Origin: an uncultured Methanobacteriaceae archaeon
GTDB taxonomy: Archaea > Methanobacteriota > Methanobacteria > Methanobacteriales > Methanobacteriaceae
Length of the DNA: 37,179 nucleotides
Assembly (NCBI GenBank): GCA_902782945.1
Contig: CACZOU010000002.1
Location: 1-37,179, forward strand
Direction: 5' to 3'
The position numbers and the translations under genes are program-made. Position 1 is the stretch's first letter. Every line of letters starts with the position of its first letter. The notes below the pieces were generated by a model, which was not told the origin of the DNA, did no database searches, and was given only the letters and a program-made list of their open reading frames with translations. Positions 1 to 37,179 of the stretch are shown here, piece after piece.

Positions 1-1298
1 AAGATTTTATCATCAACTTCTACTCCAGGTTTTATGTAGTTTTTAGCTACTTGTTGAATACCCATTTCCATTGCAGGGTTGTTTTGTACGGTAGCTACTA
101 CAATGTTTGCTTTGGTTACTAAACCGTTTTCATCAGTTTCGTAGTGGTGGGTTAAAGTACCTCTTGATGCTTCAACAATACCAATACCTTTACCTGTGAT
201 TTGATCACGGTCTATTGCTTCAGGACGTTTTTGTCCACTTAAGTCTCCTTCTAAGCCGTCAACAGCTAATTCTGCTGATGCAACTAATTCTATGAGTCTT
301 GCTGGGTGGAATAATAATGGTTCTTGAGCGTAACCGAAGTTGCTTCTGAATTCTTTTAAGTAGTCTTGTGCTCTTTCAGCTGGGTCAGGCATTTTTGTAC
401 ATACATTGATTCTTGATAGAGGAGCTACTCTGTATATACCTTCAGGATATCCTATATCTTTTATGTATGGGAATTTTAACCAGGAGTATGGTTTTACACC
501 TTCAGCCATGTAGTCTTGGTAATCTTCTGAACCGAATTCTGCGTATTTTTCTCCTTCTTTATCGCACATTCTTACATTACCATTGTACATTTCCCAACTT
601 CCATCTTTTTTGTCTACTAATCCACAGTGGTATGTTTCAACATTACCTAATGTTTTGATTAAGTCCATATTTTCTTCGAAAATACCTTGTGCTACATCCC
701 ATGTGTCTAATGAAAGTTCAAGAGCTCTTTGTGCTTTTACTAAGTTATCTTTTTGTTCTTCATCTGTTAATTCAGTGGTAATTCCACCAGGTGTGTTGGA
801 TACTTGGTGAATTGGTCTTCCACCGACAGCAGCTACGATATCCTGTGAGTTTCTTCTTAGTTCTAAAGCTTTTTTAGCTAATTCAGGTTTATCTTTAATG
901 ATTTGGAATACGTTTCTGGTTTTTCTGTCTTTTCCACCTATGAAGTCAGGTGCAGATAAGAAGTAGAAACTTAATGTGTGTGAGTGCATTACAGAAGCCC
1001 AATTCATGATTTCTCTCATTTTGTAAGCTGCTGGATATATCTCATCATCATTGAATCCAAATACTTGGTCACATGCTTTAGCTGCTGCTAAGTGGTGTTG
1101 TACATCACAAATACCACAGATTCTTGGTACGATTCTTGGAACTTCTTCGATTGGTCTTCCTTGTAGGAATTTTTCGAATCCTCTGAATTCCATTACGTGT
1201 AATTTTGTATCTTTTACATTTCCTTCTTCGTCAAGGTCTACTGTAATTTTTGCGTGACCTTCTATTCTTGTAACTGGTTCTAATGTTAATTCTACCAT
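1..1298 (-). CDS. mvhA: F420-non-reducing [NiFe]-hydrogenase large subunit MvhA (partial, C-terminus outside window)
   Basis: This is the catalytic subunit of the cytoplasmic Mvh hydrogenase, which oxidises H2 and passes electrons through MvhG and MvhD to heterodisulfide reductase. The frame is open from the ATG at 1298 to the left edge, giving 432 codons. The N-terminal nickel-binding motif RICGIC has its cysteines at residues 61 and 64, followed by the usual DVQHHLAA segment. The second nickel motif (DPCxxC) would lie in the missing C-terminal part, roughly 40 residues if the family length of about 470 holds. A strong GGAGG precedes the ATG. It is the third gene of mvhDGA; a polyferredoxin gene mvhB would be expected next, beyond the window. 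Confidence 0.95.
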
Positions 1299-1321
1299 AT
1301 TTATTTATCCTCCTATTCCAT

Positions 1322-2239
1322 CTATTTTTTGACTTTTAAAGGGATTAATGCTGCTGGTAATGTGTAAGTATAGAAAGTTCCTACTATATCTTCTACTTGT
1401 TCAGCAACTTCTTCAGGATCTACATCTTTATCGTTTTCTACACCAAAGTCAGATGAGATAGCACTTATCATTTTTGCTCCTGCATCATATACTTTGTCTG
1501 TAGGTCCATAACATCCACGGCATGGTGTATCTACTGCTGGACATTGTGCTCCACATAATGGACGTGTTGCTGGACCTAAACATATGATACCTTGTGGTAC
1601 TAGACACATGTCTTTGTCGGTTGGTCCAACTTCCCATGGTCTTTTGATGGTATCCATAGCCATTCCCGTAGGTGGTTTTTCTCTTTCACATACATCACAA
1701 AGGTTGTTATCAGGAATTTCTACTGGTTCACCTTTTACTAATGAAATTAATACTTGTGCAATTACATCAGATTTTGGTGGGCATCCTGGTAATGCTGCAT
1801 CTACTTTGATTGCTTCAGATAATGGTCTTACTCTGCTTTCTAGGTGTGGTACAGATTCGTTAGGTATGATTTTATCTGGGTTTACTGTAGATTCAGAGTT
1901 TATGTATGCTTCTTCTGTTAACTCGTCATTGTCATATAAGTTACCTAATCCTGGAATTCCTCCGAATTCAGCACAGGTACCGTAAGCAACAATCATGTCA
2001 GATTTTTCTCTTAATACTTCTGCGAGTTCTCTGTTTTCATCGTTACGGATTCCACCTTCTATAAGACAAATGTCCATGTGTGGAATTTCATCGTATTTTG
2101 TATCCATTAATACTGGTGAAAATTCGAATTCTGCAACATCGAGAACATCTAATAATAGTTCGTGTAAATCAGTTAAAGCTATGTGACATCCAGAACATCC
2201 GCCTAGCCACATTGTTCCTATTTTTTTCTTTTCTGCCAT
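1322..2239 (-). CDS. mvhG: F420-non-reducing hydrogenase small subunit MvhG
   Basis: MvhG is the electron-transfer small subunit that carries three Fe-S clusters from the MvhA active site towards MvhD. At 305 residues it has normal length. The proximal-cluster motif CSGCH is at residues 15-19, and further cysteines follow in TCAEFGG, PGCPP, CDVCE and the C-terminal run LCGAQC/CRGC. There is no twin-arginine signal, as expected for the cytoplasmic enzyme. The GGAGG ribosome site lies inside the end of mvhD, whose stop is five bases upstream, so the two are translationally linked. The gap to mvhA is 23 bases. Confidence 0.96.
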   Translation of the reverse strand: MAEKKKIGTMWLGGCSGCHIALTDLHELLLDVLDVAEFEFSPVLMDTKYDEIPHMDICLIEGGIRNDENRELAEVLREKSDMIVAYGTCAEFGGIPGLGNLYDNDELTEEAYINSESTVNPDKIIPNESVPHLESRVRPLSEAIKVDAALPGCPPKSDVIAQVLISLVKGEPVEIPDNNLCDVCEREKPPTGMAMDTIKRPWEVGPTDKDMCLVPQGIICLGPATRPLCGAQCPAVDTPCRGCYGPTDKVYDAGAKMISAISSDFGVENDKDVDPEEVAEQVEDIVGTFYTYTLPAALIPLKVKK

Positions 2240-2243
2240 GTGA

Positions 2244-2672
2244 TTATGCCTCCTGTTCTATTTGAGCTTTGAGTGGTGATGGACCTAATTCTTCTATTTC
2301 AGCAGTTACTCTTCTGATTGTGGAAGCAAATTTTTCACCTTCAGATGCTGAAATCCAGTCGTGTTGTACTCTTTCTTTTTCAATTCCGAGTTCATCTAAT
2401 AATCTGTAAACTAATCTCATTCTTCTATCGAATTTGTAGTTACCTGCATCGTAGTGGCAGTCTCCCATGTGACATCCTCCTACGAATACTCCATCTGCTC
2501 CTTCTCTTAGAGCTTTTAGAATAAATTGAGGTTCTATTCTACCAGAGCACATTACTCTGATCATTCTTATGTTAGGTGGGTATTGCATCCTTGAAGTTCC
2601 TGCAGTGTCTGCTCCACCGTAGCAGCACCAGTTACAACTGAAAACGATTATTTTAATATCGTCATTAGCCAT
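2244..2672 (-). CDS. mvhD: F420-non-reducing hydrogenase iron-sulfur subunit MvhD
   Basis: MvhD is a [2Fe-2S] protein that bridges the MvhAG hydrogenase and heterodisulfide reductase HdrABC in flavin-based electron bifurcation. The 142-residue product has the family cysteines: CNWCC at residues 13-17, C42, and GCHMGDCH around residues 66-73. It is the first gene of the operon. The start is set by AGGAGG seven bases before the ATG. The long intergenic region upstream carries its promoter and a cluster of palindromic repeats described separately. Confidence 0.95.
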
Positions 2673-2768
2673 TTTTTTTCCTCCTATTAAAAAAACATGA
2701 TTATTTTAAAATATTTTTTTTATTTTAAAAATAATCTACTCATTATAATCTAAGATTAGACATTATAA

Positions 2769-2845
2769 TTAATATTAAACACGTGTTCATTGTACTATTA
2801 ATTTAGTACAATTTAAAAAAATGTACAAACTAAAATAATGTACAA
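2769..2845 (-). promoter_or_regulatory. Promoter region of mvhDGA with GTAC-type repeat array
   Basis: Reading leftward, a TATA-like element (TTTAATATTAA, about 2769-2779) lies roughly 100 bases before the mvhD ATG. Just upstream of it are a 10-bp palindrome AACACGTGTT (2778-2787), a perfect inverted repeat with 8-bp arms TTGTACTA/TAGTACAA (2790-2797 and 2804-2811), and two further TGTACAA copies at 2822-2828 and 2839-2845. The four GTAC cores are spaced 14, 17 and 17 bases apart. The arrangement looks like an operator for a dimeric regulator; which one is unknown. Confidence 0.5.
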
Positions 2846-3344
2846 TATTATATGACTTTAACTATTATTATAAAGGTTATTTTATAGAGTATACCGTAAA
2901 GTTTAAATATGATGATTGAATTTTTTGTGTTATTATCATGATTTTTCAGTATAATTCTTGTTGTAAAAAATCGTTGTTTAAATTATATTTCGTCTTAAAA
3001 CGTTGCTTATAAGTTTTTTTTAATTTTGATTTTTTTAATGAAAACATTGAAAAATTTAGGTTAACCTAATTAATAAATATATTAATACTATTTACAAAAT
3101 GATTATTACTTTAAAGTATTATTGATTGAATATGAAATAATATTTAAATTAAAGATGATTAATTATTATATAATTACAATACTTAATAAATTTCAAAATA
3201 GAAACTGTACGAATATTATTCAATCCTATTTTATTCCTTCAGATTAAAAATAACGTTGTTATATTACTTAATAAGCATAACACTGTTATATAACACACGA
3301 TAATTATAATAAATAAAAGAAAGAGAAAGTAATAATTGATAAAA
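2846..3344. other. Long AT-rich divergent intergenic region between mvhD and sufC
   Basis: I see no convincing ORF, tRNA or GC-rich structured RNA here. Two symmetric elements stand out. One is a perfect 14-bp palindrome TTAGGTTAACCTAA at 3056-3069. The other is a cluster of TGTTAT/ATAACA half-sites between 3257 and 3295, including the overlapping palindromes ATAACA-C-TGTTAT (3277-3289) and TGTTATATAACA (3284-3295). Both are probably regulatory for sufCB or mvh. Confidence 0.5.
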
Positions 3345-3400
3345 AAATATAAAACTTAGGATATCACAATAATACTTTTTATAATTTAAAAACAGGGTGA
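3345..3400 (+). promoter_or_regulatory. sufCB core promoter and ribosome binding site
   Basis: An A-rich TATA box (AAATATAAAAC, 3345-3355) is followed directly by TTAGG (3356-3360), a half-site matching the palindrome at 3056-3069. Transcription would start near 3378. GGGTGA at about 3395-3400 precedes the sufC ATG at 3405 by four bases and fixes the start. Confidence 0.5.
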
Positions 3401-3404
3401 TTAA

Positions 3405-4142
3405 ATGCTACTCGAAATAAAAGATTTAGAAGTAGAAGTAGAAGGAAAGCAAATATTAAAAGGAGTAAACCTGGAGATAAACGAAGGTGAAAGACACGTA
3501 CTACTCGGCCCAAATGGAGCTGGAAAAAGTACACTATTTATGACAATACTTGGATTTCCAAAATATGAAGTCACGAATGGTAAAATAATATACAAAGGAC
3601 AAGACATAACAAATATGGAAACCCACGAAAGAATCAAATTAGGTTTAGGTGTAACCTTCCAAAATCCACCAGCAATTCATGGAGTAAAACTAAAAGATTT
3701 ACTAAAAATAGAAGACAAAGACCACGAATACAAAAATGATGATGAATTAACCAATGAAGTAGTTGAATTAGGAAAAAGATTAAAATTAAATGAAACTTTC
3801 CTTGAAAGAGATGTTAATTTAGGATTCTCTGGTGGAGAAGTAAAAAGATCTGAATTATTACAATTATTAGCACAAAAACCTGATTTCATCATGTTCGATG
3901 AACCTGATTCTGGAGTAGACATAGAAAATGTTGAATTGATTTCAAAAGAAATAGGTACACTTCTTGGACAAGATGACCCTAATACCAAGAAAAGTGGATT
4001 ACTCATTACTCACCTGGGATACATATTAAAATATGTGAATGCAACACACGCACATATATTAATAGATGGTAAAATTACAAGAACAGGTAATCCTACAGAT
4101 ATTATGAACGACGTTAGAAAATCAGGATTTGGAGATGCATAA
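3405..4142 (+). CDS. sufC: SUF Fe-S assembly ATPase SufC
   Basis: SufC is the ABC-type ATPase that drives the SufBC scaffold for iron-sulfur cluster assembly in the cytoplasm. The 245-residue protein shows Walker A GPNGAGKST at residues 35-43, the signature LGFSGGE in the middle, and Walker B IMFDEPDSG. In SufC the aspartate after DEP is typical. There are no membrane segments, so it is not a transporter subunit. Its stop is one base before the preferred sufB ATG, so the pair forms a tight operon. Archaeal SUF systems commonly consist only of SufB and SufC, which matches what is seen here. Confidence 0.95.
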   Translation: MLLEIKDLEVEVEGKQILKGVNLEINEGERHVLLGPNGAGKSTLFMTILGFPKYEVTNGKIIYKGQDITNMETHERIKLGLGVTFQNPPAIHGVKLKDLLKIEDKDHEYKNDDELTNEVVELGKRLKLNETFLERDVNLGFSGGEVKRSELLQLLAQKPDFIMFDEPDSGVDIENVELISKEIGTLLGQDDPNTKKSGLLITHLGYILKYVNATHAHILIDGKITRTGNPTDIMNDVRKSGFGDA

Positions 4143-4143
4143 A

Positions 4144-5361
4144 ATGGTTTCATTTAAAGACAGAGCAGAAAAAGCAATAGACAAAAAAGCATCCGTTGGT
4201 GCTGATGTAGATTTAGATGAATTTGAAGCAGCAGATGTAGGACAATACGACCACATCGATTCATTAGAAGATTTAACCAAAGATGACCAAAAAACATTAA
4301 ATAGTGTTGGAATGGAAACTGATGAAAAAGGAAGAGCAGCATCATTCCTACAAATGGACCAATCAGAAATATTTGTAAATAACATGTTCCCTGGTGTAGA
4401 AGTAATGGGAACAGCACAAGCACTGGATAAATATGACTGGTTAAAAGATTACATGTGGAAAGCAGTACAGGTAGATGCAGATAAATATACTGCTACAACA
4501 GAGTTAGGTGCAAGAAGTGGATACTTCATAAGAAGTGAACCTAACACTAAATTAGACATACCTATACAAGCATGTATGTATATTGGTGATGATGAAGTAA
4601 GACAAACTGCACACAACATAATTATTGCTGAAGAAAATTCTGAAATAAATATCATCACAGGCTGTTCAACAGCAACACACGTAGACAATGCAGCACACAT
4701 AGGTGTATCAGAATTCTACCTTAAAAAAGGAGCAAAAGTAACATTCACCATGGTACACAACTGGGCAAAAGAAGTAGATGTAAGACCAAGAACTGGAGTT
4801 ATAATGGATGATAACAGTACATACATCTCAAACTACATACTAGCACATCCAGTAAGAAACTTACAAGCATACCCAACAGCATACGCAAATGGTAAAAACT
4901 GTAAAGTATTCTTCCAATCAATATTAGCAGGAAAAGAAGATTCATTAATTGACCAAGGATCCAGAACAGTATTATCTGGAGAAAACTCCCAATCAGAAAT
5001 GATTACAAGAGCAATATCTGAAGATAACTCTACAATATACACCAGAGGAGATTTATTAGGTAAATCACCAGATGTACGGGGACACCTTGAATGTATGGGA
5101 TTAATATTATCTGATGACTCAAAAATATATTCAGTACCTGAACTAAGAGGAGAATCTACAAACATGGAATTATCACACGAAGCTGCTGTAGGTAAAATAG
5201 CTGAAGATGAAATCCAATATCTAATGGCTAGAGGATTAACAGAAGATGAAGCTGCATCAATGATTGTAAGAGGATTCCTTGATATTGATATTAAAGGATT
5301 ACCAGATAAATTAGCTCAAGAAACCAAAAAACTCATGGATATGAGTATGGAAGGAATGTAA
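4144..5361 (+). CDS. sufB: SUF Fe-S cluster scaffold SufB
   Basis: SufB/SufD-family protein that with SufC forms the scaffold on which Fe-S clusters are built. The C-terminal two thirds shows the beta-helix core typical of SufB, with segments such as HVDNAAHIGVSEFYL, DQGSRTVLSG and ELSHEAAVGKIAEDEIQYL, the last being the conserved C-terminal SufB signature. I chose the ATG at 4144 (405 residues). A TTG at 4129 and an ATG at 4135 are also in frame, but the only Shine-Dalgarno-like sequence (TGGAG, 4130-4134) lies about nine bases before 4144 and overlaps those codons. It probably works as a SufB2C2 complex because no SufD is nearby. Confidence 0.94.
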   Translation: MVSFKDRAEKAIDKKASVGADVDLDEFEAADVGQYDHIDSLEDLTKDDQKTLNSVGMETDEKGRAASFLQMDQSEIFVNNMFPGVEVMGTAQALDKYDWLKDYMWKAVQVDADKYTATTELGARSGYFIRSEPNTKLDIPIQACMYIGDDEVRQTAHNIIIAEENSEINIITGCSTATHVDNAAHIGVSEFYLKKGAKVTFTMVHNWAKEVDVRPRTGVIMDDNSTYISNYILAHPVRNLQAYPTAYANGKNCKVFFQSILAGKEDSLIDQGSRTVLSGENSQSEMITRAISEDNSTIYTRGDLLGKSPDVRGHLECMGLILSDDSKIYSVPELRGESTNMELSHEAAVGKIAEDEIQYLMARGLTEDEAASMIVRGFLDIDIKGLPDKLAQETKKLMDMSMEGM

Positions 5362-5377
5362 TCCTAAAAATAATTAA

Positions 5378-5392
5378 CCTCCCTCTTTTTTT
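5378..5392 (+). terminator. C-rich plus T-run terminator after sufB
   Basis: Seventeen bases after the sufB stop the sequence reads CCTCCCT followed by seven or more T. There is no hairpin. This matches the intrinsic U-tract type of archaeal terminator. The C-rich lead-in recurs after other plus-strand genes in this window. Confidence 0.6.
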
Positions 5393-5576
5393 ATTATTTA
5401 AAAAAAATAGATTAACTAATTTTACATTAATATTTACATGAAAAAAATAATAAACAATTCTTTAAGTTAATATGATAAAAAATAGATAAGAAATTTCGTA
5501 TATAAAATAGCTCTAATATATAATAAAAAAAAGAAAAAATAACCCTCAAATAGATTATTCTTTTCCCATAGTGTTA

Positions 5577-5846
5577 TTATCCAGATATAATAATAAATTC
5601 ACCGACTTTTTCAACTTTACCAAATGGAACAATTAACAAGTCGCCATTACGTTTAGCACCTTTAACATTAACATTTCTTTCACTGTCTGTTTTTATGATA
5701 ATATCTGTAATTTTACCAGTTTTTTCATCGATAGTTAATTCTTCTAGTTCTCCTAGAATACGTGCACTACTTGTTGCAACTTGATATCCTCTGATATCTG
5801 CCCATAATTTTTCTTCGCCTTTTATTAATTCCCTTTCTTTTGCCAT
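5577..5846 (-). CDS. PRC-barrel domain protein
   Basis: A small 89-residue protein with the PRC-barrel fold pattern: alternating beta strands, a central segment LGELEELTIDEKTGKITDI and a closing strand PFGKVEKVGEFIII. PRC-barrel proteins are small archaeal beta-barrels of varied roles, including RNA metabolism and cell division; the role here is unknown. The ATG at 5846 is preferred over the in-frame GTG at 5855 because AGGTGG overlaps that GTG and sits at proper spacing from the ATG. It has its own AT-rich upstream gap of 99 bases from cobY. A T-rich stretch (reverse complement of about 5520-5545) follows the stop and probably terminates it. Confidence 0.8.
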   Translation of the reverse strand: MAKERELIKGEEKLWADIRGYQVATSSARILGELEELTIDEKTGKITDIIIKTDSERNVNVKGAKRNGDLLIVPFGKVEKVGEFIIISG

Positions 5847-5945
5847 TATGTCCACCTAAACGTATTTTAACAAGTTACCTATTGGTAATAATAATTACTA
5901 ATATCTTTATTTTTAAAACTATATATAACTTATTAATATAATAAC

Positions 5946-6542
5946 TTACTCCTTCTTAGCATGATGATTAGAGATATCTAAATCATCAAGTGTATTAACA
6001 TTAAAAGCTAATTCTACACTATTTGATATATAGATTGTTTGATCTTGTTCCTTAGTATTAGCTAACACTACATTAACACCTGTAGGTACTAATCCCTCAA
6101 AGACTAATGTTGGAGTTAAATTATACTTATCAAATAAATTTGCTGGTACTGAAACACACATAGCAGGTTTATCCCTATCATAATAATGATCTAACACGTC
6201 GTCTATATGTTCTGAAGTTATAAAAGGTAAATCTGCTACAAGAGTCATTACAACTTCATCTTCCTCAACATATTTTCTGTCAGAAAGAATATCTGACAAA
6301 TCTTCCACATATCCATTACCTTTAGTTTTTATTATTATAACTGGGAAATCTTCCAGATATTTCTCAGTGAAAGGAGTGTTAGGACTCACAGCTACAATAA
6401 TTTTATCTATATATTTAGAACTTGTTAAAGCATCTAATACATGTGTAACCATTGGCTTACCCTTAACTTTAATCATAGGTTTCTCACAATCGGAATCCAT
6501 TCTACTGCCTTTTCCACCAGCCATTACTAACGCCGTTGTCAT
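5946..6542 (-). CDS. cobY: GTP:adenosylcobinamide-phosphate guanylyltransferase CobY
   Basis: CobY transfers GMP to adenosylcobinamide phosphate during assembly of the corrinoid nucleotide loop. It is the archaeal, non-homologous replacement of bacterial CobU. The 198-residue protein starts with the nucleotidyltransferase signature MAGGKGSRM (residues 7-15) and continues with KPMIKVKGKPMVTHVLDAL and a VTLVADLPFI-type metal-binding strand. The length fits the family. A molybdenum-cofactor guanylyltransferase is the main alternative, but the KGKPMV and downstream segments favour CobY. MtrA, encoded about 4 kb away, is a corrinoid protein that would use its product. GGAAG lies seven bases before the ATG. 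Confidence 0.85.
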   Translation of the reverse strand: MTTALVMAGGKGSRMDSDCEKPMIKVKGKPMVTHVLDALTSSKYIDKIIVAVSPNTPFTEKYLEDFPVIIIKTKGNGYVEDLSDILSDRKYVEEDEVVMTLVADLPFITSEHIDDVLDHYYDRDKPAMCVSVPANLFDKYNLTPTLVFEGLVPTGVNVVLANTKEQDQTIYISNSVELAFNVNTLDDLDISNHHAKKE

Positions 6543-6655
6543 GTTATACTTCCAAGTTTATTTAATATTATATTTATTCCTACTTAATATAAAATTAATA
6601 AGACCGTTTAATTGGAAAAATAGAATATTATATATAATATTAATATGATGATTTA

Positions 6656-6670
6656 AAAAACTATATATAG
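6656..6670 (+). promoter_or_regulatory. Promoter of htpX
   Basis: AAAAAACTATATATA is a good BRE plus TATA match, placing transcription start near 6695 and giving a leader of about 40 bases before the ATG at 6736. AAGGAC upstream of the ATG is the likely ribosome site. A separate TATA-like sequence for cobY reads leftward at about 6584-6595. Confidence 0.55.
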
Positions 6671-6735
6671 GAACACTTATAAATTTTTAAGAGTTTGAAG
6701 TAAATACAAAAAAATAATTAAGGACAGAAATAAAA

Positions 6736-7605
6736 ATGTTAGAAAATCTGAAAACAGCATTATTATTAGGAATAATGTCTGCAATACTTGTAGTAGTCTG
6801 TGGAGCTATCGGAAGTATTTTTAGCTTAGGTAGTTTTGGTATCTTCATAGGATTTATATTTGCAATTATTATGAATTTCGTATCATATTTCTATTCTGAT
6901 AAAATTGCATTATCCTCATATAATGCACGTATTGTGTCAGAGCAAGAAGCACCAAATCTTCATAGAATCATTGGTGAACTATCAAATCAGGCAGGCATTA
7001 AAAAACCAAGAGTAGCAATAATCGAGTCTAATACTCCTAATGCTTTTGCAACAGGACGTAATCAAAGTCACGCAGCAGTAGCAGTTACAACAGCCCTTCT
7101 TCAAATACTAAACGAAGACGAGTTACGTGGAGTATTATCACACGAACTAGGACATATAAAAAACAGAGATATTCTAATAAGTTCTGTGGCAGCAACCCTT
7201 GCAGGTATGATTGTAGCTATTGCTGACTGGGGAAGATATGCAGTATTTTTCGCAACCGATGATGATGCAGGTAGTATTTTAGGATCATTATTAATAGCAA
7301 TTCTTGGTCCGATAGCTGCAACATTAATACAGTTATCTATTAGCAGATCACGTGAATACAAGGCTGATGCAACTGGTGCCCAGATATGTGGTAATCCTCA
7401 TGCTTTAGCAGAGGCACTTAGAAAACTAGAATTTGCTAATATTAATATGCCTATGACTGATGCTAAATCAACAGATGCACATATGTTTATAATAAATCCA
7501 CTTACTAATATAGGTGGTGCATTACAGAAATTATTTTCAACTCATCCAAGTACAGCTGATAGAATAAAAAGATTAGAAGGAATGGCTGTTAGCCAACAAT
7601 ACTAA
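6736..7605 (+). CDS. htpX: HtpX-like M48 family membrane zinc metalloprotease
   Basis: A membrane-bound zinc protease of the HtpX/M48 family, thought to degrade misfolded membrane proteins. The 289-residue product has two N-terminal membrane segments (about residues 8-30 and 34-54), the zinc site HELGH at residues 136-140, two more hydrophobic segments (about 148-170 and 182-203), and the third-ligand region SREYKADATGAQ. The C-terminal FSTHPSTADRIKRLE matches the family end. It stands alone and is convergent with mmp14. Only 15 bases separate the stops, so its T-rich terminator must lie within the mmp14 3' end (about 7624-7655). Confidence 0.93.
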   Translation: MLENLKTALLLGIMSAILVVVCGAIGSIFSLGSFGIFIGFIFAIIMNFVSYFYSDKIALSSYNARIVSEQEAPNLHRIIGELSNQAGIKKPRVAIIESNTPNAFATGRNQSHAAVAVTTALLQILNEDELRGVLSHELGHIKNRDILISSVAATLAGMIVAIADWGRYAVFFATDDDAGSILGSLLIAILGPIAATLIQLSISRSREYKADATGAQICGNPHALAEALRKLEFANINMPMTDAKSTDAHMFIINPLTNIGGALQKLFSTHPSTADRIKRLEGMAVSQQY

Positions 7606-7620
7606 CAACATTAAGTTCTA

Positions 7621-8994
7621 TCAGAATTTTCTTATTTTATTATTTTTAATTCTTTGCTGCATTATACACATGCCCCTTCTAGATCCGCCTACTGGATTAG
7701 ATGGCGTACCTAAGGAATTCATACATCTTGCCATCATTAATGCACCTAATGCTAATCCGTCCTGTGCAAATAAAATATTATCAAAATCTTCTTTCAAATA
7801 TTGTTCTATGAAATAAGGTTTATATCCTGTTATTCCTGCTCTTCCAGTTATTCCTAGTGTTGTATCTTGTTTTATGAGATTTAATTCATTAGTTTTATCC
7901 ATTAACCGTTTTATTAAAAATGCATACATATCATCTATTTGTAACATGACCTGATTGTTATCAAAGTTTTCTATTATGTTATTAAATGTATCTACTAATT
8001 TTTCGGTATTATTAATTCTTGAACCTATAACTTTGATTTTTGATTGTTTTATCTTCGTGGAATCTACAGCAACAGAACCAAATTCATTAACTTCCGGAGG
8101 AACTTCCATGATATCAATATATTCATGTAATTTAAGAGTATTTTCATGTAACAATACCTCATCATATCCATTATTATTTTCAGTAAATGTTAAGTCAATT
8201 GTTGAATGATTATCTTCTATAATTTCACAATCTCTCAAAATAATATCAGAGATACCGCCAGCCAGTCCAACATAATTACAGGTTAAACTTGCATAAGGTT
8301 TATGATTATCAATCACTTGTCCGGCAAGAGTAGTCCCCATATCCACAGATATCACAGGATTACGATAATCTATCACAGAACCTTTACTAGCAAGCTTTAA
8401 ACCAGCTGTAACTAATTCCCCCTCCATCTCATTAGCGACTCTGCCTATTGATTCTGGTGAAGATACACTGACAACTGATCCATCAAACTGTATATTATTA
8501 AAAAATGAGAATTTACGTATATGTTTTGGAATATTATTTATAGAAAATGGGGCAGTCATTTGTGCAGGTTTAACTCCTGCCTTCAAACAACCATCGGATA
8601 ATGCTTTGATAATAGATCCTACTTCACTAGATAAACCAGAAATAGCAACAACACCTGTTGATCTAACTACAAAGTCCAAATCACTTACAGATAAATTGAT
8701 TTCAGCTAATGAATCAAGAATTATGCTTGATATTGCTTCTTCTATAGCTTCTTTTGATAACGGTTTATCCCATATTGTATGACCGAATATTTCCTCTGAT
8801 GGTGATGGCAGTCTTATATCCCTAGTTAAACGTACCATCTTATTCAACTGATAATTCTTATTAGTTTTAATATTTGTAGTCATAATTATAGACTTAATAG
8901 TTGTATTTCCTAGTTCTACTGATAAAACTGTGAAGAATTGGTCCTTTATATCGTTAGGTGATATTCTAGGTATTGTAACTTTATCTAGTGTCAT
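7621..8994 (-). CDS. Methanogenesis marker protein 14 (Mmp14), ASKHA-like
   Basis: I recognise this as the methanogen-specific marker protein 14 by its overall sequence and its place at the end of the mtr operon. It is 457 residues long, with no membrane segment. Several segments resemble the ASKHA (actin/acetate-kinase/Hsp70) nucleotide-binding fold: a first phosphate motif ELGNTT (27-32), a second DMGTT (218-222), and a glycine-rich adenosine-type motif GITGRAGITG (381-390) followed by FAQDGLALGAL. The biochemical role is not established. Four bases separate the mtrH stop from its ATG and no clear ribosome site is seen, so it is probably coupled to mtrH. The lysine- and asparagine-rich C-terminus is encoded by the stretch that also serves as the htpX terminator. 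Confidence 0.8.
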   Translation of the reverse strand: MTLDKVTIPRISPNDIKDQFFTVLSVELGNTTIKSIIMTTNIKTNKNYQLNKMVRLTRDIRLPSPSEEIFGHTIWDKPLSKEAIEEAISSIILDSLAEINLSVSDLDFVVRSTGVVAISGLSSEVGSIIKALSDGCLKAGVKPAQMTAPFSINNIPKHIRKFSFFNNIQFDGSVVSVSSPESIGRVANEMEGELVTAGLKLASKGSVIDYRNPVISVDMGTTLAGQVIDNHKPYASLTCNYVGLAGGISDIILRDCEIIEDNHSTIDLTFTENNNGYDEVLLHENTLKLHEYIDIMEVPPEVNEFGSVAVDSTKIKQSKIKVIGSRINNTEKLVDTFNNIIENFDNNQVMLQIDDMYAFLIKRLMDKTNELNLIKQDTTLGITGRAGITGYKPYFIEQYLKEDFDNILFAQDGLALGALMMARCMNSLGTPSNPVGGSRRGMCIMQQRIKNNKIRKF

Positions 8995-8998
8995 AGTA

Positions 8999-9931
8999 TC
9001 ATAATAAATTTTTATATGGATGTGAATCTATTGGATTAATGCCTATTGCCTCGTTAGCCTCAGCTATAAACATGTCTGTCATTGCACATGCTGTGAATGC
9101 TTTTCTAGTATTTTCTATTGGACCGAATAATACAAAGTCTCCACCAGCCATTTGCTGGACAATGTTAGCTCCTACATCACATACAGGCCATACTTCAGGG
9201 TATTCCTTTTTATATTTTTTAATCCAATCCCATGCTGATGGTACATTATGTACTCCACTACCAGCAGGATAACCCCATTTACTTTTCTCATTTATTGTTG
9301 CTTTTATTGCACTTCCTCCTCCTTGTCCTAGAGGTGTTACTGCAACATCCATTAAAGGTTTGAATATACCACAATCATCAGCTATTTCCAGTAATCCTTT
9401 TTCTAGAATACCTGCTCCATTGTCCCATAATTCTATTTTTCCTTCAACACCTGGTTGAGTTGGATTAAATCCTAGTATTATTGATGAGGTTATGTCTGAG
9501 TTTGTTATTGCTTCGATTTCTTCCGTGTCTATGGACATGTTTATAGAGTTATATATGGTTCTTTCTGCTAATCCTGATTCTGTTACATGTTTTGCTCCGG
9601 CTATTCTTGCATCTGCTGATGTTGAATCTATAAGAAATGGTGCGTCAGATATTGATGTTACAAAATCTATATATTTAAGTAAAGCTTCAGGTGTTGCTCC
9701 GAATATTTGTACTATATTAGGATTTCCTGTTAAATCTGTCATTTCATCCATAGTATTTAATAGAGTTTCTGCCTTATCCTTGTCAAAAATTCCCTTATTC
9801 TCATCAGATATAATATTATGACCAGCATAAAAAATTGTACCTGCTAATACAGTTGGATATTCACCAGGCTGTCCACCTATCTTTACACCATAAACATCAA
9901 ATACTTCTTGTTTTTGTTCAAATTTAAACAT
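8999..9931 (-). CDS. mtrH: Tetrahydromethanopterin S-methyltransferase subunit H
   Basis: MtrH is the peripheral subunit that carries the methyl group between methyl-H4MPT and the corrinoid of MtrA. Its 310 residues adopt the TIM-barrel fold of pterin methyltransferases. The recognisable N-terminus is MFKFEQKQEVFDVYGVKIGG, and characteristic segments include IGGQPGEYPTVLAGTIFY and VGANIVQQMAGGDFVLFGPIE. A GGAG six bases before the ATG supports the start. It is the last mtr gene; a 42-base gap separates it from mtrG, the largest gap within mtrDCBAFGH. Confidence 0.96.
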   Translation of the reverse strand: MFKFEQKQEVFDVYGVKIGGQPGEYPTVLAGTIFYAGHNIISDENKGIFDKDKAETLLNTMDEMTDLTGNPNIVQIFGATPEALLKYIDFVTSISDAPFLIDSTSADARIAGAKHVTESGLAERTIYNSINMSIDTEEIEAITNSDITSSIILGFNPTQPGVEGKIELWDNGAGILEKGLLEIADDCGIFKPLMDVAVTPLGQGGGSAIKATINEKSKWGYPAGSGVHNVPSAWDWIKKYKKEYPEVWPVCDVGANIVQQMAGGDFVLFGPIENTRKAFTACAMTDMFIAEANEAIGINPIDSHPYKNLL

Positions 9932-9973
9932 GAAAATGCTCCTTTTTAAATAATTACTTCTAAGTCTTTTACC

Positions 9974-10168
9974 CTAAATTATTGTGAGTTTCATTAATAT
10001 AATCACTACAATTAGTGCTATTATTATACCATATAAAAATCCTATATCTCTTCCAATACTTTTTCCAGTTTTCTGAGAAAATTCACCATGAGACTCTTCT
10101 AGTCTTTCCTCTAACTTATCTAAACGTTCATTAATTTGTTCAAGATCTTCTTTTATATTATCAGACAT
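9974..10168 (-). CDS. mtrG: Tetrahydromethanopterin S-methyltransferase subunit G
   Basis: A 64-residue subunit of the sodium-pumping membrane methyltransferase. The first half is a charged coiled-coil type helix (EDLEQINERLDKLEERLEES) and the end is one membrane segment (about residues 46-63). Its ATG overlaps the mtrF stop in a TAATG arrangement, so translation is coupled. No key family feature is missing. Confidence 0.93.
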   Translation of the reverse strand: MSDNIKEDLEQINERLDKLEERLEESHGEFSQKTGKSIGRDIGFLYGIIIALIVVIILMKLTII

Positions 10169-10356
10169 TAAAAGCCCCCACTATAGTATAATATAGGTAT
10201 ACCTACAATGATTAATGTACATATAAATCCAATTAATATACCACTTATACGAGTACTCTCCACACCACTAATTAATCTTTGGTTTCTTCCAATTAACTGG
10301 GCTCTATACTCTATTGAATCTACCAATTCACCAATATTGTTCATTGTCTTTTTCAT
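10168..10356 (-). CDS. mtrF: Tetrahydromethanopterin S-methyltransferase subunit F
   Basis: A 62-residue subunit with one C-terminal membrane segment (about residues 38-58). Its segment SGVESTRISGILIGFICTL parallels the end of MtrA (NSGYYAGKIEGIVLGFILTL), reflecting the known kinship of MtrF with the MtrA tail. The ATG is one base after the mtrA stop. A second in-frame ATG at 10344 is possible, but the first keeps the usual length. Confidence 0.92.
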   Translation of the reverse strand: MKKTMNNIGELVDSIEYRAQLIGRNQRLISGVESTRISGILIGFICTLIIVGIPILYYSGGF

Positions 10357-10357
10357 A

Positions 10358-11119
10358 TTAAACCCAACCTATCATTATTACAATTAGAAGGATTAAGGTT
10401 AATATAAAACCAAGAACTATACCCTCTATTTTTCCTGCATAATACCCTGAATTTATTTTCTCAAGACTGCCAATTTCCTTAACTTCATTATTCATTAACC
10501 TTATACGGTCTTCTATTTCAAGTAATCTTAAAGCTGATGAATCAACATTACCTGTTCCCTGAGAACTATATTCAACTTCATCCTCTTCTATTTCTTCATC
10601 TTCCTCAGATTCACTTAACTCAACAACCATCGGTTCCTCAGGAAAAACTTCAGGATCTTCATCTATACATTCCTGTATCTTAGCAGATATTTCATCTAAA
10701 TTCTCATTATCTATCATACTGATAAGAGACACTTGTCTTTGAAATCGCTCTACTGCTTCAACAGATAAATTTTCCACAAAAGGTATTGCTCCAGGTGAAC
10801 CTATGATAGATTTCTTATCAGAATCAATACCATTTTCATATAAAGCCTCAACAGTTTTACCAGTTATATGACCCTGTACTTCTGAACCACATATCACAAC
10901 ATAACGAATATTTGAATTAGAAATAACATTTGCAACAAATTTTTCTATTCCTAGATTTTCTGTATGTAATGGTCCTGCAATAGCAGCTCCAGCATTTACT
11001 AGTTCTTCATTCATTTTTGAACCCAATGATACAACTGCTACTGGACTACTAGAATCACCAACATCATAATCTCCAGTTTCTAGAGGCCAACCTTGTACAA
11101 CTTCCATATCTTCTACCAA
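10358..11119 (-). CDS. mtrA: Tetrahydromethanopterin S-methyltransferase subunit A (corrinoid subunit)
   Basis: MtrA carries the corrinoid that shuttles the methyl group between H4MPT and CoM. A TTG at 11119 is the preferred start: AGGAGG sits eight bases before it, whereas the ATG at 11107 would be 20 bases away. With TTG counted as residue 1, the cobalt-ligating histidine in EVQGHITG falls at residue 84, the number known for the Methanothermobacter enzyme. The corrinoid domain covers about 1-170, followed by an unusually acidic linker (about 165-195) and a single C-terminal membrane helix (about 231-252). Eighteen bases separate it from mtrB. Confidence 0.96.
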   Translation of the reverse strand: MVEDMEVVQGWPLETGDYDVGDSSSPVAVVSLGSKMNEELVNAGAAIAGPLHTENLGIEKFVANVISNSNIRYVVICGSEVQGHITGKTVEALYENGIDSDKKSIIGSPGAIPFVENLSVEAVERFQRQVSLISMIDNENLDEISAKIQECIDEDPEVFPEEPMVVELSESEEDEEIEEDEVEYSSQGTGNVDSSALRLLEIEDRIRLMNNEVKEIGSLEKINSGYYAGKIEGIVLGFILTLILLIVIMIGWV

Positions 11120-11136
11120 AGTACTTTCCTCCTATA

Positions 11137-11436
11137 TTAGACTATTAATATTAATATTATCAATGCAATTATTACTCCTATAACCACATTTGTTAATAAT
11201 CCTGCTTTTCTATATACTCCATTCCTATTATTTTCTGATAAATTAGATGTTGTCCTAGAATCTAAGGAGGATTCCAAATCATCTATTGCACTTTCTAATC
11301 TATCGATTTCAGATATAACATCATCTATTGGAAATGATACTCCCTCTGATTTTATACTTGATTTAGACCCAATGACTCCAGTATTAACATCCATAACAAG
11401 GTCATCATCAATTATAACTTTTGAGTTATCAACCAT
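11137..11436 (-). CDS. mtrB: Tetrahydromethanopterin S-methyltransferase subunit B
   Basis: A 99-residue subunit with a hydrophilic, partly coiled-coil N-terminal part (EIDRLESAIDDLESSLDSR) and one C-terminal membrane helix (about residues 80-98). The ATG overlaps the mtrC stop in TAATG, and AGGAGG lies seven bases upstream inside the end of mtrC, so the two are coupled. Confidence 0.94.
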   Translation of the reverse strand: MVDNSKVIIDDDLVMDVNTGVIGSKSSIKSEGVSFPIDDVISEIDRLESAIDDLESSLDSRTTSNLSENNRNGVYRKAGLLTNVVIGVIIALIILILIV

Positions 11437-12224
11437 TAAAATTCCTCCTCATCATTTTTAGGCCATAATCCATACCATCTTACTGATGCTGCTTGTTGTT
11501 TAGTGTATTGGAAGTATTTTCTAATACTTATAATCCATCCGATAAGTGATATCACTAGATAAACATACCAATAACCATTACTAACCACACTTATAATTGA
11601 AATAACCATCAACATTAAAAATGCATTAGCTATTGCTAGAGATAATGTTCTATATTGGTCTTCATTTGGTCCCATGCATGAATTATACGGATTTTGTATA
11701 GCCATTACTGTTATAATCATAAACAATATTATTAACCCATTTTCTATAACATAGTGGTATATCATATTAGCGTCTGAAGAAGATAATACTAGTGTTGACA
11801 TTGCCATTATAGTGATTGTAGTAGCAATAGCAATAGACATGAAAGATTTTGATAATATTTCAACCTGTATATTAAATACGTATTTACATATTAATGAGAT
11901 TGATAAACCAATTAATCCAGCAATTACTACGCTAATTATTGGAAATAGCATTGACTGATCTACAAACAGGGATAATGAAATACCTACAATAGAACTTATT
12001 AGACCACATGCAGTTAACATGTAAACAATAGAAGGTACTCCAGTACCTAAACTATACTTACCCACATGTCTGAGTGTATTTGTTCCATAAACAACACCCA
12101 ATATTGTAGCTATGATTGAGAAAATACCCCCAATTGATGAGATATTGCTTGCATAGATACATATTAAACCACCGGCAAGTGATACTAGTGTTATAATCTG
12201 ATGTGGAATTAAATCATCAGCCAT
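11436..12224 (-). CDS. mtrC: Tetrahydromethanopterin S-methyltransferase subunit C
   Basis: An integral membrane subunit of 262 residues with about seven or eight hydrophobic helices, one of the three large membrane subunits (C, D, E) that form the sodium-translocating part. Characteristic segments are GVVYGTNTLRHVGKYSLGTGVPS near the N-terminus and MGPNEDQYRTLSLAIANAFLM towards the end. The ATG abuts the mtrD TAG stop directly, with a G-rich ribosome site (GGGGGT) six bases upstream. Confidence 0.95.
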   Translation of the reverse strand: MADDLIPHQIITLVSLAGGLICIYASNISSIGGIFSIIATILGVVYGTNTLRHVGKYSLGTGVPSIVYMLTACGLISSIVGISLSLFVDQSMLFPIISVVIAGLIGLSISLICKYVFNIQVEILSKSFMSIAIATTITIMAMSTLVLSSSDANMIYHYVIENGLIILFMIITVMAIQNPYNSCMGPNEDQYRTLSLAIANAFLMLMVISIISVVSNGYWYVYLVISLIGWIISIRKYFQYTKQQAASVRWYGLWPKNDEEEF

Positions 12225-12923
12225 CTATAGACCCCCTAAAATCAATGCATATACTACTGCTAATATAATAGACATGATAAAACATGAAATAGTACCTGAT
12301 ATTATTTTTGATTTGAATTTCTTATCATAAAATCCCTGAATAGTACCACCAATATTATATGATGCTACAACAGCAATAACAAAGAATAACATTATTGCTA
12401 AAATAGCTGATACTGATCCACATGCCATTGTTGAATATACTTGTTTTAAATTTAATTCATTATATATTGCCCAAAATGCAAGTGAACCACCGACACCACC
12501 TAGAAATGAACCAATCAAACCACTTACGAATGATATTGTTGGTATTCCATGACCTGTTGTACCTGGACTAACATACGGCTCTTGCTGGAAACCTGTGATT
12601 GGATCTTTTTCAAAGTTGGCTGATGCTGGTGGAACTCCCACACCATAAACATGTATCATGTTAGAAAATAGCATAGTTACTGCCATCATTATCATGGAAC
12701 CTATTGCACCAGACATGATAATAATATATTCTGGTTGTCCAATAACACTTGTAGCAGCTAATATTCCTGTGATTCCCATTCCAATTGTTATCATTGGAGC
12801 TCCTGTAGGTATACCAGCAGTTGTTGATAGTGCAGCTGGTGCACCACCTACAGGTATGAAATGAACACCTATACCAATAATTGTTGATCCTATTATTATA
12901 CTTATTAATAATTCAATCATCAT
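12225..12923 (-). CDS. mtrD: Tetrahydromethanopterin S-methyltransferase subunit D
   Basis: A 232-residue polytopic membrane subunit with about six hydrophobic helices rich in Gly, Ala and Ile. It contains the family segment HVYGVGVPPASANFEKDPITG in its central loop. Two consecutive ATG codons begin the gene; GGAG about ten bases upstream favours the first. It lies 17 bases after mtrE. Confidence 0.95.
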   Translation of the reverse strand: MMIELLISIIIGSTIIGIGVHFIPVGGAPAALSTTAGIPTGAPMITIGMGITGILAATSVIGQPEYIIIMSGAIGSMIMMAVTMLFSNMIHVYGVGVPPASANFEKDPITGFQQEPYVSPGTTGHGIPTISFVSGLIGSFLGGVGGSLAFWAIYNELNLKQVYSTMACGSVSAILAIMLFFVIAVVASYNIGGTIQGFYDKKFKSKIISGTISCFIMSIILAVVYALILGGL

Positions 12924-12940
12924 CTCATTTTATCTCCAAT

Positions 12941-13813
12941 TTATTTTTCATATTCTCCATATATAGAACGAGACCTACGTTCTAATAAGTAATTTAATCC
13001 TAATATTAGTAGAACTATTATAAATCCTACAACTAATCCTATTTGTACTCCGAAAACTAGGAATATCCAAAAATTAAGGAATATAATTATTCCAAAACAA
13101 AGCCCTGTTATTGGTCCAGCAAATTTAGAACAGAATTTAACTACATCCAATGAATTTCTAGAACCTAATGAATCTCTTGTTGTTATATCACCATTAACAG
13201 ATACAGGTATTCCTGAACCATACTTATGATGTTGATATAGTTTTTCAGCACCATAGTGAATATCTCCAACAGCAGACCCGATAGAACCTAATGAAACACC
13301 TAATAACAATGTTGCAATAGGTAATGTTAATGGAATTGCTGGTTGTAAGACGTAAATCATTAGATAAGCTAGTGTTGTAATTGAAAATAAGTTTATGAAA
13401 GCATGTGCTGCAGCTACAGGAACATGTTTATATATGACATCCATAAACAATGGTTGATTATATAATGCTTGACTTGTTATACGTCCCATGTATGAAGTAA
13501 CTGAAAAAATAGCTTGTATTATTGTTGTTATAATAGTTGCTAATAATATTGACAATAGTACTGGTTGATTTATTTGTAATAATACATAAGTAATAGATCC
13601 AGCTATAGTTGCCATTGTACCAACAAGCAATGGTTCTCCAGATACTGCTCTGTTAAATAATTTATGTAAATTACCTACCTGTGGTGCTAGTTGAACCTGA
13701 GAATTTGGATTACTTGTTGATGCTACATCAGATTCCAAATCCTCAAACATACCAGCTAAGATTGCTAAAAATCCCATCAGAGTAACTAAACATAGATTAT
13801 ATACTATATCCAT
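12941..13813 (-). CDS. mtrE: Tetrahydromethanopterin S-methyltransferase subunit E
   Basis: A polytopic membrane subunit of 290 residues, believed to take part in sodium translocation. It has the conserved N-terminal region EDLESDVASTSNPNSQVQLA and later segments GSAVGDIHYGAEKLYQHHKYG and GIPVSVNGDITTRDSLGSRN. I chose the ATG at 13813: GAGGT lies seven bases upstream, the protein then begins MDIVYN like other MtrE proteins, and the 16-codon upstream extension to 13861 would overlap mcrC and has no family counterpart. It follows mcrC by 16 bases. Confidence 0.95.
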   Translation of the reverse strand: MDIVYNLCLVTLMGFLAILAGMFEDLESDVASTSNPNSQVQLAPQVGNLHKLFNRAVSGEPLLVGTMATIAGSITYVLLQINQPVLLSILLATIITTIIQAIFSVTSYMGRITSQALYNQPLFMDVIYKHVPVAAAHAFINLFSITTLAYLMIYVLQPAIPLTLPIATLLLGVSLGSIGSAVGDIHYGAEKLYQHHKYGSGIPVSVNGDITTRDSLGSRNSLDVVKFCSKFAGPITGLCFGIIIFLNFWIFLVFGVQIGLVVGFIIVLLILGLNYLLERRSRSIYGEYEK

Positions 13814-13829
13814 ATTCGTTACCTCTTCA

Positions 13830-14432
13830 TTAATACCCATACTTTTCAATTGTATTTTCAACTTTATCGATTATTTCATCTAATTTTTGTTGAGTACAGG
13901 ATTCTCCACGAATTACATCAGTTATTAATTCAACAATTGTTCCCTGTGTTTCTGGTTTTTCAGGCATTACAGCAGCAGTTTTAACTCCAATTTTTGCAAA
14001 ATCTTCAAAGTCAACAGGATACTGTGAAATAATTATAACAGGTTTGTTAATATTTTTCAGTACGTGTTTTGCCTTATAAATAATATGATTTTTTACTCCG
14101 CCAAAGTGTATTAACACTACTTTATGCCTACCCATCTGTGAAATTTCTTTAGGTGTAACTCCAAATAGACCGTTACCTCCACCAGTAGGTGTGTCTCTAG
14201 GAACCCCTGAACCAGCATTAAGAACTAAAGTACTGGTTTGAATATTAGCCTCTCTTAATGCAAAAGTAATTTCACAAACTGGTTTTGTAATATGTCTACG
14301 ACCTGGTGACATAGCCACAGCTAACAAATCATCTCCACATTGAGCATATGTTCCACGCTGTGCTATTCCACCACCTTCACCTATTCCTCTTGTTTCCCTA
14401 CAATCAACAATATGAGTACTTTTTCCAATCAT
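13830..14432 (-). CDS. mcrC: McrC, methyl-coenzyme M reductase operon protein C (MCR activation component)
   Basis: McrC is not part of the MCR enzyme itself; work on Methanothermobacter and Methanococcus places it in the ATP-dependent complex that activates MCR. The 200-residue protein has the recognisable blocks [20 protein letters not shown] (residues 13-32), [20 protein letters not shown] and [20 protein letters not shown]. In most relatives mcrC sits inside mcrBDCGA; here it stands alone at the head of the mtr operon. AAGGTAAT precedes the ATG. It shares visible similarity with Mmp7 (27903-28811). Confidence 0.94.
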
Positions 14433-14472
14433 TTTAATTACCTTAAATTAATTTTTAATGTGATACATTATT

Positions 14473-14492
14473 ATAATATATATAATTATATA
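14473..14492 (-). promoter_or_regulatory. Promoter of the mcrC-mtrEDCBAFGH-mmp14 operon
   Basis: Reading leftward, a long alternating TATA element (TATATAATTATATATATTAT) lies about 40-60 bases before the mcrC ATG, placing transcription start near 14455. It is the only good promoter upstream of the whole nine-gene mcrC-mtr run, so this set is probably one transcript ending with mmp14. Confidence 0.55.
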
Positions 14493-14499
14493 CGTAGCA

Positions 14500-14740
14500 T
14501 AGATTATATTTTTTTAATTTAACTCTAGAATTCATGAAATAAAAATGATATTTTTATCAACAATTTTTAAGTTTCAAATAATAATGCTTAAACTCAATGA
14601 AAAAAAGACTTATCCATACATTATGAAGTAAATACTATAATAAACAACTATTTGTCCCTATTTTCAGATTATATTCCTGATACGAAAATAAATAATTCTT
14701 GTTTTAAATTAAATTATTTTTATCAAACTTAACAATATTA
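14500..14740. other. Intergenic spacer between the divergent mcrC and mmp10 promoters
   Basis: About 240 bases of AT-rich sequence with no supported ORF and no GC-rich structured RNA. I see no long inverted repeat. It separates two divergent MCR/Mtr-related transcription units. Confidence 0.4.
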
Positions 14741-14748
14741 TTAAAATA
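14741..14748 (+). promoter_or_regulatory. Promoter of mmp10, predicted leaderless
   Basis: TTAAAATA lies 22-30 bases before the mmp10 ATG at 14771, and no Shine-Dalgarno sequence occurs between them. In archaea transcription starts about 25 bases after the TATA centre, so the mRNA probably begins at or next to the start codon. Confidence 0.45.
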
Positions 14749-14770
14749 CATTACTAATAAATAATTACTT

Positions 14771-16012
14771 ATGCAAATAATGGCCGATATTGGAGGAATA
14801 CCTGGTAAAAACTGTAGAGGTTTTTGTGAATATTGTTATTTTAAAAATGTTAGAGATAAGAAGATACTAGGCTGTAAAAACTGTCCGCCAGGACAAATAG
14901 GTTGTCCTCATTGTACCACTGATACAAACATGAAACGAGACTATCTACAGCCATTTAATGTACTGGCATCATTACAAAACAATATTTTTCAAACAGAACT
15001 CTCAAGAGACACTATGGTAAACATTACTGGTGATGGTGATGTTAGTTGTTATCCTCATTTATTAGAATTATCAAAAGGAATACATGACATGGGATTTCCA
15101 ATACACCTGGGATATACTAGTGGTAAAGGTATAGATGACCCTGATCTTGTGGATAAATTAACCAATAATGGAGTTATCGAAACTACATACACTGTTTTCT
15201 CCACAGATCCTGTATTAAGAAAGAAGTGGATGCATGACCCGACACCTGAAGCATCAATCGAAGCACTGAAAAGATTCTGTGAAACCTGTGATGTTCATGC
15301 TGCTTCAATAATAATACCTGGAGTTAATGATGGTGAAGAACTAGCAAGAACATGTGAACAACTAGAATCATGGGGTGCTAAAGCATTAATATTAATGAGA
15401 TTTGCAAATACAAGAAATCAAGGACTAATCCTGAATAGTGACCCTATAGTTCCTGGTGTTAAACCCCAGCCAATACAAGAATTTGAACAATTAGTAAGAG
15501 ACACAGCACGTGAATATAATTTAAGAGTTACAGGAACTCCTGTATGTGACCCAGAAACAGATGCTCCTTATGCAATATCAAAAGATAAAAATAAAGAATA
15601 CCTGGATATTCTTACAAAAATAAGAGCCGAGGCCACAATAATTACTAGTAAAATATCAGCACCATACATAGAAAAAATACTGACAAATCTGGAAGCAACA
15701 GACTATGTCAATGTTATAGGAACAGAACAAGAAATTGCATGTCTAATTACAGAAGAAGACTTGAGAGCAATTGACTTAAATGAAGTTAAAGATACTGTGA
15801 TAATTCCTGGAAGATGCTTTGTACATGATTTGCGTGCAGAGGAAATTTTCAGACGTGATGGAAATTTCCGTCTTATTCATAGAGGACCAGACATGTTAAC
15901 TGCTGATGGAGAAATGAGTGGAACATTAACAAAGAATGATGTTCTTAAACAGGAATTAATAGCATTTGAAGATTTAATTGAATTAATAAATTACATGGGC
16001 GTACATAGATAA
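14771..16012 (+). CDS. mmp10: Mmp10, McrA arginine C-methyltransferase (cobalamin-dependent radical SAM)
   Basis: Mmp10 installs the 5-C-methylarginine in the McrA subunit of methyl-CoM reductase, using radical SAM chemistry and cobalamin. The 413-residue protein has the variant cluster motif CRGFCEYC (C15, C19, C22) instead of the common CxxxCxxC spaced later in the chain, followed by a second four-cysteine set CKNC/CPHC (C35, C38, C45, C48), both typical of this family. The start MQIMADIGG matches family N-termini; a downstream ATG at 14780 would remove conserved residues. It heads a short operon with the next gene. The McrA target is not encoded in this window. Confidence 0.92.
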   Translation: MQIMADIGGIPGKNCRGFCEYCYFKNVRDKKILGCKNCPPGQIGCPHCTTDTNMKRDYLQPFNVLASLQNNIFQTELSRDTMVNITGDGDVSCYPHLLELSKGIHDMGFPIHLGYTSGKGIDDPDLVDKLTNNGVIETTYTVFSTDPVLRKKWMHDPTPEASIEALKRFCETCDVHAASIIIPGVNDGEELARTCEQLESWGAKALILMRFANTRNQGLILNSDPIVPGVKPQPIQEFEQLVRDTAREYNLRVTGTPVCDPETDAPYAISKDKNKEYLDILTKIRAEATIITSKISAPYIEKILTNLEATDYVNVIGTEQEIACLITEEDLRAIDLNEVKDTVIIPGRCFVHDLRAEEIFRRDGNFRLIHRGPDMLTADGEMSGTLTKNDVLKQELIAFEDLIELINYMGVHR

Positions 16013-16026
16013 ATAAAGGTAATCAT

Positions 16027-16758
16027 ATGAAAGGTAAAGTAATAGGCGATATATTGGTAGTAAAAAAAGTACCTGATAATTTAGATGAAATACTAAAATT
16101 ACCTTATATCAATAGAGTAGTAAAATTAGGACAAATACATGGTCAGAAAAGAGAACCAGATATTGAAATGATTTATGGTGAAGGTACAGAAACTATCCAT
16201 AAAGAAAACTATTGTAAATTTAAAATAGATGTTGCCAAAGTAATGTGGTCTAAGGGAAATACTGGTGAAAGATTAAGAATGAGTAAGTTACCTGAAAGCG
16301 ATGAAACTATCATAGACATGTTTGCAGGTATTGGATATTTCACAATTCCAATGGCTGTACATTCTAAGCCAAAAAAGATTTATGCTATTGAGATAAATCC
16401 AAATTCTTATGAATTTCTCTGTGAGAACATTAAACTAAATAAAGTAGAAGACATAGTCGAACCAATACTCGGGGATTGTGATTTACAGGATTTTGATCAT
16501 GTTGCTGACAGAGTATTAATGGGATATATTGGTAATACAGAGGATTACCTTGATAGTGGTATACACTATTTAAAAAAAGGTGGAGTATTACATTATCATG
16601 AATCAACTCCAGAGCCAATTTTATTCACAAGACCTGTGGAAAGAGTTAGAAAAGCTGCTGAAAAACAGGGCAGAAGTATAAAAGTATTGAATAAGCGTAA
16701 AATTAAAAAATATTCACCAGGTGTATATCATACAGTTGTAGATATACAAATTAATTAA
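16027..16758 (+). CDS. taw2: Class I SAM enzyme of the Trm5/Tyw2 family, probably Taw2 (wyosine pathway)
   Basis: Taw2 transfers the 3-amino-3-carboxypropyl group of SAM to 4-demethylwyosine at position 37 of tRNA-Phe. The 243-residue protein has the SAM-binding loop DMFAGIGYF (97-105), the strand YAIEINPNS and the fourth-motif region LMGYIGNTEDYLD (about 164-176). That motif differs from the NxPxxA-type motif of Trm5 m1G37 methyltransferases and resembles Tyw2/Taw2, so I prefer Taw2; Trm5 is the alternative. AAGGTAATC precedes the ATG and mmp10 ends 14 bases earlier. The last eight bases overlap convergent cofG. Confidence 0.8.
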   Translation: MKGKVIGDILVVKKVPDNLDEILKLPYINRVVKLGQIHGQKREPDIEMIYGEGTETIHKENYCKFKIDVAKVMWSKGNTGERLRMSKLPESDETIIDMFAGIGYFTIPMAVHSKPKKIYAIEINPNSYEFLCENIKLNKVEDIVEPILGDCDLQDFDHVADRVLMGYIGNTEDYLDSGIHYLKKGGVLHYHESTPEPILFTRPVERVRKAAEKQGRSIKVLNKRKIKKYSPGVYHTVVDIQIN

Positions 16759-17851
16759 TTTCAATTCTTTTTTGAAGTTTTAATGCTTTTTTTAATATAT
16801 TTTCATTTAAATATTTTTCATTGATGTATTTCTTGTATACTGGTAATCTTTCTTCTAATTTAAAGTTTATACTGTTTAGTTCTCTTTCCAGTTCTGTGAT
16901 TTTAGGCCATGGTTCGTCAGGATTAACGTAGTCTTTAGTTATTGGTGAAATTCCACCTATATCATCAGCTCCGACTATTGTAAATATGGACATTAATTTT
17001 TGATTAAGATTTGGTGGTATTTGTATACTTACATCGGGAAACATTATGTGTGCTAGTATTGTTAGTTTTATTAATTCTGTTACTGGTGGCTCTGGATAGT
17101 TTTCCATTGCAATTCCTGTTTTTGGTTTGAAATTTTGTATTATTATTTCTTGGATGTGCTGGTATTTATCCTGTATTTCTCTTATCTTGAATAATGATTC
17201 TATGCGGTCATCCATAGTTTCTCCGATTCCTATTAATAGTCCTGTTGTGAATGGTATGTTTTCTTTTCCTGCATCTGTTATATATTTGATTCTTTTTTTA
17301 GGATTTTTTCCTGGACTGTCTTTATGTGCTACTGTTTTTAGTAAGTGTTTATTTGTTGTTTCTAACATTAATCCCATTGATGCATTTACCTGTGATAATC
17401 GTGCTAAATCCTCACGTGATATTATGCCCATGTTAGTGTGGGGTAATATGTCATAGTTGTCTAGTGTATTTTTTGATAGTTTGTATACATAGTCTACCAT
17501 TGTTTCACAGTTGTATTCTTTTAGTTTTTCTTGTACTGGTTCTGTTTTATCTGCTGATTCTCCAAAGGTGAATAGTGCTTCTGTACAATCATATTTCACG
17601 CCTTCTTCTATGATTGTTTTTACTTCTTTTTCATTCATTAACAGATAATCGGATTCTTCTGGTGTTTGTTTAAATGTGCAGTACCCACAATTATTATTAC
17701 AGATGTGTGTTATTGGTAGAAATACATTACGTGAATATGTAATATTTTTATTAGGCCTATCTTGATTGATTTTTTTTATTATGTCAAGTATATCTATAAC
17801 ATCTAATTCTAGTATTTTTTTAGCTTCATTTTTTGATATGATAGAATTCAT
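16751..17851 (-). CDS. cofG: FO synthase subunit CofG (7,8-didemethyl-8-hydroxy-5-deazariboflavin synthase)
   Basis: CofG is the radical SAM subunit that, with CofH, forms the deazaflavin chromophore FO of coenzyme F420. The 366-residue protein has the cluster motif CNNNCGYC (C51, C55, C58) and the family blocks FTFGESADKT, LPHTNMGIIS, GLLIGIGETMDDR and GADDIGGISPITKDYVNP. The ATG at 17851 is preferred over a GTG at 17860, because that GTG is part of the ribosome site GTGA. CofH is not nearby; in archaea the two are usually separate genes. Its promoter (TATA region about 17868-17882) sits in the 54-base gap after the upstream gene. Confidence 0.94.
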   Translation of the reverse strand: MNSIISKNEAKKILELDVIDILDIIKKINQDRPNKNITYSRNVFLPITHICNNNCGYCTFKQTPEESDYLLMNEKEVKTIIEEGVKYDCTEALFTFGESADKTEPVQEKLKEYNCETMVDYVYKLSKNTLDNYDILPHTNMGIISREDLARLSQVNASMGLMLETTNKHLLKTVAHKDSPGKNPKKRIKYITDAGKENIPFTTGLLIGIGETMDDRIESLFKIREIQDKYQHIQEIIIQNFKPKTGIAMENYPEPPVTELIKLTILAHIMFPDVSIQIPPNLNQKLMSIFTIVGADDIGGISPITKDYVNPDEPWPKITELERELNSINFKLEERLPVYKKYINEKYLNENILKKALKLQKRIEIN

Positions 17852-17883
17852 AAAAATCACGTTTATATGTAAATATAATATAA

Positions 17884-17902
17884 TGATAAAAAAAGAGGGA
17901 AG
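17884..17902 (-). terminator. C-rich plus T-run terminator of the mptA operon
   Basis: Just after the stop at 17906, reading leftward, TTCCCTC is followed by seven T. It has the same form as the plus-strand terminators and lies directly on top of the cofG promoter. Confidence 0.55.
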
Positions 17903-17905
17903 AAT

Positions 17906-18355
17906 TTATTTTTCTAGTGGATGTACTTTGACAACCATTGCTTCTACAAACATTGGTCCAACTCCAGATTTATCCATCCACATTACAACATAAGTTGCTA
18001 TATCCTCTATTTCTCCTACAAGATAATCTGCTTCAAAGCCTGTTATCTCAAATGTATGTTTTAATTTTTCAATTCCTGCAATTCCATGAGATTCATCAAA
18101 GACGTCAGTTGTTTTTCTAAACGTTGCATCAACTTGATCAGTTAATACTCTTGCTTTTTCTGAGTTAACCTGTACCTTTTTTATACCTAAGTCTTTGAAT
18201 AAATTATTTAGTTTTGGTAATATCTCTTCAGGTTTTAGTTTATGTTCTGCTTTTCCTCTGATTATCATTGCCTCAGGGTTATGAACTACTGGTCTTGATC
18301 CCTTGAATGCGCCTAGGTAGTCCATAATTTTTCGTGATAATTCCATTACTTCCAT
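17906..18355 (-). CDS. Conserved methanogen protein of unknown function (possibly DUF2120), coupled to mptA
   Basis: A 149-residue soluble protein without cysteines or membrane segments. I do not recognise a function; the sequence resembles a methanogen family that I believe is DUF2120, but I am not certain. Visible blocks are PEAMIIRGKAEHKLKPEEIL, NSEKARVLTDQVDATF and the C-terminal VVMWMDKSGVGPMFVEAMVV. The ribosome site AGGAG lies inside the mptA stop region, six bases separate the genes, and they share a terminator. A role linked to methanopterin synthesis is therefore plausible but unproven. Confidence 0.75.
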   Translation of the reverse strand: MEVMELSRKIMDYLGAFKGSRPVVHNPEAMIIRGKAEHKLKPEEILPKLNNLFKDLGIKKVQVNSEKARVLTDQVDATFRKTTDVFDESHGIAGIEKLKHTFEITGFEADYLVGEIEDIATYVVMWMDKSGVGPMFVEAMVVKVHPLEK

Positions 18356-18361
18356 TTTATT

Positions 18362-19309
18362 TTACTCCTGCATGTTTTCCTGTCTTAATTCACCAAATGA
18401 TGCTACTTTTTCTGCAAATGCGTTGTGTTGGTGAATACTTTCCTGGTTTACTTGTCTTATTGTAACCATTGAATTATCTGGTAAATTAGGATATTTGTTT
18501 AATAAACCAATTACCATGTTACGTACACAATCTTCCACAAATACAGGGTTTTGATGTGCATTAGTTACTATTCTATTTTCATCTGGTCTTTTTAATATTT
18601 CACATACTGGTGAACTCATAGATTCCTGTATGATACTTATTAAATCATCAACGTTAACTTCTTGATTCTCAGATACTTCCAGTAATATTGTACCAATTCC
18701 CCTCTGATTATGTGAAGCAAATGTAACTGTTTTTAATACTTTTTCAGTTGTTTCTTTATCTAGGAATTCTAGTAATTTTTCTTTTGAATCTTTTTCTACT
18801 GATTCCTGTGCACATGGACATACTGTCATTCCTACTACTTCAGCTCCTATCATTTTTTTAACGTTTATTGTTCCATCCTCGTTTTTATGTGCTACTGCTC
18901 TTGAAATGATTTGTGTTGTTTCCTGTGTTTTCTTTTTTGTTACTGGTGATAGTTTGTTTATTATATATTCACTTTTTGCTTCTGTTTCTGCATTAACTGC
19001 ATATTCATGTTTTTCAAGTAATTTTTTTACTAGATTTGCACATATTGTTTCAATATGTATTTCTGGTTCATTTGTTGCTTCATCTACTATTTCTGATATT
19101 GCCTCAGGATTTCTTGACATGTGTACTCCTTTTTGAGTACTTGGTAAATCTACAAATGCATCAAATGTTGGTAATAATATTATTGGACGCTTATTACCAC
19201 TGCGTTCTATCTTCAATAACTTCTTAACACCTGTAACACCAACTCTTGTTAATGAAATAGGTGCAGATGGTTGTTTATCCTGTGTATCTGGAAATTCAGG
19301 AACTGACAT
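18362..19309 (-). CDS. mptA: GTP cyclohydrolase MptA (type IB/FolE2 family)
   Basis: MptA is the Fe(II)-dependent GTP cyclohydrolase that makes 7,8-dihydro-D-neopterin 2',3'-cyclic phosphate, the first step of tetrahydromethanopterin synthesis. The 315-residue protein has the family blocks PISLTRVGVTGVKKL, DAFVDLPSTQKGVHMSR (with H63) and MTVCPCAQE (C164, C166), followed by a FASHNQRG segment. AGGAG precedes the ATG. A TATA box reading leftward (GTTATATTTG, 19389-19398) lies about 80 bases upstream. Confidence 0.95.
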   Translation of the reverse strand: MSVPEFPDTQDKQPSAPISLTRVGVTGVKKLLKIERSGNKRPIILLPTFDAFVDLPSTQKGVHMSRNPEAISEIVDEATNEPEIHIETICANLVKKLLEKHEYAVNAETEAKSEYIINKLSPVTKKKTQETTQIISRAVAHKNEDGTINVKKMIGAEVVGMTVCPCAQESVEKDSKEKLLEFLDKETTEKVLKTVTFASHNQRGIGTILLEVSENQEVNVDDLISIIQESMSSPVCEILKRPDENRIVTNAHQNPVFVEDCVRNMVIGLLNKYPNLPDNSMVTIRQVNQESIHQHNAFAEKVASFGELRQENMQE

Positions 19310-19388
19310 TATCTAAACTCCTCTCCTCTTAAGTTCTTAAAAAATAATAATTTTCTACTATAATCTATTATTTGATATTTATCATATT

Positions 19389-19398
19389 CAAATATAAC
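19389..19398 (-). promoter_or_regulatory. Promoter of the mptA operon
   Basis: GTTATATTTG on the minus strand has TATA character and lies 80-90 bases before the mptA ATG. It is separated from the Lrp gene stop by T-rich stretches (reverse complements of about 19424-19440 and 19503-19520) that probably terminate the Lrp transcript. Confidence 0.45.
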
Positions 19399-19536
19399 CC
19401 ATTCCCAAAAAAAATAGATTTTAAAAAAAAAGAAATGGCATTCCCTAAAAAAATTGTAAAATATTAACTACTATAAACTAAATTAATTACAAAAATTAGC
19501 TATTAATTAAAAAAAAGATAAGTAAAAAGAAAACGA

Positions 19537-20046
19537 TTAATCCTCAAAATTAATCATAGAGGTATTTAATTCCTCTTTAACTATATTTAATACAGTTTGA
19601 GTGTAAGATCTAATTACAGTATCTTCTTTTAATAATAATTTAATAAACTTGTTAAGTTCAAATGTGTTTCTAAACTTAGCTATAACTATACCGTCAAATT
19701 GTCCGGTAACATCATAAACTGCTAATAAATTATCTTTAAATTCCTCTTTATCAGTTAAAAAGGATACTGAACCTCCTTTGATTTCTAATCCTATTATAGC
19801 TGTAAGAGTATAACCTAGTTTTTCATGATTAATTACTGGAACAAATTTATTAATTATACCTGTTTTTGTTAGTTTATCTACCCTGTTATGGACGGTACCT
19901 ACTGAAACACCTAATTCTCTTGATATTTTCCTATAAGATTTACGGCCATCATCGCTTAATAATTCCAATATTTTTTTATCCAAATTATCCATAGATAGAG
20001 CTAAATTTTCAGGTTCTTCCTCAAAAACATTATATTCTTCCTTCAT
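19537..20046 (-). CDS. Lrp/AsnC family transcriptional regulator
   Basis: A 169-residue DNA-binding regulator. After an acidic N-terminal tail of about 18 residues comes the Lrp helix-turn-helix (LDKKILELLSDDGRKSYRKI then LGVSVGTVHNRVDKLTKTGI, about residues 22-63), followed by a RAM ligand-binding domain (about 85-160). Lrp-type proteins usually act as dimers or octamers that sense amino acids, and are often autoregulatory. The ATG at 20046 is used because no ribosome site precedes the internal methionine at residue 19. It is monocistronic. Target and ligand are unknown. Confidence 0.92.
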   Translation of the reverse strand: MKEEYNVFEEEPENLALSMDNLDKKILELLSDDGRKSYRKISRELGVSVGTVHNRVDKLTKTGIINKFVPVINHEKLGYTLTAIIGLEIKGGSVSFLTDKEEFKDNLLAVYDVTGQFDGIVIAKFRNTFELNKFIKLLLKEDTVIRSYTQTVLNIVKEELNTSMINFED

Positions 20047-20115
20047 GATTTACCACAGCTCTTATTTTATCTTAATCTTTAATAAATAATTGTATATGTT
20101 GTTTTTTATTCCAAC

Positions 20116-20159
20116 AAGTATTTTAAAATTATTTAAAAATAAAATTAGAATACTAATTT
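20116..20159 (-). promoter_or_regulatory. Promoter and candidate operator of the Lrp-like gene
   Basis: A TATA-like A/T stretch (about 20116-20138, read leftward) is preceded by a perfect inverted repeat AAATTAG-AATA-CTAATTT (20142-20159, 7-bp arms, 4-base centre). The repeat sits where a BRE-overlapping operator would be and suits a dimeric Lrp-type protein, suggesting autoregulation. Confidence 0.4.
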
Positions 20160-20533
20160 AAATTTTTACAATTATCGTTACTCTTATTATAACTATCACT
20201 ATTTATATACTTTTTTAAAAAAATGAACAATTTTATAAATTATGTAAATTATTTTCAAAATATTTCTAATGATATAGAACAGATTTTATAAAAAACTATG
20301 ATAAATTACAATTTTTAATAATAATCCTGGATTTAATAAAACGAATAAATCAAAGAAATTCAGAGTATTAACTAAAAAAAATACATATAATCGTCCTAAA
20401 TTATGAATAAATTATAATTTAATCTTTGATAAATCCATAGCTAGTTATACTTAAAATAACATTTGAACAATAACTAATTCCAATCTAATAAAAAAAAATA
20501 TTTTAAATTACCATAATATTAAAAGGTTTAAAA
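20160..20533. other. Long AT-rich divergent intergenic region
   Basis: This stretch between the Lrp-like gene and the gene at 20595 contains no ORF or RNA gene I can support. A second leftward TATA-like sequence (reverse complement of about 20198-20212) occurs about 150 bases before the Lrp ATG. Confidence 0.4.
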
Positions 20534-20592
20534 AAATATATATTAACTAAAAGATTATTGATATTTAATCTAATTAACAAAATGGTGAACTT
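20534..20592 (+). promoter_or_regulatory. Promoter and ribosome site of the gene at 20595
   Basis: AAATATATATTAAC (20534-20547) is a strong TATA box. GGTGA at 20584-20588 lies six bases before the ATG and fixes the start. Confidence 0.55.
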
Positions 20593-20594
20593 TA

Positions 20595-21287
20595 ATGAAA
20601 TGGTATGCAGGATTTATAATTATCATTGTTCTATTAGTAGGTATCGTATTTGTCGCATCAGAACAAACGTCTGATGATGTTCAACCTCTAGGTCGACTTG
20701 CATTCGTAAAAATTGCAAATCCTGATATGTATCCAGGTCACGTTCATGCAAATTTATTAGCACAATATGCAGAGGAACGTGGCTCTAAATGTGCAATTGT
20801 TATACATTACGCGGGAAGTTCAAATTATAGAAATTTCATGAATGGTAATGTGTATATTATCGAAATGGCATTCATGGATACTGCTGGAGCTCAAGTAAAT
20901 ATTGACTGGGGACAAGTACTAGATTATGGTATTAATGGAGTTCCTGATGATAAATGGAACTATAAAGTAGATGGTCAAATATTCGATAATTATGATGATG
21001 CATGGGCACAAGTAATGACTATGGCAAAAGACCATGGACAGGAAGGTCCAATACCAATGGTATGGCACGGAACTGTACGTCAGGGAAGTATATTTATAAA
21101 CCCTGGATGTGGATTCCCATTATATTACCAAATCTGTTGTAAACAATTCGGACACTTTAGTGGAGCAGTTCATGCACTGACAGGATTCCTATTCCCATAC
21201 TTCAATAATCCATATAGATCATATGAGATACAGCATGCATCAGAATTACAATATTATTACACTCATAACATGTTAAATTATGAATAA
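20595..21287 (+). CDS. Unrecognised membrane-anchored extracellular protein
   Basis: I do not recognise this 230-residue protein. Residues 4-21 form a single hydrophobic segment after MKW, followed by a short acidic linker, so it is probably anchored with its main domain outside the cell. The mature part is unusually rich in aromatic residues (Tyr, Phe, Trp) and His, with repeated DDxW-type segments (VPDDKWNYK, YDDAWAQVM), a PMVWHGTVRQGSIFINPGCG block and four cysteines (one early, one in PGCG, an adjacent pair in ICCKQ). It has a strong promoter and terminator of its own, so it is a real monocistronic gene, perhaps lineage-specific. Confidence 0.8.
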   Translation: MKWYAGFIIIIVLLVGIVFVASEQTSDDVQPLGRLAFVKIANPDMYPGHVHANLLAQYAEERGSKCAIVIHYAGSSNYRNFMNGNVYIIEMAFMDTAGAQVNIDWGQVLDYGINGVPDDKWNYKVDGQIFDNYDDAWAQVMTMAKDHGQEGPIPMVWHGTVRQGSIFINPGCGFPLYYQICCKQFGHFSGAVHALTGFLFPYFNNPYRSYEIQHASELQYYYTHNMLNYE

Positions 21288-21340
21288 ATAATATTAATGA
21301 AAAAATAATTTCTACTAACGAAAAAAAATAAACATATTAA

Positions 21341-21360
21341 CCTTCCTTCTTACTTTTTTT
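21341..21360 (+). terminator. C-rich plus T-run terminator after the gene at 20595
   Basis: CCTTCCTTCTTAC followed by seven T, about 55 bases after the stop. No hairpin. Confidence 0.55.
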
Positions 21361-21386
21361 GAAAGAAAATTAACTTATGCTATTTT

Positions 21387-21402
21387 AATAAAAAAAGAGT
21401 AT
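21387..21402 (-). terminator. T-run terminator after trm1
   Basis: Read leftward, ACTCTTTTTTTATT lies about 25 bases after the trm1 stop at 21425. It is placed tail to tail with the preceding plus-strand terminator. Confidence 0.5.
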
Positions 21403-21424
21403 TTAATATTAGAATTAATAAAAC

Positions 21425-22597
21425 TTATACATCATTACCTAGTTTTTCTTCTTTAACATCTAATATTAATTGTTTTAATTCCTCTAAAGGCATATCTGTT
21501 CTCATACCAGTTAATTTAAAGTGTGTTCTTGATATGAAATAACCTCTCTTATCTATTTCATCAATTACATCATTTATCTTAGGAGAACTGATTTTTAAAT
21601 TCTTACAAATCTTATGAATATCATAGAATGTAACAGGACCATCTGCTTCATCATAACATTTATGGAATAATTTTAGCAAGTCATCTTTTTTATTTAATTT
21701 TAAGGACTCTGCCATGTTTATCATTCCTTCTAAAAATTCCTTATCCCATATATCACCAAGCCATAATGGACCAGCAACATTATATTTAGCTCCACATATA
21801 GGACAATTTTCAGGAATACTTGGTGCATATCCATGTATTGTTTCTCTGTGAAGACACTCTGGACAATGAGCAATAAATCCAATATTATCCAATGACTGAT
21901 TAGTCTTCTTACCCCCACGTTTAACTATAGCATATATTCTCATATAATGCTCTGTACTATGTGAAAACAGGATGTGTAAATATTTCTGATTAACTGCAAG
22001 ATTTCTGGCCATTGCTGCTGCTAGAATTCTAATACCATTTTCATGACAATATTCAGTTTTCTGAGGTTCAGCACCATATTTTCTAAGACAAGGATCATGA
22101 TATGTTCCACATAATGCGGATGTATCAGTAGCACTAATACATATTAATCCACCGGGTCTTATATTAGCTGCTGTAGATTGTAGAAACATGGCTGGTGTAC
22201 CAAATGGATCAATATCAACAACATCAAACAATCCCTTATTAGATTGTAGTAATATGTTAGCATCATTTTTTTCAACTTCAACATTAGAAATATCATTTAA
22301 TTCCATGTTACTTCTTGCTATTTCAACTGCAAGAGGATTTACATCCCCTACAACAACATGGTTAACGCCTGGTATCTCCTTGGAATATCTTGCACCTCTA
22401 ATACCAGTACCACCAAAGGCGTCGCATATACTAATATCATGGTCTACCAGTTTTCTATACTGATTTATTACAACAACAGATATGTCTCTATTCATTTCCA
22501 TTACAGGATTATAGAAAACAGGAGCCTTTGCTGATACTTTTTCAAAATCAGGCACTTCTATTTTAACTAATCCTTCTTCAATTATATGTGTATCCAT
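21425..22597 (-). CDS. trm1: tRNA (guanine26-N2)-dimethyltransferase Trm1
   Basis: Trm1 makes N2,N2-dimethylguanosine at position 26 of tRNAs using SAM. The 390-residue protein has the SAM loop DAFGGTGIRG (59-68), the acidic strand VVGDVNPLAVEIAR, the catalytic-site segment DIDPFGTP (128-135) and a C-terminal zinc site with CPEC (C245, C248) and CPIC (C265, C268). A C-terminal winged-helix-like region follows. GGATGT lies upstream of the ATG. The gene is monocistronic. Confidence 0.95.
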   Translation of the reverse strand: MDTHIIEEGLVKIEVPDFEKVSAKAPVFYNPVMEMNRDISVVVINQYRKLVDHDISICDAFGGTGIRGARYSKEIPGVNHVVVGDVNPLAVEIARSNMELNDISNVEVEKNDANILLQSNKGLFDVVDIDPFGTPAMFLQSTAANIRPGGLICISATDTSALCGTYHDPCLRKYGAEPQKTEYCHENGIRILAAAMARNLAVNQKYLHILFSHSTEHYMRIYAIVKRGGKKTNQSLDNIGFIAHCPECLHRETIHGYAPSIPENCPICGAKYNVAGPLWLGDIWDKEFLEGMINMAESLKLNKKDDLLKLFHKCYDEADGPVTFYDIHKICKNLKISSPKINDVIDEIDKRGYFISRTHFKLTGMRTDMPLEELKQLILDVKEEKLGNDV

Positions 22598-22922
22598 TAA
22601 TCTTACATCCTATAAAATATTTTAAAGTAATATCATGTATTTTCAATAAAATTCTAATATTGTTATATTTATTTAACAAGGATAATAAAAATTAAGTAAA
22701 AGATTTTTATCTATATTTTGATTATATTTTAAAAATTTAGAGTAGATTATATAGGGAAATAAAAAAATTATTATAGATTAAATTAAAAATAATAATACAA
22801 TAATTAATTTTCATTAATAGATTTTTATTTCAACATAATAATAATCTAAAAAATAGGATATAAAGAATTATTTTCATAATTAATTAAGTACTTATCAATT
22901 ATATACTAAAAGAGACGATAAT
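22598..22922. other. Divergent intergenic region trm1 / degT-like gene
   Basis: AT-rich region without supported ORFs or RNA genes. GGATATAAAG at 22856-22865 is the best TATA box for the aminotransferase at 22923, giving a start of transcription near 22888. No long inverted repeat was noticed. Confidence 0.4.
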
Positions 22923-24017
22923 ATGATTAATATAGCAAAACCAATAATACATGATGAAGAAATAGAAGCTGTGACTGAAGTATTGAAATCTGGAATGTTA
23001 GCACAAGGCCCAAAAGTAGACCAGTTCCAAAAAGAGTTTGCAAAATTCGTAGAAGCTGGATATGGAGTTGCAACAAGCTCCGGTACAACAGCACTACACA
23101 CAGCACTAGTTGCAAGTGGAATAAAAGCAGGTGATGAAGTAATAACAACACCATTCACATTTGCAGCAACATCAAATTCAGTATTATATACTGGAGCAAC
23201 ACCAGTATTTGCAGATATAGACCCAAAAACATTCACATTAGATCCTGCTAAAGTAGAAGAAGCAATTACAGATAAAACAAAAGCAATACTACCTGTACAC
23301 TTATATGGACAAAGTGCTGACATGGACCCTATACTTGAACTAGCAGAAGAACATGACTTAACCGTTATTGAAGATGCAGCACAAGCACATGGAACCACTT
23401 ACAAAGGTAAAAAAGTTGGAAGTCTTGGAGACTTTGGATGTTTCAGTTTCTATCCAACAAAAAACATGACCACTGGTGAAGGTGGAATGGTCACAACTAA
23501 TGATGCTGACCTTGCAGAAAAAGCTGGTATGGTAAGAGCTCACGGTGAAAGCAAAAGATACGAACAATCCTTATTAGGATATAATTATAGGATGACAGAC
23601 ATAGCTGCAAGTATCGGATTAGTTCAACTAAAAAGAGTAGATGAATTCAACAAAATCAGAAATGAAAATGCAGCATATTTATCTGAAGGATTAAAAGATG
23701 TTGAAGGCATAACTACTCCTGAAATAGCAGATTATGGTACACACGTATTCCACCAGTACACTATTCGTGTATCAAAAGACAGAGATGCATTCAGAGACTT
23801 CCTAACTAAAAATGAAATAGGAACAGGAGTTCATTATCCAATAGTATTATATAAACAACCATACTACCAAGCACAAGGATTTACTGGAAACTGTCCAGAA
23901 GCAGAACTAGCAGCAAGTCAAGTAATTTCCTTACCTGTACATCCATCATTAACAACTGAGGAACTTGACACAATTATTGAAACTGTTAAAAAAGGTTCTG
24001 AAGAATTATTACAATAA
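22923..24017 (+). CDS. DegT/DnrJ/EryC1/StrS family PLP-dependent sugar aminotransferase
   Basis: A 364-residue fold-type I aminotransferase of the family that aminates nucleotide-linked keto-sugars for surface glycans or glycoproteins. The PLP lysine lies in SFYPTKNMT (K180), the ring-binding aspartate in EDAAQAHG (D151), and the phosphate-binding SSGTTALH at 52-59. The C-terminal [18 protein letters not shown] block is typical. The sugar substrate cannot be read from the sequence and no other sugar-nucleotide genes lie nearby, so I give no symbol. A strong C-rich plus T-run terminator follows, separating it from the next gene. Confidence 0.9.
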
Positions 24018-24025
24018 ACTCATCA

Positions 24026-24050
24026 CCCTCCCTACTTTTTTTCTTTTATT
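24026..24050 (+). terminator. C-rich plus T-run terminator after the degT-like gene
   Basis: CACCCTCCCTAC followed by seven T and a further T-rich stretch, starting nine bases after the stop. Confidence 0.6.
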
Positions 24051-24075
24051 CAATTAATAGGATAATGTTTTAACT

Positions 24076-24939
24076 ATGAAAATAGAACAAGAACAATTTA
24101 ATAAATATGTGAAAGATAATGTATTTAAAACCCTGAATGATTATAAACTCATAAAAGATGATGAGAAAATCATGATAGGTGTTTCTGGTGGAAAAGACAG
24201 TATACTGACATTACATATGTTATGCCAGTACAGGTTAGAATCAGATATTAATTTTAGTATTGAAGCAGTTTGTATTGATGAAGGTATCTGTGGATACAGA
24301 GAGCATGGTATACGCTCAGCAAAAGAAAACTGTGAAAGATTAAATGTGCCATTAACCATTTATTCATTTAAAGATGAGTGGGGTTATAATTTAGATGATA
24401 TTCATGACATCTATAAAAGTACATGTATGCCCTGCGGAGTTTATAGAAGATACTTGTTAAATAAAATTTCAGATTCACATAATTGTGATAAAATTGCTAC
24501 AGGTCATAACATGGATGATGAAATTCAATCTTTTCTCATGACCTTTGCAAGAAATGATAGAAATAAATTTCCGAAGTTTTCACCAGTACTTGACCGTATC
24601 CACGAGAATATGGTACCACGGATAAAGCCATTATGGCAGTTACCTGAGAAGGACGTTGGACTTTGGTGTGTTATAAATAATATTCCTATTCATGATGAGG
24701 AATGTCCCTACTCAGTCACTTCTCTTAGAAGTGATGTTAAATTATATCTTAATAAATTAGAGGAAAACCAGAAGGGTATTAAGCGTAATATATTTAATTC
24801 ATTTAAGAAGACATTTCGTCTTCCAACAAAACAAGTACACTTAGATAAGTGTGAAATTTGTGGTCAGCCTACAGCTCAAAGTCCATGTAAGGCTTGTAAG
24901 ATGACTAGAGAAATAATAGAAAAAATGAGTGATTTATAA
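24076..24939 (+). CDS. ncsA: NcsA/TtuA-type tRNA uridine thiolase lacking the N-terminal zinc finger
   Basis: A PP-loop ATPase that adenylates a tRNA uridine for sulfur transfer (2-thiouridine synthesis, most like the Ncs6/Ctu1/TtuA group). It has the PP-loop SGGKDS (37-42), the three expected [4Fe-4S] ligands C117, C120 (CMPCG) and C210 (EECPY), and a C-terminal zinc site C259, C262, C271, C274. The N-terminal zinc finger usual in this group is absent: only 36 cysteine-free residues precede the PP-loop, and an in-frame TAG at 24058-24060 closes the frame upstream, so it is not a misplaced start. The last six bases overlap the convergent gene at 24934. Confidence 0.85.
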   Translation: MKIEQEQFNKYVKDNVFKTLNDYKLIKDDEKIMIGVSGGKDSILTLHMLCQYRLESDINFSIEAVCIDEGICGYREHGIRSAKENCERLNVPLTIYSFKDEWGYNLDDIHDIYKSTCMPCGVYRRYLLNKISDSHNCDKIATGHNMDDEIQSFLMTFARNDRNKFPKFSPVLDRIHENMVPRIKPLWQLPEKDVGLWCVINNIPIHDEECPYSVTSLRSDVKLYLNKLEENQKGIKRNIFNSFKKTFRLPTKQVHLDKCEICGQPTAQSPCKACKMTREIIEKMSDL

Positions 24940-25149
24940 TTGGTCTGCAGTTCTAAATATAGACCCACCATATATTTCTTCTTGCATATCTTGTACAGCC
25001 ATTGTTGCTTGTCTTGCTGTCTCTGCAGTTTTTAATATTCTTCTTTTTTTAACGTTCAGTGTTTTTCCACATGGACATTTTTTTGTTTTTGTATCTTCTT
25101 TTGAGTATAGTACTCTTCCACAGTCACACCTGTATATTAGATATGCCAT
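24934..25149 (-). CDS. Small zinc-ribbon-like protein (DUF1922 type)
   Basis: A 71-residue protein with an N-terminal beta region bearing CDC (C8, C10) and CPC (C25, C27), followed by a helical tail. This CxC...CxC layout matches the archaeal DUF1922 family, whose Methanothermobacter member has a known structure; no function is assigned. GGTGAT lies before the ATG. It is the last gene of a probable comB-TraB-DUF1922 operon with gaps of 25 and 30 bases. Confidence 0.82.
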   Translation of the reverse strand: MAYLIYRCDCGRVLYSKEDTKTKKCPCGKTLNVKKRRILKTAETARQATMAVQDMQEEIYGGSIFRTADQL

Positions 25150-25179
25150 TATATCACCATCCCTTTATTTTAATTATTT

Positions 25180-26469
25180 TTAGAATATTGCTTGAAGATA
25201 TGGCAGGAATACATTGTTTAATGTTATTAGAAATCCTATTGTACATCCTATGTTTGTTCCTAGCACAACTAGTATTACTCTGAATAGTTTATTATGCCAT
25301 AAATCACTGAATGATTCAAAGTTTGATAGTTCTTCTAAGTCTTTGAATCCCACATGTCTTAGTTTTCCTTCAACTATTCCTGAAAACCATCCTGCTGCCA
25401 GTAGCGGATGTATTACTGTTACTGGTGCTACCAGCATTGCCACTATTGCTGATTGTATTTTTGATCCTGATAGTAATGAGCCTATTAGTGCTCCTCCTCC
25501 AGCAAATATTAGGTAATTTATTATTCCACCCTGTATATTTATTCCATTTATAAATGCTAATCCAAATACTACAATAAATAGCACTGGTATTGAGTATAGT
25601 ATTATCTGGATTATAGAGAATCTTGACTCCTTTACCTGATCAATTGACTCAATGGGGGGTATCGTGCCTGGCTGGTCTAGGTAGGTTAGTATACCATTTT
25701 TATGTCCTGCTCCTACTACGGCTACTACGTTCTTATCTTCTAAACTTTTTAGGTTATATGCCATATATGCATCTCTTTCATGTACTAGAGCATTGTATCC
25801 TCCAGGAGATGCTTCTTTGAAGTAGTTCATTACCTCTTTTATTGTATCATCTTGTTTTAGCTGTTCTACTTCTTCTTTGAATGCTTCCTCATCTTCATCA
25901 TCACCCAGGAAATAGGATGTTATTAGTTCCCATACGAATGATAGTTTTTCTCTGAAGCTCATTCCATTAATTGTACGTTTTAGTGTTATCTGAATATTCC
26001 TATCGATTAGTGCTAAATCTGCATTTACTTCCTGTGCTATATGTGCTGCTTCAAGCATTTCTGATCCTGGCTTTACTCCCACTTCTTCCCCCATTTGTTT
26101 CTGGGCGTGTGATAGAATCAAGCTTACTATTGTCACTGTTAGATTTGATGATTTGAGTAACTGTTTTAAATCAAATTTTTGTTCTCTTTTTATTCCTCTT
26201 TCTTCATCCAGTAATCCTTGATATCTTCCCAGGTCTAATTCTATTGCTACAATTTCTGGTTTTTTCTCATATATTGTTTCTCGTACTTTGTCTATACTTT
26301 TATCGGATATGTGTGCTGTTCCTACTATTTCTAGTGATGGTTCATGTATTGGTTCTATAGTTTCTTCTTCTGTTTCCTGTGTTGCTGGTGTGTTTTGATT
26401 GAAGCGTATTATTGGTGGTTGTCGGAATATTCTTTGATTTAAAGGGTTAATATTTTCTTCTTCATTCAT
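25180..26469 (-). CDS. TraB/PrgY family membrane protein
   Basis: A 429-residue protein with an N-terminal TraB domain and a C-terminal membrane part. The TraB signature GTAHISDKSIDKVRETI begins near residue 49, with the conserved EIVAIELDLGRYQGLLDE and AVVGAGHKNGILTYL segments. Four or more hydrophobic helices follow from about residue 290. TraB proteins are related to a fold that includes haem-binding and metalloprotease-like members; the archaeal role is not established. The ATG at 26469 is preferred because the GTG nine bases upstream is part of the ribosome site GTGA. It lies 25 bases after comB. Confidence 0.88.
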   Translation of the reverse strand: MNEEENINPLNQRIFRQPPIIRFNQNTPATQETEEETIEPIHEPSLEIVGTAHISDKSIDKVRETIYEKKPEIVAIELDLGRYQGLLDEERGIKREQKFDLKQLLKSSNLTVTIVSLILSHAQKQMGEEVGVKPGSEMLEAAHIAQEVNADLALIDRNIQITLKRTINGMSFREKLSFVWELITSYFLGDDEDEEAFKEEVEQLKQDDTIKEVMNYFKEASPGGYNALVHERDAYMAYNLKSLEDKNVVAVVGAGHKNGILTYLDQPGTIPPIESIDQVKESRFSIIQIILYSIPVLFIVVFGLAFINGINIQGGIINYLIFAGGGALIGSLLSGSKIQSAIVAMLVAPVTVIHPLLAAGWFSGIVEGKLRHVGFKDLEELSNFESFSDLWHNKLFRVILVVLGTNIGCTIGFLITLNNVFLPYLQAIF

Positions 26470-26494
26470 TATTATCACATAATTATTGAGCGTT

Positions 26495-27202
26495 CTAATT
26501 TTCTAGTTTGGTTATTTCATTGTTCCTGTATATTGGTACTGTGTCCAATTCATTTACTAATGTGCATATTTTTATATCTTCTATGTAGTCTAAGTCTCTT
26601 AGTATATCTGCACTGTTTGATGAATTTATAAGGTCTTTTGCTATAAGATAATCACTTGATATCATTTTAGCTACCTGAGCAAATTCTGTTAGTTCTAAAT
26701 CTATATCTTCTTCTATTGCTAATTTAATCATTTCATTAATGATTATTCCTGCTCCCAAACAGTCTTCTATTGTGAATTTTCCATGTCTTCCAGCCATTAT
26801 TATGTCTATTTCTTCATCAGCCATGTTTAGTGCTGTTTGTGCTACTGCTTTTGCATTTATTGCAGATCCTATGAGTATCTTAGTTTTCTCATTTTTTCCC
26901 AAGTTTTCCAGAACTTTTGTTCCATTTGTTGATTTTAGTATTAGTGTGTCATCTGTGTAGTCTTGTATTTCATATGGTGAATTAGATACGTCAAATCCAT
27001 CTATTTTTATTATCTTTTTTTCACCTGCTAGTATGGCATGGTATTTTTCTTTCAATTCAAAAGCTGATTCAATAGTATTTACTGGTATTACTCTATTGAA
27101 GTTGTTTAGTGCTATTGTTATTGTTGTACTTGCTCGTAGTAAGTCAACCATTATTGCTAAATCACTGGTTTCAGAATTATATAAGCTTACGTTTACTTTC
27201 AT
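26495..27202 (-). CDS. comB: 2-phosphosulfolactate phosphatase ComB
   Basis: ComB removes phosphate from (R)-2-phospho-3-sulfolactate in coenzyme M biosynthesis. The 235-residue protein has the family blocks MVDLLRASTTITIAL near the N-terminus, AGEKKIIKIDGFDVSNSP and LKSTNGTKVLENL, and the C-terminal GAGIIINEM region. The ATG at 27202 is used because the GTG at 27211 lies in the ribosome site AGGTGGT. ComC and ComDE for later steps are encoded about 8 kb downstream; comA is not in the window. Confidence 0.92.
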   Translation of the reverse strand: MKVNVSLYNSETSDLAIMVDLLRASTTITIALNNFNRVIPVNTIESAFELKEKYHAILAGEKKIIKIDGFDVSNSPYEIQDYTDDTLILKSTNGTKVLENLGKNEKTKILIGSAINAKAVAQTALNMADEEIDIIMAGRHGKFTIEDCLGAGIIINEMIKLAIEEDIDLELTEFAQVAKMISSDYLIAKDLINSSNSADILRDLDYIEDIKICTLVNELDTVPIYRNNEITKLEN

Positions 27203-27396
27203 ACGTACCACCTTTTAAATTGATATTATTATATTATTATCTTTTTTCTTCATTTTATTTTTTTAGGATTATTATATGTATTTTTTATTAATATATAAAC
27301 GTATAATAGGATTATTAGATTTTATTGTAAGAAAAAGTAATAGTGATAAGAATTATAATATTTAATTAAGAATTTAAATTAAAAGAAGTATTTAGT

Positions 27397-27918
27397 ATGA
27401 AAATTATAACAACACCAATGTGTGAAGATATTCTGAAAATGTCTGGAATAACTGATTATACTGTAGTTAAACCTTCAGAGATTAGGGATGCTGATGTGGC
27501 AATTCTTTTATCTGAGACAAAGTGTGATATTCCGGTGATTCCTGTTAAATTAAATACTTATCCTCAGATATTTGATAATATCTTCATGCTAAGCGATAAA
27601 TTTGGTACTGATGTTGATGAGAATGCTATTATCCGACTTAAGAATTTAAATAAGAATAATTTGAATAGAAAGAGATACAGGAAGGATATTCTGGTTAAAG
27701 TGTATAGTGATTTTCTTAAGGATACCTTGTTAGACATGGGTTTTACTCTTGTTGATGAGGATTATGATTATGTTGTTATGCCTGATTATATGGATATAAA
27801 TGTGGAGGGCGATAATGTTATTATTGTTCCTTCACATAAGAATGTATCAAGAAGTATTATTAAACGTGTTAATAAAAGATATGAATTTCTGGAGAATGAA
27901 TTATGTATGAAACAATGA
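27397..27918 (+). CDS. Unrecognised protein translationally coupled to Mmp7
   Basis: A 173-residue soluble protein that I cannot assign. The N-terminal half ([18 protein letters not shown], then [20 protein letters not shown]) looks like a small alpha/beta domain. The second half is highly charged, with a lysine- and asparagine-rich linker and the repeated [24 protein letters not shown] strands. It has three cysteines. Its last 16 bases overlap the start of mmp7, and the ribosome site of mmp7 (GGAGAATGA) lies inside it, so the two proteins are made together. That suggests a role in the same MCR-related process, but this is inference. Confidence 0.82.
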
Positions 27919-28811
27919 CTTATACTGGTGGAGTCCACAAACATTATGAGATGGAAGAGTTGATTGAGGATCTTGGTGGATTTATTTTACAAAAGAATGC
28001 ATCACAACTTGATATTACATTAACTATAGCTGTTCCTGCAGAGGACACTGGTAAAATTAAAGATAAGGCTAAGGAGTTACTTGGTGATGTGGAGCTTTCT
28101 CCTTTAGCTAGTACTGAGATTGCTGTTGTATCTCCTACTCTTGCACGTCAGCATTTACCTCATGCTGCCTGTGATATTGCTGAGTATCTTAGACGGTATG
28201 GTACTAAGACTAATATGATTGGTCTTGCCCGTGGTGCTGGTAAGGGTATTTCACAGATTAGCAAGCGTGAGAAGGATTTAATTGAGGAGCATGACCTTGC
28301 AATCTTTTCATTAGGTAGTTTTGAAGACTGTATTCGTAAGAAGAAATTCTTATTTGAGGATATTGATATTCCTGTTATTGTAACTGGTAGTCCTGAGATT
28401 CCTGCAGAAGAGATTAATGCTAATGCTTATGTTGCTGGTTTTGGCCGTATACCTAGAAGGTTGAAACGTGGGGAGAATATCCGTGCTCTTAGAAAACTTG
28501 TTTCTACTGCTGAGGATATTATTTCTAAACAGAAAGAGGATCTTAATGATGACCCGTTAATTGTTTCACCTGTTATTACTAAGATTGCTTTGGAGAGGAA
28601 GGTTCCTGATGTTGCTCATATTAATTCTCCTATGAGTATTGTTAGTCAGCTTGACGGTGTTCGTGTAAAGTTACCTTATGATGAGTATCATGATGAGATT
28701 AGTGATGTTATGGTTGAGGATTATCGTTTAGGTGATATTGCTGAGATTAAAAAATCTAAGATGTATGATCATACATTAGTAAAAATACTTCCTGAGAGTT
28801 CTATTTTATAG
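27903..28811 (+). CDS. Methanogenesis marker protein 7 (Mmp7), McrC-related MCR activation component
   Basis: Mmp7 is a methanogen-specific protein reported as part of the MCR activation complex together with McrC. The 302-residue sequence has the recognisable start [14 protein letters not shown] and blocks [31 protein letters not shown] and [16 protein letters not shown]. Residues about 77-163 resemble McrC (13830-14432). Codon choice is strongly T/G-ending (CTT, GTT, GAG, CGT), unlike the A-ending codons of the genes that follow from 29064. A long T-rich terminator follows the stop. Confidence 0.9.
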
Positions 28812-28860
28812 TTTTTCGGGTTTTTCTTTTTCTTTTTTTTATTTTTTTGTTTGTCTGTTT
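28812..28860 (+). terminator. Long T-rich terminator after mmp7
   Basis: Starting directly after the TAG stop, most of the next 50 bases are T, in several runs of five to eight T interrupted by single C or G. This is the strongest T-tract terminator in the window. Confidence 0.65.
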
Positions 28861-29063
28861 GTGTTTTTTTATGCAATAACAGGTATTATTCGTTTTATTC
28901 AAAACTAATTTTTATGATTGATAATGATTAATTTTATAAAACAGCAAAAGCATAAAAATTATTATAGAATATATAAAAAAATAAGACAACGATAAATTAA
29001 AATACTTAGCTAAAAAAAACTTATATTCTATTATCATTTTTCAATATAAGGAGTTATAAAAAA

Positions 29064-29921
29064 ATGGCACATGAACATGGAGCTGGATTATCCGAAGAAG
29101 ATAAGAAAGCTATAATGGAACAAAATATTAATATAACTCGTAACTTATCACACATCAAATATAAAATAGCAGTTATGAGTGGTAAAGGTGGAGTAGGAAA
29201 ATCCACTGTTGCTGTTAATTTAGCTCAAGCATTTAATGCAATGGGATTAAAAACAGCATTATATGATGTAGACATTCATGGACCTAACGTACCTAAAATG
29301 TTAGGAATAGAAGATAAAAAACTAAATGTAAAAGGAAACAAGTTAATACCAGTAGAAACAGATGACGGTATACTTGTTGCATCCATGGCATTTCTAATAG
29401 AAAACACAGGTTCACCAATCATATGGAGAGGACCACAAAAAACAGGTGCAATCAAACAATTAATATCAGATGTAGCATGGAGCAATCTTGATGTTATGAT
29501 ATTTGACAACCCACCGGGCACAGGAGACGAACCACTAACAGTACTTCAGATGATACCAGACCTTGACGCAGCAGTAATGGTAACCACACCAAGCTCAGTA
29601 TCAGAAGAAGATGTAACAAAATGTGTAACCATGACAAAAATGCTACACATAGATAAAATAGGTTTAATCGAAAATATGTCCTACTTCGAATGTCCACACT
29701 GTAACGAGAAGATTAACCTCTTCGGAGATACAAAAGGAAAAGACTTCGCAGAAGCAATGGATGTAGATTATCTGGGAGATTTACCATTCAGAACAAGTGT
29801 ATCTGAATCAGCAGATAAATTCGACCAACCTATTGTTAAATCAGAACCTGAATCTGCAGCAGCAAAAGAATTCATGAAAATTGCAGAAACAATTAAAGAA
29901 AAATACATGACTAAAGACTAA
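29064..29921 (+). CDS. Mrp/NBP35-type P-loop ATPase, Fe-S cluster carrier
   Basis: A 285-residue ATPase of the Mrp/ApbC/NBP35 family, which binds a [4Fe-4S] cluster at a dimer interface and hands it to target proteins. It has the deviant Walker A GKGGVGKST (40-48), the family block DVDIHGPNVPKMLG (68-81), FDNPPGTGDEPLT (147-159) and the cluster-binding CPHC (C210, C213). AAGGAGT lies before the ATG. With SufBC in the same window it covers cluster assembly and delivery. It is monocistronic, with a terminator containing a run of nine C. Confidence 0.93.
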   Translation: MAHEHGAGLSEEDKKAIMEQNINITRNLSHIKYKIAVMSGKGGVGKSTVAVNLAQAFNAMGLKTALYDVDIHGPNVPKMLGIEDKKLNVKGNKLIPVETDDGILVASMAFLIENTGSPIIWRGPQKTGAIKQLISDVAWSNLDVMIFDNPPGTGDEPLTVLQMIPDLDAAVMVTTPSSVSEEDVTKCVTMTKMLHIDKIGLIENMSYFECPHCNEKINLFGDTKGKDFAEAMDVDYLGDLPFRTSVSESADKFDQPIVKSEPESAAAKEFMKIAETIKEKYMTKD

Positions 29922-29936
29922 TACATGTATTAACAC

Positions 29937-29963
29937 TTCCCCCCCCCACTTTATACTTTTTCT
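29937..29963 (+). terminator. Terminator after the NBP35-like gene, containing a C9 tract
   Basis: CTT followed by nine C (29939-29947), ACTTTATAC and five T. The C-rich element is the same signature as elsewhere but expanded to a homopolymer. Confidence 0.5.
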
Positions 29964-30236
29964 ATAAAAATCATACTAATTAAGAAATAATTGTTTCATA
30001 AATTTATTTCAAGAAACATTTTAATAACCAAAAGTATATAAAATAAAATTAATAAACTATTATCGTAAAAACAAATAATAAAAAAATAATAAAAAAAATT
30101 TAATGTATAATAAATGAAATAAAAAAACAAAAAATCATAAGAAAAAATGTTATTATTATCAAAAAAAATTATTTCATAAAACAATACATTAAAAAAAAAT
30201 AAAAATAATAAACAAATCACAAAAATATGAAAGAAA
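29964..30236. other. AT-only intergenic region before psmB
   Basis: Nearly pure A/T sequence with A-runs; no supported ORF or RNA gene. It must hold the psmB promoter, with an A-rich TATA-like stretch around 30196-30212, but I cannot place it precisely. Confidence 0.35.
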
Positions 30237-30250
30237 TGAGGTGTAAATCC

Positions 30251-30871
30251 ATGAACGACACAGACAAAAATATGAAAGGAACAACAACAGTAGGATTTGT
30301 TTGCAAAGACGGAGTTGTACTAGCAACCGAAACCAGAGCAACCATGGGAAGCCTAGTAGCAAATAAAAATGCAGACAAACTCTTCCAACTAGATGATAAA
30401 ATAGGAGCAACAATCGCAGGAACAGTATCACACGCACAATCACTAATGGACATACTCAAAGCAGAAATATCACTATACAAACTAAGAAACGAAAAAGAAA
30501 TGTCAATAGACTCATTAGCAGTACTAACAAGTAACATCCTAAAATCACAACCATTCTACGTACAAACAATTGTAGGTGGAGTAGACAAAAAAGGACCAAA
30601 ACTATACTCCATGGACCCAAGTGGAAGCTACATAGAAGACAAATGCATATCCACAGGATCAGGATCACCATACGCACTAGGAGTACTAGAAGACAGATAC
30701 AATGAAGACATAACCGTAGAAGAAGGAAAAGAAGTAGCAATAAAAGCAATAACCTCAGCAATGGAAAGAGACGTATACTCCGGAAACCACTACAGACTAG
30801 CAACAATAACAGAAGACGGAATGAAAATATACACCCGAGAAGAAATAGCACAAATAAAAGAAAACATGTAA
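30251..30871 (+). CDS. psmB: Proteasome beta subunit PsmB
   Basis: The catalytic beta subunit of the archaeal 20S proteasome, an N-terminal nucleophile hydrolase. The ATG at 30251 is chosen because GAGGTG lies eight bases upstream and between it and an in-frame ATG at 30227. The result is 206 residues with a ten-residue propeptide ending MKG before the threonine nucleophile. Counting that Thr as 1, the catalytic E17 and K33 fall exactly where expected (ATETRAT and NADKLF), with the GSGSPYALGVLE block later. Codon use is strongly A/C-ending. The alpha subunit gene is not here. Confidence 0.96.
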   Translation: MNDTDKNMKGTTTVGFVCKDGVVLATETRATMGSLVANKNADKLFQLDDKIGATIAGTVSHAQSLMDILKAEISLYKLRNEKEMSIDSLAVLTSNILKSQPFYVQTIVGGVDKKGPKLYSMDPSGSYIEDKCISTGSGSPYALGVLEDRYNEDITVEEGKEVAIKAITSAMERDVYSGNHYRLATITEDGMKIYTREEIAQIKENM

Positions 30872-30889
30872 ACACGAAAAAAAATATAA

Positions 30890-30910
30890 CCCCCACCACT
30901 ACCTTTTTTC
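30890..30910 (+). terminator. C-rich plus T-run terminator after psmB
   Basis: CCCCCACCACTACC followed by six T, about 20 bases after the stop; no hairpin. Confidence 0.55.
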
Positions 30911-31164
30911 TAAAGAAAAAAAATACCAACATCTAATAAAAATTATACTAATTAAGATAAAACAATTATATATAACAACAAACAAAGTTATTATTAATTA
31001 TTTTTAACATGTAATTCTACAAAAAATAGCCAACATAATAACAATTTTTTTTAAGTTATGATAAACTCACAAATACTAATTATAGAGATTATCCAAAAAT
31101 CAACTTAAACAATAAAAAAAACACTACGTAGAATACATGAGAATAAACTATTATTCAAACTCAA
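30911..31164. other. AT-rich intergenic region between psmB and fttA
   Basis: No supported ORF or RNA gene. Only a short palindrome CTACGTAG near 31124-31131 was noticed. Confidence 0.35.
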
Positions 31165-31342
31165 CTTATAAAACAAAAAATAAGACTATTTATTTCAAAA
31201 AATAATTAGTTAAAAAATCGCATACATTATTTTTCTAAAAGAATTTTTTAACTAAAAAAAATAATATTACAACAAAATTACAACAAATCATGAAGATAAT
31301 TTACATGTAAAAATTATCAATAGATAAAGAGAGAGTGAAACC
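31165..31342 (+). promoter_or_regulatory. Promoter and structured leader of fttA
   Basis: CTTATAAAAC (31165-31174) is a good TATA box, so transcription should begin near 31197. The resulting leader of about 145 bases contains a perfect inverted repeat with 13-bp arms (31206-31218 and 31243-31255; left arm TTAGTTAAAAAAT) and a 24-base loop. A second nested symmetric element follows at 31295-31318 (TTTACATGTAAA flanked by GATAA and ATTATC). GAGAGTGA about five bases before the ATG is the ribosome site. Confidence 0.45.
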
Positions 31343-33247
31343 ATGAGTATGATCGAAGAGATCACAGAAAAAATTACTGAACGTTTACCCGAAAGAGTAA
31401 AATTAGCAAAAGTAGAATTCGAAGGTCCAGAGATAGTCATATACACCAAAAATCCTGAAATAATCAAAGACAACGGAAACATCATAAGAGACCTGGCAAA
31501 AGATATCAGAAAAAGAATCATCATCAGATCAGACAAATCAGTACTATTAGACCCAACAGAAACAATAGAAAAAATAGAGGAAATAGTACCAAAAGATGCA
31601 GATATAACAGACATATCCTTTGACGAAGTAACATGTGAAGTAATAATAGAATCCAAAAAACCAGGACTGGTAATAGGAAAATATGGGGCAACATCACGTG
31701 AAATAGTAAAACAGACAGGATGGGCACCAAAAATACTAAGAACACCACCAATAACCTCAGAAACAATACAGAGAATAAGATTAACACTAAGAAGAAACAG
31801 TAAAGAAAGAAAAGAATTCCTACAAAGACTGGGAAAAAGAATACACAGAGAAGCAGAATTCGATAACGACTGGGTAAGACTAACATCCCTAGGAGGATTC
31901 AGAGAAGTAGGACGATCCTGCCTATTTTTACAGACACCAAACAGTAAAGTAATACTAGACTGTGGAGTAAACGTGGCAGGAGTCGATGATAAAACATCAT
32001 ACCCATACCTAAACGTGCCAGAATTCAACCTTAACGACCTAGACGCTGTAATCATAACACACGCACACCTAGACCACTCCGGATTCGTACCATACCTATA
32101 CCATTACGGATACCAGGGACCAACATACTGTACAACACCAACAAGAGACATGATGACACTACTACAACAAGACCACATAGATATATCACACAGAGAAGAC
32201 GATCCACTACCATTCAACATAAAAGATGTGAAAGAAACAATAAACAAAACAATAACACTAGATTATGGAGAAGTAACAGACATATCACCAGATATGAGAC
32301 TAACACTACATAATGCAGGACACATTGTAGGATCAGCAATGGCACACCTCCACATAGGAGACGGAAAACACAACTTTGTATACACTGGTGACTTCAAAAA
32401 CGAGAAAAGCAGACTGCTAGAACCATCCGTAACAAGATTCCCAAGAATAGAATCACTAGTAATGGAAAGTACATACGGAGGACATGAAGACGTAACACCA
32501 ACAAGAAACACAGCAGAAAAAGAACTAATAAAAACAATATACAACACACTCAACAGAGGCGGAAAAGTGCTTATACCTGTATTTGCAGTAGGAAGAGCAC
32601 AAGAAATAATGATAGTACTAGAAGAATACATAAACCATGGAATACTAAAAGAAGTACCAGTATACATAGACGGAATGATTTGGGAAGCAACAGCAATACA
32701 CACAGCACACCCAGAATACTTAAGCAACGACCTAAGAGACCAAATATTTCACATAGGTAAAAATCCATTCATATCAGATGTATTCGAAAAAGTAACAAAC
32801 AATGAACAAAGAAGAAAACTCATAGATAACCCAGAACCATGCATAATTCTATCAACATCAGGAATGTTAACAGGAGGAAACTCCGTAGAATACTTCAAAG
32901 AATTATGTGAAGACGAAAAGAACAGTATCATATTTGTAGGATACCAGTCAGAGGGATCACTAGGAAGAAGAATACAGAAAGGATTCGAAGAAGTGCCACT
33001 AGAAAAAGATGGAGTAACACAACTATTCCACATAAACCTAGAAGTAATAACAATCGATGGATTCAGTGGACACAGTGACAGAAAACAATTAATGGAATAT
33101 GTAAGAAGACTATCACCAAAACCAGATAAAATACTAGTATGCCACGGAGATGCATACAAAGCATTAGACCTGGCAAGTAGTATATACAGGTCATATAAGA
33201 TAGAAACAAAAACACCAATGAATCTTGAAACAACAAGACTACAATAA
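31343..33247 (+). CDS. fttA: Archaeal CPSF1 / FttA, beta-CASP ribonuclease and transcription termination factor
   Basis: aCPSF1 (FttA) is a conserved archaeal endoribonuclease that cleaves the 3' end of nascent RNA and ends transcription, usually at U-rich sites. The 634-residue protein has two N-terminal KH-type regions (about 1-145, with [12 protein letters not shown]), a metallo-beta-lactamase domain with HAHLDH at 240-245, a beta-CASP insertion ([15 protein letters not shown] onwards), [11 protein letters not shown] and the final CHGDA segment. Length is normal. It stands alone behind a long leader. Its presumed targets, C-rich plus T-run trailers, occur after many genes in this window. 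Confidence 0.95.
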
Positions 33248-33257
33248 TAAAAGTAAA

Positions 33258-33504
33258 CTCTCTCATACCTAACCTCCCTCACCTAACCACCAACCTAAAC
33301 AATACTCATTTATTTTTACATAACATGCACCCAACAAAAATAAAAAAATTATCTGAATATATAAAAATTATGAAAGAGATAAATAATTAATAACTAATTA
33401 ATTAATGAACAATTAATTCATGAAAAAATATTTTCGTTAAAACTAAACCCCCCCCCCAACACGAAAAGAAATAATTTTATAAAAAAAAATATTCAGGTGA
33501 GAAA
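33258..33504. other. Intergenic region fttA / purM with pyrimidine-rich trailer and C10 tract
   Basis: The first part (about 33258-33320) is C/T/A-rich with CCTCCCTC and ends in a short T-run, probably the fttA terminator. GAATATATAAAAATT (33355-33369) is the best purM TATA box. A run of ten C (33448-33457) lies 47 bases before the purM ATG. GGTGA at 33494-33498 is the purM ribosome site. Confidence 0.45.
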
Positions 33505-34533
33505 ATGGTAACATACTCTGAAGCAGGTGTAGATATTAGTCTAGAAGAACAAACAGTACAAGCACTAACAGGAGAACTAGCAGAAACAATAGAATACAGA
33601 AATATAATAAAAAACAAGGGACACTTCGCAGCACTAGTAGACTTTGGAAAAAAAGCAATAGCAATGAGTACCGACGGCGTAGGAAGTAAAATACTAATCG
33701 CAAAACAAATGGAAAAATATGATACTGTAGGAATAGACTGTATAGCTATGGTTGTAAACGACATACTATGTGTGGGAGCAGAACCAATAGCAATGGTAGA
33801 CTATCTAGCCGTAGAACATCCAAACCCAGAAATAGCAAAAGAAATAGGAAAAGGACTAAAAGCAGGATGTCAACAAGCCAAAATAGCAATGATAGGTGGA
33901 GAAACAGCATCCTTACCAAAAATAATAAAAGATTTTGACCTAGCAGGAACAGGTATAGGAACAGTAGACAAAAACAAAATAATAACAGGAACAGAAATAA
34001 AAGATGGAGATATAATACTAGGAATAACCAGTAGTGGAGTACACAGTAACGGATTAAGCCTAGCAAGAAAAGCACTACTGGACATAGCTAACTACAAAGT
34101 AACAGACAAACTACCAACAGACAACTCAGTAACAGTAGGTGAAGCACTGCTAGAACCAACAATAATCTACGTAGACCCAATAATAGAACTACTAAACTCA
34201 GATGTTGAAGTACATGGACTAGGACATATAACAGGTGGAGGATTCAGTAATCTAAAAAGACTAAACCACAACATGACATACATAATAGATAACCTACCAG
34301 AACCACTACCAATATTCAAAGCAATACAGGCAACAGGCATAGAAGACAAAGAAATGTACCACGTATTCAATATGGGCATAGGATTTGCAGTAATACTCGA
34401 TGAAAAATACAAAGACCAAGCACTAGAAATACTAAACAAATACCATGACACATATGTAATCGGAAAAATACAGGAAGATGAGAAAAACAGAGTACTCATA
34501 AACACATATAATAACGAAAATATAGAATTATAA
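33505..34533 (+). CDS. purM: Phosphoribosylformylglycinamidine cyclo-ligase PurM
   Basis: PurM (AIR synthetase) closes the imidazole ring in de novo purine synthesis, using ATP. The 342-residue protein has the family blocks [57 protein letters not shown] and HITGGGF. The N-terminal substrate-binding segment is complete. GGTGA before the ATG supports the start. Codon use is A/C-ending. No other pur gene is adjacent; a 45-base gap leads to comC. Confidence 0.96.
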
Positions 34534-34578
34534 TTTCATAAATTAACGAAAAACAATCAATAAATAAGAGGCGAAACA

Positions 34579-35610
34579 ATGAAGATAAGTATAGAAAATG
34601 AATCAAAACTAATCGAAGAAATATTACTAGCATATGGAGTACAAAAAAATGAAGCATCCATAGTAGCTGATGTAATAACAGACGGAGACCTAAAAGGATT
34701 CTCAACACACGGACTAGGAAGATTTCCACAATACATAAAAAGTATAAACGCTGGAACAATAAAAACAGAAGGTGACTATGAAATAGAAAAAGAATCACCA
34801 TCAACAGCACTGATAAACGGAAATCATAAATTCGGACACTACGTAACAGTAAAAGCAATGGATTTAGCAGTGAAAAAAGCAAGTGAAACAGGAGTAGGAA
34901 TAGTAGGAATACACGACAGTAACCACTATGGAATAGCAGGATACTACTCAGATTTAGCATCACTACAAGATATGATAGGAATAGTAATATCAAATACAGA
35001 ACCAGCAATGGCACCATTTGGCGGTAAAAAAGCATTACTCGGAACAAACCCTATAACAATAAGCATACCATCAGATGACATACACAACTACATATGTGTA
35101 GATATGGCAACAAGTGTAACAGCTAGAGGAAAACTACTAGAATCCAAAAGAAAAGGAGAAAAAATACCAGAAGGCCTCGCACTTGACAAAGATGGAAACC
35201 CAACAACAGACCCTGCAGCAGGACTAGAAGGATCAATCCTACCATTCGGAGGATTCAAAGGATATGCACTAGCATTCATGTTTGAATTACTAGCAGGACC
35301 ACTAGTAGGAGCAGAATATGGAGAAAAAGTAAAAGGAACCGCAACACCTGATGAAATGTGTACAAAAGGAGACCTACTAATAGCAATAGACCCAGAACAC
35401 TTTGCAGGATCCATGCAATTCAAATTCTACGTAGACAGATTCGTAAGTGAAATAAGAGAAGAAAACGGAGTAATACCAGGAGACCGTGAAATAGAAAACA
35501 TAAACAAAAACCATGAAAACGGAACCCCAGTAGACCCAGTACTATACAAACAACTAATAGAAATCGCAGAAACAAAAGACCTAGACATCGAATCATACTT
35601 CGAAGAATAA
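34579..35610 (+). CDS. comC: L-sulfolactate dehydrogenase ComC (Ldh2/malate dehydrogenase-like family)
   Basis: ComC oxidises (R)-sulfolactate to sulfopyruvate with NAD(P)+ in coenzyme M biosynthesis. The 343-residue protein is a clear member of the Ldh2 family: GFSTHGLGRFP (40-50), catalytic histidine in DSNHYGIAGYY (H116), LLGTNPI and GGFKGYAL. A malate/lactate dehydrogenase of the same family is the alternative; the position just upstream of comDE makes ComC likely. GAGGCGA lies before the ATG. A terminator-like sequence separates it from comD. Confidence 0.88.
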   Translation: MKISIENESKLIEEILLAYGVQKNEASIVADVITDGDLKGFSTHGLGRFPQYIKSINAGTIKTEGDYEIEKESPSTALINGNHKFGHYVTVKAMDLAVKKASETGVGIVGIHDSNHYGIAGYYSDLASLQDMIGIVISNTEPAMAPFGGKKALLGTNPITISIPSDDIHNYICVDMATSVTARGKLLESKRKGEKIPEGLALDKDGNPTTDPAAGLEGSILPFGGFKGYALAFMFELLAGPLVGAEYGEKVKGTATPDEMCTKGDLLIAIDPEHFAGSMQFKFYVDRFVSEIREENGVIPGDREIENINKNHENGTPVDPVLYKQLIEIAETKDLDIESYFEE

Positions 35611-35624
35611 ACTAAAAAATCAAA

Positions 35625-35656
35625 CCCATCACCACCACCCTAAAACTCTTTTTTAT
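35625..35656 (+). terminator. C-rich plus T-run terminator after comC
   Basis: CCCATCACCACCACCC, then a short A-rich spacer, then CTCTTTTTT. The presence of this signal between comC and comDE implies two transcription units; CTTATATTAC near 35672-35681 is a candidate comDE TATA box. Confidence 0.5.
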
Positions 35657-35754
35657 AAAAAACACACCAACCTTATATTACAAAAAACTAAACTAATAAA
35701 TAAGGAAAAAAATACTAACTCAACAAATACAAATAATATAAGGCGTGATTATTT

Positions 35755-36261
35755 TTGGATACAACAGATGTAATCTACAAGGGAATAAAAGATGCTGGCA
35801 TAAACTTCATAGTCAGCGTACCTTGTGCTAACTTAAAAAAATTACTAAAACTCATAGAAGAAGATGAAGAAATAAAACACGTTCCAGTCACAAGAGAAGA
35901 AGAAGGATTTGGAATCTGTGCAGGAGCATATATGGGAGGATTAAAACCAGCAATTCTCATGCAAAACTCAGGACTAGGAAACAGTGTAAACGTAATAGCA
36001 TCACTAATGAAACTATACAACTTCCCCATACTAATGATTATTAGCCACAGAGGATCATTAGGAGAAAAAGTATACGGACAATTCCCAATGAGTAAAGCAA
36101 CAACAAAAATACTTGACAGTCTAGACCTGAAATATGAACAAGTAAAAGACCCTAATGAGACAAGAGAAATAGTGAAAAAAGCATGGGACTTATCAGAAAT
36201 ATCAGGAGAACCAATAGCATTACTATTTGAAATCAGCTACTGGAGTAGGAGTGTGGAATAA
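35755..36261 (+). CDS. comD: Sulfopyruvate decarboxylase alpha subunit ComD
   Basis: ComD is the thiamine-diphosphate pyrimidine-binding half of sulfopyruvate decarboxylase, which makes sulfoacetaldehyde in coenzyme M synthesis. The 168-residue protein has the segments [12 protein letters not shown] and [19 protein letters not shown], including the conserved Glu that activates ThDP, and a later NSGLGNSVN. The start is a TTG at 35755: no in-frame ATG occurs for about 58 codons, and GGCGTGAT sits about seven bases upstream. The stop overlaps the comE ATG by one base (TAATG). Confidence 0.93.
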
Positions 36262-36845
36262 TGCAGAGATATGATGCTATAAAAAAGATTGTGGAAGATT
36301 TAGATGAAGAACTAGTTATCTCAAATATTGGATTCCCATCAAGAGAATTATATGGATTATTTGATAGAACAAAAAATTTCTACATGTCTGGATCAATGGG
36401 AATGGCAACACCAATAGCTTTAGGTCTATCACTAGCATTAGAAGAAAAAAATGATAACCGTAAAGTAATAGTTATTGATGGTGATGGATCCCTATTAATG
36501 AATTTTGGTGAACTTATAACAGTATATGCACAAAATCCAAGAAATCTAATTATTACATTAATAGATAATGAGGCTTATGGTTCAACAGGTTCCCAGGAAA
36601 CATATGCTTCTAAGATAAACTTCTCAGATATTGCAAAGACAATTGGATATAAAGAAGTATACTATATTGATGCTAGAGAAAGTACTGATAACATAGATAT
36701 GGAAGACATATTAAGTAAAGAAGGTCCGGTATTTGTACATATAAAAGTTAAACCTGGAAATACAAAAGCACCAATTATTGATATTAGTGCATCTGAAATC
36801 AAAAATAGATTTATGAAAGAAGTAGAAAATAAAAAAATCTACTAA
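36261..36845 (+). CDS. comE: Sulfopyruvate decarboxylase beta subunit ComE
   Basis: ComE is the ThDP pyrophosphate/Mg-binding half of sulfopyruvate decarboxylase. The 194-residue protein has GDGS at 74-77 followed about 26 residues later by IDN (101-103), the classical ThDP motif, and GSMGMATPIALGLSLA before it. Translation is coupled to comD through a TAATG overlap. The T-run at 36851-36858 is the terminator. Codon use is more mixed than in comD. Confidence 0.94.
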   Translation: MQRYDAIKKIVEDLDEELVISNIGFPSRELYGLFDRTKNFYMSGSMGMATPIALGLSLALEEKNDNRKVIVIDGDGSLLMNFGELITVYAQNPRNLIITLIDNEAYGSTGSQETYASKINFSDIAKTIGYKEVYYIDARESTDNIDMEDILSKEGPVFVHIKVKPGNTKAPIIDISASEIKNRFMKEVENKKIY

Positions 36846-36847
36846 TT

Positions 36848-36860
36848 ACTCTTTTTTTAT
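36848..36860 (+). terminator. T-run terminator after comE
   Basis: ACTC followed by seven T, starting six bases after the comE stop, with a second CCCTTTT a few bases on. Confidence 0.55.
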
Positions 36861-36985
36861 TACCCTTTTAAATTTATAAAAAAAACTTGTTCTAATAATC
36901 ATATAACTAACTAGTTAAAATCTAAAAAACTATAAGAAACAGTTATGATTAAATAATAATTTTTAGTAGAAAAAGTTATGATAAA

Positions 36986-37060
36986 TGCTCCGACCGGGAT
37001 TCGAACCCGAGTCTTCGGCTCGAAAGGCCGAAATGATTGGCCGGACTACACTATCGGAGC
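36986..37060 (-). tRNA. tRNA-Glu (anticodon TTC)
   Basis: On the minus strand the acceptor arms GCTCCGA and TCGGAGC pair fully. The anticodon stem TCGGC/GCCGA holds the seven-base loop CTTTCGA with anticodon TTC, and the T arm contains the standard TTCGAAT loop. The discriminator base is A (36986). The CCA end is not encoded, since TTT follows. Confidence 0.95.
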
Positions 37061-37102
37061 AAATATAAATTTAGCTAATATAAAAATAAGATTTTTTTTA
37101 AA

Positions 37103-37177
37103 TGGGGCCGGGGCCGAGAATCGAACCCGAGTCACGGGATCCACAGTCCCGAAGAATAACCACTATCCTACCCCGGC
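37103..37177 (-). tRNA. tRNA-His (anticodon GTG), CCA encoded
   Basis: On the minus strand the acceptor arms GCCGGGG and CCCCGGC pair, the anticodon stem CGGGA/TCCCG holds CTGTGGA with anticodon GTG, and the T loop is TTCGATT. The discriminator is C (position 73), the histidine identity base, followed by an encoded CCA (37103-37105). The base before position 1 is T (37178), so the identity nucleotide G-1 is not encoded. It lies 42 bases upstream of tRNA-Glu in the same direction, so they may be co-transcribed. Confidence 0.94.
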
Positions 37178-37179
37178 AT

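Follow-up and report, generated by a model that had tools for sequence, protein, structure and literature searches.

RACo and RamA reactivate other corrinoid proteins, and the activators of 2-hydroxyacyl-CoA dehydratases likewise form an established family. Activators of the BadF/HgdC type have two Cys residues per monomer and one shared [4Fe-4S] cluster. ASKHA-type reactivases without Fe-S also serve B12 enzymes (diol dehydratase and ethanolamine ammonia-lyase). In methanogenesis, sodium is pumped by Mtr. Corrinoids in the Co(I) state are prone to oxidation; the Vogels group reportedly described an ATP-dependent reductive activation of the methyl-H4MPT:CoM methyltransferase in extracts. The m-number scheme for methanogenesis markers is said to come from Borrel 2019.

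Methanogenesis marker 14 (Mmp14; arCOG04866) is missing from three Methanomassiliicoccales without Mtr, and its gene is found close to mtr in several orders (Borrel et al. 2014; PMC4153887). The same paper already proposed that Mmp14 is involved in Mtr. The marker section of that account treats marker 14 as a conserved hypothetical protein, and a fold, an ATPase, a mechanism and Mcr-less archaea do not figure in that section. ProPhylo placed marker 14 among the markers agreeing perfectly with methanogenesis (PMC3226654). Marker m26 was tied to Mtr and is present in Thorarchaeia with MtrAH only, according to the passages on this marker in Adam et al. 2022 (PMC9635834). This distribution fits the archaeal family f39 described below, and we infer that m26 is Mmp14. 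A structure paper of 2025 mentions uncharacterised activators of Mtr in the part consulted (PMC12774963). No published ASKHA fold, ATPase or activase role for Mmp14 was found in the open-access literature. To our knowledge, the fold of Mmp14 and its separation from Mcr and from MtrE are apparently new, as are the finding of an mtrA-mtrH-mmp14 operon in archaea without Mcr and the lack of RACo in many Mtr-bearing methanogens.

The window, i.e. the whole stretch of 37,179 nucleotides analysed here, comes from an uncultured Methanobacteriaceae archaeon. The genes relevant to this study are as follows.

7621..8994, minus strand: mmp14, methanogenesis marker 14 / DUF2114, predicted ASKHA-fold ATPase of 457 aa (TIGR03285, DUF2114, models and fold searches).
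8999..9931, minus strand: mtrH, methyl-H4MPT:MtrA methyltransferase subunit (TIGR01114, 488.8 bits).
10358..11119, minus strand: mtrA, corrinoid-carrying subunit with an axial-ligand-type His at residue 84 (TIGR01111, 289.4 bits).
9974..13861, minus strand: remaining mtr operon around mtrA (mtrG, F, B, C, D and E), assigned from ORFs, tblastn queries and the mtr order in related loci.
5946..6542, minus strand: cobY-like NTP transferase gene downstream of mmp14 (148 bits against the 250-bit CobY equivalog cut-off).

The mmp14 ORF starts with ATG. With TIGR03285 (methan_mark_14; cut-off 274), its product reaches 626.5 bits and covers positions 1-445 of the 446 in the profile; with Pfam DUF2114, it reaches 559.6 bits (E = 5.5e-168). 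Judged by its sequence, which passes the curated cut-off over nearly the full profile, the protein is a member of the methanogenesis marker 14 family. The gene had been described as directly following mtrH, four bases past its stop, and the end of mtrH indeed lies 4 nt ahead of the mmp14 start, both on the minus strand. Upstream of mmp14 and in the same direction are mtrH, mtrG, F, A, B, C, D and E, followed by mcrC. MtrA is a likely client of Mmp14. We take its His84 to be the axial cobalt ligand. This residue was compared with His85 of Methanosarcina mazei MtrA, as given in the 2025 structure paper (PMC12774963).

Several features of the surroundings should be noted. At 12941-14432, mcrC (minus strand) overlaps the start of mtrE without mcrG or mcrA between them; this contact also occurs in other Methanosphaera loci (L031-L037 and L048), and the assembly to which the window belongs gave no McrA match. 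Between mmp14 and the cobY-like gene, the other strand carries a gene for an HtpX-like M48 protease (6736-7605). It occupies this place in Methanosphaera loci and in L038, and was not found there in other genera. The NTP transferase can be called only CobY-like, since its score is below the equivalog cut-off.

Across the window's phylum, a cobY-like gene follows mmp14 in 18 of 20 genus representatives, and mtrH lies upstream on the same strand in 15 of the 20. For four of the five loci without an upstream mtrH, the fetched stretch covers less than 2.6 kb upstream; at locus L052, no mtr gene was found across 9.7 kb upstream of mmp14. In Methanosphaera loci mtrH and mmp14 almost touch, and mtr genes are present within the fetched stretch at 4 of 15 loci of McrA-bearing genomes of other families. 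The placement of mmp14 in the mtr operon, as proposed in the preliminary description, holds literally in Methanosphaera and in Mcr-less archaea, whereas elsewhere the gene lies 0.2-4.6 kb downstream or no linkage is seen.

Three motifs form the putative nucleotide site of Mmp14.

8899..8916, minus strand: phosphate-1-type motif ELGNTT, residues 27-32, between strands 20-28 and 32-41 (sequence; DSSP on the model).
8329..8343, minus strand: phosphate-2-type motif DMGTT, residues 218-222, between strands 214-219 and 222-228 (sequence; DSSP on the model).
7825..7854, minus strand: adenosine-type motif GITGRAGITG, residues 381-390, at strand 379-384 and ahead of helix 392-400 (sequence; DSSP on the model).

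All three are found at the residues, and in the ASKHA order, in which they had been read earlier. In the predicted structures, phosphate 1 and phosphate 2 are located on β-hairpins, and the adenosine loop is located between a strand and a helix. As modelled, the phosphate-1, phosphate-2 and adenosine motifs are thus present in order on the right elements, phosphate 1 being a variant. The usual residue in phosphate 1 of the ASKHA superfamily is Asp, whereas Mmp14 has Glu (Glu27) in all 20 sequences compared, and this residue is also invariant in the more diverse alignment of the L108 homologue. In an alignment of 30 sequences from many archaeal families, the mean conservation of the motif windows is 0.893, compared with 0.635 for the whole protein. 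Only 7 of 20,000 random window triples in this alignment are as conserved as the three motifs, indicating that the motifs exceed chance. Among 20 sequences of the archaeal set, Glu27, Gly29, Asn30, Lys34, Thr113, Gly220, Gly225, Gly243, Gly246, Gly381, Gly384, Arg385, Gly390, Asp412 and Cys424 are invariant, while Thr31, Thr32, Arg111, Gly114, Asp218, Thr222 and Thr383 differ in L107 alone. Asp218 is kept in 19 of the 20, and the sole exception comes from a genome without MtrA.

No credible solved relative of Mmp14 was found by sequence among PDB chains (phmmer and two profile searches). We predicted the structures of the window protein from a 34-sequence Mmp14 alignment (model 1; pLDDT 81.5, pTM 0.85) and of its L108 homologue from a more diverse alignment (model 2; pLDDT 92.2, pTM 0.91) with AlphaFold. 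Foldseek against the PDB gave 271 and 165 chains, respectively, at E ≤ 0.001. The best 50 matches of each model are, as far as their type can be assigned, ASKHA proteins, namely MK0840, glycerol kinase, Kae1/TsaD, glucokinase, CoaX, Hsp70, FtsA, and RACo alone and in complex. The putative sugar kinase MK0840 ranks first, and RACo (3zyy, 4c1n) ranks 9-11 for model 1 and 8, 12 and 13 for model 2. In VIA-align, the top Z scores are 16.9 (model 1) and 17.8 (model 2). The best matches of model 2 include FtsA (Z 17.8, 4.0 Å, 266 residues), the 3-methylbenzoyl-CoA reductase subunit 9gai_C (Z 17.7, rmsd 3.4, 251 of 264 residues), CoaX (Z 17.6, 3.7 Å, 252 residues; 16.2 for model 1), AnmK (Z 17.4, 5.0 Å, 303 residues; 16.8 for model 1) and MK0840 (Z 17.2, 4.5 Å, 291 residues), with Z differences within 1. 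For the same model, the activator 4ehu gives Z 16.1 (3.5 Å, 246 residues). RACo, DdrA and EutA are not among the best 50 VIA-align matches of either model, while RACo does appear in Foldseek. The matches of both models in both searches make the fold class clear: Mmp14 is predicted to have a duplicated RNase H-like ASKHA fold. This fold, whose presence in a predicted structure the preliminary description had made the touchstone of its proposal, is found in both models. The modelled fold by itself cannot tell an activase from a kinase. In a viral structure library, the low-E matches are only ASKHA proteins of cellular type, and no relative was found in a scan of viral contigs.

The activators of 2-hydroxyacyl-CoA dehydratases and the benzoyl-CoA reductase subunits (1hux, 4ehu and 9gai) resemble the predicted Mmp14 fold over almost their entire length (Z 15.6-17.7, rmsd 3.4-3.7); Mmp14 is about 200 residues longer than these proteins of the BcrAD_BadFG (PF01869) type. 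In hhalign, phosphate 1 of these activators, with which Mmp15 is grouped, lies in register with that of Mmp14. RACo and RamA (PF14574; 3zyy, 4c1n) share with Mmp14 the ASKHA fold, the nucleotide motifs and the company of a corrinoid methyl carrier, but Mmp14 is shorter, has neither PF14574 nor an Fe-S domain, and occurs in methanogens without RACo (21 of 41). MK0840 (4bg8/4bga/4bgb), AnmK and CoaX are among the best overall fold matches, and no common family match or gene context with Mmp14 was found for them. The diol dehydratase and EutA reactivases, whose activity is cobalamin exchange, are of the ASKHA fold class that is predicted for Mmp14. At the sequence level, neither the Pfam scan nor hhalign matched Mmp14 to RACo or BadF: PF01869 and PF14574 (RACo_C_ter) gave no match in the scan up to E = 1, and hhalign gave 14.4% against the BadF/Mmp15 alignment (around phosphate 1 only), 19.4% against RACo (out of register) and 3.3% in another RACo/BadF-type comparison. 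The control pair RACo-BadF gave only 0.4%, below the Mmp14 values, so that the profile-profile comparison is uninformative on the kinship of Mmp14 in either direction.

The distribution of Mmp14 was examined in 392 archaeal genomes of at least 90% completeness, about 298 of them outside the window's phylum. Of the 392, 140 have Mmp14, 134 have McrA and 186 have an MtrA domain. The 52 genomes with Mmp14 outside the phylum include 51 with an MtrA domain and 41 with McrA, and Mmp14 is present in every one of the 41 genomes there whose MtrA match reaches E ≤ 1e-58. A search for the membrane subunit MtrE covered 80 selected genomes, made up of these 52, 13 that have McrA without Mmp14, and 15 that have just an MtrA-like domain. 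It was detected in 41, all of which also have Mmp14 and McrA. Thirteen of the 54 McrA genomes outside the phylum are without Mmp14; none of these has MtrE, and five have a divergent MtrA-like domain. These counts show that Mmp14 tracks MtrA, not Mcr.

The remaining 11 genomes with Mmp14 have neither McrA nor MtrE, and mmp14 adjoins mtrA-mtrH in 10 of them. In family f39, the order metF-mtrH'-mtrA-mtrH-mmp14-cofE-larC is kept in all eight genomes, mtrH' being an mtrH-like gene, with metV found in seven; at these loci (L097-L104), cofE (F420 ligase) and larC (nickel insertion protein) follow mmp14, and methylenetetrahydrofolate reductase genes precede it. Judging from MtrA and MtrH without MtrE, and from the text of PMC9635834 on such genomes, we infer that f39 is Thorarchaeia. 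Genome G205 has mtrA-mtrH-mmp14, and in G236 mmp14 is divergent from a 544-aa MtrA-MtrH fusion in a single ORF (L106:3050-4681). The exception is G278, which has no MtrA domain in the genome and whose Mmp14 carries T31V, T32V, G114D, D218H, T222L and T383A. The absence of MtrA and the broken ATP motifs point the same way as the MtrA link, as an anecdote from one genome. Co-occurrence and gene linkage thus tie Mmp14 to MtrA/MtrH, even where MtrE and Mcr are absent. The protein had been put forward as a candidate corrinoid reactivation factor; it keeps that candidacy, and its tie to MtrA/MtrH is far stronger than the gene order of one window.

Outside the phylum, 42 genomes have an MtrA-like domain and no Mmp14, the matches often being distant (E = 1e-5 to 1e-53). 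The prediction that these genomes have RACo failed, as 7 have it and 35 do not. Loss of the corrinoid ligand in their MtrA-like proteins was rejected as well: the axial-ligand-type His is retained in 29 of the 30 that were sampled. The sample covers 30 loci out of 39 matches from 38 genomes, the four genomes with the weakest matches being left out. Not every corrinoid MtrA-like protein, therefore, needs either activator. Within the window's phylum, Mmp14 is absent from 22 of 149 genomes in one search and from 6 of 94 in the 392-genome set, which we did not count as loss. The six are also without McrA; five have a single MtrA match, which in at least four is a short frame (187-197 aa) like that of the soluble paralogues, and one has none. 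These absences are thus more simply put down to an mcr-mtr contig that is missing from the assembly.

RACo itself is unevenly distributed. Among the 41 genomes outside the phylum with Mtr, Mcr and Mmp14, a RACo domain is present in 20 and absent from 21, i.e. about half of the Mtr-bearing methanogens tested there are without a RACo-type activator, and all of them have Mmp14. The 13 McrA genomes without Mmp14 all have RACo. In the window's phylum, RACo_C_ter occurs in 30 of 120 genomes, and the window's own genome has both proteins. Both also occur together in all eight f39 genomes, which suggests that Mmp14 is not simply a RACo substitute.

We propose, at about an even chance, that Mmp14 is a stand-alone ASKHA-fold ATPase conditioning the corrinoid module of MtrA or MtrA-MtrH, most likely for the return of Co(II) to Co(I). 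Mmp14 would bind the oxidised (Co(II)) corrinoid domain of MtrA, and ATP binding or hydrolysis would open or reposition the cobamide domain, altering the cobalt environment. A separate low-potential donor would then return the cobalt to Co(I); in the f39 operon, metV/metF may provide it. That Mmp14 would hydrolyse ATP, touch MtrA and take part in a redox step is postulated by analogy with RACo/RamA and the dehydratase activators, and reductive reactivation appears the likeliest role.

The donor is left separate since Mmp14, as noted earlier, has no obvious Fe-S domain, and no Fe-S family was matched in the Pfam or NCBIfam scans. The only near-invariant Cys residues are Cys136, Cys424 and Cys443 (in 29, 30 and 29 of 30 sequences). 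Residue 242, presumably near the position of the activator cluster Cys, is Cys in 20 of 30, and no obvious equivalent of the activator Cys pair is present. An electron donor gene conserved beside mmp14 was looked for and not found, the 10 of 76 listed neighbouring ORFs scanned at other methanogen loci looking unrelated. The lack of an Fe-S domain, the 42 MtrA-like genomes without Mmp14, the co-presence of RACo in f39 and the Glu in phosphate 1 are points against reductive conditioning of MtrA. More tentatively, and with somewhat less than an even chance, Mmp14 may found a separate class of Fe-S-free ASKHA corrinoid reactivases, acting as a general activator of canonical MtrA and predating the split between methanogens and Mcr-less MtrA-MtrH archaea.

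Many methanogens encode no known corrinoid activator, as seen in the 21 of 41 without RACo, and Mmp14 is a good candidate for the missing factor. If it does found a separate class of reactivases, Mmp14 would be the enzyme, so far missing, that maintains the step at which hydrogenotrophic methanogenesis pumps sodium and conserves energy. An activator role would also account for one remaining methanogenesis marker. A named protein, mutable ATP-site residues and the soluble MtrA-MtrH system of Mcr-less archaea make the question testable.

The main rival to reductive conditioning is that Mmp14 is a chaperone for cofactor exchange or holo-assembly, loading cobamide into apo-MtrA or removing damaged cobamide with ATP and no electron transfer. 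Its standing comes from the Fe-S-free ASKHA reactivases of B12 enzymes, among which Mmp14 without an Fe-S domain would fit, and from the corrinoid-type genes nearby, i.e. the CobY-like gene in the phylum and a CobN-family gene in L108. EutJ of the ethanolamine utilisation system is also a good structural match of model 2 (Z 16.0, 3.6 Å, 252 residues). However, the CobY-like and CobN-like neighbours score under the NCBI equivalog cut-offs, and the Mmp14-less MtrA-like proteins keep their His, which suggests that a dedicated cobamide loader is not universal. We regard this rival as rather unlikely. The CobN-family protein in L108 (7459-9474, between mtrH and mmp14) has 672 aa, about half the usual length.

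That Mmp14 is a kinase phosphorylating a small molecule or a methyl-transfer protein is improbable. The closest folds do include sugar kinases, with MK0840 at the first Foldseek rank, as well as AnmK and CoaX at the Z scores given above, but no kinase family match was obtained in the Pfam and NCBIfam scans, and Mmp14 co-occurs and links strictly with mtrA/mtrH, not with a biosynthetic pathway. An Hsp70-like assembly or quality-control factor for the whole membrane Mtr complex, or an ATP-sensing regulator, is more improbable still: the mtr linkage in Methanobacteriales (15 of 20 genus representatives) and the Hsp70 chains among the Foldseek matches would suit it, but mmp14 is kept beside mtrA-mtrH in the 10 genomes where no MtrE was found, so that its conservation is independent of the membrane part.

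In-frame stop codons were seen in some of the genes compared. The RACo genes of three f39 genomes (L131, L132 and L134) have an in-frame TGA in the matched stretch or frame, two of them also a TAG, and stop-codon recoding of RACo in these three genomes is possible. RACo has an in-frame TAA in three f24 genomes, and so does one Methanosphaera mmp14 (G091:C159:7781-9067).
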